Shown here: positions 1 to 64,000 of the stretch, in pieces
Numbering within the stretch: the stretch's first letter is position 1
Layout: each line of letters opens with the position of its first letter
From: an uncultured Clostridia bacterium
GTDB lineage: Bacteria > Bacillota > Clostridia > Oscillospirales > Acutalibacteraceae
Direction of reading: 5' to 3'
Length of the DNA: 64,000 bases
NCBI GenBank assembly: GCA_947585745.1
Contig: CANPXF010000001.1
Span: 1-64,000 of the forward strand
Program-made: the position numbers and the translations under genes
Notes under the pieces: generated by a model
What the model was told of the DNA's origin: nothing
The model's database searches: none
What the model saw: the letters and a program-made list of their open reading frames with translations, nothing else

Positions 1-466
1 AATCTTTTATTTCCTATTCAAAAAAGATAGAATGGAAAAGTTTTCAAAAAGTCTAAAAAGTCTATAGCAGAACCTATTTTCCCTATCCAAAACAAGACAA
101 TGGCACAATCGTATGGGGGATTTTTGAATTAAGAATTAAAAATTAAGAATTAAGAATTGGATTTAAAGGTAACCTTTTATTTCCTATTCAAAAAAGATAG
201 AATGGAAAAGTTTTCAAAAAGTCTAAAAAGTCTATAGCAGAACCTATCCTCCCTATCCAAAACAAGATAGAGGCAGAAAGGTTTGGGGGATATGAATTGT
301 CAGATAGGAACTGCAATGTCTGACGTGGAGATATAAAAAACTCCCTATCTAAAGTTAGATAGGGAGAAAATTGGATTTAAAGATATCCTTTTAATTCCTA
401 TTCAAAAACGGATAGAAAGGAAAAGTTTTTTAAAGTCTATATTAACAGAAATGTCTGACGAAGGCG
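1..466. repeat. Tandem copies of dispersed intergenic repeat
   Basis: This 466-bp stretch downstream of trpS holds no gene. A 74-bp block at 4-77 recurs without a mismatch at 174-247, and a shorter degenerate copy lies at 390-466. Each unit has a leader with TTCCTATTCAAAAAAGATAG, then a core running from GCAGAACCTAT through CCCTATCCAAAACAAGA to TGGGGGATAT and ATGTCTGACGTGGAGATAT. Copy 1 is cut off soon after the GGGGGAT motif, at about 125; copy 2 is complete to about 334. Between them lies an AATTAAGAATT-type tract (126-160). The same core recurs near 16, 23.5, 41.4 and 53.6 kb. Confidence 0.85.
335..366 (-). terminator. Terminator of the trpS operon
   Basis: A 12-bp perfect hairpin, CTCCCTATCTAA / TTAGATAGGGAG with a 2-nt loop, spans 341-366. 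On the minus strand it is followed by six Ts (335-340). It lies about 100 nt beyond the trpS stop and immediately beside the dispersed repeat. The same hairpin sequence accompanies the repeat near 23.5 and 41.4 kb. Confidence 0.7.
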
Positions 467-467
467 T

Positions 468-1463
468 TTATATAAAACCTATCTTTTTCTTGGCTTTGTT
501 TAACGTACGGGTTGAAATTCTAAGCGCGATTTCGTCCGCCTTTTTATAACAGCCTTCAAGATAAGCCTTGTCGGCAATAAGCCTTTCGTATTCAGCCTTA
601 ATCGGTCTTAACGCCTCGACTACCGCCTCGCCGACAGCGGTTTTAAAATCGCCGTAGCCCTTGCCGTCAAAGTCGCGTTCAATCTGCTCTCGGGAAAGTC
701 CCGTAACAGCGCCGTAAATATCAATAAGATTGTTGATACCGTCCTTGCCTTCCTCGTAACGAACGCAAGACCCGCTGTCGGTAACGGCGCGTTTAAACTT
801 TTTCATTATAACCTCGGGAGGGTCGAGAAGATGCACGCACCCGTTTGCGTTTTCGTCCGACTTACTCATCTTTTTTGACGGGTCCTGAAGGCTCATTACC
901 CTTGCGCCCGTTTTCGGGATATAAGCCTTTGGAACCTTAAATACGTTCGGATAAAGTCCGTTAAAGCGATTCGCAATATCCCTTGTAAGCTCAAGGTGTT
1001 GCATTTGGTCGGCGCCTACGGGAACATAGTCCGCCTGATAAAGGAGAATATCCGCCGCCATAAGAGAGGGATATGTAAAAAGTCCCGCGTTAATATTATC
1101 GGAATGTTTAACGCTTTTGTCTTTGAACTGCGTCATTCTCGAAAGCTCGCCGAACTGTGTATAGCAGTTTAAAATCCACGCAAGCTCGGCGTGTGTCGGA
1201 ACGTGAGATTGAATAAAAAACAACGTTTTCTCAACGTCAATACCGCAGGCTAAAATTGAAGCGTAGGCGTCAAGAATATTTTTACGCATTTTCGGAGGTT
1301 CCTGACGTACGGTAATCGTATGTAAATCCGCAAGCGCAAAAACGCAGTCAAACTCGTCCTGCATTTTAACCCAGTTTCTGATTGCTCCGAGATAGTTTCC
1401 GAGAGTAATTGTACCGCTGGGCTGAATTAAGCTCAGAGCGATTTGCTTTTTTTCTGTTTCCAT
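468..1463 (-). CDS. trpS: Tryptophan--tRNA ligase
   Basis: Class I aminoacyl-tRNA synthetase that charges tRNA-Trp in the cytoplasm. The N-terminus carries the HIGH-equivalent in PSGTITLGNYLGA, and KMSKS is present near residue 205 (the family's second ATP-binding loop). The 331-residue length is normal. I start at METEKKQ (1463) because AGAGG lies eight bases upstream; a seven-codon extension to 1484 would run into the preceding gene. It is second in a two-gene operon after the aminotransferase, whose stop overlaps the trpS ribosome-binding region. I see no T-box leader ahead of the operon. Confidence 0.96.
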   Translation of the reverse strand: METEKKQIALSLIQPSGTITLGNYLGAIRNWVKMQDEFDCVFALADLHTITVRQEPPKMRKNILDAYASILACGIDVEKTLFFIQSHVPTHAELAWILNCYTQFGELSRMTQFKDKSVKHSDNINAGLFTYPSLMAADILLYQADYVPVGADQMQHLELTRDIANRFNGLYPNVFKVPKAYIPKTGARVMSLQDPSKKMSKSDENANGCVHLLDPPEVIMKKFKRAVTDSGSCVRYEEGKDGINNLIDIYGAVTGLSREQIERDFDGKGYGDFKTAVGEAVVEALRPIKAEYERLIADKAYLEGCYKKADEIALRISTRTLNKAKKKIGFI

Positions 1464-1476
1464 TTTATATACCTCT

Positions 1477-2664
1477 TCACACAATTTCTTTAATTAATTT
1501 TCCGAGAGCCTTAATTCCCTTTTCAAGCTGTTCGTCAGTCGGAGTTGAGAAGTTAATTCTAAAGCCGTTTGTAGTTTCGCTCTCGTCTGTCAGAAAAGCG
1601 TTTCCCGGAACCACGCAAACCTTACGCTCAATCGCCTTTTTAACGTATGTTTGCATATCTACTCCGTTCGGAAGCTTACACCATATGAAAAGTCCGCCGT
1701 CGATTTTATCGTAGGTTATCTCGGGAGCGCAGTACCTGTCGAGCAAATCCATAGCGAACTTCGCTTTTTTGCGGTAAATACAGCGAAGCTTTTCAAGGTG
1801 CGCCTCAAAATCATATTTAGTTAAAAATTCGTAGCAAAGCATTTGCGACCATATATTTGTATGAACGTCACTGCCCTGCTTGCAAACAGTCAGCTTCTGG
1901 ATTATCGGCTTAGGCGCGATAACGTACGCAACGCGGATCCCCGGAGAAATAACCTTGCTGAAGCTTCCCGCGTAGATTACTCTCCCCTCTGTATCGAGGG
2001 TTTTTATAGCGGGAATAAAATCTCCGCTGTAGCGCAAATCGCCGTACGGATTATCTTCAAGAATAAGCACATTATATTTACAAGCAAGCTCGTAAAGCTT
2101 TTTGCGCTTTTCATAACTCATAGTTACGCCCGAGGGGTTTTGGAAATTCGGAATAGTATAAATAAACCTTACGTTTTCGTTCTCTTTAAGCGCCTTTTCG
2201 AGAAGCTCCGTATCCATTCCGTCGCTCTCAACGGGAACTCCGACGAGCTTTGCGTTGTACGCTCTGAAAGAGTTTAAAGAGCCGATAAAGCTCGGCGCCT
2301 CGGTTATAATAACATCGCCCTCGTTTACAAGCGCTTTCGTTGAAAAATCCATAATCTGTTGCGCGCCCGTTGTAATTATAATATCGTCGCCGTCTGATTT
2401 TATATCGTATTTTTCGGACATATACTTTTTTATATGCTCTCTAAGCGGAGTATATCCCTCGGTTACGCTGTACTGCAAAAGTCCTATAGGATTTTCTTTA
2501 AAAAGTCTTGCGGAAATTTCCTCAAGCTCCTTTACGGGAAAAGCGTCGGGAGACGGGTTGCCCGCCGAAAGCGAAACCACGGTCGGGTCCGACGCGTATT
2601 TAAAAATTTCTCTTATTGCGCTGGGTTTCAGATTATTAGTTCTGTCTGAAAATACATATTCCAT
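1477..2664 (-). CDS. PLP-dependent aminotransferase, class I/II
   Basis: Fold-type I aminotransferase of the LysN/aromatic-aminotransferase group (COG1167 without the GntR domain), 395 residues. The PLP lysine sits in YAGSFSKVISPG, the ring-contacting Asp/Tyr region in NPYGDLRY, and the N-terminus reads LSAGNPSPDAFP, typical of the group. The likely role is reversible transamination of aromatic or 2-aminoadipate-type substrates; the sequence alone does not fix the substrate. Start chosen at MEYVFSD (2664), preceded by AAGAGG, rather than 20 codons earlier. Co-transcription with trpS would fit an aromatic amino acid, but that is only context. Confidence 0.9.
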   Translation of the reverse strand: MEYVFSDRTNNLKPSAIREIFKYASDPTVVSLSAGNPSPDAFPVKELEEISARLFKENPIGLLQYSVTEGYTPLREHIKKYMSEKYDIKSDGDDIIITTGAQQIMDFSTKALVNEGDVIITEAPSFIGSLNSFRAYNAKLVGVPVESDGMDTELLEKALKENENVRFIYTIPNFQNPSGVTMSYEKRKKLYELACKYNVLILEDNPYGDLRYSGDFIPAIKTLDTEGRVIYAGSFSKVISPGIRVAYVIAPKPIIQKLTVCKQGSDVHTNIWSQMLCYEFLTKYDFEAHLEKLRCIYRKKAKFAMDLLDRYCAPEITYDKIDGGLFIWCKLPNGVDMQTYVKKAIERKVCVVPGNAFLTDESETTNGFRINFSTPTDEQLEKGIKALGKLIKEIV

Positions 2665-2843
2665 ATTTATGCCTCTTTCCAAATCATATAGAAAGATTTT
2701 ACCACATATTAAGGGCGGTTGCAAGTGGGATAAAACGCGCGACGTAAAAATAAATAATAAAAAAAGTTGTAATGTGTAATTTTTTAGTGTATAATGATAT
2801 AAATGTACGCAATAAACGGAATTTATCAGTAAGGGGGAATATT

Positions 2844-4028
2844 ATGGCATATTACAACGGAAGCGGTTACAGACCGTATAAAAGCAAAAGATACCGCATA
2901 AGCCGTCGGTTAAAAAACAGAATTATTATCGTCGCTTCGGGAATATTAATTTTTGCGCTTATTATAGCTTTGATTTCAACGGTTTTCAGTTGTATATGCT
3001 CCCAGCCCAACGCAACCGAACCCACCATAAACACCGCGACAATAGGTTCCTCCGTTAAGGCGACAGAGGCAAACAAAACCAAAACGAATAAAATTATGTT
3101 CAAAGAACCTGAAATTTCCGATGACAACGAAACCACGGGCGAATTTGACAACGAATATTATATTTGGAACAACAAAGCGTTCGAGGCTTTTACGGGCAGT
3201 AAAAAGGACGCGAAAACTTACGCTCAATTAATAAAACGAGCAAAAAAATCTCTCGGCTCGTCCGTTAAGGTTTATTCTGCCGTACTTCCGACGCATATTG
3301 AAATGGGACTTCCGAACAGACTTAAAAATTCTGACGACGGGATAACGACAAAGCCTCAGTCGGATTATATAAAATCAGTTTACAAAAACCTCGGCAAAAA
3401 GGTTAAATTCGTAAACGCGTATAATCTCCTTTCCGAGCATTGCAAGGATTATATTTACTTTGACTCCGACCGCAACCCGACCGCTCTATGCGGATATTAC
3501 GCTTATCAGGCATTTACGGAGGTTGTAAACAAAAAAGCAATTTCTCTCAACGACTGCGAAAAAGGCACGGTCGAAAACTTTATGGGCTCATACAACAACT
3601 TTACAGGTTCAGAGCTTAACGTAGATACCGTTGAATACTGGGATTTACCGTACAAGGTTACAAGCGAAATAACCAACGAAGACGGCGAAACAAATACTTT
3701 AGACGGCTGTTACGATAAAAATATCGAGGCGGGAAGCGACGCATACAGCGTATTTCTTTACGGAAGGAATCCGCTTGAGGTGATAAAAAGCGAAAGCAAA
3801 AACGCAAAAGGTAAAATCGCCGTTGTTCACGACAGTATCGGAAGCGTTTCGGTGCCTTACTTTACATATAATTACGATGAGGTTTACTCGATAGATTTCA
3901 GAAGCTACAACGGCAGTCTTAAAAAGCTTTGCAGTGAAAACGGAATCGACAATGTTCTGTTTATAAACGACGCATTAGGTACTGCGGATTCGGAAAAGCT
4001 TAATATGATAAAAAATATTTTATCATAA
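2844..4028 (+). CDS. DHHW-like exported protein with degenerate motif
   Basis: 394 residues: a basic N-terminus, one membrane segment (about residues 24-45), then an extracytoplasmic domain. The layout resembles the DHHW family (SGNH/AlgX-like proteins that accompany MBOAT O-acyltransferases). The block that would read TDHHWTALGAYYAY reads SDRNPTALCGYYAYQAF here (near residue 225), so the His-His-Trp is lost while the flanks are kept. The C-terminus keeps HDSIGSVSVPYF and the following block typical of the family. Start at MAYYNGS after AGGGGGAA. It is followed at 36 nt by the NUDIX gene, with which it probably forms an operon. An inactive or repurposed family member is likely. Confidence 0.62.
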   Translation: MAYYNGSGYRPYKSKRYRISRRLKNRIIIVASGILIFALIIALISTVFSCICSQPNATEPTINTATIGSSVKATEANKTKTNKIMFKEPEISDDNETTGEFDNEYYIWNNKAFEAFTGSKKDAKTYAQLIKRAKKSLGSSVKVYSAVLPTHIEMGLPNRLKNSDDGITTKPQSDYIKSVYKNLGKKVKFVNAYNLLSEHCKDYIYFDSDRNPTALCGYYAYQAFTEVVNKKAISLNDCEKGTVENFMGSYNNFTGSELNVDTVEYWDLPYKVTSEITNEDGETNTLDGCYDKNIEAGSDAYSVFLYGRNPLEVIKSESKNAKGKIAVVHDSIGSVSVPYFTYNYDEVYSIDFRSYNGSLKKLCSENGIDNVLFINDALGTADSEKLNMIKNILS

Positions 4029-4064
4029 ATTATATTCAGAACTTTATAAGGGGGTGGAAAGAAT

Positions 4065-4754
4065 ATGTTGGCTGAAAAGGTTAAGGTAAATATTTTCGGC
4101 AAGCTTGGTAAAAATCTCTATTCGGGCTATTTTGACTCGGAGGATTTTACAACAAAAAAAGTATATATTCTTTCCGATAAACCCGTAAACGAAGTTTTTC
4201 ACGGTATTGTAATCGCCGAGGCGGTATTCGGCGGAGATGACGAGAGGCTCATTGTCGCCGAAGAGAACGCTATATACTATGAACCCGATTTAAGGACTGA
4301 ATTTTCGTATCTGAAAAACACGACGCTCACCTCGCTTAAATGCCTGTATGAAAAATCCTGCGGAGGAGTAATTTTTTACAACGGAAAATCCAACACAAGA
4401 ATTCTGCTTGTAAAAAATAACAACGGCAAATATTGGAGCTTTCCGAAAGGACATATCGAAATAGGCGAAACAGAAAAAGAAACAGCGATTCGAGAAATAA
4501 AGGAGGAAACCTCTCTCGACGTTGAAATTAAAGACGGTTTCAGGGAAATCAGCGAATACTGTCCGTTCGGCAAAATCCGCAAACACGTTGTTTTTTTCTT
4601 GGCTCAAGCGTTTACGAACAACGTAAAAATTCAGGAGGAGGAAATCTCCGAATATATCTGGGTCGATTTACAGCAGGCGAGAAAGCTCTGCACATATAAT
4701 AACGACCTCAGAATTATCAGTAAGGCGGAAACCGCGATAAAATTAATAAAATAA
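4065..4754 (+). CDS. PPase-like/NUDIX fusion hydrolase
   Basis: 229 residues. The C-terminal half is a NUDIX hydrolase: WSFPKGHIEIGE followed by REIKEETSL fits G-x5-E-x7-REUxEE, but the box Gly after EE-x is Ser. PKGHIE is typical of diadenosine-polyphosphate-type NUDIX enzymes. The first ~95 residues (VYILSDKPVNEVFHGIVIAE, then DDERLIVAEENAIYY) resemble the core strands of soluble inorganic pyrophosphatase, without its full metal-ligand set that I can see. Likely role: clearance of nucleotide or dinucleotide phosphates in the cytoplasm. GGGGGTGG precedes the ATG. The PPase-like call is inference from pattern. Confidence 0.75.
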   Translation: MLAEKVKVNIFGKLGKNLYSGYFDSEDFTTKKVYILSDKPVNEVFHGIVIAEAVFGGDDERLIVAEENAIYYEPDLRTEFSYLKNTTLTSLKCLYEKSCGGVIFYNGKSNTRILLVKNNNGKYWSFPKGHIEIGETEKETAIREIKEETSLDVEIKDGFREISEYCPFGKIRKHVVFFLAQAFTNNVKIQEEEISEYIWVDLQQARKLCTYNNDLRIISKAETAIKLIK

Positions 4755-4770
4755 ACACACTATAAAAATA

Positions 4771-4802
4771 CGGTCGGATAGGTTGATTTACCTATCCGAC
4801 CG
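4771..4802. terminator. Bidirectional terminator between convergent genes
   Basis: A 13-bp perfect stem, CGGTCGGATAGGT / ACCTATCCGACCG with a 6-nt loop. On + it is followed by GATTTGTTTT and on - by TATTTTTATAG, so it can end both the NUDIX transcript and the convergent AGCS operon. Confidence 0.85.
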
Positions 4803-4821
4803 ATTTGTTTTACTTTATCTT

Positions 4822-6249
4822 CTATTTTTCTATATGAGGTATCGGGTTTTTATCGAACTCGTCAAGACGGTTTCCGTACAGATAATATTTCGTTTCCTTG
4901 ACAACAACTCCCGAAAGCAGTATAACCGCAATGAGGTTCGGTATTGCCATAAGCGCGTTAAAAATATCGGAAAGCGCCCATACCATATCAAGAGAAATTA
5001 CAGGCCCTATAAGCAGTACGAAAACGAAAATTAATTTATACGGTATCATACCCTTCATACCGAACAGGTACTCCACACATCTTTCACCGTAATATGACCA
5101 GCCGAGTACGGTCGAATACGCAAACGCCACTATTCCGATAACAAGAATCGGCGTTCCGAGATACGGAATTTGCTGAAAGGCGGTAAAGGTGAGCTTGTCG
5201 CCGTCAGCCGACGAAAATAACGCGGGATTTTTTATTACGGAGCTTACGAGAACAAGTCCCGTCATAAGACACACGACAACCGTATCCCAAAAGGTTCCCG
5301 TTGACGAAATCAGTGCCTGGCGAACGGGGTTTCTTGTCTGCGCCGCCGACGCGACAATCGGAGCGGAGCCCATACCCGACTCGTTTGAAAAAAGTCCGCG
5401 CGCGATACCGTATCTCGCGGCAATCATAATTGTTGAGCCTGTAAATCCGCCCGCCGCCGCTGTAGGAGTGAAAGCGGATTTTACGATTAATACTACCGCG
5501 TCGCCGAGGTAAGGCGCGTTTATTATAAGAATAATTATACATCCTATTATGTAAAGCGCCGCCATTGTCGGAACCAAAAGCTCGCAAACCTTTGAAATCG
5601 CCTTAATTCCTCCGAAAATCACAACCGCGGTGATTACCGCCGTGACAACGCCGATAATGACCGAAACAGTTGAAAACTCGTTTCCGAATAACGTCAGGGT
5701 TAAGTCGCCCTTCGGGTTAAACACGCTGTTCATAATGCTTGAAATGGCGTTGACCTGAACGCCTGAGCCGATTCCGAACGACGCTAAAAGCGCGAACAGT
5801 GCGAACAAAACTCCCAGCCATTTCATTTTAAGTCCCCGCTCCAAAGCGTACATCGCGCCGCCCAACATTCTTCCGTCCTTAGTGCGGACTCGGTATTTTA
5901 CGGCGAGGAGCGACTCCGAGTATTTTGTCGCTATTCCGAACACACCCGTGAGCCAGCACCAAAGCACGGCGCCCGGTCCGCCGAGAGCAATCGCCGTGCC
6001 GACGCCGATTATGTTGCCAGTTCCGATAGTTGACGCGAGCGCGGTCGCAAGCGACTGAAACGGACTTATATCACCGTCAGATTCGGGGTCCTTAGTCACG
6101 GAAAGCTTTATCGCCTTCAGCGTTTTTCTTTGAACAAATTTAGTTCTGATTGTCATAAAAATATGCGTTCCCAAAAGCAGGATTATCATAAACCAGCCCC
6201 ACATAAATTGGTCAACGCTGTCTATGAACCCCGAAATTACGTCTAACAT
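4822..6249 (-). CDS. Sodium:alanine symporter, AGCS family
   Basis: 475-residue polytopic membrane protein of the amino acid carrier (AlsT/DagA) family, which imports alanine or glycine with Na+. Family signatures are visible: GTGNIIGVGTAIALGGPGA near residue 77 and NESGMGSAPI near residue 290. It is the last gene of a three-gene operon (DMT exporter, HAD phosphatase, AGCS), starting 1 nt after the HAD stop. GAGGAG lies ahead of the ATG. Length and motifs are complete. Confidence 0.93.
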   Translation of the reverse strand: MLDVISGFIDSVDQFMWGWFMIILLLGTHIFMTIRTKFVQRKTLKAIKLSVTKDPESDGDISPFQSLATALASTIGTGNIIGVGTAIALGGPGAVLWCWLTGVFGIATKYSESLLAVKYRVRTKDGRMLGGAMYALERGLKMKWLGVLFALFALLASFGIGSGVQVNAISSIMNSVFNPKGDLTLTLFGNEFSTVSVIIGVVTAVITAVVIFGGIKAISKVCELLVPTMAALYIIGCIIILIINAPYLGDAVVLIVKSAFTPTAAAGGFTGSTIMIAARYGIARGLFSNESGMGSAPIVASAAQTRNPVRQALISSTGTFWDTVVVCLMTGLVLVSSVIKNPALFSSADGDKLTFTAFQQIPYLGTPILVIGIVAFAYSTVLGWSYYGERCVEYLFGMKGMIPYKLIFVFVLLIGPVISLDMVWALSDIFNALMAIPNLIAVILLSGVVVKETKYYLYGNRLDEFDKNPIPHIEK

Positions 6250-6250
6250 A

Positions 6251-6916
6251 TCACCACTCCTCGTTTATTTCCTCAATAATGTTTTTTAATTCCCTTAAAT
6301 TTTCCGCAACCCTGTAAACCTTTTTTACGGTTTCCAAATCGGGCTTATCCATATCGGGCGCCATAACGGTCACACATCCCGCCGAGCTTGCGGACTCAAC
6401 TCCGTTGGGACTGTCCTCAACCGCAATACACTCATTTTCGTTAAAGCCGAGCCTTTTCGATGCGAATTTGTAAATATCGGGCGCGGGCTTTCCGTTTTTC
6501 ACCATTGAGGCGGATATAAGCTCGTCAAAATAATCATAAAGTCCCGCCCGTTTCAGGTATTTTTGAGTGCGCTCGGGCGGTGTTGCCGTCGCAACCGCCG
6601 TCTTGTAGCCGTGCCTTTTTAAATATTTTAAAATTTCCTCGGCAAAGGGTTTTACTTCTATCCCGTTTTCCTCAACATATTTGTTCATAAGCTCAATCCG
6701 CTTGTTCCTTACGGCGTCATAGTCAAAATCCTTTCCGAAAAAGCCCTGTAGTTTTTCTACGGCAAACTTCCGCGCCATACTTCGGATTGCGAGGGCGTGC
6801 TTTTCCTCGAACGGATAACCGCAGGCTCTGCCCGCCTCGCACCAGAAACGGACATAAAGCTTTTCGCTGTCGAGAATAACGCCGTCCATATCAAATATCA
6901 CAGCCTTAATTTTCAT
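6251..6916 (-). CDS. HAD-superfamily phosphatase, phosphoglucomutase-like
   Basis: 221 residues. Motif I is VIFDMDGVILDSE, the nucleophile Asp plus acid Asp. Motif II is ATATPP, the lysine of motif III is in KNGKPAPDIY, and motif IV is AVEDSPNGVESA. The cap insertion after motif I and the GVILDSE signature place it with beta-phosphoglucomutase-like phosphatases; substrate unknown. Start at MKIKAVIF (6916) with GGTGAG upstream. This start overlaps the 3' end of the DMT gene by 11 nt, which indicates translational coupling. Confidence 0.9.
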   Translation of the reverse strand: MKIKAVIFDMDGVILDSEKLYVRFWCEAGRACGYPFEEKHALAIRSMARKFAVEKLQGFFGKDFDYDAVRNKRIELMNKYVEENGIEVKPFAEEILKYLKRHGYKTAVATATPPERTQKYLKRAGLYDYFDELISASMVKNGKPAPDIYKFASKRLGFNENECIAVEDSPNGVESASSAGCVTVMAPDMDKPDLETVKKVYRVAENLRELKNIIEEINEEW

Positions 6917-7835
6917 TTTTCTCACCGTTATTCCGTACATTAACGAGAACAATTCCCGCCGTTATTAAAGCTAACGAAACGAGATTTTCGATTTTCAAAA
7001 TCTCCTCGCCGAGCAAAACAAAGCTCCACACGGTTCCGAAAATCGGCACAAGCATTGTAAAAACCGTAATTCGGCTTACGGGATTGTACTTTAAAAGCGC
7101 TGTCCAAAGCAGAAAGCTGACGGAGGATATAACCGCAAGCCAAAGGAGAATAATAATCCCCGATAAATCGGAAAAATTCGTTTTACCGCCGAAAATAAGC
7201 CCGATAATCAGAAGTATAACTCCGCCTGAAAAAAGCTGAAATGCTGTCAGGGAAACGGGATTTTTTCCGTCGGAGATTTTTTTCGTGATAATATTTCCGC
7301 CCGCCCCGCTGACTGCGGATAAAAGAACGATTATATCGCCCAAAAACGTCACGGAGGCAAACGAAAAATCGGCGATATTCACGCAGACTATTCCGAAAAG
7401 TCCCAAAAAACAGCCGATAATTTTCAATAAATTAAGCCTGTCGTTTTTAAAGAAAAAGCTCGCCATTAAAACTGAGATTACAGATACCGTTCCCGTAATT
7501 ATCGAGGTGTTCACGGCGGTTGTAAATCCCACTCCGACATACGCGAAAAGATATTGGAGCGTTGTCTGAACAACTCCCAACGCAGACGCGGGCAAAAGCT
7601 CATTTTTCCCTAAAATCGGCGGTTTTCTCAAAATAATCAACCCGAAAACGAAAACCAAAATCCCAGCAAGCGCAAATCTTTCTCCCGCAAAAAGAAGCTT
7701 TGAGGGTATATCGGACTGCATAATATCAAGCCTTGCATACCCGAGTTTAATAATCGGGAACGCCGTGCCCCAAAGGGCAGAGCAAACGAACGCTCCGACA
7801 TACGCGAAGTATTTATTTTTGAGCAGACTTTTCAT
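6906..7835 (-). CDS. EamA/DMT-family transporter
   Basis: 309 residues with about ten predicted membrane segments in two EamA repeats; it opens with ALWGTAFPIIKLGYA, typical of the drug/metabolite transporter superfamily. Probably an exporter of small metabolites or amino acids. Its ribosome binding site (GGTGA) starts right after the U-tract of the upstream sseB terminator, leaving almost no room for a separate promoter. Expression may therefore depend on read-through or on a promoter inside the terminator region. Confidence 0.9.
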   Translation of the reverse strand: MKSLLKNKYFAYVGAFVCSALWGTAFPIIKLGYARLDIMQSDIPSKLLFAGERFALAGILVFVFGLIILRKPPILGKNELLPASALGVVQTTLQYLFAYVGVGFTTAVNTSIITGTVSVISVLMASFFFKNDRLNLLKIIGCFLGLFGIVCVNIADFSFASVTFLGDIIVLLSAVSGAGGNIITKKISDGKNPVSLTAFQLFSGGVILLIIGLIFGGKTNFSDLSGIIILLWLAVISSVSFLLWTALLKYNPVSRITVFTMLVPIFGTVWSFVLLGEEILKIENLVSLALITAGIVLVNVRNNGEKNEN

Positions 7836-7843
7836 AAATCACC

Positions 7844-7873
7844 AAAAAAGCCGATTTACAAATGTAAATCGGC
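7844..7873 (-). terminator. Terminator after sseB gene, abutting DMT start
   Basis: GCCGATTTAC / GTAAATCGGC (7850-7873) with an AAAT loop, followed on the minus strand by six Ts (7844-7849). Only eight bases separate the U-tract from the next gene's start codon. Confidence 0.85.
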
Positions 7874-7894
7874 TAAACAATTTTAATATCGTTT

Positions 7895-8710
7895 TTAATC
7901 TTCAGCCGAATAGAATGGCTCCACGCCCTCGACCGCCTTTTGCGCAAAGGGGAGCGAATAGGGCATCATAGAGAGCTGGTAACCGCTTAGATGAGGTGAG
8001 GCGCAGGTTGAAATTCCCTTGAAAATTTCTTCCATTTTGTCGCCCTCAAAATCAACGATTACAAGGTAACTCGGCTTTTCGTCATTTTCACGCTTAAACA
8101 TTTTGAGATACGCGCTGTTAACATCGTCGCGTTCCTGCAAGAAGTTTATAATCGACGCCATCATATCAATCGGATACTCGTCGGGGTCGGGGTCGCCGAG
8201 CTGGACATTTTCGTCGGCTGAAAAGGTCTGCTGTTGAAGTCCCGAATTATTCTTAAAATCCTTCTGCTGTTTAAGCGACATAACCATAGATTTCGGGAAA
8301 GCTACGGAACGTCCGAACGGGTTAATTACAAAGCCCTGAACCTCACAGCCTTTGTCGGAAAGCACCTGCGCGTATCCGTCAAAATTCATAATGACGTCGT
8401 CCTTGCCCTCGGAAACCTTCCATTTTTCTTTCTCCTCACGGTCGGTAAACGCGGGGAAAAACTTTTCCTTGTTCTGATTCTCGATAAGCTGGAACTGAAC
8501 CTGCGTTTCCTGTTGCATAACCGTGCTTCCGTTTTTGTCGGTTTTGGCGACGGGGCGCGGTTTTGACACATTTCCCGGAGTGATAAACTGCGCCTTCATA
8601 ACGCAGTCAATCATTTTGTTGACATTTTCGGGGGTGTTGTCCTCCTGCATATTTTTTATAGCCTCTAAAAGCTCGGGGTTTGTGACAGGCTTTTGATTTT
8701 TACTTTTCAT
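7895..8710 (-). CDS. sseB: SseB-family protein
   Basis: 271 residues resembling enhanced-serine-sensitivity protein SseB. An N-terminal SseB domain (about residues 15-150) contains FFPAFTDREEKEKW and GFVINPFG. A C-terminal SseB domain follows (about 165-265) with LGDPDPDEYPIDMMASII. SseB proteins are cytoplasmic and of poorly defined function, linked in E. coli to serine sensitivity. The start overlaps the epimerase gene upstream by 11 nt, so the two are translationally coupled. The gene ends in a strong terminator. Confidence 0.78.
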   Translation of the reverse strand: MKSKNQKPVTNPELLEAIKNMQEDNTPENVNKMIDCVMKAQFITPGNVSKPRPVAKTDKNGSTVMQQETQVQFQLIENQNKEKFFPAFTDREEKEKWKVSEGKDDVIMNFDGYAQVLSDKGCEVQGFVINPFGRSVAFPKSMVMSLKQQKDFKNNSGLQQQTFSADENVQLGDPDPDEYPIDMMASIINFLQERDDVNSAYLKMFKRENDEKPSYLVIVDFEGDKMEEIFKGISTCASPHLSGYQLSMMPYSLPFAQKAVEGVEPFYSAED

Positions 8711-9578
8711 AAACTTCTCCTTTGTATGTTCTGTCGGATTGAAAATAAACGTAGGTCTGGTCTATTATCAGCCTGCTGAAGCCGTAATCGACTACAAATA
8801 TTTTACCGCTGTCCACAGACTCTTTAGACACAACCTTTAGCGGATTTCTGCGAAATTCTTCCTCGTCAAGCGCGTATTCACGCTCGAATTTTTCCGCCGA
8901 TAATATAACGCTTGAATACCCTGTAAAGGGGCTAAGCTCATCTTTATCTATCAAATAATACTGCTTTTTTAAAAGCTTTATTCCAATATCAATATTTATA
9001 AGCGAACCGATATAATCTCCCGCGTCGTTTAAAAACATTCCCGTCTTATAATAACCTACCGAAACGGTTAAATCTGATTTTACGGCTGTCGGGAGCGCAA
9101 TGCCGTTTGCCGCCGAAAGGCCGCTGTTTATATCAACGCTTACCTTATACGCCTGCGCGCGGTTTAAGGCCTCGATAAGGTTTATCATATCCTTTCTGAG
9201 CTTTCCCGAAAAGCCCGTTCCCAAAATACAGTCAACTATTATATCGTACTGAGAAAAGTCGGTGTACTCATCGCAAAAGCTTTCGCTTATGCCCTTGCTC
9301 CTGCATCTGTTGTAGTAATACGAGCCGTCCTCGGAGAGCTTCTCGCTTGCGCGGTATATAACAGGCATACAGCCGTTGTCCGCGAGGATTTCCGCGAGGG
9401 CGTATCCGTCTCCTCCGTTATTTCCTCCTCCGCAAACAATTGCAATTCGTCCGCTCCACCTGACGCTCCTGTAAACTCCCGCGGCGGCTCTTTTCATAAG
9501 CTCCCTCCCGCTGACAGAAGTGTTAATCGTAAAAGCGTCGCTTTCACGCATATTTTTTACTGATATTACATTTTTCAT
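8700..9578 (-). CDS. NAD(P)H-hydrate epimerase domain protein
   Basis: 292 residues. The first ~205 are a YjeF N-terminal domain: GGGNNGGDGYALAEIL (nucleotide-binding turn) and DIIVDCILGTGFSGKLR, with the conserved Asp. The family interconverts R and S hydrated NAD(P)H in metabolite repair. In most Clostridia this domain is fused to the C-terminal dehydratase (YjeF_C); here a ~80-residue tail that I do not recognise replaces it, ending VYFQSDRTYKGEVYEK. No dehydratase gene lies nearby. Overlaps sseB by 11 nt. Confidence 0.82.
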   Translation of the reverse strand: MKNVISVKNMRESDAFTINTSVSGRELMKRAAAGVYRSVRWSGRIAIVCGGGNNGGDGYALAEILADNGCMPVIYRASEKLSEDGSYYYNRCRSKGISESFCDEYTDFSQYDIIVDCILGTGFSGKLRKDMINLIEALNRAQAYKVSVDINSGLSAANGIALPTAVKSDLTVSVGYYKTGMFLNDAGDYIGSLINIDIGIKLLKKQYYLIDKDELSPFTGYSSVILSAEKFEREYALDEEEFRRNPLKVVSKESVDSGKIFVVDYGFSRLIIDQTYVYFQSDRTYKGEVYEK

Positions 9579-9636
9579 ATATCATTCTTCCGTAAATCCT
9601 AAAGCATAAAATTAAGAATTTTTATCGATTATTGCG

Positions 9637-10353
9637 TTAAAAATCGTTTTTTACAATTTCATTGTAGGCAATTTTAGCCGCCTCATCGTTCGTATTTACT
9701 CTCAAATCGTAGCATTTAACCTGCTTTAAAAAGCCGTCGAGCAGGGAGAGAAGATTATCCATAAGCCTCAATTCAGTCGGGCGGACTGTCTGATTGAGAA
9801 GCTTTGATACCGCCTCGGACGTTGAAATCGGACCGATATAATTTTTCCCGCTCCTTGAGAGAAAGCAGAGCGAATCCGCGCGGACACGGATATTCTCTCC
9901 AACGCCCTCCTTGCCTTTCCACGGAGTTCCGTAAACATAGAAAACTCCGTCAACCTTTCTTATAACGGGTTTATCGTCATTTATGACCGTGACCTTGTCT
10001 TTGAAATTTTTTACCCAAAGCTTGCGGTGGGTGCTTTTTCCCGTTCCGCTTTTAGCCGTAAACATAATCGCCTTATTATCGACCGCAACCGATGAACAAT
10101 GAAAAAAGAACGCGTCGTATTTATCCAATACCTCATAAATGTACTTGCGGTAAATCGCAATGCTTTCATACGAAGAAATGTCAAGCTGATAAGGCGAAAG
10201 CTCTTTTTCACGCTTTATGTCCTCGTCTGAAAGCTCGATTTTAAAACACGCAGGTTCATCGTCAGAAAGATAATCTTTCATTATATTGTAGGTTTTGCGG
10301 TACTTTAAATCCGCGTCAAAAACAATATCGGCTATTTTATAACGAAATATCAT
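9637..10353 (-). CDS. HprK-like P-loop kinase, orphan
   Basis: 238 residues. A Walker A motif, KSGTGKST, sits near residue 100, followed by an HprK-like Asp pair in VINDDKPVI and by GTPWKGKEG. This matches the HPr-kinase/PEP-carboxykinase-like family whose members occur in peptide-modification clusters and as stand-alone genes. It lacks the HprK N-terminal domain and is too short to be the canonical catabolite kinase. No precursor peptide, radical SAM or PqqD-like gene is adjacent. Substrate unknown. The SD upstream of the ATG is weak. Confidence 0.7.
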   Translation of the reverse strand: MIFRYKIADIVFDADLKYRKTYNIMKDYLSDDEPACFKIELSDEDIKREKELSPYQLDISSYESIAIYRKYIYEVLDKYDAFFFHCSSVAVDNKAIMFTAKSGTGKSTHRKLWVKNFKDKVTVINDDKPVIRKVDGVFYVYGTPWKGKEGVGENIRVRADSLCFLSRSGKNYIGPISTSEAVSKLLNQTVRPTELRLMDNLLSLLDGFLKQVKCYDLRVNTNDEAAKIAYNEIVKNDF

Positions 10354-10393
10354 AATTTTTATCTCTAAATTTGTTTACCGCAAAATTTTTAAA

Positions 10394-10888
10394 TCAAATG
10401 AGCTCGTCGATATCTATCTCGACTTCATCCTTAGCAATTCCGCCGTCATCACCGTTATCAGTAATCACCGTACTGCCTTTACCACCCTTTGAGCTTTTGT
10501 TCGGGGTTTTGTTTGAGCTTGTATTCTTGCTTGTATTTTTGCTTGAATTTTTACTTGAACTCTTGCTTGATTTTCCGCTTGTATTCTTACCCGAGGAGGT
10601 ATTTGAACCGCTCGATTTGTTTCCCGAATCAGAGCTGTTGCCTTTTATGCCGTTTGTGTCCGACTTTGTGCTTTTATCGGAGGATTTACTGTCGCTTTTA
10701 TCACTGTCGGTTTTTGAAGAGTTTTCCCCTTTTGAAGTATTGTTATCGGAAATCTCCTCAGTTTCCCCTACAGCAGTACTTTCCGTCGCTTTATTTCCGT
10801 TAACGTTAACTGTGCAGGAGCACGAGGATACAAAAACAGCTATCATAATACTTACTGCGGTTAAGTATAATTTTTTCTTAAAATTCAT
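10394..10888 (-). CDS. Low-complexity Ser/Lys/Asn lipoprotein
   Basis: 164 residues. The signal peptide ends in a lipobox-like VSSC near residue 23, so the mature protein is probably lipid-anchored outside the membrane. Residues 45-140 are almost entirely Ser, Lys, Thr, Gly, Asn and Asp, a disordered stalk. The last ~20 residues turn acidic (DEVEIDIDELI). GGTGA precedes the ATG, and a promoter TTGATT-17-TATTAT lies about 12 nt upstream of it. No function can be assigned. Confidence 0.75.
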   Translation of the reverse strand: MNFKKKLYLTAVSIMIAVFVSSCSCTVNVNGNKATESTAVGETEEISDNNTSKGENSSKTDSDKSDSKSSDKSTKSDTNGIKGNSSDSGNKSSGSNTSSGKNTSGKSSKSSSKNSSKNTSKNTSSNKTPNKSSKGGKGSTVITDNGDDGGIAKDEVEIDIDELI

Positions 10889-11050
10889 AATAAATCACCA
10901 TTTTGATAATACAATAAACCACGCTAAAAATCAATACTTTTTTGGCACAAATCGAAAGTCTTTACATAATATACAATTGTGAGGACAAACTCACGACGTA
11001 AAAATAAACAAGCTATAAACTGAAATAATACCAAATTACCTCCACACCGA

Positions 11051-11085
11051 CCCCGAAAGACTACCCCCTTTCGGGGTTTTTGTAT
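11051..11085 (+). terminator. Orphan intrinsic terminator
   Basis: CCCCGAAAG / CTTTCGGGG with an 8-nt loop, followed by TTTTTGTATTTTT. It faces + but no + strand gene lies upstream; the nearest genes run the other way. Confidence 0.75.
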
Positions 11086-11166
11086 TTTTCGTCAGCCATT
11101 TCATTTTCAATTGTATAGAATGTCGAACTATTGTAACCCCACTTATACTGTTTGATTTATTTGTTA

Positions 11167-11195
11167 TTGACAAATTGCTTTCTGCATAATATAAT
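11167..11195 (+). promoter_or_regulatory. Consensus sigma-A promoter of zinc-ribbon gene
   Basis: TTGACA (11167-11172), a 17-bp spacer and TATAAT (11190-11195), an exact match to the consensus. The start codon is 25 nt past the -10, behind AAGGAGG. Confidence 0.85.
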
Positions 11196-11219
11196 TTTTT
11201 AAAAAAGGAGGTTGTTGTT

Positions 11220-11756
11220 ATGCCAAAACACGAAACATATTATTGTCCGTATTGCGGTGAAACCATTAGGGGTTTTGAATACGAGAAATTTCCAAACTCG
11301 AGTAGTTTCAAATTCTGCCACGGATGTGGCTCTGAACCAAATTTTCAACCCCTAAAGCATGATAATTTATGGTACCAGGATAAAGCTGAAGAAGAGTATA
11401 AAGAAAAGTATGGTGAAAATTGCAATTTCAGCTTTATGGAAAAAGTGGAGATAGAATTGAAAATAGAAGATTTAATACGTGATAAAGAAATAGAATCAAA
11501 CCCGCTTTTTAATCCTGAAAAAAAAGAGATTCGCATAAAAAAAGCAAACGAATTGCGTACAGAATTATATTATGAGGAAAAAGCAAAACGCGAAAAAAGG
11601 GCGAATGAAAATAGCCCCAAATGTCCAACTTGTGGCTCAACCAACATAACTAAACTCACAGCCACAAACCGTCTTGTTCACGGTGCAGCGTTTGGCTTGT
11701 TCAGTAAAACTGCCAGGTCTCAGTGGAAATGTAAGAACTGTGGTAACAAATGGTGA
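11220..11756 (+). CDS. Double zinc-ribbon protein
   Basis: 178 residues. An N-terminal zinc ribbon (CPYCGE ... CHGCGS, residues 9-38), a charged helical middle rich in Lys and Glu (about 55-130), and a C-terminal ribbon, CPTCGSTNITKL then WKCKNCGNKW. The C-terminal half with RLVHGAAFGLFS resembles zinc-ribbon proteins often found in phage and mobile-element cargo. The call of Zn binding is from the four CxxC pairs; function is unknown. Its own promoter is a perfect consensus and its base composition is more AT-rich than the neighbours, consistent with acquisition. It ends ten bases before the promoter of the structured RNA. Confidence 0.75.
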   Translation: MPKHETYYCPYCGETIRGFEYEKFPNSSSFKFCHGCGSEPNFQPLKHDNLWYQDKAEEEYKEKYGENCNFSFMEKVEIELKIEDLIRDKEIESNPLFNPEKKEIRIKKANELRTELYYEEKAKREKRANENSPKCPTCGSTNITKLTATNRLVHGAAFGLFSKTARSQWKCKNCGNKW

Positions 11757-11766
11757 TGCATCCGCA

Positions 11767-11795
11767 TTGACTTCTTTTTATTTCTAATTTATAAT
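11767..11795 (+). promoter_or_regulatory. Near-consensus promoter of structured RNA
   Basis: TTGACT (11767-11772), a 17-bp spacer and TATAAT (11790-11795). Predicted start of transcription is about 11802. No open reading frame with a ribosome binding site follows for 750 bp on this strand. Confidence 0.8.
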
Positions 11796-11801
11796 ATCCA
11801 T

Positions 11802-12540
11802 AGGCGTTTCCTTTCTTAACCTGCATTCGTTTTGACGACTTGACCGCTCTCGGTCAAGAAATGAGCGAACCTTATGGTACAAATAAAGACTCAGGTCAAA
11901 GTGCGTGTCCGCGTTAGAACAACGACACGTACACAAGTTGTCATTAAGCGTCCTAAATAACGTTTAGAGGTAGATGTTACGGCATCTGCCTCGTTTTTAT
12001 TGATACGTTCTATCACCCTTGTATCATAGGGCAAACATACACGATAGTATAAGATAGATTTATACTTGTAAATTAACCGTCGTGTTCGGCTAGTCCCGAG
12101 CGCATCTTATTATAGCATCGTTTCATATAACTATAACCGCCTGTTGTCGCTACTGTGAGGGCTTGTCTCAGAAAGACCTGTCCCTGCTGACCCTTGTAGC
12201 GTAACATTGTCACAACCCTATTCTCGTTGCCGAGAGAGGGGAGTAGTTACGGTGTAACAAGTTCCCAGCATATTGAGGCTCAGCTTGATTTCCTTAATTT
12301 ACAAAGTCTGAAAATCAAACAGGGATTTATAATCCGTTCAAACTAATGTATTTCATTAGCCGTAATATCTAAACTGTTCGTATCCGAACAGAACTATTAT
12401 TACTATCGGCATATTCATTATTTGAGGGCAAACATTGCGGAAATATAAAATTTTCAATACTTAACAAATAATTCTTAACAAAAACCCGAATGTATCTTTT
12501 CTGTCCAAGGTCGGACAGAAAAAACATTCGGGAATTTTTA
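11802..12540 (+). ncRNA. Putative large structured noncoding RNA
   Basis: A gene-free stretch of about 730 nt between a near-consensus promoter and a strong terminator. Stems I can read directly: 11839-11846/11851-11858 (8 bp), 11901-11909/11924-11932 (9 bp, one G-U), 11967-11976/11983-11992 (10 bp, one G-U), 12001-12006/12021-12026, 12046-12052/12060-12066, 12148-12153/12196-12201, 12216-12240, 12343-12348/12354-12359 and 12374-12380/12385-12391. Both G-U pairs work only on the + strand, which fixes the sense. Loop UUACGG (11977-11982) is the exact complement of CCGUAA (12360-12365), a possible long-range contact. Size and style recall the ROOL, GOLLD and OLE classes, but I cannot assign a family. 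The 3' end could be earlier than the terminator. Confidence 0.72.
12485..12539. terminator. Bidirectional terminator, RNA and NfnB gene
   Basis: Outer stem CCCGAATGT / ACATTCGGG (12485-12493, 12524-12532) encloses an inner CTGTCC / GGACAG stem. It is followed by AATTTTT on + and by TTTTTGTT on -, so it can end both the structured RNA and the nfn operon. Confidence 0.85.
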
Positions 12541-12554
12541 ATTATTTAATTATT

Positions 12555-13967
12555 TTACGCCTTGCTTTTTATGTACTCGTCAATTGCGCCTGCCGCGGTT
12601 TTTCCCGCTCCCATAGCAAGAATTACGGTTGCCGCTCCTGTTACTGCGTCACCGCCCGCGAATACTCCCTCTCTGGAAGTCGCGCCGTTTTCGTCCGCGA
12701 TTATTCCGCCCCAACGCTGTGTGTCAAGTCCCTCGGTCGTGGACTTAATGAGCGGATTAGGCGACGTGCCTATCGCGATAATAACCTCGTCGACATCGAG
12801 CACAAACTCACTGCCCTCTATCGCAACGGGTCTGCGTCTACCGCTTTCGTCAGGCTCTCCAAGCTCCATTTTAATACATCTCATACCGTTAACGGAACCA
12901 TCCTCATCGGATAAAATCTCAACGGGATTGTTCAAGAGCTTAAAGATAACGCCCTCCTCCTTAGCGTGTTCAACCTCCTCTTTACGGGCAGGAAGCTCCT
13001 CCTCGCTTCGGCGGTAAACTATATAAACATCATCGGCTCCCAAACGCTTAGCGCAACGGGCCGCGTCCATAGCGACGTTTCCTCCGCCGACTACCGCCAC
13101 CTTTTTGGCGTGATTAATCGGTGTGTCGGGGTTATCTTTATAAGCTTTCATAAGATTCGTACGTGTTAAAAACTCATTCGCGGAAAATACTCCGTTGAGA
13201 TTTTCACCAGGAATTTTCATAAATCTCGGAAGTCCCGCGCCCGAGCCGATAAATACCGCCTCAAATCCCATTTCGTCCATAAGCTCATCAATGGTAATCG
13301 TACGTCCGATAATCGTATTTGTTTCGATTTTTACGCCGAGCGCCTTTAGTCCGTCAACCTCTTTTTGCACAATGGACTTAGGAAGTCTGAACTCGGGAAT
13401 ACCGTACACAAGAACTCCGCCCGCGAGATGAAGCGCCTCGAAAACGGTAACCTCGTAGCCTTTTTTCGCCAAATCGCCGGCGCACGCAAGACCTGCGGGA
13501 CCCGAGCCGATAACGGCTACCTTGTGTCCGTTTGATTTGATTTTCTGAATTTTTGTATCTGATTTTGAGTTGTGGTAATCCGCGACAAAACGCTCTAATC
13601 TTCCAATACCGACAGGCTCGGTTTTTATACCGCGCACGCATTTTCCCTCGCATTGGGTTTCCTGCGGACAAACGCGTCCGCACACGGCGGGAAGCGAGCT
13701 TGACTGAGCGATAATATCGTACGCCTTGTCAAAATCACCCTTCGCCACCTGCGATATAAAGTCGGGAATCTGAATATTTACTGGACATCCCGAAACGCAG
13801 GGCCTGTGCTTGCAGTTAAGACAGCGCTGAGCCTCATCAACGGCTGTTTCCTCGCTGTAGCCCAAAGCAACCTCAAGAAAGTTTTTGTTTCTGACATTTG
13901 GCTCCTGAGAAGGCATTTCATTCTTTTTCGGTGACATATTCGGCTTTCTCTTAGATACTTCAGCCAT
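12555..13967 (-). CDS. NfnB / GltD-like FAD-iron-sulfur oxidoreductase
   Basis: 470 residues. An N-terminal ferredoxin-like helical domain has two 4Fe-4S cysteine sets (CLNCKHRPCVSGCP and CGRVCPQETQCEGKC), then come two Rossmann folds: VIGSGPAGLACAGDLA for FAD and VVGGGNVAMDAARCA for NAD(P). Usually annotated as glutamate synthase small chain, but the partner encoded immediately upstream makes it the large subunit of electron-bifurcating NADH-dependent ferredoxin:NADP oxidoreductase (Nfn). ATG at 13967 is preferred: AGGAGG lies nine bases upstream, inside the end of the partner gene, while a TTG at 13976 would leave no spacing. Confidence 0.9.
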   Translation of the reverse strand: MAEVSKRKPNMSPKKNEMPSQEPNVRNKNFLEVALGYSEETAVDEAQRCLNCKHRPCVSGCPVNIQIPDFISQVAKGDFDKAYDIIAQSSSLPAVCGRVCPQETQCEGKCVRGIKTEPVGIGRLERFVADYHNSKSDTKIQKIKSNGHKVAVIGSGPAGLACAGDLAKKGYEVTVFEALHLAGGVLVYGIPEFRLPKSIVQKEVDGLKALGVKIETNTIIGRTITIDELMDEMGFEAVFIGSGAGLPRFMKIPGENLNGVFSANEFLTRTNLMKAYKDNPDTPINHAKKVAVVGGGNVAMDAARCAKRLGADDVYIVYRRSEEELPARKEEVEHAKEEGVIFKLLNNPVEILSDEDGSVNGMRCIKMELGEPDESGRRRPVAIEGSEFVLDVDEVIIAIGTSPNPLIKSTTEGLDTQRWGGIIADENGATSREGVFAGGDAVTGAATVILAMGAGKTAAGAIDEYIKSKA

Positions 13968-13968
13968 A

Positions 13969-14811
13969 TTACTCAACCTCCTTTTTAAACAGGTTGCAGG
14001 CGTCGTCGTACGCCTTTCTCTCGAATTTTTTATAGTACGAGCCTCGTTTCATAGCCTCGTCAAAATCCACCTTAAAGCCGTCAAAGTCAGGCCCGTCAAC
14101 GCAGGCGAATTTAGTTTCCCCGCCGACGGTAAGACGACAGCCTCCGCACATTCCCGTTCCGTCAACCATAATCGGATTCATTGAAACGGTTGTGGGAACA
14201 TTAAACGGCTTAGTTGTAGCTACAACAAATTTCATCATAATAAGCGGACCGATTGCAATTACCATATCGTAATTTTCACCCGCCTCAATCGCCTCTTTAA
14301 GCGGAGCGGTAACAACGCCCTTTTCACCGTATGAGCCGTCATCGGTAACGATTGTAAATTTATCCGAGCATTTTTTAAATTCGTTCTCGAGAATAACTAA
14401 ATCCTTATTGCGAAAACCTACCACAGAATGAACCTCGGTTCCCTGGTCGTGGAGAGCCTGCGCTACAGGGAGCGCTATCGCGCACCCTACTCCTCCGCCT
14501 ACTACGCAAACCTTTTTAAGTCCCTCGATATGAGTCGGGACTCCCAAAGGTCCTACGAAATCCTGTATGTATTCTCCCTCATTTTTTGAGTTGAGCTTTT
14601 TTGTGCTTGCTCCTACAATTTGGAAGATAATTTTAACTGTACCTTTTTCTTTGTCGGTACCCGCAACGGTCAGCGGAATACGTTCGCCGTTCTCATCAAC
14701 ACGGAGAATAATAAACTGTCCCGCTCTTGCTTTTTTCGCGACAAGAGGAGAGTAAATTTCCATTTGAGTAACGGTAGGGTTAAGAGGTTTTTTGCTTATA
14801 ATCTTATACAT
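13969..14811 (-). CDS. NfnA / ferredoxin-NADP reductase subunit
   Basis: 280 residues with an FAD-binding barrel and an NAD-binding domain (VCVVGGGVGCAIALPVAQAL) of the sulfide/dihydroorotate dehydrogenase-like electron transfer family. The cysteine cluster DGTGMCGGC with a later FACVDGP fits the 2Fe-2S site of NfnA, where an Asp replaces one Cys ligand. It pairs with NfnB to couple NADH, ferredoxin and NADP+, supplying NADPH for biosynthesis. Start at MYKIISKK (14811), the usual family N-terminus, with AAGGA eight bases upstream. Confidence 0.88.
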   Translation of the reverse strand: MYKIISKKPLNPTVTQMEIYSPLVAKKARAGQFIILRVDENGERIPLTVAGTDKEKGTVKIIFQIVGASTKKLNSKNEGEYIQDFVGPLGVPTHIEGLKKVCVVGGGVGCAIALPVAQALHDQGTEVHSVVGFRNKDLVILENEFKKCSDKFTIVTDDGSYGEKGVVTAPLKEAIEAGENYDMVIAIGPLIMMKFVVATTKPFNVPTTVSMNPIMVDGTGMCGGCRLTVGGETKFACVDGPDFDGFKVDFDEAMKRGSYYKKFERKAYDDACNLFKKEVE

Positions 14812-14946
14812 ATCCCTTATCCTTTCATCCATTCTTAATACATATATAGTACAATCTAAATAATTTTATCATAAATGCAAGTTTTTTTCAAGGAATTGCA
14901 AAGAAAAATTTTTTGAATAATATTACCGAATAAGGGAAAAATTTTA

Positions 14947-14975
14947 TTTACATTTAACCTGATTTATGGTACTCT
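14947..14975 (+). promoter_or_regulatory. Probable ldh promoter
   Basis: TTTACA, a 17-bp spacer and TACTCT upstream of ldh. The spacing is right but both boxes are only moderate matches. Confidence 0.45.
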
Positions 14976-14998
14976 AAAGCCGAAAGCAGGAGGCAATT

Positions 14999-15943
14999 AT
15001 GAAAAAAATAGTATTGGTCGGAACGGGAATGGTCGGAACAAGCTTCGCTTACGCCGCGCTTAACCAAAACTTGTGTGATGAATTTGTACTGTGCGATATA
15101 AACGAAAAACGCGCCAAGGGCGAGGCGCAGGACTTAAATCACGGTCTTGCGTTCTCGAAAACAAGTATGGAAATTTATGCCGGAAATTACAGCGACTGCA
15201 AGGACGCGGATATAGTTGTCATCAGCGCGGGCGTCGGACAAAAGCCGGGCGAAACACGGCTTCAGCTTTTACAGCGCAATCTCGAAATTTTTAAAACAAT
15301 AATAAGTCCTGTTGTCGACAGCGGTTTTAACGGAATTTTTGTTGTGGCTACAAATCCAGTCGATATAATGACGAGAATTACGAGAAAGCTCTCGGGATTT
15401 CCGAATAATAAGGTTATCGGTACAGGCACTACGCTCGACTCCGCAAGACTGCGGTATCTGCTCGGAGAGTATTTTGACATTGACCCGAGAAATATTCACG
15501 GCTACGTTATCGGCGAACACGGCGACAGCGAGTTCGTTCCGTGGTCGCAGGTCACTTTAGGCTCAAAGCCTGTTTTAGACGAGCTTAGAGGCAGTGAAAA
15601 GTATAGAATGGAGGACCTCGAAAAAATTGAAAAAGACGTAAGGCACGCGGCGTACGAGATTATTGAGGCAAAGGGCGCGACATATTACGGGATAGGTATG
15701 GCAATTTGCAGGATAACAAGAGCAATCCTGCAAAACGAGAACTCAATCCTAACGGTAAGCACACGGCTGGAGGACACCTACGGAAAATTGGTTTCTCCTA
15801 AAGTATACGTCGGCAACCCCTGTATCATCAACAAAGACGGAGCGGTGAGAAAATTCGACCTTTCGTTGGATGTCAGGGAAATGAAAAAACTAAGCGAATC
15901 TTGTGATTTACTCGATAAAACCTTTTTAGAATTAGAATTTTAG
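14999..15943 (+). CDS. ldh: L-lactate dehydrogenase
   Basis: 314 residues. NAD-binding GTGMVGTSFAYA at the N-terminus, the catalytic loop GQKPGETRLQLLQRN with Gln at the position that marks lactate rather than malate specificity, and catalytic His in GEHGDSEF near residue 178. Reduces pyruvate to L-lactate with NADH, the terminal fermentative step. AGGAGG precedes the ATG. Monocistronic: the nfn operon diverges upstream and repeats plus a terminator follow. Confidence 0.96.
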   Translation: MKKIVLVGTGMVGTSFAYAALNQNLCDEFVLCDINEKRAKGEAQDLNHGLAFSKTSMEIYAGNYSDCKDADIVVISAGVGQKPGETRLQLLQRNLEIFKTIISPVVDSGFNGIFVVATNPVDIMTRITRKLSGFPNNKVIGTGTTLDSARLRYLLGEYFDIDPRNIHGYVIGEHGDSEFVPWSQVTLGSKPVLDELRGSEKYRMEDLEKIEKDVRHAAYEIIEAKGATYYGIGMAICRITRAILQNENSILTVSTRLEDTYGKLVSPKVYVGNPCIINKDGAVRKFDLSLDVREMKKLSESCDLLDKTFLELEF

Positions 15944-15950
15944 TATATCC

Positions 15951-16290
15951 ACGTCAGACATTTCAGCTCCTATATAACAATTCATATCCCCCAAACCGTT
16001 CTTCCTCTATCTCACTTTGGATAGGGAGGACACGTTCTGCGATAGGCTATTGCATAAATAAACTTTTATTTTATATCCAAAGTCTACAGCAGAATTTATC
16101 CTCTTTATCCAAAACAAAACATAGGCAGAAAAGTTTGGGGGATATACTTTTTAGAGAGGGACTGAAATGTATGACGTGGAGATATAAAAAACGCAGAACC
16201 TATCCTATATATCCAAAACAAGACAGAGGCTCAAACGTCTGGGGGATATGATTTGTCCGAGAGGGACTGCACGGACTAATGTGGAAAATC
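15951..16290. repeat. Three copies of dispersed intergenic repeat
   Basis: The gap between ldh and the convergent ABC gene holds no gene. It contains one core copy on the minus strand (15951-16055) followed by two head-to-tail copies on + (16076-16190 and 16192-16290). Conserved blocks are CCCTATCCAAAACAAGACA, TGGGGGATAT and GACGTGGAGATATAAAAAA. Confidence 0.85.
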
Positions 16291-16300
16291 CAAAAAGAAA

Positions 16301-16330
16301 ATGCTCCCTTATATAGGGGAGCATTTCCTT
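16301..16330. terminator. Bidirectional terminator between ldh and ABC gene
   Basis: ATGCTCCC / GGGGAGCAT with a TTATATA-type loop (16301-16324), followed by TTCCTTTT on + and by TTTCTTTTTGG on -. Confidence 0.75.
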
Positions 16331-16407
16331 TTAAGAATTGGTTTCCAATATCAAATTTTCTAATGAAAATTTTGTAAAAGTCAAGTAAGTAAATTATAAG
16401 GAATTTA

Positions 16408-17517
16408 TCAGTTAGTAATAGTCTGCTCTGTTTCCTTATCGAAAATGTGGATTCTGCTGAGGTCAAACGCAATCTTAATATTGTCGCCCGGCTTAGCCTT
16501 TGACGCAGGGTCAACACGAGCGGTAACAGGCGCGCCGTTGATATTAAGATAGAGATAAATTTCCGCACCCATAAGCTCCGTTACGTCAACATTAGCCGTA
16601 ATTACAGTCTTAGCGTCAACCTTTTCAAGGAATTCAGGCTCATCGTGAACGTGTTCGGGACGGATGCCGAGAACAACTTCTTTACCGATATAAGACTCAA
16701 GAGCGCCCGATTTATCAGCGGGAACAGGAATTTCATACTTATCAAATTTAACAGCAACTCCGTTTGCGCCCTTAACTACAGTAGCGTCTATAAAGTTCAT
16801 CTGCGGAGAACCGATAAATCCTGCTACAAATTCGTTGCAGGGCTTGTCATAGAGGTTCTGCGGAGTATCAACCTGCTGAATAAAGCCGTCCTTCATAACA
16901 ACGATACGAGTACCCATTGTCATAGCCTCTGTCTGGTCGTGGGTTACATAGATAAATGTAGTACCGAGTCTTTGATATAGCTTTGAAATCTCTGTACGCA
17001 TCTGCGCGCGGAGCTTTGCGTCGAGGTTTGAGAGAGGCTCGTCAAGCAAGAATACCTTAGGGTCGCGGACGATAGCGCGGCCGAGAGCGACACGCTGTCT
17101 TTGTCCGCCCGAAAGAGCCTTCGGTTTTCTGTCGAGATACTGCTCAATACCGAGGATACGAGCCGCTTCTTCAACTCTGTTTTTAATTTCTTCCTTCGGC
17201 ATTTTTCTGAGCTTCAGTCCGAAAGCCATATTATCGTAAACCGACATATGAGGATAAAGAGCGTAGTTCTGGAAAACCATCGCGATATCTCTGTCCTTAG
17301 GGGTAACGTCGTTGCAAAGCTTGTCGCCGATATAAAGCTCACCCTTAGAAATATCCTCGAGACCGGCAATCATACGAAGCGTCGTTGATTTACCGCAACC
17401 GGACGGGCCGACAAGAATTATAAATTCCTTATCAGCGATTTCAAGGTTAAAATCGGAAACGGCTGTTACGTCGCCGTCATAGATTTTATAAACGTGTTTT
17501 AAACTTACATTTGCCAT
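16408..17517 (-). CDS. Sugar ABC transporter ATPase, MsmX/MalK/UgpC type
   Basis: 369 residues. Walker A GPSGCGKST, Q-loop MVFQNYALYPHM, signature LSGGQRQR, Walker B VFLLDEPLSNLDA, switch His in YVTHDQTEAMT, then a C-terminal regulatory OB-type domain with GIRPEHVHDE. This is the multi-sugar ATPase type that energises carbohydrate importers. It stands alone here, while the MalEFG-type importer at 43.9-47.7 kb has no ATPase, so the two may work together, as MsmX does in Bacillus. No permease gene is adjacent. Confidence 0.93.
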   Translation of the reverse strand: MANVSLKHVYKIYDGDVTAVSDFNLEIADKEFIILVGPSGCGKSTTLRMIAGLEDISKGELYIGDKLCNDVTPKDRDIAMVFQNYALYPHMSVYDNMAFGLKLRKMPKEEIKNRVEEAARILGIEQYLDRKPKALSGGQRQRVALGRAIVRDPKVFLLDEPLSNLDAKLRAQMRTEISKLYQRLGTTFIYVTHDQTEAMTMGTRIVVMKDGFIQQVDTPQNLYDKPCNEFVAGFIGSPQMNFIDATVVKGANGVAVKFDKYEIPVPADKSGALESYIGKEVVLGIRPEHVHDEPEFLEKVDAKTVITANVDVTELMGAEIYLYLNINGAPVTARVDPASKAKPGDNIKIAFDLSRIHIFDKETEQTITN

Positions 17518-17666
17518 TCACTATTCCTCCAATGTTGAAAAATAATTTTAACATTTAATATTTTATCACCTTAAATATATTTTTACCAGTCGTAAAATAA
17601 CCAAACTTTTACATTTCTTTTTATATAAAACGGGTATGATGTCAAAAGCCCTTAACGTTTTTTGTG

Positions 17667-18374
17667 CTATTTGCCAATAAATATTGATTTTTTCTCTAAA
17701 TCTGTTAACTCTCTGCACTCTCCTATGTGCAAATTGCCGTCAAGACTTAATCCGCCTATTTTCAGTCGTTTAAGATATTTGACTTTCAGCCCCAAAACGG
17801 CAAACATTTTCTTCACCTGATGATATTTTCCCTCGCAAATTTCGACATACGCGCTATGCTTGTCCGCAATTTCAAGCTTTGCGGGCAGGCATTTTGTTCC
17901 GTCTGAAAATTTTATGCCCTTTTCAAATCGCTCAACCGCGTTTGCGCCGAGCTCTCCGTTAAGCTCGGCGTAGTATCTTTTGTATATGTGATTTTTGGGC
18001 GAGAGGATTTTATGCGCAAAATCCCCGTCGTTTGTAATCAAAATCAATCCCTCTGTATCCTTATCGAGCCTTCCTGCAGGAAAAAGTCCCTTTCTGAAAA
18101 GTTCGCTCGGAACAAGGTCAACAACCGTTTCGGCTGTGTTGTCGTCTGTCGCCGAAACTACTCCCGACGGCTTGTTCATCATAATATAAACGTACTTTTT
18201 AAAATCTACAGCTTGTCCGTTAACCTTTATTTCACAAGATTCGGGGTCAATTTTATATTCGGGTTTTGTCACCGCTTGTCCGTCTACTGTGACGGACTTT
18301 TTGCGTATCAGTCTTTTCACGTCGTTTCGGGAGCCTACTCCCTGCGACACTAAAATTTTATCCAGTCTTTCCAT
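17667..18374 (-). CDS. rsuA: 16S rRNA pseudouridine synthase, RsuA/RluB family
   Basis: 235 residues. An N-terminal S4 RNA-binding domain (RLDKILVSQGVGSRNDVKRL) and a catalytic domain with the essential Asp in GRLDKDTEGLILITND. RsuA isomerises U516 of 16S rRNA; RluB/RluE are close relatives with other targets. Start at MERLDKIL (18374), the usual family start; it overlaps the end of the upstream DUF4830 gene by 17 nt. Confidence 0.88.
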   Translation of the reverse strand: MERLDKILVSQGVGSRNDVKRLIRKKSVTVDGQAVTKPEYKIDPESCEIKVNGQAVDFKKYVYIMMNKPSGVVSATDDNTAETVVDLVPSELFRKGLFPAGRLDKDTEGLILITNDGDFAHKILSPKNHIYKRYYAELNGELGANAVERFEKGIKFSDGTKCLPAKLEIADKHSAYVEICEGKYHQVKKMFAVLGLKVKYLKRLKIGGLSLDGNLHIGECRELTDLEKKSIFIGK

Positions 18375-18849
18375 CCTTATCCTCAACAACAAGCGGTCTG
18401 TAGGTTTCTCCGTAAATTCCGCTTTCAATATGACCTGCGATAACGTGTCCCTTATAGATAAGCAAGGTCACGTTTCCGCCCGATTTCATCTTGTAAACCG
18501 CGCGCTCAACCTTACAGCCCTTAAACGCCTCTAAATTAAGTCCCGTCTGTTTTTGGAGCGAATTATAATATTTATATGTAACATTGAATTTGCTCGGAAT
18601 TATAACTTTATCCTTTTTCTCCGATTTAGGCTCAATCTCGATGTCGAACTGCTTTAAAAATTTAATCCGTGATTTTATATCCGAAACCTCGGTAAAATAA
18701 CGGCCGATTTCATCGCAGGTCGCGTACTCGGGAACCGCTCCTTTCCGCTCGGAACCGATTATAAAGCACATTCCGATTAGTAAGACAGCGCAAACCGCCA
18801 CCGCGGTAAATTTGACTGCTTTTTTCTTGTTAAAATAAATCACCGGCAT
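18358..18849 (-). CDS. DUF4830 membrane-anchored protein
   Basis: 163 residues with one N-terminal membrane segment (about residues 10-30). The outside domain matches the DUF4830 pattern: RIKFLKQFDIEIE, VIIPSKFNVTYKYYNSLQK and a C-terminal LLIYKGHVIAGHIES. Function is not known. It precedes and overlaps rsuA. AGGGTGA lies upstream of the ATG. Confidence 0.75.
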   Translation of the reverse strand: MPVIYFNKKKAVKFTAVAVCAVLLIGMCFIIGSERKGAVPEYATCDEIGRYFTEVSDIKSRIKFLKQFDIEIEPKSEKKDKVIIPSKFNVTYKYYNSLQKQTGLNLEAFKGCKVERAVYKMKSGGNVTLLIYKGHVIAGHIESGIYGETYRPLVVEDKDGKTG

Positions 18850-18960
18850 AGTATCACCCTGTTGATTATATGCAGAATGATATCGGTTTATTTGTCGTAC
18901 TAAGGCGGTAAACGGTAATTTTTACACGGAAAATTTAATGAATTTATAATTGTTTGTCCG

Positions 18961-19605
18961 CTATTTTATGAAATTTAAAATATCAGAAGGAGTGTCGGCG
19001 ACCGCGACGCAGTCATATTTCATCATTTTATTGAGATTGCCGTAGCCGTAACCGCAGGCGATAAAATCAATATCGCACAGCTTTGCGCCCTGCGCGTCAA
19101 AATAAGTATCCCCGATTAAAACAGCCTCATCTCTGTTTCCGCCTAATTTTTTAAGAGCGTAAGGTATCAAATCCTTTTTATCCTTTCGACTGCTGTCGAG
19201 GTTTGAACCGCAGACCGCGTCAAAACAGCTTTTAAGTCCGATAATTTCAACAACCTTTTTCGCGTTTTCCTCAAGCTTTGATGAGCATACCGCCAGCTTT
19301 AAGCCTTTAGCTTTAAGTTCCTTTAAAACGTCTTTTATTCCGCTGTACGCCTTATTCATATATATTCCCTTATCGGCGTAATACCCCATATAAACCTTGT
19401 AGGCGTCTTCCCAAAGCTCAGGCTCAAGTTTACACAGGTTTTTAAACGTATCCAACAGAGGCGGACCGACGTAGCTCGTATAGTCGGAAAAATCAATACC
19501 GCTTATGCCAAATTTTTCACAGGTTTTCTCTAAGCTGTAACGTATTCCTCGGGCGCTTTCGGAGAGAGTTCCGTCAAGGTCGAATAATATGTATTTATAC
19601 TTCAC
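18961..19605 (-). CDS. HAD hydrolase, phosphoglycolate phosphatase-like
   Basis: 214 residues. Motif I ILFDLDGTLSESA, motif II AVCSSK, motif IV VLIGDTYFDAQGA, with the helical cap between I and II. Typical Gph/PGP-like soluble phosphatase; substrate unknown. The start codon is GTG. It overlaps the thioesterase gene upstream by 11 nt, suggesting coupling. Confidence 0.85.
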   Translation of the reverse strand: MKYKYILFDLDGTLSESARGIRYSLEKTCEKFGISGIDFSDYTSYVGPPLLDTFKNLCKLEPELWEDAYKVYMGYYADKGIYMNKAYSGIKDVLKELKAKGLKLAVCSSKLEENAKKVVEIIGLKSCFDAVCGSNLDSSRKDKKDLIPYALKKLGGNRDEAVLIGDTYFDAQGAKLCDIDFIACGYGYGNLNKMMKYDCVAVADTPSDILNFIK

Positions 19606-19987
19606 TTAATTTTTCATCCGCCTTTTTTTGAAATTTATCAGCCTTTACGCTGACGCGGGTGTGAGCGCCCTTTGCGATAATTCCTTTTTTATCGAAAGCC
19701 TCCACTTCAAACTTAAAAAGTCTGCCGTCATACTCGACAAGCGTTGCTTTTGCGGTAACCTCCGCTCCCAAAGGCGTGGGGCTTATATGATCAATACTTA
19801 TACACGTTCCAACCGTTGTAATACCCTCGCCGAGAGCCTTTTTCGCCAAATTCATCGACGCGTTTTCCATAAGAGCGACCACAGACGGAGTGGAGTACAC
19901 ACAAAGGTCACCGCTTCCCACGGACACGGCAAGCTCCTGCTCGTCAACTCTGTCTTTAACCTCAAAGCTGTCCCCTATATTTATCAT
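19595..19987 (-). CDS. Hotdog-fold thioesterase, FlK-like
   Basis: 130 residues resembling the fluoroacetyl-CoA thioesterase (FlK) branch of hotdog proteins: YSTPSVVALMENASMNLA near the N-terminus, then GTCISIDHISPTPLGAEV, with Thr, Glu and His at the expected catalytic triad positions. In gut Clostridia such proteins are general acyl-CoA thioesterases. Start at MINIGDSF, eight bases after GCGGGG; an upstream ATG has no SD. Confidence 0.8.
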   Translation of the reverse strand: MINIGDSFEVKDRVDEQELAVSVGSGDLCVYSTPSVVALMENASMNLAKKALGEGITTVGTCISIDHISPTPLGAEVTAKATLVEYDGRLFKFEVEAFDKKGIIAKGAHTRVSVKADKFQKKADEKLSEV

Positions 19988-20142
19988 AAAAATACCCCGC
20001 ATTCTTGTTTAAGCCCGTATTTTGTGGTACAATACTGTTCAAAGCTTTGCTTTGTAATCTATCTTTTTTCGCCACAAAACACGGACACCTTTCCGATGAT
20101 ACATTGTACCAGCTTTTAAAAAAATCTTCAAGGAGTATATTA

Positions 20143-20880
20143 TTGAAAGATAAAAAAAGAATTTATCTGATTGATGAGATAAGAGGATTTTGCATAATAC
20201 TTGTGGTAATCTATCACCTTTATTATTCACTCGCAATGGTTTTTAACCTGGAAACATTTTATGATACCTTTACCGCTATGAGGGTTTGGCAACCGTTGCT
20301 CCCCTCTGCGTTCATTTTAATATCGGGAGTATCCTTTCACCTTAGCCGAAACAACACAAGGCGCGGATTAAAGCTTCTTTTAATTTCGGCTTTGATTACT
20401 CTCGCGCTCTGGATAGTTATGCCCGAACAGCTTATCTGGTACGGTATTTTGCATTTTCTCGCAACAGTGAATATAATTTTCGGACTTTTGAAAAAATATG
20501 TCGATAAAATTCCCGCTTTGGCAGGAATAATAATATTTTCGTTTCTTTTCCTGCTGACTTATAACGTTCAACGCGGATATTTGGGAATAGACGGGATTTC
20601 GTCTTACAGACTTCCAGAAATATTATACTCAACCGATTTAACGGCGCCGATAGGCTTTTATTCGGAAACATTCCGCTCGGCTGATTACTGCCCGATTTTG
20701 CCGTGGGCATTTATGTTTTTAATCGGAACAATTTTAGGCAGATATGCCAAAAAGCTTCCTGCCGCTTTAGCTAAATTGCATATACGCCCGCTTGCTTTTA
20801 TCGGCAGACACACATTGATAATATATCTCGCGCATCAGCCGGTTATTGTCGGGATTTTGTACCTGATAACTCAAAATTAA
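20143..20880 (+). CDS. DUF1624 / HGSNAT-like membrane acyltransferase
   Basis: 245 residues with about seven membrane segments. The N-terminus LIDEIRGFCIILVVIYHLYY is the signature of the acyltransferase-3/HGSNAT-like (DUF1624) group, with its conserved Arg and His. Acyl donor and acceptor are unknown. I choose a TTG start at 20143 because AGGAG sits seven bases upstream. The frame stays open 46 codons further upstream, but that stretch is not family-like and has no SD. Confidence 0.78.
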   Translation: MKDKKRIYLIDEIRGFCIILVVIYHLYYSLAMVFNLETFYDTFTAMRVWQPLLPSAFILISGVSFHLSRNNTRRGLKLLLISALITLALWIVMPEQLIWYGILHFLATVNIIFGLLKKYVDKIPALAGIIIFSFLFLLTYNVQRGYLGIDGISSYRLPEILYSTDLTAPIGFYSETFRSADYCPILPWAFMFLIGTILGRYAKKLPAALAKLHIRPLAFIGRHTLIIYLAHQPVIVGILYLITQN

Positions 20881-20970
20881 AAAGAGAAACAGGATATTTT
20901 CATATTCGTGTTAACAGTTGAGATTAGTTAACAGTTATGCTATAATTTCAGACAAAGGAGAATTTGAAAT

Positions 20971-22065
20971 ATGAAATTAGGAATTGTTGGACTTCCGAAT
21001 GTCGGAAAAAGTACGCTTTTTAACGCGATAACAAACGCGGGAGCGCAGTCGGCGAACTATCCCTTCTGCACAATCGAGCCGAATGTCGGGGTTGTCGCCG
21101 TTCCCGACAAACGCCTGGACAAGCTTGCCGAAATGTACGACCCCGAAAAATACACTCCCGCAATGATTGAATTTGTAGACATAGCGGGACTTGTTAAGGG
21201 AGCCTCAAAGGGCGAGGGGCTTGGAAATAAATTTCTCGCCAACATCAGAGAATGTGACGCTATAGTGCACGTTGTGCGCTGTTTTGAAAACACAGACATT
21301 GTCCACGTTGACGGAAGCATTGACCCAAAGCGGGATATTGAAACAATTAATCTCGAGCTTATTCTCTCAGACGTTGAAATGCTTGAAAGAAGAATCGAAA
21401 AAACTAAAAAGCTTATTAAAGGCGACAAAAAATATCAGGTTGACCTTGACTTGTTCGAGCGCGTTTTAGAGGCGCTTAACGCAGGAAAGCCCGCGCGCTC
21501 CGTTGAAATTGACGAGGACGAGCAAAAAATTATGGCTGAGGTCGCTTTACTTACAACAAAGCCGATAATTTACGCGGCGAATATGAGCGACGAAGATTTT
21601 TCAAACGGAATTGAGGGAAACAAATTCCTTGAAGCGGTACGGAAAATCGCAAGCGAGGAAAACGCGGGAGTGCTCCCGATTTGCGCGGAAATCGAGGCGG
21701 AAATCGTCGATATGGACGCGGAGGAAAAGGAAATGTTCCTCGCCGATTTGGGGCTTGAGGAAAGCGGACTCGACCGTCTTATAAAAGAATGTTACTCGCT
21801 TTTGGGGCTTATAAGCTATCTTACGGCAGGAAAACCCGAGGTTAGAGCGTGGACAATCACAAAGGGTACAAAGGCTCCGCAGGCGGCAGGCAAAATCCAT
21901 ACAGACTTTGAACGCGGATTTATCAGGGCCGAGGTAGTCAGCTTTGACGACCTTATGAAATGCGGTTCAATCGCCGCGGCAAAGGAAAAAGGTCTTTACC
22001 GAAGCGAAGGCAAAGATTATGTTATGAATGACGGCGACGTCGTTTTGTTCAGATTTAATGTGTAA
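20971..22065 (+). CDS. ychF: Redox-regulated ribosome-binding ATPase YchF
   Basis: 364 residues. Obg-family P-loop GLPNVGKSTLFNAIT, switch II DIAGLVKGASKGEGLGN, a coiled-coil insertion in the middle and a C-terminal TGS domain. NMSDE replaces the NKxD guanine motif, as in YchF, which prefers ATP. Complete length, good SD (AAAGGAG), single-gene transcript ended by a clear terminator. Confidence 0.96.
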   Translation: MKLGIVGLPNVGKSTLFNAITNAGAQSANYPFCTIEPNVGVVAVPDKRLDKLAEMYDPEKYTPAMIEFVDIAGLVKGASKGEGLGNKFLANIRECDAIVHVVRCFENTDIVHVDGSIDPKRDIETINLELILSDVEMLERRIEKTKKLIKGDKKYQVDLDLFERVLEALNAGKPARSVEIDEDEQKIMAEVALLTTKPIIYAANMSDEDFSNGIEGNKFLEAVRKIASEENAGVLPICAEIEAEIVDMDAEEKEMFLADLGLEESGLDRLIKECYSLLGLISYLTAGKPEVRAWTITKGTKAPQAAGKIHTDFERGFIRAEVVSFDDLMKCGSIAAAKEKGLYRSEGKDYVMNDGDVVLFRFNV

Positions 22066-22108
22066 AATTATTGCCATTTGGATTTAAAACATAAACAAAT
22101 ATTTAAAA

Positions 22109-22132
22109 GGCTCTCTTAACGGGAGCCTTTTT
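22109..22132 (+). terminator. ychF terminator
   Basis: GGCTCTC / GGGAGCC with a TTAAC loop, followed by TTTTT. Confidence 0.9.
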
Positions 22133-22210
22133 CGCAATAAATCAAAATAACCTTTTCCATTTATTTTTGGGATTTTAAATAAACACTTCTCAAAATTTAT
22201 CCATTATATC

Positions 22211-22253
22211 TTGACTTTTCCAAAAAACGGACTATAATATGTAGCAAGCTACA
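22211..22253 (+). promoter_or_regulatory. marR-tetR promoter with palindromic operator
   Basis: TTGACT (22211-22216), 16-bp spacer, TATAAT (22233-22238). Directly after the -10 sits a perfect inverted repeat, TGTAGC-AA-GCTACA (22240-22253), covering the predicted transcription start. A dyad there, ahead of a MarR gene, is the usual layout for autorepression; the binding itself is inference. Confidence 0.7.
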
Positions 22254-22272
22254 GATTAAAAGAAGGTACATA

Positions 22273-22698
22273 ATGAGTGAATTTGAAGATTTAGGATACT
22301 TAATAAAGTTAATAAGCGACAATTTGCTGAAAATGATTAACCGAAGTATTTCGCAGTTCGGACTGACATTCCAGCAATTTCAGATAATCGAGTACATAAT
22401 AAGTCAGGACAAAAACGTCAGCCAAAAGGATATTGAAAATCATTTGGGCGTGGCGCACCCGACGGTTGTCGGACTTTTAAAGCGTATGGAGATTAAAAAT
22501 TTTATCGTCTGTAAATTCAGCCCTGATGACAAGCGCGTCAAAAATGTTTTTCTTACCAATAAAGCTTATAAAATTATGAAGCAGGTCAGCACGGAGAAAA
22601 AACAGATTGAATCTCAAATTTGCTTTGGAATCTGCGACAAACAGCGCGAAACACTTCTGTCCTCGCTTAATACCCTGCTTAAAAACCTGAACAAATAG
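22273..22698 (+). CDS. MarR-family transcriptional regulator
   Basis: 141 residues with a winged helix: FQQFQIIEYIISQDKNVSQKDIEN then GVAHPTVVGLLKRME (recognition helix) and SPDDKRVKNVFLT (wing). Binds DNA as a dimer, usually to palindromes, and often senses small aromatic or antibiotic ligands. First gene of a two-regulator transcript; a palindrome overlaps its promoter. No efflux pump or enzyme follows, so the target is unknown. Confidence 0.9.
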   Translation: MSEFEDLGYLIKLISDNLLKMINRSISQFGLTFQQFQIIEYIISQDKNVSQKDIENHLGVAHPTVVGLLKRMEIKNFIVCKFSPDDKRVKNVFLTNKAYKIMKQVSTEKKQIESQICFGICDKQRETLLSSLNTLLKNLNK

Positions 22699-22707
22699 GA
22701 GGTTATT

Positions 22708-23316
22708 ATGATTAAACGCACATTTTACAATCTTCCCGACGAAAAGCGCAAGAAGATTATCGACGTAACAAGGAAAGAATTTCAAAAAGGCAATAAGAAA
22801 AAAATTACAATAAATACTGTTATTCAAAAAGCCGGAATTTCCCGCGGAAGCTTTTATCAATATTTTGACGATAAGCTTGATTTGGTTGAGCTTATAACCG
22901 ATGATATGATGACTAAAATCAAGGATTTTATCAAAGACGAGCTTATCCTCAACGGCGGAGATATTTTCACTGTGCCTATGCGGATTTTTGACGTTATGGT
23001 AAGCGAGAGCGCAAATTACAAGGACATAGTTGTGCTTACAGATACCTCAAACCGCAACAATGACCTCATAACCGAATATATGCAGTACAGATTTCACGAG
23101 CCTAATTTCTTAGCGGAGCTTTCAAAATACGTCGACAAGTCAAGCCTTAATCTTGGAAGCTTTGAGGATTTAAAATGCGTTGTATTTATGATGGTAGACG
23201 CGATAAGGAGCGCGGTGATAAATGTCGGAAAAAACTCTAAAGCGATAGAAAGCGAGCGGAAAATCCTTTACAGAAAAGTACAAATACTTAAACGCGCAAG
23301 CGTATATAAAAATTAA
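22708..23316 (+). CDS. TetR-family transcriptional regulator
   Basis: 202 residues. The N-terminal HTH includes KKITINTVIQKAGISRGSFY and YFDDKLDLVELI, the TetR signature; the rest is the variable ligand domain. It starts nine bases after the marR stop behind AGGAGG, so both regulators are made from one mRNA. The transcript carries no other gene, which is unusual for either family. Confidence 0.9.
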   Translation: MIKRTFYNLPDEKRKKIIDVTRKEFQKGNKKKITINTVIQKAGISRGSFYQYFDDKLDLVELITDDMMTKIKDFIKDELILNGGDIFTVPMRIFDVMVSESANYKDIVVLTDTSNRNNDLITEYMQYRFHEPNFLAELSKYVDKSSLNLGSFEDLKCVVFMMVDAIRSAVINVGKNSKAIESERKILYRKVQILKRASVYKN

Positions 23317-23339
23317 AAATAGTTGTCTGAAAAGCGACT

Positions 23340-23730
23340 CAAAAAATCGGATTTTATCTTTTCCACATCAGTCCGTGCAGTCCCTCTTGGACAAATCATA
23401 TCCCCCAGACGTTTCTGCCAATGTCTTGTTTTGGATAGGGAGGATAGGTTCTGCGGTAGACTGTTTGAAAACAAAACGTAAGTAAAATTTTTAATATTTA
23501 TAAATTTTCTCCCTATCAGACTTCAGATAGGGAGATTAATTTTTTATATATCTTCGTCAAACATTGCAGTCCCTCTTGGACAAATCATATCCCCCATAAA
23601 ACTGTGCCATTGTCTCGTTTTGGATAGGGAGGACAGGTTCTGCGAAAATTCACTATCGAACCTCTCCTCTAAATTCATATTGAAAAGGAAATAGACGTTT
23701 ATCTTCAAAATTAAATTCTTAATTCTTAAT
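23340..23730. repeat. Two copies of dispersed intergenic repeat
   Basis: About 400 bp without a gene. Two minus-strand copies of the core (23360-23465 and 23545-23645) flank a CTCCCTATC / GATAGGGAG hairpin at about 23509-23534, the same hairpin as at 341-366. After the second copy comes an AATTCTTAATT tract (23703-23745) that runs into the 3' end of rpe. Confidence 0.85.
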
Positions 23731-24373
23731 TTTTAATTCTTAATTCTCTGATTGCTCTTTCGGGGTTCTCCGCCTTAAATACCGCAGTGCCCGCGACAGC
23801 TACGTCAACGCCTGCTTTGGCGCATTGCGAAATATTCTCCGCGCTTATTCCACCGTCTGCCTCTATGAGGACATTAAGTCCTCTCTTTGTGATTTCCTTT
23901 TTGAGCTTTTCAATTTTCGGGAGCATATCTGACATAAAACTCTGACCGCCAAATCCCGGTTCAACGGTCATAACCAATATCATATCAACCTTTTCCAAAT
24001 ATGGGAACACAGACTCCGCAGGTGTGGCGGGCTTGATTACAAGTCCTGCTTTAACACCGCGGTTTTTTATTTTCTCAATTGTTTTTTCGGGGTCGCTGTC
24101 GCTTTCAATATGAAAGGTAATAATATCCGCCCCCGCGTCGCAAAAATCATTAATATATTTAAGCGGTTCGCTTATCATAAGGTGAACGTCAAAAACCTTG
24201 TCCGTAAATTTACGGACATATTTTAAAACAGGCGCGCCAAAGGTTATGTTCGGTACAAAATGTCCGTCCATAACGTCAAGATGCATATAGTCCGCTCCTG
24301 CTAAATCCATACGTCTTACTTCGTTTCCGAACTGCGAAAAATCGCAGGATAAAAGCGAGGGTGCAATCAGCAT
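23726..24373 (-). CDS. rpe: Ribulose-phosphate 3-epimerase
   Basis: 215 residues. TIM barrel with HLDVMDGHFVPNITFGAP (metal His and Asp), DVHLMISEP, VEPGFGGQSF and IEADGGISAENI, all family signatures. Interconverts ribulose-5-phosphate and xylulose-5-phosphate in the pentose phosphate pathway. Last gene of the operon with rlmB and the pseudo-ATPase, 12 nt after the latter. Its last codons overlap the AATTCTTAATT tract of the repeat. Confidence 0.96.
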   Translation of the reverse strand: MLIAPSLLSCDFSQFGNEVRRMDLAGADYMHLDVMDGHFVPNITFGAPVLKYVRKFTDKVFDVHLMISEPLKYINDFCDAGADIITFHIESDSDPEKTIEKIKNRGVKAGLVIKPATPAESVFPYLEKVDMILVMTVEPGFGGQSFMSDMLPKIEKLKKEITKRGLNVLIEADGGISAENISQCAKAGVDVAVAGTAVFKAENPERAIRELRIKN

Positions 24374-24385
24374 TTTCGTACCTCC

Positions 24386-26980
24386 TTAAAATCTCTGAAT
24401 TAAAGGTGACAACATAGCCGCCAACGACCAGAACAGCGAGTAAATTAAAATCTGAATTGTTCCCAAAACAGCGCTTCCCGCATAAAGGCAGAGCGTCGCA
24501 ACAAGCAACAGCCCGAGCACAAGCGCTATAAGCTGGATAACTATTGCAAGCGAAATATTGCCCTTAATTCTCATACAGCCTGCGACGCCGCGAACCATAG
24601 ATGAAACCTTTCCCCTTGTTCCGAGGTACGCGCGCGATTTTTCCTCAACCTGCGACTGCGCCTCCTTACACACATTTCCAAGTCCCGTCGGGAGAATTTT
24701 AATACTGCGGTAATAAAGCGCAAAATCCTCGGCTATACTCTCGGCGGTTATATTGCAGTCGGTTGTACGGATAAGATAGCTAAGTCCGCTTTGCTCGCCT
24801 TTTTGCAGAGCCTCGGCAATTTCTTTGTCGGGAGTATACGTGGTAACGAACATAGAAATCAACTCGCCCTGCTGTGCGAGATATGTTACCTTCCTGCCCT
24901 CAATGAGATATTTTTCCTCGTAATCCTCAGACGGGGTTTCTATATTATATTTACGCATAAGGGTTCGGTTGCCCACCAAAACACGCTGTCCGTTTACTCT
25001 GCCGACCAATCCCATTGAGTCCTCATAAAGCACGGTTTCAACATCGGGCAGGGAGGCATTATGCTCCTTAGATAATATTCCCCTGTTAAATACTGACGCC
25101 ATAGGACTTCCCGCCTCGCGCAAAATCGCCGCCGCGGCAAGAACACTCTCGTCGGTTCTGTGATTTGCAAAGGTTTTAATGCCGTCAAGCTTAACACTGC
25201 CCTCGGGATAGAGGTCGTTTGAATCTATCATAACCGCGTTTGTGTCGCAAAACTGCTTAACCGAAGGATACCCTGCAATCATCGCGCCGTTGCGGTTGAG
25301 TTTTTTGCAGAGAATACGCATCGGGAGATTAACCGCAAGCAAAGTGCAAATCGGAATACTCACCGCCGTCATTACAGCCAGCGTGTCAACCGCCCCGACA
25401 AATGACGAATTCATAATTCCGTACATAAAAGCGACAACGAGCGAGCATATAGACGTCACGGGAGCAATTTTTCCCGCCAAATCCTCGCTCGGGTCGGGAG
25501 CGTATGAAATTTTCAGAAAGTTTGAGAGGAACTTTGTTTTGTGATGATATGTGATAATCGGACGGTCGGTTACGGTTCCGCTCATCATCTTCTTCGCAAT
25601 TTCCTCATTCGTATAAATTTTTACGGCGTGGCTCGGAGTTTTCGAGGAAATAAATTTAAAGTTGTCCTTAACTCTAAGCACCATCATAAGCTTTCCGATA
25701 CAGTTGCACAAAAAGCCGAACGAAACGATTATTCCGTAAAAGCTGATGTCAAATTTCTCCGCGCCCGCAAGCCTGAACAGAGAAACTATTGTCTGAAGTC
25801 CCATTCCGATAGAGGCGATAGCGAGAGCCGTATCGGAATTTCCCCTGACCTTGGCAAGAGGCGTAAGCCCCGAATAAATTGTAATTCTGTTCGCAAAAAT
25901 TACAACTCCCGTAAAAATCAGGTTAATAACCGCGTAAACTATCGGCGCGTTTGCGACCGACGCCAAAACAGGCTCGGGGAAAAATCCCACGATAACCGTG
26001 ATGACAAGCTGAAGAAACGTCACAATACTCATCAGAACGCTTCTCGCAAACAGCTTTTTGATATTCAAATTCAGCTCGTAAAGAATACTCTTTGTATCCT
26101 CTTCTCCCGTATAATCGTCAACCGTTACGACCTGGTCGGCAGGCAAATCGGAATCGTCTGAGTTATCGTTTGAAAATATCCCCACAACCGCCGAAAGCAC
26201 CTTTTCCTTTCTTGAACGGGTATCCCCCTCGGGAGCGACCGTTTCAACTTTCGCCATTTCTGTTTTTATAACCTGTGAAATTGACGGATTTTTAGAGCGC
26301 AGATACTGCTCGTATTCTCCCTTTACCACTTGTGAAAATCTTCCCGCCTTAACGTGGAGCTTTTCAACCTCGCTGTCCTGTTTATAAACGGGTACCTTTG
26401 AACGTACTGTTTTTGCGTCTGGCGCGGGCTTTTTTATGCCGAATTTTTTCTCGTAATTTCCCTCGTAGGGATTTTTCTTCGACGGCTCGTCCTTCAAAAC
26501 ATCCAAGGTTCCGTCAGAAGGCGAGAACATCGCTCCGATTTCGGGGTCGACCTCTGAAAATACGGGACTTTCCTCAATTACATCCTCCGCAATTTCAGCT
26601 CCCTCTGGGATTTCGGGAGTGAGGTTTATAATCTGATTTTCGTCATCCGAATCCATAATCAACTCCGCCTGCATAGTCGCAGCGTTCTTTTCACCTTTAA
26701 TAGAGTTATTTTCCTCTTTTTCGGTTTTATTTTCATCAATCTCTAAAGGATTGCGGTTTGTAAGCCTGACCTTTTTATCCGCCGTGCTGAAAATCTCGTC
26801 CATTTCGGGACGCGCCCCGTATTTTTCCGCGGCTTTCTTCATCGCGTCACGCTCGGATATGTAGCGTGTTTCGGCGAGAATTTGTTCCAGCTTAAACTCC
26901 TTTTTAGGCTCGGCTGACGAATTTGAAGAAATATTTATTTTTTCATTTTTCAAATCGTTATTTTGCTTTTTATTTTTCAT
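24386..26980 (-). CDS. Degenerate P-type ATPase-like membrane protein
   Basis: 864 residues. The first ~300 are hydrophilic, charged and probably disordered. Then come membrane segments and a region that lines up with heavy-metal P1B-ATPases: SIPICTLLAVNLPMRI where CPC-containing TM6 would be, then CDTNAVMIDSNDLYPEG near residue 585 where DTVVFDKTGTLTEG is expected, and GRVNGQRVLVGNRTLMRKY as the N-domain nucleotide-binding segment. The phosphorylated Asp position is kept but KTGT is gone. CPC is lost, and I find no TGE or GDGxND motif. Two or three C-terminal membrane segments follow. A regulatory or structural pseudo-enzyme is the best guess. Start at ATG behind AAAGGA, 4 nt after rlmB. Confidence 0.7.
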   Translation of the reverse strand: MKNKKQNNDLKNEKINISSNSSAEPKKEFKLEQILAETRYISERDAMKKAAEKYGARPEMDEIFSTADKKVRLTNRNPLEIDENKTEKEENNSIKGEKNAATMQAELIMDSDDENQIINLTPEIPEGAEIAEDVIEESPVFSEVDPEIGAMFSPSDGTLDVLKDEPSKKNPYEGNYEKKFGIKKPAPDAKTVRSKVPVYKQDSEVEKLHVKAGRFSQVVKGEYEQYLRSKNPSISQVIKTEMAKVETVAPEGDTRSRKEKVLSAVVGIFSNDNSDDSDLPADQVVTVDDYTGEEDTKSILYELNLNIKKLFARSVLMSIVTFLQLVITVIVGFFPEPVLASVANAPIVYAVINLIFTGVVIFANRITIYSGLTPLAKVRGNSDTALAIASIGMGLQTIVSLFRLAGAEKFDISFYGIIVSFGFLCNCIGKLMMVLRVKDNFKFISSKTPSHAVKIYTNEEIAKKMMSGTVTDRPIITYHHKTKFLSNFLKISYAPDPSEDLAGKIAPVTSICSLVVAFMYGIMNSSFVGAVDTLAVMTAVSIPICTLLAVNLPMRILCKKLNRNGAMIAGYPSVKQFCDTNAVMIDSNDLYPEGSVKLDGIKTFANHRTDESVLAAAAILREAGSPMASVFNRGILSKEHNASLPDVETVLYEDSMGLVGRVNGQRVLVGNRTLMRKYNIETPSEDYEEKYLIEGRKVTYLAQQGELISMFVTTYTPDKEIAEALQKGEQSGLSYLIRTTDCNITAESIAEDFALYYRSIKILPTGLGNVCKEAQSQVEEKSRAYLGTRGKVSSMVRGVAGCMRIKGNISLAIVIQLIALVLGLLLVATLCLYAGSAVLGTIQILIYSLFWSLAAMLSPLIQRF

Positions 26981-26984
26981 TAAA

Positions 26985-27737
26985 TCAATCCTTTTTTTCG
27001 ATTACAGCGTACATCAGAACCCCCGCCGCAACCGACGCGTTAAGAGATTTTATTTTTCCTTTCATCGGCAGAGAAACAATTTCATCACATTTTTCTCTGA
27101 CAAGACGGCTTATGCCTTTCCCCTCGTTTCCGATTACAAGCGCCGTCGCTCCTCTGAAATCGCATTTTGTATAATCTGTTCCGTTCATATCGGCGCCGTA
27201 AACCCATACTCCCCGCTTTTTCAGCTCCTCTATCGTATTGCTGATATTCGTAACCCTCGCTACGGGAACGTACTCAACAGCGCCCGCAGACGCTTTGCCT
27301 GTAGCGTAACTCAACGCGGCGCTCCTGCGTTTTGGAATAATAATGCCGTGCGCTCCCGTACATTCCGCGGTACGGATAATCGCGCCGAGGTTGTGCGGGT
27401 CCTCAATTTCGTCAAGGACAATTATAAACGGGCTTTCTTTTCTTTCCTCAGCCAGCTTGAAAATATCGTCAACCTCGGCATACTGCTTAACCGCGCAATA
27501 GGCAATTATTCCCTGATGATTTACTCCGCCCGAAATATAATCCAGCTTTCTTGAATCAACCTCTTTAATAGGAATTTTCTTTTTTTTCGCTTTAGCCAAA
27601 ATTGCGACTGCCGAGCCGTTTTTTTCTCCCTTTGCTACAAGAATACGGTCAATTGCGCGACCGCTCCTCAACGCCTCGCTGACGGGATTTCTGCCGATAA
27701 TCACGTCGTCATTTTTCCTTGTGTTTTCTGCGTTCAT
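26985..27737 (-). CDS. rlmB: 23S rRNA 2'-O-methyltransferase, TrmH/RlmB family
   Basis: 250 residues. An N-terminal substrate-binding domain (VIIGRNPVSEALRSGR) and a SPOUT knot domain with LDEIEDPHNLGAIIRTAECTG, VIGNEGKGISRLV and SLNASVAAGVLMY, the three SPOUT motifs. RlmB methylates G2251 in the 23S P-loop; close relatives act on other sites. First gene of the operon with the pseudo-ATPase and rpe. Confidence 0.92.
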   Translation of the reverse strand: MNAENTRKNDDVIIGRNPVSEALRSGRAIDRILVAKGEKNGSAVAILAKAKKKKIPIKEVDSRKLDYISGGVNHQGIIAYCAVKQYAEVDDIFKLAEERKESPFIIVLDEIEDPHNLGAIIRTAECTGAHGIIIPKRRSAALSYATGKASAGAVEYVPVARVTNISNTIEELKKRGVWVYGADMNGTDYTKCDFRGATALVIGNEGKGISRLVREKCDEIVSLPMKGKIKSLNASVAAGVLMYAVIEKKD

Positions 27738-27872
27738 ATTCCAACGTCCTTGTTTTTACAATATACCAATTTAAATTATACCAAACTGTGTCGTACAGAT
27801 AATTTATTTAAAGAAAAAACACGATTTTTTTAGACTTTATACGCAATAGAGCGTTTTACAAATAAAAACAGT

Positions 27873-27926
27873 AAAAAACAGTCAGCGAATGACAAATAAA
27901 TATCCGTTGTCCGCTGACTGTTTTTA
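27873..27926. terminator. Bidirectional terminator
   Basis: ACAGTCAGCG / CGCTGACTGT (27878-27887, 27912-27921) with a further internal ACA/TGT pairing. It is followed by TTTTTATC on + and TTTTTTAC on -. It ends the DUF6512 gene on the minus strand, upstream of rlmB. Confidence 0.85.
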
Positions 27927-27954
27927 TCATATGAATTAATCGTATGAATTAAAT

Positions 27955-28512
27955 TTACTCTTTTACATTAAGATATACGGCTCCCATATCCACGCTGTCG
28001 GGGATTATTCCGTACATTCCGCTTTGGCTGTCCATAAACAGATTCATTTTCGGCGGAAAAGCCGTAAACGAAAAATACATCACAAAAATTAAAAGCAACA
28101 TAAAGCACGCCACAGAGAAAAATCCCGCTATGTTTCCGCTTTTAAGCGTAAGCGCTTTTGATAAAATAAATCCAACCGCAAGAGAAACGAGCGTTATCGG
28201 CGCGTTGAAATCGCTCGGCAAAATTCTTGCCAAAGCTATATAAATAAAAACCGCGAGGTAAAGTCCGAGCGCCTTGGCGGTAACGAACTGCCTGAAATAC
28301 GGCTTCGCGCACATAAGCTCCAGCGCTCCGTAGAGAATATAGCTTAAAATAATCGGTTTGACCTGTTCCCATATACTCATATTTACGGAGCCGAAAAGTA
28401 TACCGATTGTACCCTCGCCCGTCATAGAATAGATTGAACGCAGAAACACCGTGGCCGCCATACAAAAAAGTATTCCCGAAAGCTCCATTATGTTAAAAAG
28501 AGATTTTTTCAT
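27955..28512 (-). CDS. DUF6512-like membrane protein
   Basis: 185 residues with five or six membrane segments. The stretch FGSVNMSIWEQVKPIILSYI fits the family motif around SVWEHLK, and the C-terminus has the FPPKMNLFMDSQSGMYGI ending seen in this group. Function unknown. Start at MKKSLFN behind GAGGAG; the frame extends seven codons upstream without an SD. Confidence 0.7.
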   Translation of the reverse strand: MKKSLFNIMELSGILFCMAATVFLRSIYSMTGEGTIGILFGSVNMSIWEQVKPIILSYILYGALELMCAKPYFRQFVTAKALGLYLAVFIYIALARILPSDFNAPITLVSLAVGFILSKALTLKSGNIAGFFSVACFMLLLIFVMYFSFTAFPPKMNLFMDSQSGMYGIIPDSVDMGAVYLNVKE

Positions 28513-29005
28513 TTTATCGCTCCTCTTAATCATTTATATGAAATAAGAAAAGTTAAAATGAAAAAATTACATTTTTTTAACAGTTAATTTCAATTGGGAA
28601 TTAAATACGAATTTTTTTATTTTTATTAAGAAATATACTATTTGTATTGTTCTTATTTTTAAACAAAATTGTGGAAAAGTCTGTTGAAAATGTTAATAAC
28701 CGCTTTCAAGCATAGCATTTATCAGCGTTTATTTTATGATTTTTTTAACTTTCCACATACTCCACAAAGTTTTCCACATTATTCTTTTAAGAAAATTTTT
28801 CCAAAATTTATTTTACAGATAGTAATATCCGCCTGTCAATTACATAAAAGAAAAATAAAAATTTCAATGCTGAAATTTTAACTTATTTTAAGTCCAATCT
28901 TTGTCTGAAACATAGACTTTTTAATCTTGAATACACCGCCTCCGGCGGGCAAACCGCTTTCAGCGTAAACCGCGTTCGCCGAAGGATATGCTCCGCTTCT
29001 GAACT
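28513..29005. other. AT-rich intergenic with DnaA-box-like motifs
   Basis: About 490 bp without a gene between two minus-strand genes. Near 28670-28778 are four Tn-CCACA motifs: TTTTCCACA on - at 28670-28678, CTTTCCACA at 28749-28757, a TCCACA at 28761-28766 and TTTTCCACA at 28770-28778, each one or two bases from the DnaA box. They sit in very AT-rich DNA. A short GC-rich patch with CCGCC-tcc-GGCGG (28936-28948) follows. No dnaA, dnaN or rpmH gene is near, so an origin is unproven. Confidence 0.45.
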
Positions 29006-29043
29006 AAAAAGGTTCCCCGCGTTTAAAGGCGGGAAACCTTTTT
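29006..29043 (-). terminator. Terminator of PAP2 gene
   Basis: AAAAAGGTTTCCCGC / GCGGGGAACCTTTTT around a short loop when read on the minus strand, a stem of about 15 bp with a terminal T-run. Confidence 0.85.
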
Positions 29044-29056
29044 GATGTTACAGATG

Positions 29057-29596
29057 TTATATAAAAGTTTGTATAAAATAATTGAAAATTGATACAGACG
29101 CCGCTCCGCACAACAGTCCGAGAACCATTCCCACCAAAACATCGGAGAGATAGTGAACTCTCAAATAAACTCTCGACATCGCAATCATAACGGCGCAGAA
29201 CAGCACGAACAGTATTGTTAACGGACTGCACCTAAAAATCGCCACGGAAACTACGCAGAACGAAGCCGAGGTATGACCTGACGGAAAGGAATAGTATTTC
29301 GGTCTGTGTATAAGCTGTTCGTCGTCGGAAAGCTTCCAAACGGGTCTTTCACGCCGTACGATGTGCTTTAGTATCAACTCGCAGAGCGTCTGCGTAAACG
29401 CTAAAGCGAAAATAATATTTGCTCCCGTAACCCTCCACGGAGCGTAAATAAGAAACGGCATACATATCGCGAACCATATCATTCCCGCGTTTCCCGCTGA
29501 TGAGGCGGCTATCATTATTCTGTTTTTCAAAGGCGAGCGGAACCTGATAATGTTGTCGATTACCTTATCGTCAAGCTCCTGTATCTTTTTAAACAT
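29057..29596 (-). CDS. PAP2-family membrane phosphatase
   Basis: 179 residues. All three PAP2 motifs are intact: KHIVRRERP (KX6RP), SFPSGHTSA (PSGH) and SRVYLRVHYLSD (SRX5HX3D). Five or six membrane segments. The family dephosphorylates lipid phosphates such as undecaprenyl pyrophosphate or phosphatidic acid outside the membrane; which one is not decidable here. Monocistronic. Confidence 0.9.
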   Translation of the reverse strand: MFKKIQELDDKVIDNIIRFRSPLKNRIMIAASSAGNAGMIWFAICMPFLIYAPWRVTGANIIFALAFTQTLCELILKHIVRRERPVWKLSDDEQLIHRPKYYSFPSGHTSASFCVVSVAIFRCSPLTILFVLFCAVMIAMSRVYLRVHYLSDVLVGMVLGLLCGAASVSIFNYFIQTFI

Positions 29597-29736
29597 AATT
29601 TTACCCCATAGCTTTCAGCATTACAATTTATTATAGCATAGATAATAATGTTTGAAAAGCAGATTTTTTTACATTATTTTTACCGCTCTTGTCTTTTTCC
29701 TTACACTTCTCCCGAATAACGGGTTTTTCGGCAGTC

Positions 29737-29769
29737 AAAAATCTCCCGAGTAAAAACCCGGGAGATTTT
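29737..29769 (-). terminator. Terminator of CotH-BIG2 gene
   Basis: AAATCTCCCG / CGGGAGATTT, followed on the minus strand by TTTTTGACTG. Confidence 0.85.
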
Positions 29770-29783
29770 ACACTATATTGTTA

Positions 29784-32096
29784 TTACTTTACTTTTACTT
29801 TAATTTTAAACGAAACTCCGTTTACCTTTAAAGTAATTTTCGCGGAGCCTTTTTTCAGCGCCTTAATTTTAACGGTCTTTGCGTTCGCCTTTGAAACAAC
29901 CTTCGCAACCTTCTTTTTAGATGTTTTATAAACATTTTTAACGGAGGAAGCCTTACCCGTAATTTTTACGGAAAGCTTTTTGCCCTTTTTAATCGGATAG
30001 GTTTTTGACTTGCTGTATTTTTTACCGCCCACCTTGACAGTCGGATTTGAGCTTACGGTAACCTTACAGCTTAATTTCTTTCCTGTTGTGAGGGTAGCGG
30101 TAATGTTCGCGGTACCCTTTTTAAGAGCCGTTACCTTTCCGTTTTTAACCGTTGCAACCGAAGCTTTTGACGAGCTCCACTTCTTTACGCCCGCGTTTGT
30201 TACCTTTAGTGTTTTAGTCGCTCCCGCCTTAAGAGTCGCGGTTTTTGCCGAAATTTTAGCGGTCTTTTCGGGCGTCTTAGTATCGTCCTTATTATCAACC
30301 GTAGTTTGGTTAACCGTTTGCGGAGATAATTCCTTTGAAAGCCACGCCGAACGGCTTATCATCCAGTCACGGCAATAATCATACATACCCTTAAAGTCGT
30401 TCTTATAGCTCGTAGCGTTTTTATTGACCGAGTATGTTTTCGCGCTGTCGTCATAAACCGCTTTATTAAGGCTTGAATGATTCGCAATCCAGCTTCCCGT
30501 ATTAAGCAACCAACCGCTTGTATAATTCATCTGCGCGCTTTTTTCAATCAGCTTGTAATATTCGTCAGCCGTGTAAAGCTCCGAATTAATACTTTCGCTG
30601 TATTTCACTCCCGCAAAATGGTCGATAGCGGGTACAAATTTCTCAAACCAGATTTGGGTCGCTCTTTCTGTAACGGGTGTGTTTTGAGCAAGCCGGTTCA
30701 TAATATTTGAAGAAGTTTTTGAGTTTGCGCTCTTGCCCTTATTTTTACACCACCAGCCCGTGTACTGCTCATAGTCGGAAACTCCCATACTTCTAAGCTC
30801 GCTTTCAACTCCGACAGCATTGCCGAGAGAGTTGTCAAAATCCCATACGGGCGAGCCGTAGAACTTGAAGCTTCCGTTTTCGTCTTGATGATATGTGAAG
30901 AACAGACTTGAAACACCGCAGTCCCAGTTTTTGCCCAGCTCATTGATGAGATAAAGCTTAGCAAGCGAATCGATGTCCGCATATGGGGATAAATCGGCGG
31001 TCTTTGTTCTTGCCGCGTTATAGAAAGCCTCAAACTTTTTCTTTACATAAGAGGATACCTCATTATATCCGGGGTCGCCCTGTGAAAGCTCGGGAGCTTT
31101 AATTGAAACCTTTATTCCGCCCGAAATTGTAACGAAAAAGTCCTCGCCGTATGTCGCGGCAGAGTCAACCTCGCAAAGGAACGGAAAATCCTCCTTGACG
31201 CTTCCGTCGGCGTTAAGATAATCTGTTTCGTCAAAATCATCTACAAGCGCTTTTGAGCCGACCTCAACCTTTTCCGCCATTTGATATGAACCCCAATAAT
31301 ATCCGTTCACATAGAAATCCACATAGCGTGAATCCGAAGCATACGGCATACCTACCGCGTCGGAAAGGTCGTAAAGAAAACGGTTTCTCGACAGAGAGTC
31401 GTCCTGATAGTTCGCGAGTATCGAATACTTTTTGGACTCTTTCATTCCCGCTATGCTTACCGCCGAATCATAAGTGATGTTATAAGCCTTTTTCGGTTTC
31501 TGCCAGGTAGTATTGCCTCTGCCCTTTATCTTCTTAATAGCGGTGTTGTCAATTTTTCCGTCGGGCGTAACTATCGCTCCCGTCGCCTTGGCGCTGTTAC
31601 CTTTGTCAACATTAAGATAAGACATAAGGTCTGCGCCGTTGCCGTCAGCGTTGCTGTTATTTATATAGATTGCCGCCTCGGCGTTTGACTTCATAAATTT
31701 AAGCTTATATGCGGTATTATCCGCCTTAACATCGTAGCCCGCGCCCTCGCTGTAACTTACACTCGCGGTTTTTGACGGAGCAATTTCAGTTCCGTTTACC
31801 GTTACGGCGTTTGAAAAAGCGTTGTAGATGTCAACCTTTTTGCTGTCCGCCGATGTAGGCAGGAAGAAATATTTTTCATTCGGCTTTGCTTCATAGTAAT
31901 CCTCATCGTGGATACTCTGCCATTTCTGCCAAGCCTCGCCGTCCTGTGAATCGGAAACAGCGTGAACATACAGGGCCTTTTCTATGTTAAAACCCGCGGG
32001 CGCTGTCGGCGCTGTTTCCTCTGCGTTTATGCTCATCGCCGAACACACGGAAACAAGCATAAGAATCGAAAGAAATAATGATAATGTCCTTTTCAT
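29784..32096 (-). CDS. Secreted CotH-like protein with C-terminal BIG2 repeats
   Basis: 770 residues. Signal peptide (1-25), then a CotH kinase-like domain: IKGRGNTTWQKPKKAYNI near 190, LANYQDDSLSRNRFLYDLS, and VWDFDNSLGN near 422, the metal-binding Asp motif. CotH proteins phosphorylate spore-coat partners in Bacillus; in Ruminococcus and relatives, CotH domains are also common on secreted polysaccharide-degrading assemblies. Residues ~620-770 form two Ig-like BIG2 units (WSSSKASVATVKNGKVTAL and a Lys-rich second unit) that recur almost unchanged at the ends of two other secreted proteins in the window. No dockerin is seen. Monocistronic. Confidence 0.88.
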   Translation of the reverse strand: MKRTLSLFLSILMLVSVCSAMSINAEETAPTAPAGFNIEKALYVHAVSDSQDGEAWQKWQSIHDEDYYEAKPNEKYFFLPTSADSKKVDIYNAFSNAVTVNGTEIAPSKTASVSYSEGAGYDVKADNTAYKLKFMKSNAEAAIYINNSNADGNGADLMSYLNVDKGNSAKATGAIVTPDGKIDNTAIKKIKGRGNTTWQKPKKAYNITYDSAVSIAGMKESKKYSILANYQDDSLSRNRFLYDLSDAVGMPYASDSRYVDFYVNGYYWGSYQMAEKVEVGSKALVDDFDETDYLNADGSVKEDFPFLCEVDSAATYGEDFFVTISGGIKVSIKAPELSQGDPGYNEVSSYVKKKFEAFYNAARTKTADLSPYADIDSLAKLYLINELGKNWDCGVSSLFFTYHQDENGSFKFYGSPVWDFDNSLGNAVGVESELRSMGVSDYEQYTGWWCKNKGKSANSKTSSNIMNRLAQNTPVTERATQIWFEKFVPAIDHFAGVKYSESINSELYTADEYYKLIEKSAQMNYTSGWLLNTGSWIANHSSLNKAVYDDSAKTYSVNKNATSYKNDFKGMYDYCRDWMISRSAWLSKELSPQTVNQTTVDNKDDTKTPEKTAKISAKTATLKAGATKTLKVTNAGVKKWSSSKASVATVKNGKVTALKKGTANITATLTTGKKLSCKVTVSSNPTVKVGGKKYSKSKTYPIKKGKKLSVKITGKASSVKNVYKTSKKKVAKVVSKANAKTVKIKALKKGSAKITLKVNGVSFKIKVKVK

Positions 32097-32184
32097 AATC
32101 GTCCTCCTTAACTAAAGAAACTTGTGTATCAAAACTTCCAATTAAATTATAATATAATAATTTGATAATGTCAAAACATTTAAA

Positions 32185-32212
32185 GAAAAACACACCGTTT
32201 TAAAACGGTGCG
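32185..32212 (-). terminator. spoVAD terminator
   Basis: CACCGTTT TA AAACGGTG (32193-32210), followed on the minus strand by GTTTTTC. It lies just after the spoVAD stop. Confidence 0.75.
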
Positions 32213-32222
32213 TTTAAAATAT

Positions 32223-33233
32223 TCACTCAGCGATGATGTTAACAAGGTGCGCTATTGAGGGTATTGAATTGCCCTGCTGTGACGACGTCGGGCTCATAAG
32301 CGCGCCAGTTGCCATAAAAAGAACATTTTTGTATTTTCCTTTTTTTATTTCGGGCAGAATTGTCGAGCATAAAACCGACGCCGAGCAACCGCATCCCGAA
32401 CCGCCCGCGTGAACGTCCTGTTTTTCTCGGTTATAAATCATAAGTCCGCAGTCGTTGTGCCTGCCGACAATGTCAATCCCCTCCTGTGAGAGAATATCGT
32501 AAAGACATTTGGAGCCTACCGTACCCAAATCCCCCGTTAAAATTAAATCATAATCCTCGGGCGAGGTTTGTGTATCGCCTAAAAAATCCAATATAGTCTG
32601 CGCCGCCGCGGGAGCCATAGCCGCGCCCATATTGTTGAGGTCGGTTATGTCGTAATCGCGGATTTTTCCGACTGTGGCGCGGATAATCCTCGGTCCCTTT
32701 GAATCCTTCTCCATAATACAGCAACCGCTTCCCGTAACAGTCCATTGCGCTGACGGCGTACGCTGACCGCCGTATTCAAGAGGCGACCTGTACTGGCGTT
32801 CAGCGGTACAGAAATGCGAAGACGTTACGCACGCCGAACAGTTGCTCGCGCCGCTTGATACCGACATTGAAGCCATAATAAGTCCCTGCGCCATTGTCGA
32901 ACACGCACCGTACTGACCGAGATAAGGAATATTAAAATCCTTTAAGCCGTAGCTTGAGCTGATACATTGATTCAGCAAATCGCCCGCAAAAATCATATCC
33001 ACGTCCTCCGCCTTTTTATTGACGGAGTTAAGAGCGTGGATAACCGCCTCTCTCTGAAAATGACACTCCGCAAGCTCAAAGGTCTTTTGCCCCGCGTACG
33101 CGTCGTAAATTACCTCGCTGAAATTTTCGCCGAGAGGGCCCTCCGCCTCCTTTTTTCCCGCAATTGAGCTAAAGCCTGTTATATTTATTTTATCCTCAAA
33201 GGTGAACGTGTATTTACCGTTTCTCTTTATCAT
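32223..33233 (-). CDS. spoVAD: Stage V sporulation protein AD
   Basis: 336 residues with a thiolase-like fold. Recognisable blocks are GPLGENFSEVIYDAYAGQKTF-type N-terminus, YGACSTMAQGLIMASM and QRTPSAQWTVTGSGCCIM, and the C-terminal GALMSPTSSQQGNSIPSIAH. SpoVAD binds dipicolinic acid and takes part in its uptake by the forespore through the SpoVA channel. In most spore-formers it lies between spoVAC and spoVAE; here it is alone, so those genes would have to be elsewhere. Marks the organism as a spore-former or descendant of one. Confidence 0.93.
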   Translation of the reverse strand: MIKRNGKYTFTFEDKINITGFSSIAGKKEAEGPLGENFSEVIYDAYAGQKTFELAECHFQREAVIHALNSVNKKAEDVDMIFAGDLLNQCISSSYGLKDFNIPYLGQYGACSTMAQGLIMASMSVSSGASNCSACVTSSHFCTAERQYRSPLEYGGQRTPSAQWTVTGSGCCIMEKDSKGPRIIRATVGKIRDYDITDLNNMGAAMAPAAAQTILDFLGDTQTSPEDYDLILTGDLGTVGSKCLYDILSQEGIDIVGRHNDCGLMIYNREKQDVHAGGSGCGCSASVLCSTILPEIKKGKYKNVLFMATGALMSPTSSQQGNSIPSIAHLVNIIAE

Positions 33234-33355
33234 AAAATCATCCTTTCTTTAACATTATAAACAGGAAGAATATACCTGATTTCCGCTTAAAAGCAGATGT
33301 CAATATTATTGTGTGCAAAAAAAGGAGATTTTATTTGTATTTTATTTTTGTTATT

Positions 33356-33388
33356 AAAAGAGCGTGAGCGATTAACGCTCACGCTTTT
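33356..33388 (-). terminator. vanW-family gene terminator
   Basis: AAAAGAGCGTGAGCG / CGCTCACGCTTTT with a 5-nt loop; a T-rich tract closes the stem in both orientations. Confidence 0.8.
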
Positions 33389-33410
33389 CATCCATCGTTA
33401 TCTAATCGTT

Positions 33411-35027
33411 TCAGCTGTCGTCCTCTTCATTGTTTTCGGGCATTGTTTCGTAATCGGCGCTCTCGTATTTTACCGTTCCGTCTACAGACGTGCGGAAGGT
33501 TTCGGCATCAGGCGTTTTTACCGCGTTTTTAATGCTGTAATAGGAATCGCATATTGTTTCGGTTTTAATAATTTCTCCGTTCTTAAACAGCTCTCTGAAG
33601 GTTCTTGTGTGAAAGTCTTTTTCAGAAACGTTGTAGTTCTCCGAGTGAAGTCTTACATTATCGTAACTCGGGTCTTGATAGCCCCATATATTAACTCGTA
33701 ATGTTCTGTCAACAACACGACATTCAATAAACATTTGATAATCCGTTGTGTTCTGCATTCTCAAATCAAGGTTCGGATAGTCGATAGTCGCGTCTTCGCC
33801 CGCGTAAGCGTAGGCAGACGCCCAATAATGGTTGTGCCTTTCGATAATATCCATATTTGCGAACAGTCCCGCCTCAAAAATCAACGTGCTTGCCTGGCAA
33901 ATTCCTCCGCCTACTCCCTGCTCCAATTTTTTCTCTGAAATAACGGTAGCCTTTTTGTAGCCGTTTGATTCAAGATTTGAGTCGCCCGTACAATCGTTAA
34001 ACGACCATATACCGCCCGGCTCAATAATCGAACCGTTGCACGCCTTGAAAGCTACTCTCATATTTTCGGTTCCGTTTTGTGTATTTGTAGATACGGAGGT
34101 TGCGGTGGAAAGTCCTACAATATTATTTTGCAAATCATTTACGGTAATAGCGGGCTTAAGCTCCTCTCCATTTGCATCGAGTTTAATGTTCGTTTTATTT
34201 GAATTAAAGAACTTAATCAGCTTTTTATAGAGCTCACCGCGGTCAAGTCTGTAGCCGTAACTGCCGCTTTTATATTCAAATCTGTTTTCGGAAAACGGAT
34301 GAAATTTGCTGACCTTTGCGTTTTTAGGTTTAAGGTCGACATCCTTTGCAAAGCTCCTTACCTGCTTTTTAACCGACTCCTCTTTAACCTCATAGGAAAG
34401 ATTAAATTCGGGTTTTTGCGTACTCTCCTCGGTCTGAGAATCAGTTTCGCCTTTCGGCGGTTCATAAATTCCCTGTTCTTTAAGGCTGTAGATTTTCGCC
34501 TCTTCAAGCGGAGTGTCATAATCAAAGCTGTATTCAAAATCTTCCTTTGAATAGGTTTTATTAATCTTTCGCGCGGTTACGTCTATGTTGAAATTTTTAA
34601 CCGCGCTCATTGAATTTTCCTCAAGCTTTTTTCTCGCGTCCTTAACAGAAAGTCCGCTTATATCAATTCCCGCTACAAGAACGTCGTCGGAATATCGAAA
34701 CGGAAGACTTTTTTTGTACTCCCGATACATATTAAAGCCGACAACTCCCGAAATTAAAACCAGTCCGATAACGAGAACGGAAGTAATAATCGTGACAGTA
34801 ATTTTTTTACCCTTGCTCATAGGTTGTTTTTTTCTTTTCACAGAATTTGAGCCGTTTCGGGGAATGTTCTGCTCTCTCGAGCCCCTCGTTCGGCGGGGTT
34901 CGGCGTAACGCCCTTTTGACGTCTTAGAAGAACGCGCGCGACGGGGAGGCGCGTTTCTTGCGTCTTTACGCGTCCCTGAATTTGAAAACTCTTCAAAATT
35001 ATATTTTGAGCCGTAATAGTTTTCCAA
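33411..35027 (-). CDS. VanW-family cell-wall protein (YoaR-like)
   Basis: 538 residues. A basic, disordered cytoplasmic tail (1-75), one membrane segment (about 78-98), a PG_binding_4-like peptidoglycan-interaction region (about 115-320, with an internal Gln/Thr-rich insert), and a VanW domain (about 330-480) with GIWSFNDCTGD and GGGICQASTLIFEAGLFA. VanW-type proteins sit outside the membrane near the wall; their exact chemistry is unsettled. No vancomycin-resistance genes are nearby, so resistance should not be inferred. An acidic tail follows. Confidence 0.88.
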   Translation of the reverse strand: MENYYGSKYNFEEFSNSGTRKDARNAPPRRARSSKTSKGRYAEPRRTRGSREQNIPRNGSNSVKRKKQPMSKGKKITVTIITSVLVIGLVLISGVVGFNMYREYKKSLPFRYSDDVLVAGIDISGLSVKDARKKLEENSMSAVKNFNIDVTARKINKTYSKEDFEYSFDYDTPLEEAKIYSLKEQGIYEPPKGETDSQTEESTQKPEFNLSYEVKEESVKKQVRSFAKDVDLKPKNAKVSKFHPFSENRFEYKSGSYGYRLDRGELYKKLIKFFNSNKTNIKLDANGEELKPAITVNDLQNNIVGLSTATSVSTNTQNGTENMRVAFKACNGSIIEPGGIWSFNDCTGDSNLESNGYKKATVISEKKLEQGVGGGICQASTLIFEAGLFANMDIIERHNHYWASAYAYAGEDATIDYPNLDLRMQNTTDYQMFIECRVVDRTLRVNIWGYQDPSYDNVRLHSENYNVSEKDFHTRTFRELFKNGEIIKTETICDSYYSIKNAVKTPDAETFRTSVDGTVKYESADYETMPENNEEDDS

Positions 35028-35368
35028 ATTAAACCCTTCTCCTAAATGTGTTTAATACTGCGTTCTTAAAAACAGCAAAACGCAAATTCCAAGCGAATTT
35101 TCGTAAAAATCATTTTATTTAAAGCCTGAATTAAAAGGTTCTTCACCAATATATATGATATACCTTTTTTCTTAAAAAATAAAGCAAAATAACAGAATTT
35201 GTCTGAAAAAATCGAAATTTGTTAAACTTGCACTTAATCGTCTGTTATTAACTATAAATAATTAATAAAATCACTAATATAATTTAATGTATTGAATTTT
35301 TTTATATATTTGTATATAATTGTAATTGTATATGTAAAAGTATATTTGATGTAAAGCAGGGGTAAAAG
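35028..35368. promoter_or_regulatory. AT-rich divergent promoter region
   Basis: 341 bp between divergent genes, without a coding frame. For the + operon I see TTGAAT (35292-35297), a 17-bp spacer and TATAAT (35315-35320). The rest is AT-rich with no clear dyad or hairpin. Confidence 0.65.
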
Positions 35369-36469
35369 ATGAGGTTTTTGATTTTCTATGCGTCAACGGG
35401 CGGAGGACATAAACGCGCCGCTATGGCGCTGAGGGAATATATCGAGGCTGATTCTCCGGAAAACGTTGTCCGTATTGTTGACGGGATAGAATTGAGCGGA
35501 AAATTTTATAACAATTTTATATGCGGCGGTTACACAATCCTCGCCAAAAAAATGCCGAGATTTTACGGTAAAATTTACCGCAGTTCGGACCATAAATCCG
35601 CCCTAAACAACCTCTGCAACAATGTTAATAAATCTAAAGGCAAATATCTCCTGCCCGAAATCAACTCTTTTAAGCCCGACGTTATAATTTCCTGCCACGC
35701 GTTTATTTCAACAATGCTCGGAGATTTAAAGACTAAGGGCGAAATATCGGCGAAGATTATCGCGCTGGTAACCGATTTTGCCGCTCACTATACATATATA
35801 GCCGAGGGAATCGACCATTATGTCGTGAGCAGTAAAAAAATGGTGAACGATTTTAAGACAAAATACAATATTGACAGTAATCGCGTACACCCGCTCGGAA
35901 TCCCCGTTTTTCAAAAATTCGCGGTTAATACAGACAAAAACAAGCTACTGAATAAATTGGGACTTAAAGCCGACACAAAAACCGTAATGTTTATGGCGGG
36001 AAGCTTCGGTGTAAACGAGGTCTTAAAGGTCTACAAGGACATTGCAGAAAAGGCAAAGGGCTGTCAGTTTGTTGTAATTACGGGCAATAATAAGCGCCTT
36101 TACAATAAATTTAAGGCTAAAATCGGAGCGGATACCTCTCTTCTTATGTTCGTTGATAACGTCGAGGACTATATGCACTGCTCCGATATAATCATCACAA
36201 AGCCCGGAGGACTTACCGTAAGCGAAAGCCTGAGGTGCTGTCTTCCTATGGCGATATACAGCGCGTTTCCCGGTCAGGAGGCTGACAACGCCGAGTTTCT
36301 TACGGACATCGGGGTTGCCGTTATGCTGAAAAAAAATCCCGGCGAAACCATAAACGAGCTTATAAATAATCCCGAAAAGCTTAACGCGATGAGGGAAAGC
36401 TGTAAAAAACACCGTACGGGTAATTCCGCAAAGCTTATTTGTGAGCTTGCCTATTCATTAACGGAGTAA
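35369..36469 (+). CDS. MGDG synthase/UgtP-like glycosyltransferase
   Basis: 366 residues, GT28-type. N-terminal YASTGGGHKRAAMALREYI is the acceptor-side signature of monogalactosyldiacylglycerol synthases and UgtP. The C-terminal ITKPGGLTVSESLRC binds the UDP-sugar. The likely reaction is transfer of glucose or galactose to diacylglycerol, making membrane glycolipids and possibly an anchor for surface polymers. First of three closely spaced + genes (8-nt gap to the serpin). CAGGGG precedes the ATG. Confidence 0.88.
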   Translation: MRFLIFYASTGGGHKRAAMALREYIEADSPENVVRIVDGIELSGKFYNNFICGGYTILAKKMPRFYGKIYRSSDHKSALNNLCNNVNKSKGKYLLPEINSFKPDVIISCHAFISTMLGDLKTKGEISAKIIALVTDFAAHYTYIAEGIDHYVVSSKKMVNDFKTKYNIDSNRVHPLGIPVFQKFAVNTDKNKLLNKLGLKADTKTVMFMAGSFGVNEVLKVYKDIAEKAKGCQFVVITGNNKRLYNKFKAKIGADTSLLMFVDNVEDYMHCSDIIITKPGGLTVSESLRCCLPMAIYSAFPGQEADNAEFLTDIGVAVMLKKNPGETINELINNPEKLNAMRESCKKHRTGNSAKLICELAYSLTE

Positions 36470-36476
36470 GGTTCAA

Positions 36477-37715
36477 ATGAAAAGAATATTATCGTTATTT
36501 TTAGTATTTACAATCGTTATAACGCTTTTGTGTTCCTGTTCGGGCAATACGCCTGGAGAGGATTTATCGGCAAAAGCAAACGCAGACGAAAATCTGACAT
36601 ACAATTTTCAAAGCGGGAAAACCTCAACTCCAAGCTCTTATCCCAACTACAAAAACTGCGCTTTAAGCTTTGCGTTTAATATGCTCAATTCCTTTTATAA
36701 CAGCAAGGAAAACACGGTATTCTCTCCGTCGGCGCTTTTCTGCCAGCTTTCGCTCCTGCAAAACGCCGCTTCCTCGCAGACGCAGAAAAAAATTAAGCTT
36801 TTAACGGGCAAAAATATTTCTCTCGACGACCTAAACGCCTGCAACGGATATTTTTTCAGCAGGCTGGAAAATTTAAGCAGGTTTGAAAAAAATAGATATA
36901 TCGACATTAACGGCGATTTCTTTTTTAATGAGGGTACTCCTGTAAGCCAAAACTTTCTCCTAAAAAACGCTGATTTTTACAATCAGGGGATTTTTAGATT
37001 AGACTTTTCTTCCGGGGATTTTACCGAAAGGGTTAACTCGTATATTTCGGATAAAACCGAAAACAAAGCGGGTTTTTCACAAATGCCCGATAAAAAAAGC
37101 GAATTGTTGCTGTTAAACAGCGCGTTTATCAAGGACAGCTGGCTCGACGGCTACAAAAAGGAAGATATTTCAAACGGCGATTTTGCTGGCGTAAACGGCA
37201 AAACTCAGGCAGAGTTTATGAAAAGCTGTGAGTATTATATTGAGGACAAGGACTGCACGGGATTTGTAAAGGATTTCAAATACACTCCCGCAAAATTTGT
37301 GGCTCTGCTCCCCAGGGAAAACAATATCAATAAATTCATCAAAGGCTTAAACAGCGACAATTACTACGAGCTTATGGACTCAGTCAACGTGTTCAAAACC
37401 TGCGACGCGTATCTTCCGAAATTTTCGTCAAAAAATACCTTGAGTATAAAGGACAACCCTAAGCTTAATTTCCTGACAAAGCAAGGCAATTATTCGGGAC
37501 TCTCCTACAATAAAACCGCAGAGATTTCCGATATTACTCAAAGCTTTGATTTCAAAATAGATGAGGCGGGCATAAGCGCAAATAAAGTTATCTCATCAAA
37601 TTCGACAAAAAAGCAGGCGGACAAAAAGGTACAATTAAACCGTCCTTTCGTGTTTATGATAGTTGACAACGAAGGATATATACCGATTTATATGGGAGTT
37701 ATTTCCGTTATTTAA
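36477..37715 (+). CDS. Serpin-family lipoprotein
   Basis: 412 residues. Signal peptide with lipobox LLCSC near residue 20, so lipid-anchored outside. The serpin fold shows in NTVFSPSALFCQLSLLQNAA (helix B region) and in the C-terminal NRPFVFMIVDNEG followed by IYMGVISVI. The hinge before the reactive loop reads DEAGISANKVISSN, where inhibitory serpins have E-x-G-[TS]-x-A-A-A-T. P14 is Ile and the small-residue run is broken, which argues against normal loop insertion. It may be a non-inhibitory surface serpin or a weak inhibitor. It sits 7 nt after the glycosyltransferase and 8 nt before the flippase-like gene. Confidence 0.82.
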   Translation: MKRILSLFLVFTIVITLLCSCSGNTPGEDLSAKANADENLTYNFQSGKTSTPSSYPNYKNCALSFAFNMLNSFYNSKENTVFSPSALFCQLSLLQNAASSQTQKKIKLLTGKNISLDDLNACNGYFFSRLENLSRFEKNRYIDINGDFFFNEGTPVSQNFLLKNADFYNQGIFRLDFSSGDFTERVNSYISDKTENKAGFSQMPDKKSELLLLNSAFIKDSWLDGYKKEDISNGDFAGVNGKTQAEFMKSCEYYIEDKDCTGFVKDFKYTPAKFVALLPRENNINKFIKGLNSDNYYELMDSVNVFKTCDAYLPKFSSKNTLSIKDNPKLNFLTKQGNYSGLSYNKTAEISDITQSFDFKIDEAGISANKVISSNSTKKQADKKVQLNRPFVFMIVDNEGYIPIYMGVISVI

Positions 37716-37723
37716 GAGGCACT

Positions 37724-38782
37724 ATGAAGAATTCAATTTTTAAACCAAAGTATATTTTTAACGCGCTCGTCATCGGACTTTGCGCGGGAATTGTTCTGTA
37801 CTTTTTCTTTAGCAAGGACGGACTTAACGACCTTATTCATTCAAACACGCAAGTAATATGGTATTGGATAGCGGCGGCTGTTGCGTCACAGCTTGCTTAT
37901 ATGCTGATTGAGGCAATTGTCATCTATATTTTCATAAGAGACGATTATAAAAAATTTCGATTCACAGACTCCGTCAAGGTCGCTTTTATGGGGCTTTTTT
38001 GGAGCGCGATAACCCCTTCGTCAACAGGCGGTCAGCCGATGCAGGTCTACCTTCTCCATTCGATGAAAATAAGCATAGGCTACGGTACCTCGCGCCTTAT
38101 GCAGAAATTTATGGTATATCAGGTTGTGCTTACCTTGATAAGCATAATCTCCGTTTTAACAAACATACCGTTCATTCTCTCCAGCCGTAATCTTTCAATT
38201 ATCCTTCTGCTTTTGGCGTTTGGATTTATTTCACAGCTTGCGGTTACGGGAATGGTTCTTCTCTTCAGCTTTTCCCCTAAGCTTTCGAGAAAGCTGATAA
38301 TGTTTTTCGCTAAAATCCTTAATAAAATAAAGATTATAAAAAACGTTGACGAAAAAATTGAAGGTATTGATAAACAGCTCAATACCTTCCATACAAGCAA
38401 CAAGGACATTTACAAAAAGCCAAAGCTTTTAATAAGCGCGTTTATACTGACATTTCTTCAGTTTATCGCTATGTTCCTTGTTCCTTATTTTATTTTTCGT
38501 TCGTTCGGATTTGACTTTGCCTCTCCCGTACAGCTTATTTCCTGCCAGGCGTTTGTAAACCTTATGAGCGGAATGATACCCATTCCGGGCGCCTCAGGCG
38601 CGGCGGAGCTGGGATTTACCGCGTTTTTCAGCACATTCTTTATAAACGGAACCCTAAAAAGCGCGGCGCTTATTTGGCGCGTAATTAACTATTACGGTGT
38701 AATCGCGCTGACAGGACCGTTTGCCTATATGACAAAGGATAAGACCGAAGAGGCTAAAAAAGAGGATTCACCCGAAAATTAA
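37724..38782 (+). CDS. YbhN/MprF-flippase-like membrane protein (UPF0104)
   Basis: 352 residues, about eight membrane segments. TPSSTGGQPMQVYLL near residue 95 and IPIPGASGAAELGF near 285 are the two signature loops of the lysylphosphatidylglycerol synthase transmembrane (flippase-like) family. Such proteins are thought to move lipids or lipid-linked sugars across the membrane; with the glycolipid synthase in the same operon, a glycolipid is a reasonable candidate. This is inference from context. Confidence 0.87.
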   Translation: MKNSIFKPKYIFNALVIGLCAGIVLYFFFSKDGLNDLIHSNTQVIWYWIAAAVASQLAYMLIEAIVIYIFIRDDYKKFRFTDSVKVAFMGLFWSAITPSSTGGQPMQVYLLHSMKISIGYGTSRLMQKFMVYQVVLTLISIISVLTNIPFILSSRNLSIILLLLAFGFISQLAVTGMVLLFSFSPKLSRKLIMFFAKILNKIKIIKNVDEKIEGIDKQLNTFHTSNKDIYKKPKLLISAFILTFLQFIAMFLVPYFIFRSFGFDFASPVQLISCQAFVNLMSGMIPIPGASGAAELGFTAFFSTFFINGTLKSAALIWRVINYYGVIALTGPFAYMTKDKTEEAKKEDSPEN

Positions 38783-38794
38783 TACTCGTTTTCA

Positions 38795-41110
38795 TTAATT
38801 ATCAATAACCTTTACAGCTACCGCCGTAATGTCGTCGTCGTGACCGTCATTACGGCGTTTTATTGCCTCGTTTACCACAGCCTTCGCGAGGTCTGCGCAG
38901 GTATCGCTTTCCTTGAAATTACGGATTATATCCTCAAGCCATTTTTCGTCTTTAAGCGTTGCGCCGTCAGATACCATAACAATAACATCTCCTCCCGAAA
39001 GCTTAACGCTGTCCTTAGCGAATTTAACGTCACCCAAAATACCTACAGGCAGTGACTTGGCGTTTTTCTTCAGCAGTCTGCCGTTTTTCTTAATATAAGT
39101 AAACGGAGCGCCCGCCTTGTTTAAAACCGCTTTCCCGCTGAATAAATCGAGCTTTACCAAATCAACCGTCGACAGGCTCTCGTCCTCGCTCTTGACCATA
39201 AGAGCGGAATTTACAACCTGAAGCGCGCAGTTTTCACTAAGTCCGGCTTTAAGCAGTTTTGTTAAAATTGAAACGGTCATATTGCTGTCGACCGCGGCTC
39301 TTCCGCCTGTTCCCATTCCGTCGCTTATAAGCGCGATAAACTGACCGAATCCGTTTGAAAAACAGTTCACGCAGTCCCCGCAGAGCTTACCTCCGCCGAA
39401 AACGTGCTGATATACTCCAACCTCAACGTCAAATACGGGAACCTCGTTTAATACAATTCTTCGTCGGTTTCCTATTTCGGTTGTCAAGGGAGTGTCAAAA
39501 CAACGACCGCAGATTGAAGAAATATCCTTTGCAATTTTAGTCTTTTTAATCGGTACTTTCCCTGCCGCAAGCTCAATTTCGACCGACATTCTGCCGTTTG
39601 TATCGACCATACAACCGCATTCCATAGGTACATATCCCTGTCTGTGCAGATACTCGATAACCCTCGACGCAGAGTCAGTATCATAGCTTTTGTAACCCGC
39701 GATTTCGTCAGCCATATCCCCCAAAATATCCGAAAGTCCCGAAAACTGCCCCGCAACCATTGAGCGGATTTGCGAAACCCTCGCGGACGCCTCAATTCCG
39801 CCGAGATAATCGCGGTAGCCTCTGTTTATTCCGTCGGCAATTTCAATCTGGCGACAGCATTTTTTTGAAAAAAGATTTTCAACATCATTTTCCGTCACAA
39901 AGCCCTGAGTTTTTAACGGGGCGGACAGCCTCCTGAAATCGTCCTCGGTAGATTTTCTGTGTCTTTCCCAGCAGTAAACCTTCATACCGCAGTTTTCACA
40001 AACGTCATCTATTGCGCTCTCGTACACGGAATCAACACTCAAGGAGTAGAGCTTTTTGAGATGACGGCTTACTCCGTTGACGCACCCGCTGACGTTATTG
40101 AGAGCGGTCGAGGCAAAATCAAGGCGCATAACGATTGAATTTCTAAGGGATTTTTCACCCCGCGCGCTTTCTCTCGGCAGAAAAATCGGCGTGATATAAC
40201 GCTCAATATCCTTCGGCAAAATCATAAACACCGCCGACGCCAATATTGTTTCAACGAACAACGGCAGAACAAGCGAGCTGTCGCCCGCGGAAAGGAGCAT
40301 AACCGCGTTGCAAATCACAAATCCGAGCGCAACTCCCGCCTTTCCGAACGGGGCAAAAAGCCCTCCGATTAATCCGCCGAAGCTGTACCCCGCGCATATA
40401 AAGGCAAAATTTGCCGAGCTCATTCCGAAGATTGAACCTGTCGACGCGCCCGCAATCGCTCCGCCTGCGACCGAACCGTACCGCGCGCACAAAAGTATAA
40501 TTAAAACAGCTAAAATTCGTCCGACCGATACTCCGTCAAACGCTATACTTCCAAGCGATAAAACCGCCACGCAACCGCTCATCACAAGACACGAAAGCTC
40601 CGACTGGGAGAATGTCGCCGGTCTTCGCTTGGAGGTTATGAGATACATCGCGCGGTTAAAAAAGTAGGCTATCGCCCCCGCGACAAGCGCCTCAACCGTC
40701 ACTCGTGAAAAATCGGTCAGCGTACTGGAGCTTACAAACATCAGCACTATTCCCGACGCGAAAATCGGCAAAAACGCAACAACCGGAGCATAAAGCGCTG
40801 TTTTTGAAATCAGCCTGTAATCCTCAATCAGCCAGCGTATCAGCGCGACGGCAACCGTCACCGCAATATATCTGAAACAGTTTTCAGGCATAAGGATAAC
40901 ATAACCGAGCGCCGCCCCGACGGCAGAACTGAAAATCTTTTTCCTCGGCACGGAAGCTATGTAGCTTGCGCCGAACGGAGCGAGCGCTCCGAAAATTTTT
41001 CCTCTGCAAATTACAATCCCGAGCAAAAAATAAACCACGCTTTCCACAATCCCCCACAAAGCGCGCTCATCTTCATTTTTCGCTTTAACAACAGTTCTTT
41101 CGACTTCCAT
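38795..41110 (-). CDS. spoIIE: Stage II sporulation protein E
   Basis: 771 residues. About ten membrane segments in the first ~300, a central FtsZ-interacting region with a cysteine pair cluster (CENCGMKVYCW near 375), and a C-terminal PP2C phosphatase with ALISDGMGTGGRAA and GHDDDITAVAVKV, both metal-binding. SpoIIE dephosphorylates SpoIIAA at the asymmetric septum, which activates sigma-F. Start at MEVERTVV (41110) behind AAGGAAG; the 21-codon upstream extension has no SD. Confidence 0.95.
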   Translation of the reverse strand: MEVERTVVKAKNEDERALWGIVESVVYFLLGIVICRGKIFGALAPFGASYIASVPRKKIFSSAVGAALGYVILMPENCFRYIAVTVAVALIRWLIEDYRLISKTALYAPVVAFLPIFASGIVLMFVSSSTLTDFSRVTVEALVAGAIAYFFNRAMYLITSKRRPATFSQSELSCLVMSGCVAVLSLGSIAFDGVSVGRILAVLIILLCARYGSVAGGAIAGASTGSIFGMSSANFAFICAGYSFGGLIGGLFAPFGKAGVALGFVICNAVMLLSAGDSSLVLPLFVETILASAVFMILPKDIERYITPIFLPRESARGEKSLRNSIVMRLDFASTALNNVSGCVNGVSRHLKKLYSLSVDSVYESAIDDVCENCGMKVYCWERHRKSTEDDFRRLSAPLKTQGFVTENDVENLFSKKCCRQIEIADGINRGYRDYLGGIEASARVSQIRSMVAGQFSGLSDILGDMADEIAGYKSYDTDSASRVIEYLHRQGYVPMECGCMVDTNGRMSVEIELAAGKVPIKKTKIAKDISSICGRCFDTPLTTEIGNRRRIVLNEVPVFDVEVGVYQHVFGGGKLCGDCVNCFSNGFGQFIALISDGMGTGGRAAVDSNMTVSILTKLLKAGLSENCALQVVNSALMVKSEDESLSTVDLVKLDLFSGKAVLNKAGAPFTYIKKNGRLLKKNAKSLPVGILGDVKFAKDSVKLSGGDVIVMVSDGATLKDEKWLEDIIRNFKESDTCADLAKAVVNEAIKRRNDGHDDDITAVAVKVIDN

Positions 41111-41204
41111 TTTTAAGACTTCCTTTTGATTAGTACAATCATTATAGTTAAGCCTCTCAAAAACATTTGTCACTTTTTGAACTTTTTAAAATTTTTCCTC
41201 TATT

Positions 41205-41676
41205 TTTAGTTTTTCCACATCAGTCCGTGCATTCCCTCTCGGAAATTCATCTCCCCCATACAACTATGCCATTGTCTTGTTTTGGATAGAAAGGACAGGT
41301 TCTGCTGTAGACTGTTTGAAAAAAACATAAGTAAAATTTTTAATATTTATATATAAATTTTCTCCCTATCTAACTTTAGATAGGGAGATAAATTTTTCTG
41401 TTACTATAGATTTTTTTACAAGCTTTTCCTATCTATCTTTTTTGAATAGGAAATAAAAGGTTACCTCTAACTCTAATTCTTAATTCTTAATTTTTTACAT
41501 CTCCGCGTCAGACATTGCAGTCCCTCTCTGACAATTCATCTCCCCCATACAACTGTGCCATTGTCTTGTTTTGGATAGAAAGGACAGGTTCTGCGGTAGA
41601 CTTTCTATTAAAGAAAATGTGTGATAGAGATGAAACGTATGGGGGATATAATTCATAGAATGGATACAAATTCTGA
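41205..41676. repeat. Copies of dispersed intergenic repeat
   Basis: About 470 bp without a gene, between spoIIE and the alkyltransferase gene. Two minus-strand cores (41215-41312 and 41497-41612) flank the CTCCCTATCTA / TAGATAGGGAG hairpin (about 41361-41386) and a leader element with AATAGGAAATAAAAGGTTACC. A third, decayed + strand piece (about 41600-41680) includes GTATGGGGGATATAATTCAT. Confidence 0.85.
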
Positions 41677-41985
41677 CTAAAAATTATAAAATAAATATTT
41701 TTTAAGGTCAACTTTAAAATTTATTACTTCCACTCCCTCCTGCTCCAAAAGCTTTCGCTGTAAAAAAGGTCCGCCGAAGCCGAAATTTTTCGCCATTTCG
41801 CCTTTTGAATTTACAACCCTGTGGCAAGGGACAATTCCCTCGAACGGATTTTTATGGAGCGCGTTTCCGACCGCCCTTGCAAAGCCTTTATTACCGAGAG
41901 CTTTCGCAATATCTCCATAGGTTGAAACCTTCCCTTTTGGAATTTTTTTAGTCATCTCATAAACTCTGATTTCAAATTCTGTCAT
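41677..41985 (-). CDS. DNA alkyltransferase C-terminal domain protein (MGMT family)
   Basis: 102 residues, only the active-site domain of O6-alkylguanine-DNA alkyltransferase. The acceptor Cys is present in IVPCHRVVNSKG, and the helix-turn-helix with an Arg finger is in GFARAVGNALHKNP. True alkyltransferase-like (ATL) proteins lack the Cys, so this one could transfer the alkyl group itself, or act as a lesion sensor. Short stand-alone members with Cys are common in Firmicutes. Confidence 0.88.
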   Translation of the reverse strand: MTEFEIRVYEMTKKIPKGKVSTYGDIAKALGNKGFARAVGNALHKNPFEGIVPCHRVVNSKGEMAKNFGFGGPFLQRKLLEQEGVEVINFKVDLKKYLFYNF

Positions 41986-42011
41986 AACAATCTCAAATTA
42001 TAGCGTAATTA

Positions 42012-43646
42012 TTATTTTATCTTCAAAACCGCCGTCGAATACGGCGGAAGCTTCAACTCACTTCCGCTAAGCGATATATGCTCGTTGCGCTCGGTTTTAT
42101 TTTCGTTCATACCGTTTGAAGCGACTAAATCTCCGCGGAGCTTCGGCGTACCCTTTATGTTTTTAAGGTCTGCCGTCTTCTGCTCAACGTCGCTTAGGTT
42201 ATGGATTATATAAACAGTATTTTTCTTGTAGCTTACACTGTACGCGCAGATACTCTTATCACTCGACAAATTTTCCTCTTTTATCTCCCCGCGGGCAATT
42301 TCGGGATTTTGATTTTTAATTTTAATTATCCGCTTATAGTAGTTTAACAGGGAGTTTTCGTCATTCTGCTGTTGTTTTACTCCGCCGTACAGGGCCTGAC
42401 TTTTATCCGCTTTTACAACATTGTTTACGGTAATATCGGGCAGATTTTTGCTGTCCCATATCATCGGACCGCGCTTATATTCATCGCCGTCAAGCGTTGC
42501 GTCCTGCGCTAATCCTATCTCCTCGCCGTAGTAAATAAACGGACTTCCCGGCATCAGCATATAGAGAGCCGCCGCCATTTTTGTACCGTTCAATCCTACC
42601 CCTTTGTTGTAGTTAGCGCTCCGTTTTTGGTCGTGATTTGACAGGAAGAACGCGTTAATTCTGTCCTTGTTTTCCCTTTTGCTGTTGTCCTCGTATTTTT
42701 TAACCGACGATACAAGACCTTCGCCGTTATGCGTTCTGACAGCATTTACAAATGCTCCTGTCGAATCCGCAAAGCCGAACGCGAAAAAGCTGTCTATCCC
42801 CGACTTATACATATCGTAAATTTCGGAATTAACCGTCCAGTTTTCGCCAACCATATAAACGTCGGGTTTTATCTTTTTGCACTCGTTGTAATACCATTTA
42901 AGAAACTTTTCGCCGTCGCCCCGCTTTGAGGTGTAGTATTTTGTGGCGTCAAGACGGAAACCGTCTACATTATGATTGTCAAGCCAGAATTTCGATACCC
43001 TTTTAAAATATTTTCTCGTACAGTCGGCGTACAAATCCCATTCGGGCATATATTCGGAAAAATTTGACTCGTAGTAATTTCCCTTTCCTATTTCTGTATA
43101 GCCCTCTCCGGGAGCGCTGTCAAAATGGTAAATTTCAAAATATCTCGCGTCGCCGTTAAAGTTGCCCTCTAAAACCTGTTTGCACGCGTTTTCAAAAAGA
43201 GGATTGAATTTTGAACAATGATTTAATACCATATCAATTATAATTTTAATATTACGCTTGTGACATTCTTTAACCAATCTGTCGAAATCTTCAAGTGTGC
43301 CGAAGCTTTCGTCAATATCAAAATAATCCTCAACGTCATATTTATGGTAGGAATGAGACGGCATAACGGGAGTAAGCCAAATTCCGTCAATTCCGAGGTC
43401 CGAATCCGTTTTCGGGTCGCCGTCGTTTAAGTAATCCAGCTTTTCGATTATACCGTTAATGTCGCCGATACCGTCACCGTTGCTGTCGTTAAACGAACCC
43501 ACAAAAATCTCGTAATAGTTGCGGTATTTGTCATTTGACTTTTCAACCTTAATGCTGTCGGTCGGGTCTTTATATTCAGGCGAGCAGGCGCAAAGCGCCG
43601 CCGCAATTATAGTCATAGTTAAAATAATAGAAACAAATTTTTTCAT
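42012..43646 (-). CDS. GH13 alpha-amylase-family lipoprotein
   Basis: 544 residues. Lipobox LCAC near residue 20 (surface lipoprotein). GH13 barrel motifs: DMVLNHCS (region I), GFRLDATKYY with the nucleophile Asp (II), VGENW with the acid Glu (III) and FLSNHDQKR with the stabilising Asp (IV). The early DSNGDGIGDINGIIEKLDYL is a calcium/fold signature of oligosaccharide-cleaving members. Probably releases maltooligosaccharides at the cell surface. The MalEFG-type importer genes lie just upstream on the same strand. Confidence 0.93.
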   Translation of the reverse strand: MKKFVSIILTMTIIAAALCACSPEYKDPTDSIKVEKSNDKYRNYYEIFVGSFNDSNGDGIGDINGIIEKLDYLNDGDPKTDSDLGIDGIWLTPVMPSHSYHKYDVEDYFDIDESFGTLEDFDRLVKECHKRNIKIIIDMVLNHCSKFNPLFENACKQVLEGNFNGDARYFEIYHFDSAPGEGYTEIGKGNYYESNFSEYMPEWDLYADCTRKYFKRVSKFWLDNHNVDGFRLDATKYYTSKRGDGEKFLKWYYNECKKIKPDVYMVGENWTVNSEIYDMYKSGIDSFFAFGFADSTGAFVNAVRTHNGEGLVSSVKKYEDNSKRENKDRINAFFLSNHDQKRSANYNKGVGLNGTKMAAALYMLMPGSPFIYYGEEIGLAQDATLDGDEYKRGPMIWDSKNLPDITVNNVVKADKSQALYGGVKQQQNDENSLLNYYKRIIKIKNQNPEIARGEIKEENLSSDKSICAYSVSYKKNTVYIIHNLSDVEQKTADLKNIKGTPKLRGDLVASNGMNENKTERNEHISLSGSELKLPPYSTAVLKIK

Positions 43647-43810
43647 AAAATCTCACCTATTAAAAAGTAAAAAGCCTTCGGTATCAATTTTTCACATACC
43701 ATTCGCTTATGCGCGCGCTAAAGGCGCAAATACAAAGAAAATATTACTTGTCTTTTTGGAAAACACGGCTTTTGTAAAATGTTATTTCCAAACCATTTTC
43801 AAATCAGAAA

Positions 43811-43840
43811 GGGGCGACATATCGCCGCCCCTTAATTTTT
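43811..43840. terminator. Terminator after malG
   Basis: GGGGCG(A) / (T)CGCC-GCCCC hairpin at 43811-43832, followed by TTAATTTTT on + and TTTCTG on -. It separates the importer genes from the GH13 gene. Confidence 0.65.
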
Positions 43841-43852
43841 AATTGAAAGGGA

Positions 43853-44707
43853 TTAACCCTTAACGCCACCGGCAGTAACGCCTTCAACGTAGTAGCTCTG
43901 CATCTTGAGGAACAGGATTGTTACAGGTACAGCAACAAGTACGGAACCTGCGAGGAACTGCTTGAAGTAGTTAACCTTAAATTCAAGGCTTACCATCATT
44001 TGCAGTCCGATTGCAACCGTATAATTATTAACTGCGTCACCCATTATAATCTTTGCAAGTATGAAGTCTGTCCAAGGACCGATAAACGCGGTAAGGACAG
44101 TATAAACTACTATTGGCTTAGACATCGGAAGAATAATTCTCCAGAATATCTGATTTTTAGTTGCGCCGTCAATAGTCGCCGCTTCGTCGAGCGCCCTCGG
44201 AATTGTATCAAAGAATCCCTTTGAAATTTGGAATCCCAATCCCGCGCCCGCCGAGTAGCAGATAACGAGAGCAACGAGAGTCTGAGTAAGTCCCATAGCC
44301 TTTAAGAGATAGTAAATAGCTATCATTGTCATAAAGCCGGGGAACATACCGAGAATCATACCGACGTTTATAAACTTTTTACGGCTCTTAAATCTGAGAC
44401 GTGAGAACGCATACGCTACCATAAGCACGCTGATTGTGGAAATTACACAGCTGAAGCACGCGACAACAAATGTGTTCAGATACCATCTCGGGAAGTTAAG
44501 AGTACCCGTGTTTGTAAAAAGCTTGATATAGTTATCAATACCATAACTCATTGGGATAAGCGTCTGAGGAATAGAAGCCTTGTCTGCGCTGAACGACTGG
44601 ATAAGGAGATACGCAAGAGGCGATACCCACAGAATACCTAAAACTGCGAGAATTATGTAGATAAATGTATTTGAAAGAGTACGTCTTAATTTATAACTTT
44701 TTATCAT
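43853..44707 (-). CDS. malG: Maltose-type ABC transporter permease MalG
   Basis: 284 residues, six membrane segments. The ATPase-contacting EAA loop reads LDEAATIDGATKNQIFWRIILP, as in MalG. Together with MalF it forms the channel for maltooligosaccharides. Its start overlaps the malF stop by 4 nt. No ATPase gene follows. Confidence 0.9.
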   Translation of the reverse strand: MIKSYKLRRTLSNTFIYIILAVLGILWVSPLAYLLIQSFSADKASIPQTLIPMSYGIDNYIKLFTNTGTLNFPRWYLNTFVVACFSCVISTISVLMVAYAFSRLRFKSRKKFINVGMILGMFPGFMTMIAIYYLLKAMGLTQTLVALVICYSAGAGLGFQISKGFFDTIPRALDEAATIDGATKNQIFWRIILPMSKPIVVYTVLTAFIGPWTDFILAKIIMGDAVNNYTVAIGLQMMVSLEFKVNYFKQFLAGSVLVAVPVTILFLKMQSYYVEGVTAGGVKG

Positions 44708-46203
44708 GAGAACGCCTCCTCGTCTTTCGCAGACTTCGTCATATTAAACGTGATGAGCGACAAAGTAGCGCAAACAATAAATACTAAGATACCTACGGCG
44801 GCGGCAAGGTTGTAATCCTGATTGTTCATAGTCAGCTTAAACAGCCACGTTACAAGAATATCGGTATAACCCGCCTGGTAATACTTCTCCGTCGTCGGTC
44901 CTCCGTTTGTAAGGAGGTAGATAACGTTAAAGTTATTGATATTACCTATAAAGCTTGTTATCAGATACGGGGTTGTAACAAAGAGCATATAAGGAAGTGT
45001 AATCTTCATAAAGCTCTTGACAGGACCCGCGCCGTCGATTGTCGCAGACTCATAGAGGTCTGCGGGGATATTCATAAGAATACCCGATGTAATGAGAATC
45101 GTATACGGTATACCTATCCAGATATTTACAATAATTACCGTAATTCTCGCCATAAGCGCCGTGGAATTAAGGAACTGAATCTGAACGGTAGAACCTACAA
45201 TTAGCGAAAGCAACTGGTTGATAGCGCCGTTAATCTGAAGCATCTGGTTCATAAGAAGCAGAGATACGAACTGAGGAACAGCGATAACAACTACAAACAG
45301 GGTTCTCCAGAGAGCCTTCAGCTTTATTCCCTTTTTATTAATCATAAGGGCAACAATCATTCCGAGAATGTAGTTCGAGAATGTTGCGAAAATAGCCCAT
45401 ATAATTGTCCACTCGGCAAGTCCGATAAATGTTTTTGCTTTGTTCGCTCCCTCGGTAATGGAAACGAGGTCCGTAAAGTTTTCAAGACCTACCCAGGTAA
45501 ACAGGTTACCGGGAGGCAGGTGAGCATTGTCGTAGCTTGTGAACGCGATAAGAATCATAAACACAAGCGGTAAAATTGTAAAGCAACCGATTAAAAGACA
45601 GGGAAGCGACATAAGTGTAATATGGAACTTCTCGTCGACAAACTGCTTTATTTCCTCTTTGAATGTCAGAACCTTTTTGCCCTCGCGCTTATCTTCATAA
45701 ACCTTGTAGGCGCTCTTTGTATTTGCAATATAAATTGCTAAAGCCAAAGCTGTAACTACTATTGTAACAACGCCGTAAAGTAAAATAAGCATTGAGTTGT
45801 CACCCGGTACTGTTACAGGGAAGCCTGACGCGTCCATTGTAGTGGAGGCTTTAACCGTACCGAGAGTATTGAATTTGGACATATATCCCCAACCGAAGAC
45901 AATCATAAACAATATGTACGCAACCTCGGTTATGAGGAAAAGTAAGCCCTTAATGAACTGGCCTTTAACCATATTGGCAAAGCCGAAAATGAGATAGGAA
46001 AGCTTTACAGCGAAATCGCCCTTGGCGAATCTCTTTCCGTAGTTAGCAAATCCTTTACCTACTCCCACGAAAAATCTGACAATTGCACGTCCCAAAAATG
46101 TAAAGAAACGAGCAAGATTGCCGGGTAGTTTCTTAAAGAATTGGGTAAAGTTATAACCGAACTTCTGGAAAGGATTTAGCTGCATATAGTCAATATATCT
46201 CAT
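44704..46203 (-). CDS. malF: Maltose-type ABC transporter permease MalF
   Basis: 499 residues. EAA loop LYESATIDGAGPVKSFMKIT in the C-terminal permease domain. The first ~200 residues hold an extended N-terminal region with extra membrane segments and a loop, longer than in typical sugar permeases but like MalF in Gram-positive maltodextrin systems. Start at MRYIDYMQ (46203) with GGGAGAG upstream. Confidence 0.88.
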   Translation of the reverse strand: MRYIDYMQLNPFQKFGYNFTQFFKKLPGNLARFFTFLGRAIVRFFVGVGKGFANYGKRFAKGDFAVKLSYLIFGFANMVKGQFIKGLLFLITEVAYILFMIVFGWGYMSKFNTLGTVKASTTMDASGFPVTVPGDNSMLILLYGVVTIVVTALALAIYIANTKSAYKVYEDKREGKKVLTFKEEIKQFVDEKFHITLMSLPCLLIGCFTILPLVFMILIAFTSYDNAHLPPGNLFTWVGLENFTDLVSITEGANKAKTFIGLAEWTIIWAIFATFSNYILGMIVALMINKKGIKLKALWRTLFVVVIAVPQFVSLLLMNQMLQINGAINQLLSLIVGSTVQIQFLNSTALMARITVIIVNIWIGIPYTILITSGILMNIPADLYESATIDGAGPVKSFMKITLPYMLFVTTPYLITSFIGNINNFNVIYLLTNGGPTTEKYYQAGYTDILVTWLFKLTMNNQDYNLAAAVGILVFIVCATLSLITFNMTKSAKDEEAFS

Positions 46204-46339
46204 TAAATCACTCTCCCTTTTCATTAGTTTTATTTGGTTTAAATAATAATTTGCGTTATCCTGTTCCCCTCATTTTAAAAATTATTATTTAAGCCAAATA
46301 ATTTTCAAAATTACATGATAACACTTTTAAATCTGTCCG

Positions 46340-46367
46340 TCGGCAGCCTGCCGAGGCAGGCCGCCGA
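46340..46367. promoter_or_regulatory. GC-rich hairpin between malE and malF
   Basis: TCGGC-GCCTGC-CGAG-GCAGGC-GCCGA, an 11-bp stem with one mismatch pair and a tetraloop, in the ~200-nt gap. It has no T-run, so it is not a plain terminator. The position matches the malE-malF intercistronic element of E. coli, which protects malE mRNA and lowers malF expression; a similar job here is inference. Confidence 0.55.
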
Positions 46368-46410
46368 TTAACTGAAATAATTCAAATTTAAAATCGAAGT
46401 TTAAATATGA

Positions 46411-47748
46411 TTACTCGTCCTTAATATTGGAAATTGTATCCTTAAGGAGCTTCTTGAAATCAAACTTATCAGGCTTTGTATCTGTAGCTATAAGCTTGTT
46501 TCCGAGGTTAGCCATAGGATCCCAGAAAGTCTTAGCAACGTTAACCTGTGCAACAGCGTGCTCGCTCTGCGCGATAAGCGCGGAAATAGCAACATTTTTC
46601 TTAGTAGCGTCAGACTCTACAACCGTGTTGTTTGTCGGGCTCCAACCGAGTTCCTCACATCTCTGCTTCTGGCACTCCTCACTTGCGAGATAGTAAGCAA
46701 GAATCTGAGAAGTACGAGGATATTTAGTTTCGTTGTTAACGCCTACCATCTTGTAACCGTACATAGAAATCATCTGCTCATCTTTACCGTTAACCTTAAT
46801 TGTCGGAAGCTTAGTAGCGCCGAAGTTGTCGCCGAGAGCTTCTTCGTCGGCAGTTGAGTTCCAGTTACCGTCGATGCCTGCGCCGCAGGTTGAGGGCTTA
46901 GACTTGGAGGATACGAAACCTGAAGAAACGTTAGCAACGTCTAAGCTTGTGAAAGTATCGCTGTACTCGTGCATAAGAGTTGAGAACGCTTTAAGTGTTG
47001 CAACAACCTTATCCTCGTCATATTTATTGAACTTCTGAGTGATGTTATCTTTCTCAAGACCTTCAATTTTAAGTCCGCCCGTGAAAGCGAAGATACAAGC
47101 ATAGTAGCCTGTTCCTGCGTCCATAATGAACTTTTTGCCTGCTTTCTTACAATCCGCGAGAATCTTCTCAAGAGAACCGGCGTCCTTATCGGAAACTACA
47201 GACTTATCATATACGAGATAATATCCGTTACCTGTTTCAGGGAAAGCATAGAGAGTATCTTCCTTTGTATCAGGGTTAGGAAGAGTACTTGCGGAAACAG
47301 CAGCCTTTAAGTTAGTCGCCTTAATATCCTCAGCGTACTTTGTAGCTACAGGAGCAATAACGCCCGCGCTTACAAGACGGCTTAACTGGTCGGAAGCAAA
47401 TCCGAATACGTCAGCAGCAGCGTCAGGGTCTGAAAGCATATTTGTAGCGGCAGTATCCTCGCCCTGCGCTACAACGTTAATTTTGATGTTCTGGTCAGGG
47501 AACTTCTTTACGAAAGCATTACACTGTTCTTTAAGAAGCTTTACAGAGTTATCAGGACCCCATACCTTAATAGAAGCGCCTTTTTCTTCACCGAAATCGG
47601 CAGCGTCTATGCTGAAGCCTGTGCCTGTCTTGGTATCTCCGTTACCGGAGCCGCTGTTTGAAGTTGTGCTCTCTGAGCCGCCGCCGCAGCTTGCAAAAGC
47701 AGCAACCATCATCATTGTTGCTAAAAGCAGAGCAACGATTTTTTTCAT
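46411..47748 (-). CDS. malE: Maltose-type extracellular solute-binding lipoprotein
   Basis: 445 residues. Lipobox AFASC, a Ser/Gly/Thr linker, then a family-1 solute-binding fold (IKVWGPDN near the N-terminus, VFGFASDQLSRLVSAG). Binds oligosaccharides outside and feeds MalFG. First gene of the importer operon. I start at MKKIVALLL (47748), preceded by GAAGGA; the frame runs 16 codons further without an SD. Confidence 0.9.
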   Translation of the reverse strand: MKKIVALLLATMMMVAAFASCGGGSESTTSNSGSGNGDTKTGTGFSIDAADFGEEKGASIKVWGPDNSVKLLKEQCNAFVKKFPDQNIKINVVAQGEDTAATNMLSDPDAAADVFGFASDQLSRLVSAGVIAPVATKYAEDIKATNLKAAVSASTLPNPDTKEDTLYAFPETGNGYYLVYDKSVVSDKDAGSLEKILADCKKAGKKFIMDAGTGYYACIFAFTGGLKIEGLEKDNITQKFNKYDEDKVVATLKAFSTLMHEYSDTFTSLDVANVSSGFVSSKSKPSTCGAGIDGNWNSTADEEALGDNFGATKLPTIKVNGKDEQMISMYGYKMVGVNNETKYPRTSQILAYYLASEECQKQRCEELGWSPTNNTVVESDATKKNVAISALIAQSEHAVAQVNVAKTFWDPMANLGNKLIATDTKPDKFDFKKLLKDTISNIKDE

Positions 47749-47800
47749 TTGAATTCCTTCTTTCATAATATTTTTAGCACTTTTAACAAGCGCCAAGTGA

Positions 47801-48000
47801 AATCGCGTACAATTGGGGACTGCGCGATTCGTTCACTATATAAATAATAACACAAATTGCCATTAAAATACAACTCCCTTTGTTGTTTTTGTCTAAAACA
47901 TCAAATAAAATTCATAAAATTGTGCAGTTTTACCTGCAAATTTTATTTTTATAGCAATCTGCATAATTATCGATTGATTTATATATGCAATCTGCATAAT
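47801..48000. promoter_or_regulatory. malE promoter and repeated upstream motifs
   Basis: On the minus strand TTGTAT (47868-47873), 18-bp spacer, TATTAT (47844-47849). In the leader lies an inverted repeat AATCGCG-N15-CGCGATT (47801-47829). Upstream, GCAATCTGCATAAT occurs twice exactly, at 47954-47967 and 47987-48000, 33 bp apart (three helical turns). A related TGCAATATGCA lies at about 48115. These look like sites for a regulator of malE, of murE, or of both. Confidence 0.55.
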
Positions 48001-48078
48001 CTCATTTTGTGCAAAATCACTATTACTTTTTATCATTTATAGACTTTTCCCACAAAAGACAGATTTTGCAAGCTTTCC

Positions 48079-48106
48079 TTTTCCCTTATTTAGGGAAAAT
48101 TTTTAT
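48079..48106 (+). terminator. Orphan + strand terminator-like hairpin
   Basis: TTTTCCC / GGGAAAA (48079-48099) followed by TTTTT, with no + strand gene upstream. TTGATT-17-TAATCT just before it could make a short RNA of about 90 nt, but the evidence is thin. Confidence 0.4.
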
Positions 48107-48140
48107 TAGTTTGTGCAATATGCAATAAAAATATTAAAGG

Positions 48141-48169
48141 TTGTATTTTATGTATTATATTGATATAAT
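48141..48169 (+). promoter_or_regulatory. murE promoter
   Basis: TTGTAT (48141-48146), 17-bp spacer, TATAAT (48164-48169), 74 nt before the start codon. Confidence 0.7.
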
Positions 48170-48242
48170 TATTAATATATGATTATTAAGCTTTAATTTT
48201 ACTTAAAGATTTTTGCCGAATCAATGTAAAAAGGTGATTTTG

Positions 48243-49712
48243 ATGAAACTTAAAGAATTACTTAAAACAATCGATTACGAAATTATAAAAGGAAATACCG
48301 AAACCGAGATTTCGGATATTGTTTACGACTCCAGAAAAATTACCGACGGCTCAATGTTCGTGTGCTTAAAGGGCTACAATTCTGACGGACATTCCTACGC
48401 CTCGGAGGCGGTAGAAAAGGGCGCGTCGGCGGTTTTAATCTGTGATGATATTGAAATTCAAGGCGACAGCGTCGCGGTTATAAAGGTCAAAGATACCAGA
48501 GAGGCTTTAGCATACATAAGCGCTCAGTTTTTCTCAAATCCCGCAAAGGAGCTTACCACTATCGCGGTCACGGGAACCAAAGGAAAAACGACAACCGTCG
48601 CTATGATTAAGCGCATACTCGAATGTGCGAAAATTAAAAGCGGTACAATAGGCACGCTCGGAATAATAATCGGGGATAAACGTATTCCGACAAATAACAC
48701 CACCCCCGAAAGCTATGAAATTCAAAAGGCTATGCGCGATATGGTAAACGACGGTTGCAAGGTTATGATTATTGAGGCGTCGTCAATAGGTCTGAAGTGG
48801 CACCGCGTTGACGCGATTGATTTTGACTACGGTATTTTTACGAATTTCTCACACGACCATATCGGCGGAGCGGAGCATAAGGATATGCAGGAATACCTCG
48901 AATGTAAGGCAATGCTTTTTAAAAAATGCAGGCTCGGACTTATTAACCGTGACGATGAAAAATGGCGGGAAATTTTAAACGGCTCAACCTGCGAGGTTAA
49001 AACCTACGGATTTGACAAAAATTCAGATTATACAGCCTCAAACGACAGTCTGCTTTCAACTCCTGGATTTCTCGGCGCGAGATTTGACTTGTCTGGAAAA
49101 AGGCAAATGCGTGTTGACGTCGCAATTCCGGGACATTTCAGCGTTTACAACGCGCTGTCCGCAATAAGCGTTTGCGCTGAAATGGGCATTGAAAACGACG
49201 CGATTTCAGAGGGTTTAAAAACCGTAGCGGTTAAGGGCAGGGTCGAGGTCGTTCCCGTTCCGGGAAACTACACTCTGCTGATTGACTATGCCCACAACGC
49301 ACTTTCTATGGAAAATGTTTTAACCACACTTCGCAAGTATAATCCCAACCGCCTCATTACAATGTTCGGAGCGGGGGGCAATCGTCCGAAGGTGCGCCGT
49401 TACGAAATGGGCGAAACAAGCGGAAGACTGTCCGATTTAAGCGTAATAACTGAGGACAACAGCCGTTTTGAAGACGTTATGGATATTATTGAGGATATTA
49501 AGGTCGGAATCGCAAAGACGGGCGGAAAGTATGTAGTTGTTCCGAACCGCAAGGACGCGATAAAATACTGCATAGAAAACGCGCAAGACGGAGATATTAT
49601 CGTTTTAGCGGGAAAGGGCCACGAGGATTATCAGGAAATTAAAGGCATCAAATACCATATGGACGAGCGGGAGCTTATCGCGCAATCGCTTGAGGAATTG
49701 GGAATTAAATAA
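48243..49712 (+). CDS. murE: UDP-MurNAc-tripeptide synthetase
   Basis: 489 residues. Mur ligase with N-terminal UDP-substrate domain (ISDIVYDSRK), ATP site TGTKGKTTT, carbamylated Lys region, and C-terminal domain with LIDYAHNALSMENVL and DNSRFED. Adds the third amino acid to UDP-MurNAc-L-Ala-D-Glu. DAP enzymes carry DNPR at the last motif; here Pro is Ser but the Arg that contacts DAP is kept, so DAP is the likelier substrate. Stand-alone, not in a dcw cluster. Start behind AAGGTGA. Confidence 0.92.
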   Translation: MKLKELLKTIDYEIIKGNTETEISDIVYDSRKITDGSMFVCLKGYNSDGHSYASEAVEKGASAVLICDDIEIQGDSVAVIKVKDTREALAYISAQFFSNPAKELTTIAVTGTKGKTTTVAMIKRILECAKIKSGTIGTLGIIIGDKRIPTNNTTPESYEIQKAMRDMVNDGCKVMIIEASSIGLKWHRVDAIDFDYGIFTNFSHDHIGGAEHKDMQEYLECKAMLFKKCRLGLINRDDEKWREILNGSTCEVKTYGFDKNSDYTASNDSLLSTPGFLGARFDLSGKRQMRVDVAIPGHFSVYNALSAISVCAEMGIENDAISEGLKTVAVKGRVEVVPVPGNYTLLIDYAHNALSMENVLTTLRKYNPNRLITMFGAGGNRPKVRRYEMGETSGRLSDLSVITEDNSRFEDVMDIIEDIKVGIAKTGGKYVVVPNRKDAIKYCIENAQDGDIIVLAGKGHEDYQEIKGIKYHMDERELIAQSLEELGIK

Positions 49713-49721
49713 AAAAGCAAA

Positions 49722-49754
49722 ATTGCTCCCCGAAAAATTCGGGGAGCAATTTTT
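49722..49754. terminator. Bidirectional terminator, murE and sigma factor
   Basis: ATTGCTCCCCGAA / TTCGGGGAGCAAT perfect stem (49722-49750), T-run on both sides. Confidence 0.9.
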
Positions 49755-50226
49755 ATGCTTTCAAATCAAACTGCTCTTTAAGCAATTCCCTGCCCCTTGA
49801 AAGACGGCTTTTTACGGTACCTTCAGGAATTTTTAAAATTCTTTTTATATCCTTTACAGGATAACCCTCCACATAATGAAGAATTACCGCAGTGCGGATT
49901 TTCTCGGGCAGAGCGTTTAACGCCTCTCCGATTTCAACGCTTATATAAGGATTATCACGCGACGCCGCATCGGGGAGAGCTTCCCCGATGTCGGCACATC
50001 GTTTTTTCATTCTAAGTTGTTTTTTACAGCAGTTTATTAAAATACTCGTAAGCCACGTTGAAAAATATTCCTCTTTTTTTAAACTGCCGAGCCTCGTATA
50101 AGCGATAAGAACCGCGTCGTGTACGGCGTCCTGCGCGTCCGCCTCATTTTTTAAAATTGACATTGAAACGCGGTAGAGCGTCTGCTCGTTTTTTAAAACA
50201 AGCCTTTCAAATTCGGAATTATTCAT
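49753..50226 (-). CDS. ECF RNA polymerase sigma factor
   Basis: 157 residues. Sigma region 2 (LYRVSMSILKNEADAQDAVHD) and region 4 (GYPVKDIKRILKIPEGTVKSRL). Directs polymerase to stress or envelope genes. It overlaps by 1 nt (TAATG) the gene upstream, which encodes its probable anti-sigma; the usual order is the reverse. A self-promoter may lie ahead of the pair. Confidence 0.92.
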   Translation of the reverse strand: MNNSEFERLVLKNEQTLYRVSMSILKNEADAQDAVHDAVLIAYTRLGSLKKEEYFSTWLTSILINCCKKQLRMKKRCADIGEALPDAASRDNPYISVEIGEALNALPEKIRTAVILHYVEGYPVKDIKRILKIPEGTVKSRLSRGRELLKEQFDLKA

Positions 50227-51557
50227 TATTCTTTTACCTTTACAGAAAAGTATACCGCGGAATATAAAACTTTGTTTTCGGCAGGTATTTTTATGTCGGA
50301 AATCCCCGTGCCGTCAATATTAAAATACGCGTTGTCTATCATATCGCTGTCACATCGGAAACCGACAGTAAAGGTTTTTGTTTCTCTCGGTTTAAGATTA
50401 AAGATATATAAATTGTCCTTTTTATGTCTGTTTACATATCCTTTTTTATACTGATAACATCCGTCGTCCGCGTTCGGGTCGTATGAATAAAAGCTGTGCA
50501 TACCAAGCACGCCTTTTTTCTTCTGCATAGCTTTAAGATAAACATTTATCCCCTGATTATAAAGAGTTTTGTCGGTATTGTTTTTGTAGGTAATATCGAC
50601 AAGGACAAATTTTTGCGCAACAGATACGGAACCTGTTTTCTCGTCCTTTGTGTTTACTCCGTCGCCCCATTTCCACTTTTCGCGTTCTCTGGGCTTTAAT
50701 GTGCCGTCCGAATTTATATATTCATCACTGCTCTGTCCCCAGAAATAGAAACTTCTTTTATCAAGGTTTTTAACATTATCCGATATTTTAACATTTGAAA
50801 GAGATACGGTATAGGAGTCTTTTCCAAAATCAATTTCTTTATTCTGTTTTTCGGGAATATACAATGATTTCGCGCTGTATTCCTCCCCGACTTTTTCCGT
50901 TTCGGATATATTGTACTCCGTACAGTCGTTCTTTGTACCTTTTACAATCTGAACATTTTTAAGGAAATTTACAGCCTCTTTTTCCGTAACATCGGAGCCT
51001 ATATAAGCCCCTAAAATTATATTAACATTTTCAAAATAAACGTTTATCTGCTTTGAACCGTTTTCAACTGGATTTTCCGCTTCGTCCGCTATAACGGCAG
51101 AATGTCCGTTGATTTCCGTTTGCTTATAGTCCTCAATATTAGTCAAAAGCCCGCCCGTGTTATTTTTATTCGGGCGCAAAAGCCACAAAGAAATATACCC
51201 GTTTTCACTTTTTGTAGTTTTAAAGTATTTTATTCCCTCAATATAAGTCTTAAAACCTTTCGGCACATCAACCTTCAGCTTCACATATTCGGGAGAATTT
51301 TCAGCCTCCGTTTTTTCGACATTAAGCTCAACGCCGTAGCTTCCGACCTGCTCAGCTATCATTGAATAAATTTTAGTTACGGCAAACGCTCCGCAGGGAA
51401 CGGCGATTAAAAGCGCCGAAAAAACAGCCAAAACTTTTATGCCACGCTTGGAGCCTGTTTTTTTAGGATTTTTAATTTCAGCCTCCTTTATACTTTCCCT
51501 CACGGAATACGAAAACCTTTCGGGAACGGGTTTAAACGCGGATTTTAAATTATTCAT
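50226..51557 (-). CDS. Probable membrane anti-sigma factor
   Basis: 443 residues: a short cytoplasmic stretch (1-42), one membrane segment (about 44-64), and a large outside domain that I do not recognise with certainty (DUF4179/DUF4367-like). The opening FKPVPERFSYSVRESI resembles sigma-binding N-termini of this group. The anti-sigma role is inferred from the 1-nt overlap with the ECF gene and the topology. Confidence 0.68.
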   Translation of the reverse strand: MNNLKSAFKPVPERFSYSVRESIKEAEIKNPKKTGSKRGIKVLAVFSALLIAVPCGAFAVTKIYSMIAEQVGSYGVELNVEKTEAENSPEYVKLKVDVPKGFKTYIEGIKYFKTTKSENGYISLWLLRPNKNNTGGLLTNIEDYKQTEINGHSAVIADEAENPVENGSKQINVYFENVNIILGAYIGSDVTEKEAVNFLKNVQIVKGTKNDCTEYNISETEKVGEEYSAKSLYIPEKQNKEIDFGKDSYTVSLSNVKISDNVKNLDKRSFYFWGQSSDEYINSDGTLKPREREKWKWGDGVNTKDEKTGSVSVAQKFVLVDITYKNNTDKTLYNQGINVYLKAMQKKKGVLGMHSFYSYDPNADDGCYQYKKGYVNRHKKDNLYIFNLKPRETKTFTVGFRCDSDMIDNAYFNIDGTGISDIKIPAENKVLYSAVYFSVKVKE

Positions 51558-51670
51558 AACATCATTCCTTTTTTAGTTTTTGAATGACCATTCTATATAT
51601 TAGAGTTTTTTAACGCCCGAAAGGTTCAGTCGATTTTTTATTTTTTAATAAACTGCGGTTTCCGCAAAAT

Positions 51671-51694
51671 AAAATACCCCTTTCGTAAAAGGGG
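51671..51694 (-). terminator. Terminator of XRE regulator gene
   Basis: CCCCTTT / AAAGGGG with CGTA/TACG loop (51677-51694), followed on the minus strand by TATTTTATTTT. Confidence 0.8.
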
Positions 51695-51696
51695 CG

Positions 51697-52365
51697 TCAC
51701 TTTGAAATTTTCCTATACATTACCGTGAAAATCACAGCCAACAGCACGGCGAAAGCTATCGCGACAATCCATACATTTATCATCGGGAGGAAACAGTCGA
51801 TTAATCTGAGCAAAAACGTTGTTGGAAAAATTGACAAAATCAATGTAAGAAGCCACGCTTTTTTAATGACAAGCGATTTTATCTCCGACTTTGAGTATGA
51901 AACTCTAAGCCTTGTAATTCCCACGGAAAATACAAGACCGCCCGCGACAAGCGTAAAGAGCGATACCGCGCAGAAAATAATCTCCCAGTGCGTAAAAAAT
52001 AAAATCCTGAAAGCCCAGATTGAATAAAGCTCCGTAACCGCGCCGAGGAGCGCGGAGAAAGCTCCGATAAAAATTGAAATGACGTATGTAATTTGAAAAA
52101 TATTCTTAAGATTTTCTTTACTCTCAACCTCTGTAACCTTTATGTTTTCGGGTTCTTTTTTCTCTCCCGCAAAAAGCTCGTCAACACTGACGTCAAAAAT
52201 CTTGCTAAGCTCGGGCAGAATGGTAATGTCGGGAAAGCCGTCCCCGTTCTCCCATTTTGATACGGTACGGTTGCTTATATTAAGCATTTCCGCAAGAGAC
52301 GCCTGCGTTAAATTTTTCTCTTTTCTAAGTTTGCAAATAAATTTGCCTGTAGTTTTCGCGTCCAT
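51697..52365 (-). CDS. XRE-family regulator with membrane domain
   Basis: 222 residues. HTH_3 domain (residues ~8-65: LRKEKNLTQASLAEMLNISN, then TVSKWENGDGFPDI), a linker, and four membrane segments in the C-terminal half. Membrane-tethered XRE regulators of this kind are common in Firmicutes; signal unknown. A palindrome lies ahead of the promoter. Confidence 0.86.
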   Translation of the reverse strand: MDAKTTGKFICKLRKEKNLTQASLAEMLNISNRTVSKWENGDGFPDITILPELSKIFDVSVDELFAGEKKEPENIKVTEVESKENLKNIFQITYVISIFIGAFSALLGAVTELYSIWAFRILFFTHWEIIFCAVSLFTLVAGGLVFSVGITRLRVSYSKSEIKSLVIKKAWLLTLILSIFPTTFLLRLIDCFLPMINVWIVAIAFAVLLAVIFTVMYRKISK

Positions 52366-52394
52366 ATTACACCCGCTTATTCATATTCTAAATT

Positions 52395-52467
52395 TATATA
52401 AATAATAATAGATAACTCCAATTAATTCAATGAACAACCTATAGAAACATTCCACGCATAGTGGAAT
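52395..52467 (-). promoter_or_regulatory. XRE gene promoter and upstream palindrome
   Basis: Minus-strand promoter TTGAAT-17-TATTAT. About 20 bp upstream of its -35 is a perfect inverted repeat, ATTCCAC-GCATA-GTGGAAT (52449-52467). It could be the regulator's own operator. Confidence 0.5.
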
Positions 52468-52593
52468 TTTACTTTCTATCTGAATTTTAGTATAATCATT
52501 TTAAGATAAAATGTATAATCCTGTCCGAAACAAAATCAGAAATTTTTTGAGCAAATCAATTTCAAAAAGCATTAACTGACAAGAATAAAAAAA

Positions 52594-53370
52594 TCAGTCG
52601 TCATCATTATAGTCATTCTTCATTTTTTCAGCTTTATTCCTGTCGGTTTTTACTATAACCGCAACCGCCGTGACCGAGGCGATAATTGCCAAAATTAAAA
52701 AAATCACAGCCGTTCCGAAAGATTTTCCTCCGCCTACGGTTGAATCAAACGCCGAAAGCAGTCCGTTATCCTCACTATCCTCAAGCTTATCGCTGTCATC
52801 TCTGCTGTCCTTGTTTTCGTTTGATTTATCGGAATTTTCCTTTAAATCCTCCTTCGCGGAACTTATGCGTCTTTGTCGGGAATTACCCGAAACGGAGCCT
52901 TTCCCAGTCCCGCTGACGCTCACATTGCAAACCGCGCCTTTCGGAGCCTTAAAATTCTCCGCGTAATTATCAACACAATCGTAAACGGAAACGTTAATAC
53001 TTGAATTACCCTCTTTAATTGACTTAAAGCGTACAGTTAAAATCTGCGACATTTTATTTATCCTGACTCCGCCCGCGCAGAGAAAAATCACCTTAACCGT
53101 CGAATTTTTGTCATTGTATTTTACCTGAGAATTGCTTACAGATGAGGAAGCTCCGCGAAACGAAACGGAGGACTTATCGTATTTAAGAGTAAAGGTCGCG
53201 CAGGAAAGCGCCTTTTGCGACTGCATTTCGATTGACACGTCAAACAACCTGTTATTGCTGACTGAAACATTGTTTACAGACAGCGAACTGCCCGCGCAAA
53301 ATACGGTTGCCGCCGAGAAAACTGCAATTATCATTACAGCCAAAGCGCAAACGGATTTTTTCAACTTCAT
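52594..53370 (-). CDS. Membrane-anchored cohesin-like surface protein
   Basis: 258 residues. Signal peptide (1-26), a single ~125-residue beta domain (NRLFDVSIEMQSQKALSCAT, TLKYDKSSVSF, then QILTVRFKSIKEGNSSINVS), which follows the strand pattern and YD motif of cohesins. Then a charged Ser/Asp/Lys stalk (about 165-210), a membrane segment (about 218-240) and a basic cytoplasmic tail. It would display one cohesin-like module on the cell surface. Cohesins bind dockerins in cellulosomes and amylosomes; no dockerin is encoded in this window. Could also be another carbohydrate-binding-like beta sandwich. Confidence 0.62.
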   Translation of the reverse strand: MKLKKSVCALAVMIIAVFSAATVFCAGSSLSVNNVSVSNNRLFDVSIEMQSQKALSCATFTLKYDKSSVSFRGASSSVSNSQVKYNDKNSTVKVIFLCAGGVRINKMSQILTVRFKSIKEGNSSINVSVYDCVDNYAENFKAPKGAVCNVSVSGTGKGSVSGNSRQRRISSAKEDLKENSDKSNENKDSRDDSDKLEDSEDNGLLSAFDSTVGGGKSFGTAVIFLILAIIASVTAVAVIVKTDRNKAEKMKNDYNDDD

Positions 53371-53499
53371 TACTCCTCATATAATTTATGTTGTCTTAAA
53401 CAAAATATTAACATATTTGCCTATGTAATGTAAAGTTTTTTGTCGAAATTTTCTTAAAAAAGTCGAAAAATGTCTTTCATAGATAAATTTAAGGAAATT

Positions 53500-53690
53500 A
53501 AAAATTAAGAATTAAGAGTTAAGAATTTAATTTAAAAGTCAACTTTAAATTCCTGTTCAAATTGGATTTATAGGAAAGGTTTCCAAAAAGTCTACAGCAG
53601 AACATATCATTCCTATCCAAAACAAGACAGAGGAAGAAACGTCTGGGGGATATGATTTGCCAGATAGGAGCTGAAATGTCTGACGTAGAG
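53500..53690 (+). repeat. Copy of dispersed intergenic repeat
   Basis: A nearly full + strand copy: AATTAAGAATTAAGA tract (53500-53525), decayed leader with TTCCTGTTCAAATTGGAT, and core 53585-53690 (CCTATCCAAAACAAGACAGAGG, TGGGGGATATGATTTG, ATGTCTGACGTAGAGAT). It lies directly before the next gene's terminator; the rest of the 385-bp gap holds nothing I can read. Confidence 0.85.
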
Positions 53691-53692
53691 AT

Positions 53693-53738
53693 TAAAATCC
53701 CCTACGGCAGAATTAAAAACTGCCGTAGGGGATTTCCA
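53693..53738 (-). terminator. Terminator of 599-residue BIG2 gene
   Basis: AATCCCCTACGGCAG / CTGCCGTAGGGGATT, a 15-bp perfect stem, with TTTTAATC after it on the minus strand. Confidence 0.85.
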
Positions 53739-53755
53739 CTCTGTTTTAAAACAAT

Positions 53756-55555
53756 TTATTTATTTTTAACCTTAACTTTAATCTTAAACGCTGTGCCGTT
53801 TACATAAACCGTAATTTTCGCAGAACCCTTTTTCAGTCCTTTTATTTTGATTGACTTTGCGTTAGCTTTTGAAATGACCTTTGCCGTCTTTTTATCGGAG
53901 GTTCTGTATCTGTTTTTAACCGACTGCGCCTTGCCTGTAATTTTAACATTTAAGACCTTTCCTTTTTTAACCGTGTAGGTCTTTGATTTTACAAATTTCT
54001 TTTTGCCTATTTTTATTTTAACGTCGCTTTTCACAGTTATTTTACAGCTTAATTTTGTGCCGTCTGTAATAAAGGCGGTAATATTCGCCGTGCCTTTTTT
54101 CAGAGCGGTCACTTTTCCGTTTTTGACAGTCGCGACCTTTTTGTTTGATGATTTCCAGCCTTTGACCTTTGCTCCCTTAACGGTAACCTTGCAGGTATCT
54201 CCGGCTTTCAGCCTGTTTTTGTCCGCGAGAATTTCAGGTTTTGTATACTCAAGCTTATCCTCGTAATTATTAACAGGCGGAGTAACAACGCCCGTTGCCG
54301 GTTGAGTTTCCCCTGTAGTCGGCTGAATTTGAGATGTCGGCTGTGTATTCGGTTGAGTTGTTTCCGTATTTGAATCTTCGCCATAGCCGTAACCCGTTAT
54401 AGTAAATCGGGTATCACCGCTTTTTTCGTAAACATCCTTTACCTCTGCAATCGAAATTCCGCTTTCGTACGCCCTCTCTATGGTAAGAACATTACTTCCT
54501 TTAATGAGGTAAAGCTTTTCGCCGTAGCTCTCTCTATTTTCAATTGTATAGCTTCCCGCGTACTCAACGGTCTTTGACGGCAAGCCCGTATTGTTAGGGT
54601 CATTATCTGTTCTTCCGAGAATGAGAGTGTACTCCCCGACTTTTCCGAGCTCCTTGTACTCGTAGACACGCGTTGTGAATTTATCATTTTTTACAAGGTA
54701 GTCCACATAAGCCTTCTCATTTCCCGAAAGCTTTCTCGCCGTGACGTCGCCGTTTGTGAGGTTTACGGCGTTTAAAACTTCTTTATCCTCAATCAGTTCC
54801 GATTTAACAGCCTCTTCGAGAGTATAAACATCTAATTTCTCACCAAAGTAATGGAAAATAAAAATTCCGTCCTCCTTGTAAAACCCGTAATAAGGGTGAG
54901 TTAAAAGCCAATCGTTAAAGGTTGAATAACAGGTAATATTGCTCTTGTAATAATTGCTGTAGACTACAGTTGAGCCAATTCCGTTATTGCCGTTAATCTT
55001 TCCAATCTCCTTGAGATTTTTTATCGTTGAGGTTTTGTATATGCCATCGGGATTAAATTCCCGCAATTTTTTTAGAAAAGCTCTTCTCTCTTTTGTAAGC
55101 TCAATAGCGTCCCAGCCGTCGCCGAAAAGCCCCGTAAAGCCCATAATATCAGTCATACAATCGTCGTCAATAACTCCCTCGTTATAAGCCTTTTCAAGCG
55201 TGTAAGCGCGGTCGCCCCTGATAATATAAATCCCTATATCATAACACGGCTGTTGCTCATATGATGTAAAAAAATAATTCCCGACAGTCTTGCTGTAGTA
55301 AAGCTCGGTAAACATCCTCGCGCCCGCCTTGTAAACGTAAACGTCGTTAACCTTTCCGAATTTTTCGCAAAAATCAGGATTGTAACCGCAGGAATGAAGA
55401 ATGTCCTCAAATTTTTTAATTTCCTCGTTCTCATTTTCCGAAGTATCCGCCGTGTTGACGGCATCAGCCTCATCAGCGTAAACCGAGGCAGTCGAAATCA
55501 CGGAGAACGCTATCAAAAGCGCCATAAATACGGATAATAACTTAAAATGTTTCAT
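53756..55555 (-). CDS. Secreted repeat protein with C-terminal BIG2 pair
   Basis: 599 residues. Signal peptide (1-27). The region ~40-390 holds three diverged copies of a ~110-residue unit, each with a Tyr-rich stretch and an ending like YTLEKAYNEGVIDDD, YTLEEAVKSELIEDKE or LTIERAYESGISIAE. A Thr/Pro/Gln linker (about 395-435) follows, then two BIG2 units closely matching those of the CotH protein (WKSSNKKVATVKNGKVTAL). I do not recognise the N-terminal repeat. Secreted; probably held to the surface or to a polymer by the BIG2 tail. Confidence 0.72.
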   Translation of the reverse strand: MKHFKLLSVFMALLIAFSVISTASVYADEADAVNTADTSENENEEIKKFEDILHSCGYNPDFCEKFGKVNDVYVYKAGARMFTELYYSKTVGNYFFTSYEQQPCYDIGIYIIRGDRAYTLEKAYNEGVIDDDCMTDIMGFTGLFGDGWDAIELTKERRAFLKKLREFNPDGIYKTSTIKNLKEIGKINGNNGIGSTVVYSNYYKSNITCYSTFNDWLLTHPYYGFYKEDGIFIFHYFGEKLDVYTLEEAVKSELIEDKEVLNAVNLTNGDVTARKLSGNEKAYVDYLVKNDKFTTRVYEYKELGKVGEYTLILGRTDNDPNNTGLPSKTVEYAGSYTIENRESYGEKLYLIKGSNVLTIERAYESGISIAEVKDVYEKSGDTRFTITGYGYGEDSNTETTQPNTQPTSQIQPTTGETQPATGVVTPPVNNYEDKLEYTKPEILADKNRLKAGDTCKVTVKGAKVKGWKSSNKKVATVKNGKVTALKKGTANITAFITDGTKLSCKITVKSDVKIKIGKKKFVKSKTYTVKKGKVLNVKITGKAQSVKNRYRTSDKKTAKVISKANAKSIKIKGLKKGSAKITVYVNGTAFKIKVKVKNK

Positions 55556-55727
55556 AAAAAAACCTCCTTTATTACTACAACCCTGAAAGAGTAAAATTTG
55601 TGACGGTTTTTATAAAACACATTTTAACAACATTAGAGTAAAACCGCGACCCCGATTTACACAAAAAATAATTTTAAGTTAATCAGTAAAAATCTCAATC
55701 GTTTTCGAGCGGGTAACCCTGCGCAAA

Positions 55728-56582
55728 TCATTCCGCAGTTTCGCGTAATTTTTCATAGAATTCATATGGTATCTCAAGACTGCCTTTTCCTTTGCCGAGG
55801 GAAATATCGGGCTTAACCGTACCGTGAAAGTCACTGCCTCCGCTTTGAAGCAGATTATACTTCTCACACATCTTCTTGGCAAAGGCGGAATCCTCCTCGT
55901 TATAAAGCGAGTAAACCGTTTCGATTCCTGCTAAACCGTGTTCCTTCGCAATCGGCAGAAAGGCGTCGCATTCCTCGTAATTCATATTGATAAGCGGATG
56001 CGCCCATACAGGAACCGCGCCAAGCTCTTTTATCAGCTCAATCGTTTTGAGCGCCGAAAGCCTTTCAGGGGGCTTATACCAGCCGTGTTGCGGAGAAAGA
56101 ATTGTCTTAAACGCCTTTTCAATCGATTCGACATAGCCTTTCTTCAACAGCTCGGCGGCAATATGAGCGCGGTTAACCTTACCTCCGGGCGTCGCGCTTT
56201 TAATCTCCTGATAATTAATATCATAGCCGTTTGAATTCAGGTTGATTATTAAATCGGTATTGCTCTTGTCCTTTAATCTGTCTGCTGATTTAACATAGTC
56301 GGTTATTACATCAAAGCTATCGGGCTTTACAAACAGTCCGAGAATATGAAGCTCCTGTCCGTTATAGCCCGTGGTGAACTCAATTCCGGGAACAACATCA
56401 ATCGCTTTGTTTTTCGCGTAGGAAATAAACCTTGACAATCCGGCAACCGTATTATGGTCGGTCAGAGCTACAGCCGAAAGCCCTGTTTCAATCGCTAAGT
56501 CAATGGTTTCCTCGGGCGTAAACGTACCGTCTGAAAAAATTGAATGTGTGTGCAAATCGCATATCTTACTCAATATAATCAC
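55728..56582 (-). CDS. PHP-domain phosphoesterase (RNase AM-like)
   Basis: 284 residues. PHP metal motifs: CDLHTHSIFSDGT, ALTDHNTVAG, a Glu in GIEFTTGYNG, AHPL and SGGSDFHG. The family includes the YciV/RNase AM 3',5'-nucleoside bisphosphate phosphatases. Start codon is GTG at 56582, overlapping the upstream stop by 1 nt; a TTG nine bases on has better SD spacing, so the start is not certain. Last gene of a group of three. Confidence 0.87.
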   Translation of the reverse strand: MIILSKICDLHTHSIFSDGTFTPEETIDLAIETGLSAVALTDHNTVAGLSRFISYAKNKAIDVVPGIEFTTGYNGQELHILGLFVKPDSFDVITDYVKSADRLKDKSNTDLIINLNSNGYDINYQEIKSATPGGKVNRAHIAAELLKKGYVESIEKAFKTILSPQHGWYKPPERLSALKTIELIKELGAVPVWAHPLINMNYEECDAFLPIAKEHGLAGIETVYSLYNEEDSAFAKKMCEKYNLLQSGGSDFHGTVKPDISLGKGKGSLEIPYEFYEKLRETAE

Positions 56583-56986
56583 TATCCTCTCTGCTGTGCA
56601 AAATACATTCCAAAGCTTTTAAAATTCCCAGGTATATCATATACCGACTTTCCGTTTTGATTATCTATATCAAAAAATTCCAAATACTTTTCATAGTTGC
56701 CCATATCCTCCGCGCCGACACGTATGTATGTCCTTATCGCGCAAGTCTGACACTTCTTAAAATGGTCATCGTAGCTCTCTCGGAAAGAAAGTAATTCGCT
56801 CGACATACCTTTAACGAGAGGACAGAGCTTATCATGGATTATTCCGTTACTGACAACGAAACGCACATCTGGATTGCTCATCAAACGACGGCGCTCTGTT
56901 TCTGTAATTTTATGTATGACCTCTTGTCCGTTGTTTTCAGGCTGTATTTCTTGTTTTATTTGTTCCAATGCTTCCATATAATCCAC
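56582..56986 (-). CDS. Uncharacterised Cys-containing protein
   Basis: 134 residues, soluble, no known family recognised. A possible metal site is formed by IIHDKLCPLVKGM and DHFKKCQTCAIRTYI (three Cys plus His). It lies 12 nt after the next unknown gene and overlaps the PHP gene by 1 nt, so the three are probably co-transcribed. Confidence 0.6.
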   Translation of the reverse strand: MDYMEALEQIKQEIQPENNGQEVIHKITETERRRLMSNPDVRFVVSNGIIHDKLCPLVKGMSSELLSFRESYDDHFKKCQTCAIRTYIRVGAEDMGNYEKYLEFFDIDNQNGKSVYDIPGNFKSFGMYFAQQRG

Positions 56987-56998
56987 TTCTACGCTCCT

Positions 56999-57286
56999 TT
57001 ACATAAACCGCTCCCAAAAACCGACTCTGTCGGGGTAAATACGATATTTTCGCAGTTTTTCCTCTATAGCGTATGTTATCACATTCCTATATGCTGAGAT
57101 TGCTTCCAGTACCGTTTCGGCTTCATCCATTCTCTTCTTTGCTTCATACACACATTGAAACAGATAGGCTACCTCATCGGTATTAATTCCATCGTCTTTA
57201 AATCTTAACGCGTCCTCTATATAATTAAGTTGTTGATAGCAAGCTGTAAGCATTTCACGAAACATCTTTTCGCTGGGACATCTCAC
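56999..57286 (-). CDS. Small helical protein, unknown
   Basis: 95 residues from a GTG start at 57286, chosen because GGGGTG lies six bases upstream; the frame extends to 57388 without an SD. Mostly alpha-helical and charged (EKMFREMLTACYQQLNYIE). No family recognised. First gene of the small operon ending with the PHP gene. Confidence 0.55.
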   Translation of the reverse strand: MRCPSEKMFREMLTACYQQLNYIEDALRFKDDGINTDEVAYLFQCVYEAKKRMDEAETVLEAISAYRNVITYAIEEKLRKYRIYPDRVGFWERFM

Positions 57287-57495
57287 TTTTATCACCCCGC
57301 CTAATTTAAAAATCCAAGTCATCAAAAACATTATCGTATAAAAGCGCCTCGCCTTGCGATAAAGGCTTGGTTCTCTCAATTTTTTCATTTATAGGTTTTT
57401 CCGTCAACATTTACGGTTTTATACTCACAAACGGTTGCGCATTAACAAACCTTTCTTTGAATTTCAACTAACATTTTCAACTCGTGTTTCATATG

Positions 57496-57540
57496 CGGCA
57501 ATGTATAGGATAAAATCCTCTACATTGCCGTTTGTTTTAG
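57496..57540 (+). terminator. Orphan + strand terminator
   Basis: CGGCAATGTA / TACATTGCCG (57496-57505, 57521-57530) with an inner AGGAT/ATCCT pairing, then TTTGTTTTAGG. No + strand gene precedes it; probably left by a lost gene. Confidence 0.6.
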
Positions 57541-57595
57541 GTTTTAGTTGTTAATAATGATTCTCGCCCAAGGCACAGAACTGTCCACTGTCCTT

Positions 57596-58006
57596 TTAAG
57601 TAATATACATATCAAAATCAATTTCTGCATGTAATTGTGACATAATTTCAATAATATCTAATGGTATTGATATAACTGGTTTTTCATCTAGAACAATCAC
57701 AATGCAAAATTTTGTATTTAAACTATACTTATTGACAATGCTGAGAAGATTATTAAATTTTGGTTTAATAATATTAATCATTTTTCTAATAGCCTGCTCA
57801 ACTTCTATAGTATTTATGTAACCTGTTGAATAAACTAAACTTGATGCATCGATAACTCTCTTAAGGTTCTTCATTTCTCCATAGTATTTAACATTACCCA
57901 TAGATTCCTTCTCTACAGGATAAATATTGATAATTCTACTTATATTATCAATATCTATTTTAGGATCTTCTGTCCATAAAATGAGTTCAACCATTATTCC
58001 ATTCAT
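57596..58006 (-). CDS. DUF4279-like protein, possible immunity protein
   Basis: 136 residues, AT-rich gene. The pattern (ILWTEDPKIDIDNISRIINIYP at the start, PLDIIEIMSQLHAEIDFDMY at the end) fits DUF4279, a family often found as immunity or orphan immunity genes in polymorphic-toxin loci. AGGAGG precedes the ATG. The neighbouring immunity-like gene and headless coding tail support that setting. Confidence 0.6.
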   Translation of the reverse strand: MNGIMVELILWTEDPKIDIDNISRIINIYPVEKESMGNVKYYGEMKNLKRVIDASSLVYSTGYINTIEVEQAIRKMINIIKPKFNNLLSIVNKYSLNTKFCIVIVLDEKPVISIPLDIIEIMSQLHAEIDFDMYIT

Positions 58007-58173
58007 TAATAATCCTCCTATTTTAAGAAGTAACCTGTTGCAATTTCTTTTGCGCTTTTTTAATACAAAAATGGCTTTTGTTTTTTATCATAAAACAAAT
58101 CGTATTGTGATATTTTAGCTTTATCATCTAATCCCTCTTTTTTATAGCATAATCATCAAGCTGTTGAAATTTA

Positions 58174-58560
58174 TTATTTTAATTTACTTTTAAGAAATTC
58201 CAACTCATCATTTGAAAATGGTGAATCAGGATGATTTTCGTATGTTGCAATTATCCAATTTATAATTGATTTGTTATATGTATACTCTTCCAATGCCTGT
58301 TTCATAAACATATGTATCACAGGATGTATATCATAAAAGAAAGTACCTAAATATAAAATATAATCACATAACAAAATATAATAAAAAGGGCTGTGTTCAA
58401 CTGAAAGCAAATATATTAAATAGCAATACATATCTTTACTATCTACAGACGAAAAATCTTTTGACAAATTATCTAATGAATAATTATATTTTATCTCTTT
58501 TAAAGAGTTATAAACATAATTGAATTCACCGTTTTTCAATTGTTTGATAACCCTTTTCAA
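58174..58560 (-). CDS. Small helical protein, immunity-like
   Basis: 128 residues from a TTG start at 58560, eight bases after AAGGAG; a GTG at 58569 would overlap the SD. All-helical, Tyr/Leu-rich (YCYLIYLLSVEHSPFYYILL), no family recognised. It lies 40 nt downstream of a headless coding tail on the same strand, the place where an immunity gene would sit after a toxin. The immunity role is inference. Confidence 0.5.
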   Translation of the reverse strand: MKRVIKQLKNGEFNYVYNSLKEIKYNYSLDNLSKDFSSVDSKDMYCYLIYLLSVEHSPFYYILLCDYILYLGTFFYDIHPVIHMFMKQALEEYTYNKSIINWIIATYENHPDSPFSNDELEFLKSKLK

Positions 58561-58601
58561 TAATATCACTCCTTATACGGTGTACCTTTTCCGTTCCAAA
58601 C

Positions 58602-58805
58602 TCATTTATCAACTATATTAAAAATTATGTTTAAAGCTTTGTTTGTTATAACGACTATTTTACCCTTATATTTATACAATATTTTTACCGCACCGTCAAC
58701 TATATATAAAGTCCTATTGCTGATTACGTCAACTTGAAAAGTAACATAGTTGCCTGTTGAATCATATAGTCTTGCTACCGTATTATTTCTACAAATTTTT
58801 CTGCA
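58602..58805 (-). pseudogene. Headless C-terminal coding remnant
   Basis: A 67-codon open frame with no start codon or SD. It ends LYDSTGNYVTFQVDVISN then RTLYIVDGAVKIL and a lysine-rich hydrophobic tail. The sequence looks coding, not random. A second frame directly upstream (GIYYNAEKFVEI) seems to continue it after a one-base slip near 58790. Possibly the end of a secreted toxin, given the immunity-like gene that follows. Confidence 0.45.
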
Positions 58806-58932
58806 TTATAATAAATACCTTCAAACAACAAAGTGATAGAAACGAAGCAAAATTACAAAGCAACAAAAATGCCAAAGTAAAAGAAAAATCCTCAAAAACA
58901 GCTTGTTTAAGCCGTTTTCAAGGACTTGTTTG

Positions 58933-58975
58933 TGGCAGGGGCAGAAGGACTTGACCCCTCGGCACTCGGTTTTGG
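58933..58975 (-). tRNA. 3' fragment of tRNA-Trp (integration scar)
   Basis: Read on the minus strand, 43 nt run from the anticodon CCA through AAAACCGAG, variable loop, T-arm GAGGG-GTCAAGT-CCTTC, acceptor strand TGCCCCT, discriminator G and CCA. This is the 3' half of a Clostridia tRNA-Trp. The 5' half is missing: no D-arm or matching acceptor strand lies before it. T54 of the T-loop is G. Half-tRNAs of this kind are left where an element integrated at the anticodon-to-CCA region of a tRNA gene. Confidence 0.75.
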
Positions 58976-59390
58976 TGCAACGGCAGATATATTTTATTAA
59001 ACGTTAACTTATAATACGGAAAAATCAGCGTGTCAAAGGTTGTTCGTTGTGTTGCAATGCAATTTTTCTTCAAAATCTTATATGTTGTCTTAGATGTAAA
59101 AAGCGGGCTGACAGTTACCCTATCCTTTGCTGTTGTGCAAATAAAGGGCGTATTATTCCCGCCCTTATAATGTCAGTTGTTCAGTTTTGAGCCTAATTTT
59201 TTTGCGTTAAACCTCGTGGTTTTCGTAAGTACTTTAATCTTTTGCTGAATCTACAGTAAAACAAAATAATCATCACCTATGAGATTATTATATATTAAAA
59301 ATAGTTTTGTATTTATAAATTTTAGTCAATAATATATTTACTTTAAGCGAAATATGTGATATATTTATACCATAAAACGGGATGTAATAA
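58976..59390. other. Gene-free AT-rich stretch
   Basis: About 415 bp with no reading frame that I trust. It has one possible hairpin, GGGCG-tattattccCGCCC (59145-59163), and promoter-like AT-rich DNA before the split zinc-ribbon gene. Nothing else identifiable. Confidence 0.5.
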
Positions 59391-59456
59391 ATGGCAGTAA
59401 TTAATTGCCCGGAGTGTTATAAGGGAATTTCTTATAGAGAAGTACTTGCTCTATAG
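59391..59456 (+). pseudogene. Truncated zinc-ribbon N-terminus
   Basis: ATG followed by 21 codons, MAVINCPECYKGISYREVLA, then TAG. The start matches the opening of many small zinc-ribbon membrane proteins (M-A-L-I-N-C-P-E-C), but the second CxxC never appears. The following gene lies in the same frame beyond the stop, so this is probably the cut-off front end of that gene. Confidence 0.5.
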
Positions 59457-59498
59457 CCGTTGCTAAAAATCAAACAATTGTATTTTGGAGTTTTAGTT

Positions 59499-60194
59499 AT
59501 GAAATTAAAAATTTGTTGCAAGTACATCGGAGAAGAGAATTTCAAAATCATTGTAAATAATGAAACTCAGAATATTTACAAGGGAAATAATGTTGCTCTG
59601 TTTGATAATCTTAAAGCCGATACATATATTGTAAAAATTATTCAGGAATTACCGAAAAAGAAATATGGACTTATTTTAATGTTCTTATTTTTATTGACCT
59701 TTATTTTTCGTGGTTTGATTAACATTTTACTTATGAACACAGATTATCGTTGGTATAAACATATCAATCCATATTATTTGAAATGTAAATTCAAGGTGGA
59801 TTTAAGGCAAAATGCTAATATTAATTTCATCTATTGTAAAGGTAGCTTTAACTATAAGGACAAAAGCATAAAAAATCCTAAAATATGCGTTGACCTCTAC
59901 GAAAATATAGAAACAGAATATTACATTAACAAACATAATCTTAAACAGAAATATTGGAACTACATTTGTAACATAATTTCAATCGGCATTATCAACGAAA
60001 TACTTTTCGCGGTATTATTTTTTGTTGCCTTAAATCAATCACTTATTCCAGCGGCGATTATTTGCGTTACCATTTTATGCGTAATTGTAATTGTTCAGCT
60101 TATTATTTCTTTGATAGAATATAAAAGGCTTGTCCATATTATTAGCGCATTAGAAGAAAATATTATTAACTGTACTTCTATAAAAGGGAGTTAA
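59499..60194 (+). CDS. Membrane protein of unknown function
   Basis: 231 residues from ATG at 59499, behind GGAG. A ~55-residue N-terminal beta region (KIIVNNETQNIYKGNNVALF) reads like an Ig/carboxypeptidase-regulatory strand set. Then come one membrane segment (about 60-80), a soluble loop and a membrane pair near the C-terminus. AT-rich. Likely the remaining part of a zinc-ribbon-plus-membrane protein split by the stop at 59454; it may still be translated from its own SD. Confidence 0.55.
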   Translation: MKLKICCKYIGEENFKIIVNNETQNIYKGNNVALFDNLKADTYIVKIIQELPKKKYGLILMFLFLLTFIFRGLINILLMNTDYRWYKHINPYYLKCKFKVDLRQNANINFIYCKGSFNYKDKSIKNPKICVDLYENIETEYYINKHNLKQKYWNYICNIISIGIINEILFAVLFFVALNQSLIPAAIICVTILCVIVIVQLIISLIEYKRLVHIISALEENIINCTSIKGS

Positions 60195-60454
60195 TAACCT
60201 GCGATTTTAACAAAAATAAAAATTTAATATTGAAATTCTCAATATAACTACTCAATACTATTGATAATAATATCCTATCGCATATCATTGTGTTTTTATT
60301 TGGCGATTCGCAGAAAAATAAAAAATCGTGTACTATATTTCCTCATCCCATTAGCAACTAAAGGTATTGGATATATAATCAAAAAAGTCGTTTGTATGTT
60401 CACGAAAAGAGGTAGCGAAAGTTGGGTAAGTTATACAAGGAGAGTCCTAAGAGT

Positions 60455-60730
60455 ATGAGGATACACAAAAACAATATAATTGTATTAATTTTATTAATAT
60501 TTGGGCTTTTAACATTTTTCTTATCTCTTTCTCTATCAAATTTTTGCAATATTTATATTAAATGGATAACGTCTTTTTTACTAATAGCAGATTCTGTAGC
60601 AATTTTTGTTTACCTGTTTGTAACATATGACAGAAATTCATATGAGGATATTTGGTGGGGTCACAGATTAGAAATAATGCTTTTATGTGTAATCTTTATT
60701 GGGGGAGCTATAGCTGTACATTTAATTTGA
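60455..60730 (+). CDS. Small membrane protein
   Basis: 91 residues with three membrane segments (IIVLILLIFGLLTFFLSLSL, ITSFLLIADSVAIFVYLF, IMLLCVIFIGGAIAV). No family recognised. Start at MRIHKNN with AAGGAG about 13 bases upstream; a possible earlier start at 60422 has a poorer context. AT-rich accessory gene. Confidence 0.5.
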   Translation: MRIHKNNIIVLILLIFGLLTFFLSLSLSNFCNIYIKWITSFLLIADSVAIFVYLFVTYDRNSYEDIWWGHRLEIMLLCVIFIGGAIAVHLI

Positions 60731-60897
60731 TTTAACTATACTTTATTAAAGATTATGCTCACTTTAATAAAGGATTTAAAAAACAAATTTCATCAAAAAC
60801 GAACAACGATATAGAGAAAACGGTGAAGGCAACAGTCTACCTTTTATATTATTAAAAAACTAATTATCTCATAAAAACATTAAGGGGGAAATTTATA

Positions 60898-63792
60898 ATG
60901 AAAAAATTTAAAAAAACGATGTGCTTAATTTTATCTCTGTTGATTATTGTATCAATGATTTGCGTTTCATTTGTTTCTGTTTCAGCAAATGCAGGCGATG
61001 ATATTCACAGATACAATATTAAAGATGTTGTTAACTCCGACCCTGCTAATCAGGTTAAAACAAAGACATATATGTTCTATATGCCTCAAGAGTGGAGAAA
61101 CACATTTAACGACACATATGACGGAAACAGCCTTGATTCCTGCTCCGCGGGTATTTACTGGTGGGAAGGCGACTACAACGCTCACGATTATCAGGGCGAA
61201 TTAACTGACCCATGGCCCGGATTTGCGGTAACCGATACTGTTGCTGAGGATAATAATATCTTTAAGGCTCAGGTTCCCGCGAACGTTACAACAATTGTCT
61301 GGAACAACCTCGTAGACGGCGGTCCTGACAGTGAAAAAGACCAGTATCCCGACCGTTATTTAGCGGCTGTTCAGACTGCCAACATTCTTTGCGAATACTA
61401 CGATCCGGGCGAAGACGGTTACGGATTCTATCCAAACGGCGTTGCGGACTTTGACGGTATGATTTATGTTTGCAACCCGAAAATTTCTGTTGAAAACGAA
61501 TTCACACATAAGTCAACATACAAGGGCATTTGGATGTATTATTACGGTGCCGGTGAATATGGTATCTATCCTACACGCGACGAGGCTGAGACTAACGATG
61601 GCATCCTCAAGGGCGGTGAGTTCCCCGAGTACGGCTTTAAGCTTGATACAGAATCTGTTTCACTAAAAATTGGCGAAGCGGAAGTAATTACTCCTAACGA
61701 TAAAACAGCTGTTGTTACTGTAGAGGACCCTACAGTTGCTTCCATTACTCGGGATAGCAATACAGGCGCTGTTACAGTTAAAGGTCTTAAAGCTGGTACA
61801 ACTAATGTTGTATTTACATTAACTAAGAATGGTGAATCTGAGACAATTAAATGCCCTGTTACTGTTACAGCATCAACTTCACAACCAACTTCAGAATTCG
61901 ATTACGAACTTCATAGCGATGGTACGGCTGAAATTACAAACTATTACGGAAATTCAACAAGCGTTGAAATTCCTGATAAGCTTGAAGGAAATACAGTTAC
62001 AAGTATAGGTGAGAATGCATTTTCTTATTGTGAAAGCCTTGAAAGTATAACAATCCCCGACAGCGTTACAAGTATAGGTGAAAGTGCATTTTACTTTTGC
62101 ACAAGCCTTGAAAAAGTAATAATAGGTAACGGCGTTACAAATATAGGCGGGAGCGCATTTTATGAATGCACAAGCTTGAAAGATGTAACAATAGGCAACA
62201 GTGTTACAAGTATAGGTGAGTATGCATTTTATGAATGCACAAGATTGATAGATGTAACAATCCCGGACAGTGTCACAAGTATAGGTGAAAATGCATTTTA
62301 TGAATGCACAAGTCTTACAAGTTTAAAAATAGGCAACAGTGTTACAAGTATAGGTGATTATGCATTTTATTATTGCGAAAGCTTGAAAGATGTAACAATC
62401 CCCGACAGTGTCACAAGTATAGGTGAAAATGCATTTTATGAATGCACAAGTCTTACAAGTATAAAAATAGGCAATAGTGTTACAAGTATAGGTGAAGAGG
62501 CATTTTACGGATGCACAGGCTTGAAAGATGTAACAATCCCGGACAATGTCACAAGTATAGGCGATTATGTATTTGAAGAATGCACAAGCCTTGAAAGCGT
62601 AATAATAGGAAACGGTGTTACAAGTATAGGTGAAGAGGCATTTTATGAATGCACAAGCTTGAAAGATGTAACAATAGGCAATAGTGTTACAAGTATAGGT
62701 GATTATGCATTTTATTATTGCGAAAGCTTGAGAGATGTAACTATCCCCAATAGCGTTACAAGCATAGGAAAGAAAGCATTTAAATATTGCACACTTCTTA
62801 CAAACGTAACAATCCCCAACAGCGTTACAGATATAGGTTGGGAAGCATTTTACGGTACTGCCTGGTACGATAATCAGCCCAACGGTGTAGTGTACGCAGG
62901 AAAGGTTGCCTATAAATATAAAGGAAAATGCCCCGCCACAGTAAATATAAAAGCAGATACTGTAGGTATAGCGGAAGGCGCATTTTCTTATTGTCTAAAT
63001 CCTAAAAAGATAACAGTCCCCAACAGTGTTATAAGTATAGGCGAAAATGCGTTTAGATTTTGTGCAAATCTTCAAAGCATAACAATAGGTAATGGAGTTA
63101 CAAGCATAGGTTTTGGAGCCTTTTCAGATTGCGCAAGCCTAACCGGTATTACTATTCCAAGAAATGTTAAAAATATTGATTCCTATGCATTTGGATATTA
63201 TTATAACTACTATACTGATTATTATGAAAAAATAGATAATTTCATAGTTGCAGGCTACAGCGGTACAGGGGCGCAAAGATACGCGGACAATAACGATTTT
63301 AAATTCACCAACTTAAGTGACGCCCAACCTACAACGCCAGTTTCTAAAACCTCAATCTCCCTCAAAAAATCCTCGGGAAATGTCTATGTAAAGAAAACCC
63401 TGCAGATAAAAGCAACAGTTAAAAACAGCAAGGGCAAAACGACCTACACATCGAGCAACAAAAAGGTTGCAAAGGTCAACTCAAACGGAAAGATAACAGG
63501 CGTTAAAAAGGGTACGGCTACAATTACCGTTACCAACAACGGCGTATCAAAGAAATTTAAGGTAACCGTTAACAATCCTAAGCTGAACAAGAGCAAGCTG
63601 AATCTTAAAAAAGGAAAGACCTTTAAGCTGAAAATTACGGGCAAAGCAGGAACTCAAAAATACACTTCAAGCAAAAAGAGCGTTGCAACGGTAAGCAAAA
63701 AGGGTATAATCGCCGCTAAAAAGAAAGGTAACGCTACCATTACCGTAAAAACCAACGGCTTAAAGCTAAAGTGCAAGGTTAAGGTAAAATAA
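60898..63792 (+). CDS. BspA-like LRR surface protein with BIG2 repeats
   Basis: 964 residues. Signal peptide (1-31). A 200-residue N-terminal domain with Trp/Tyr-rich strands (IYWWEGDYN, DPWPGFAV, VWNNLVDGG) resembles starch-binding CBM25/26 modules. One BIG2 unit spans ~250-330. Then come 17 leucine-rich repeats of the LRR_5/TpP-BspA type (about 350-790), 23 residues each, consensus NSVTSIGENAFYECTSLTDV. Two BIG2-like units close the protein (SSNKKVAKVNSNGKITGVKK and SSKKSVATVSKKGIIAAKKK). Secreted, probably an adhesin or polysaccharide binder. AAGGGGGAAA precedes the ATG. Confidence 0.85.
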   Translation: MKKFKKTMCLILSLLIIVSMICVSFVSVSANAGDDIHRYNIKDVVNSDPANQVKTKTYMFYMPQEWRNTFNDTYDGNSLDSCSAGIYWWEGDYNAHDYQGELTDPWPGFAVTDTVAEDNNIFKAQVPANVTTIVWNNLVDGGPDSEKDQYPDRYLAAVQTANILCEYYDPGEDGYGFYPNGVADFDGMIYVCNPKISVENEFTHKSTYKGIWMYYYGAGEYGIYPTRDEAETNDGILKGGEFPEYGFKLDTESVSLKIGEAEVITPNDKTAVVTVEDPTVASITRDSNTGAVTVKGLKAGTTNVVFTLTKNGESETIKCPVTVTASTSQPTSEFDYELHSDGTAEITNYYGNSTSVEIPDKLEGNTVTSIGENAFSYCESLESITIPDSVTSIGESAFYFCTSLEKVIIGNGVTNIGGSAFYECTSLKDVTIGNSVTSIGEYAFYECTRLIDVTIPDSVTSIGENAFYECTSLTSLKIGNSVTSIGDYAFYYCESLKDVTIPDSVTSIGENAFYECTSLTSIKIGNSVTSIGEEAFYGCTGLKDVTIPDNVTSIGDYVFEECTSLESVIIGNGVTSIGEEAFYECTSLKDVTIGNSVTSIGDYAFYYCESLRDVTIPNSVTSIGKKAFKYCTLLTNVTIPNSVTDIGWEAFYGTAWYDNQPNGVVYAGKVAYKYKGKCPATVNIKADTVGIAEGAFSYCLNPKKITVPNSVISIGENAFRFCANLQSITIGNGVTSIGFGAFSDCASLTGITIPRNVKNIDSYAFGYYYNYYTDYYEKIDNFIVAGYSGTGAQRYADNNDFKFTNLSDAQPTTPVSKTSISLKKSSGNVYVKKTLQIKATVKNSKGKTTYTSSNKKVAKVNSNGKITGVKKGTATITVTNNGVSKKFKVTVNNPKLNKSKLNLKKGKTFKLKITGKAGTQKYTSSKKSVATVSKKGIIAAKKKGNATITVKTNGLKLKCKVKVK
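61990..63190 (+). repeat. 69-bp tandem LRR-coding repeats
   Basis: About 17 units of 69 bp inside the LRR gene; several are nearly identical in DNA. Two-unit blocks starting at about 62272 and 62410 differ at only a few bases over more than 100 bp, the mark of recent duplication or recombination between repeats. Confidence 0.85.
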
Positions 63793-63817
63793 TCAAAATA
63801 AAAGCTAAATACACTCA

Positions 63818-63853
63818 AAAGGCAGGCAAAACTGTAAAGCTTTGCCTGCCTTT
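63818..63853 (+). terminator. Terminator of LRR gene
   Basis: AAAGGCAGGCAAA / TTTGCCTGCCTTT, a 13-bp perfect stem. The T-run is only the end of the stem (TTT), then AATG. Confidence 0.75.
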
Positions 63854-63869
63854 AATGTTATTCACTAAT

Positions 63870-64000
63870 TAATTGTGAGTTTAAAATTTCAATCTGAAAA
63901 GGAAATAGATAATAATAATATTACGAACTCGCCTTCCAATATTCAAACGATAGCATCATTAAAAACAAAAAATCTATAGCGGATAGGTATTTTACCTTTT
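63870..64000. repeat. Partial dispersed repeat at window end
   Basis: Contains CTGAAAAGGAAATAGAT (compare TTGAAAAGGAAATAGAC near 23.68 kb) and, at the very end, a TCTATAGCGGATAGG stretch like the start of the core. The element seems to run past the window edge. Confidence 0.5.

Follow-up and report, generated by a model that had tools for sequence, protein, structure and literature searches.

A group I intron family of phage tail tape measure genes and its probable damaged copy in a Clostridia genome

What is encoded in about 750 bp of DNA that hold no reading frame, begin with a promoter-like sequence and fold strongly? This question is raised by positions 11767-12540 of the stretch analysed here, which comprises 64,000 nucleotides and is called the window in the following. 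The first-pass annotation had answered it with a large structured noncoding RNA on the plus strand, and the basic observations behind this view were reproduced: no open reading frame of at least 80 amino acids occurs on either strand of 11757-12554, a promoter-like TTGACT-17-TATAAT at 11767-11795 (+) agrees with the consensus in 11 of 12 positions, and the plus strand of 11802-12545 folds better than 20 out of 20 shuffled sequences (z = -7.26). The minus strand of the same segment likewise folds better than its shuffles (z = -4.41). We agree that a large structured RNA is encoded here, but its sense, its unit and its class were read differently in our analysis. The minus strand from about 12436 to 11124 is very probably a damaged copy of a group I intron, belonging to a family that resides in the tail tape measure gene of phages. 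The edges of the window copy were set on the 3' side from P9.0, the terminal G and an exon-2 remnant, and on the right side by comparison with relatives and with the same-genus genome G159. Its predicted parts are as follows.

11124-12436 (-): 5'-truncated group I intron including an antisense cargo gene; right edge good to a few bases
12405-12416 (-): internal guide GAAUAU-GCCGAU (P10 half and P1 half); the matching 5' exon is absent in the window
12362-12403 (-): P2 with a hairpin at 12377-12388, from covarying columns
12276-12279 (-): P3 5' strand GCCU, pairs with AGGC at 12139-12142
12185-12270 (-): P4 (12266-12270 with 12185-12189), P5 (12257-12261 with 12193-12197) and P5 extension
12159-12184 (-): P6 (12182-12184 with 12159-12161) and P6a (12175-12177 with 12165-12167)
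12148-12155 (-): P7 5' strand CAGUAGCG, pairs with CGCUCG at 12097-12102
12153:12098 (-): predicted guanosine-binding pair G:C in P7
12139-12142 (-): P3 3' strand AGGC, from covariation
12109-12137 (-): P8 (12131-12137 with 12109-12115)
12097-12102 (-): P7 3' strand CGCUCG
12091-12096 (-): P9.0 5' strand GGACUA, pairs with UAGUUC at 11125-11130
11967-11992 (+): terminator-like hairpin ahead of the conserved core, from the terminator scan
11220-11756 (+): zinc-ribbon protein gene, the antisense cargo, with zinc-ribbon Pfam matches at or under the cut-offs
11167-11195 (+): promoter-like TTGACA-17-TATAAT before the zinc-ribbon gene, 12 of 12 positions
11124-11130 (-): intron 3' end UAGUUCG with terminal G at 11124 and 3' splice site 11124/11123; same end in relatives
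11100-11123 (-): 24-nt exon-2 remnant of the tape measure gene, TFYTIENE (compare IFKTIEDE in L005)

Pattern scans detected the core in 41 further contigs, i.e. phage contigs and Clostridia genomes. Judged true were the matches in 20 of 20 viral contigs and in 21 of 28 genome contigs, the latter being named Lachnospiraceae, Ruminococcus, Ruminococcaceae, Acetatifactor, Eisenbergiella, Clostridiaceae, Clostridia and one bacterium without group name; L022, L024-L026, L027-L030 and L032 and the genome matches L051, L052, L062, L064, L068, L070 and L073 were rejected as chance. Together with the window, the family set comprises 42 contigs and 43 entries (L005 and L060 lie on the same contig), three contig pairs being near-identical. 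It must be mentioned that the main search pattern included both strands of P7. A P7-free scan returned 17 contigs, 16 of them known already, and the single new one (L089) has nearly the same P7. Apart from the window's own genome, the DNA search of 161 genomes of its genus detected the core in a single one, G131 (L005), and the additional matches in G159 and G077 represent flank rather than core. The covariance model of the family, R1, detected among these 161 genomes only the window's genome (G000) and G131, and gave matches in 4 of 391 genomes of the class, including the window's own and two with weak matches. At the level of the taxonomic family, the DNA search matched 2 of 398 genomes, while DNA searches of phage records gave one 32-base match (E 0.8) and those of plasmid records none. 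The window core scores 208.8 bits against R1 at 12088-12281, a value to be read with the fact that the window is one of the 35 rows of this model.

The secondary structure was evaluated on an alignment of 35 rows (A3), from which L060, L071, L046, L047, L036 and L033 had been left out as duplicates or degenerate copies, and L067 and then L059 were dropped. Homologues with compensatory changes, the check proposed with the first reading, were indeed found. Across the 48 pairs of P3, P4, P5, P6, P7 and P8, 96.0% of the cells are paired (shuffles 73.0%), both partners changed in 39 pairs (shuffles 27.0), and the covariation score amounts to 0.571 (shuffles 0.155; at most 0.080 when the partners were slid). 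In P3, double changes affect 4 of 4 pairs at 99.3% pairing, and the helix also ranks at the top of the covarying columns; in P8 they affect 7 of 7 pairs at 100% pairing. P6a covaries as well, P6 is invariant, and P5 (columns 28-32) pairs in just 77.1% of the cells. P3 and P7 cross each other as a pseudoknot, with P4-P6 and P8 present, and this crossing is a mark of group I introns. P7, of the form C(N)G(N)AGCG with CGCUCG, is paired in 35 of 35 rows with one of its six pairs covarying (C-G 33, A-U 1, G-C 1), an invariance that is partly explained by the presence of P7 in the search pattern; in the weak relative L087, AAUG/CAUU replaces the AGCG/CGCU part (by eye). The register of P7 was set from the covarying pair 204:266 and the comparison with L095, a further R1 match (41.3 bits) at the same tape measure site, whose P7 reads GACUA/UAGUC. 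Accordingly placed, the predicted guanosine-binding pair 206:265 is G-C in 35 of 35 rows. The same two observations excluded an A:U pair at this place, which would have pointed to an adenosine cofactor; a review describes such a change as not observed in nature (PMC9971707).

The plus sense had been deduced from G-U pairs in the window, and here the relatives speak for the opposite strand. When read as minus strand, the helices without P7 contain 68 G-U against 25 A-C cells in the 35 relatives, 12 of the G-U and 15 of the A-C cells falling in the loosely aligned P5. The clearest single pair, 222:254, is G-U in 22, C-G in 12 and U-A in 1 of 35 rows, which on the plus strand would become A-C in 22 rows. 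Among 34 hand-picked well-paired pairs the ratio is 46 to 2, although this choice itself excludes A-C, and among strand-neutral column pairs taken by raw covariation (39 pairs that are at least half Watson-Crick among the top 80) it is 67 to 49, a noisy value that leans to the minus strand, not strongly. Because of these counts and the splice sites described below, we regard minus as the functional sense; the plus sense was rejected on the G-U versus A-C counts of the relatives.

The proposed unit of 730 nt (11802-12535) has to be revised, too, since the conserved core covers about 12088-12416 instead. The hairpin taken as its own terminator (12487-12535) is visible in the plus-strand fold and absent from the list of the terminator scan; it is shared with G159, a genome without the RNA, and hence belongs to the flank of the neighbouring gene gltD. 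A single plus-strand transcript is also contradicted by the terminator-like hairpin 11967-11992 with its T-run, which would cut it before the core, and by eye such hairpins precede the core in L005, L035 and L038 as well. The two strands of the suggested kissing loop, UUACGG (11977-11982) and CCGUAA (12360-12365), are located as claimed, but the loop sits in this unconserved terminator-like hairpin. For the first 200 nt of the proposed plus-strand RNA, BLAST yielded nothing significant in the relatives that were compared. As a separate observation, the promoter-like site 11767-11795 lies just past the stop codon of the zinc-ribbon gene and is followed by hairpins and the terminator-like 11967-11992, possibly giving a plus-strand transcript of approximately 190 nt.

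Regarding the class, ROOL, GOLLD and OLE are large structured RNAs of Firmicutes or phages. The element described here differs from them by the opposite strand, the intron anatomy and the lack of an Rfam match, and neither these nor other Rfam families could be retained as candidates on the basis of Rfam. The search over the whole window returned nothing at gathering scores, and with E-values up to 5 the matches in 11500-12800 covered only the right-hand hairpin and its neighbourhood. The group I model RF00028 missed the core even at loose E-values in the loci tested (none in L021, L042, L041, L066, L071 and L086, nor at the core of L023), and the group II domain V model RF00029 did not match in the window. 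A previous report doubted that one Rfam alignment could cover the diversity of group I introns (PMC6125680). The family shares with the group I introns of RF00028 the U.G in P1, P10, P9.0, the terminal G, the P3/P7 pseudoknot, P4-P6 and P8; it deviates by an extra bulge inside P7 (column 207, 33 of 35 rows) and by the core being unmatched in the loci tested. Conversely, R1 matches an Rfam-recognised group I intron in L088 over P4-P5 only (28.7 bits, compared to 72.9 bits with RF00028). This contig contains group I (1356-1658) and group II (2801-2894) matches, both on the minus strand, within 1.5 kb.

Several known systems resemble the family. Cluster J mycobacteriophages are reported to have group I-like introns in structural genes, too (the LittleE capsid gene and a tail gene of BAKA), with exon 1 ending in U, the intron ending in G and splicing verified by RT-PCR; in the case of LittleE, the opposite strand bears an endonuclease frame (PMC3706429). 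Their hosts, genes and sites are different ones, and the likeness is based on the description. IStrons likewise combine a group I intron with passenger genes in Firmicutes, but the passengers are IS transposases, whereas the tape measure family carries zinc-ribbon and other genes, mostly antisense (PMC4227781). An IStron-like element was observed in the same tape measure gene as the family intron of L023 (6704-7038 and 7193-8726, both +), where an Rfam group I intron (73.8 bits) adjoins IS200-like and OrfB_IS605 transposase genes. The Bastillevirinae phages have group I introns as well, many outside the current subgroups, in core genes of nucleotide and DNA metabolism rather than in the tape measure gene (PMC11878797). 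The kind of element, a group I intron, is well known. The novelty might lie in the family, in the site that it occupies and in its being missed by the Rfam model, a tentative statement as to the literature: we recognised no description of an intron at this tape measure site in the literature searched, most subscription journals being outside its scope.

The host gene was identified from the flanks. In L021, L023, L031, L034, L035 and L038 the RNA lies between two long minus-strand reading frames, and wherever both flanks are readable they represent the halves of a tape measure protein split after KNVG-like codons. The N-terminal half reaches KNVG and then enters the insert, while the C-terminal half opens with IFKTI or similar. 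PHROGs tape measure families match the N-halves of L038 and L031 and the C-half of L005, the same profile (phrog_4211) being matched at 388-944 by the N-half of L031 and at 959-1533 by the C-half of L005. Nine loci can be joined in frame upon removal of inserts of 722 to 3069 nt, and L056 represents a tenth in-frame join with an insert of just 354 nt. Furthermore, intronless tape measure proteins span the junction, for example P0178 with SFKNVG/IFTTLDNEL and P0188 with FQGVG/LFTTIEDEATKSG, which reads QGVG/LFTTIEDE at the junction. When the joined L058 protein served as query, the best match spanned the junction in 55 of 189 matching proteins and covered exon 1 only in 64 and exon 2 only in 70; the best junction-spanning matches are gap-free at the junction, those further down are looser. 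The search for intronless alleles gave 10 matches in 7 of 48 genomes, none extending more than 9 residues across the junction, and several of these sites hold other intron-like inserts. Taken together, the reading frames place the intact relatives within the tape measure gene of Clostridia phages and prophages, directly past KNVG or near-variant codons.

Other insertions were observed in the same gene. At the tape measure site or close to it, L090, L091, L094, L096 and L097 hold inserts that resemble introns and show P1-like guide pairings; Rfam gave no group I match for them, and R1 a weak match or none. A homing-endonuclease-like reading frame (PHROGs HNH/homing endonuclease) occupies another gap of the tape measure gene in L021 (5836-6774), and a similar second gap occurs in L033 after MRIRG. 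In L101 (G003:C75, 3435-4234), from the same genus as the window, the tape measure gene is broken after KNFG and a zinc-ribbon gene lies in the gap; neither R1 nor the Rfam group I model matched this insert.

At the 5' splice site of group I introns, U.G and C.A are allowed pairs. P1 was found at this site in 39 of 43 entries, with U.G in 31 and C.A in 8 cases; the conserved U-G is described in the IStron report (PMC4227781). Nine different exon hexamers are matched by the guides, and exon and guide change together. P1 is absent in the window, in L005 and its duplicate L060 and in L071, and in L072 it is only 5/6 paired; the automatic picks for L031, L053 and L057 were corrected by eye, and that for the window was discarded as spurious. 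The 3' side shows P10 (GAAUAU/AUAUUC in L044, L076, L077 and L056, GAAAA/UUUUC in L035) and P9.0 between the bases after P7 and the intron end (GAACUA/UAGUUC in L042, GUACU/AGUAU in L077). Exon 2 is preceded by a G in all 9 entries (8 distinct) in which its start was located by the protein motif. The automatic scan for 3' splice sites gave weak or no candidates for many loci, and candidates were used only where a tape-measure-like protein came next; for L048, L054 and L076 the scan required a terminal G and an open frame, so these features are not independent there. The window retains the terminal G, P9.0 with 6/6 and P10 with 5/6 pairs (by eye).

From these pairings, we suggest that the intact relatives follow ordinary group I splicing, with predicted catalysis by the intron itself. 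The guide GCCGAC would pair with the end of exon 1 to form P1, the guanosine held in P7 would attack after the U (or C) at this end, and the end of exon 1 would then attack past the last G of the intron, aligned by P9.0 and P10. The product would be an uninterrupted tape measure protein (KNVG-IFKT).

In most introns, the part between the core and the 3' splice site contains cargo genes, often in antisense orientation. Both ends were located in ten introns; their longest ATG frame of at least 80 amino acids is antisense in six (L031, L035, L042, L048, L058 and L077; in L042 the antisense frame has 98 amino acids), sense in two (L054 and L076) and absent in two (L044 and L056). The zinc-ribbon protein was confirmed by family search in the window and, beside the core, in L005 of G131; lookalikes were seen by eye in L021, L035 and others, with the C-terminal motif in L021 and L035. 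L037 encodes, past the core and in the same sense as the intron, a GmrSD_N protein that is a candidate cargo. With its perfect promoter match, the zinc-ribbon gene of the window may still be expressed. A more far-reaching idea, which we consider unlikely, is that the family forms a separate unlisted group I subgroup at one codon-precise tape measure site and that the recurrent antisense zinc-ribbon protein is a mobility factor unlike the known homing endonucleases.

The window copy itself has kept the core, the guide and the 3' splice site, followed by 24 nt of exon 2; near 12436 it has lost the 5' splice site together with the beginning of the intron. A functional intron requires both splice sites, and the window has one of them; because a 5' splice site and exon 1 are missing, no splicing in cis is expected for this copy. 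In the genome G159, the match to the window ends at 11107 and resumes at 12438, 117 unmatched nucleotides lying in between, and positions 11100-11107 of the exon-2 remnant overlap this common flank. Probably, part of a phage tape measure gene arrived as a DNA fragment and was captured between two chromosomal genes, and the intron now probably lies as a fossil beside gltD, presumably inactive. The copy in G131 is also without its 5' part, so that neither of the two copies detected in the window's genus is intact. A second exon-2 remnant, adjoining a zinc-ribbon gene, was observed elsewhere in the window's genome (L100, G000:C6:80000-92781, at 6820-7605).

How do other explanations compare? An ornate plus-strand noncoding RNA transcribed from its own promoter to its own terminator, whether of the ROOL, GOLLD or OLE type or of a new class of cage-like RNAs, would account for the strong fold (z = -7.26), the promoter-like sequence (11/12) and the 750 bp free of reading frames. 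Nevertheless, we consider it extremely improbable: there is no Rfam match, the G-U versus A-C counts of 68 to 25 favour the minus strand, the right terminator also occurs in a genome without the RNA, the hairpin 11967-11992 would stop the transcript before the core, and the guide and splice-site pairings would be left without a role. One could also accept the minus-strand RNA but assign it another task, the insert being excised from the phage DNA or the two tape measure halves acting separately. It is in agreement with this idea that many C-halves are recorded as proteins starting near the junction; for the C-half of L044, 137 of 141 aligned homologues start at most 40 amino acids from it, the 141 being aligned among the 176 matches listed, which are close relatives from a listing capped in number and limited by length. 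However, P1, P10, P9.0, the terminal G and the exchange of U.G and C.A are splicing features, and intronless homologues are contiguous, which makes this explanation highly improbable.

A last alternative concerns the window copy only, which could still be useful to its host, for instance as a trans-splicing ribozyme or a regulatory RNA. Its complete core reaches the top score of the copies listed (208.8 bits, with the window in the model). But its 5' exon and 5' splice site are missing, on the minus strand it follows gltD and a terminator hairpin, and R1 found only G131 besides it in 161 same-genus genomes. Hence, a host function appears very unlikely, and the damaged intron copy remains our preferred reading of this locus.

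For the window, the apparent new giant RNA is in all likelihood a broken intron viewed from the wrong strand. Beyond this locus, an intron family missed here by the group I model of Rfam interrupts a key tail gene in phages of the gut. It seems that gene callers annotate exon 2 as a separate gene, and as 137 of the 141 aligned C-half homologues start near the junction, many of the recorded tape measure proteins are probably halves. The R1 model together with the splice rules would enable annotators to find and join these tape measure halves.
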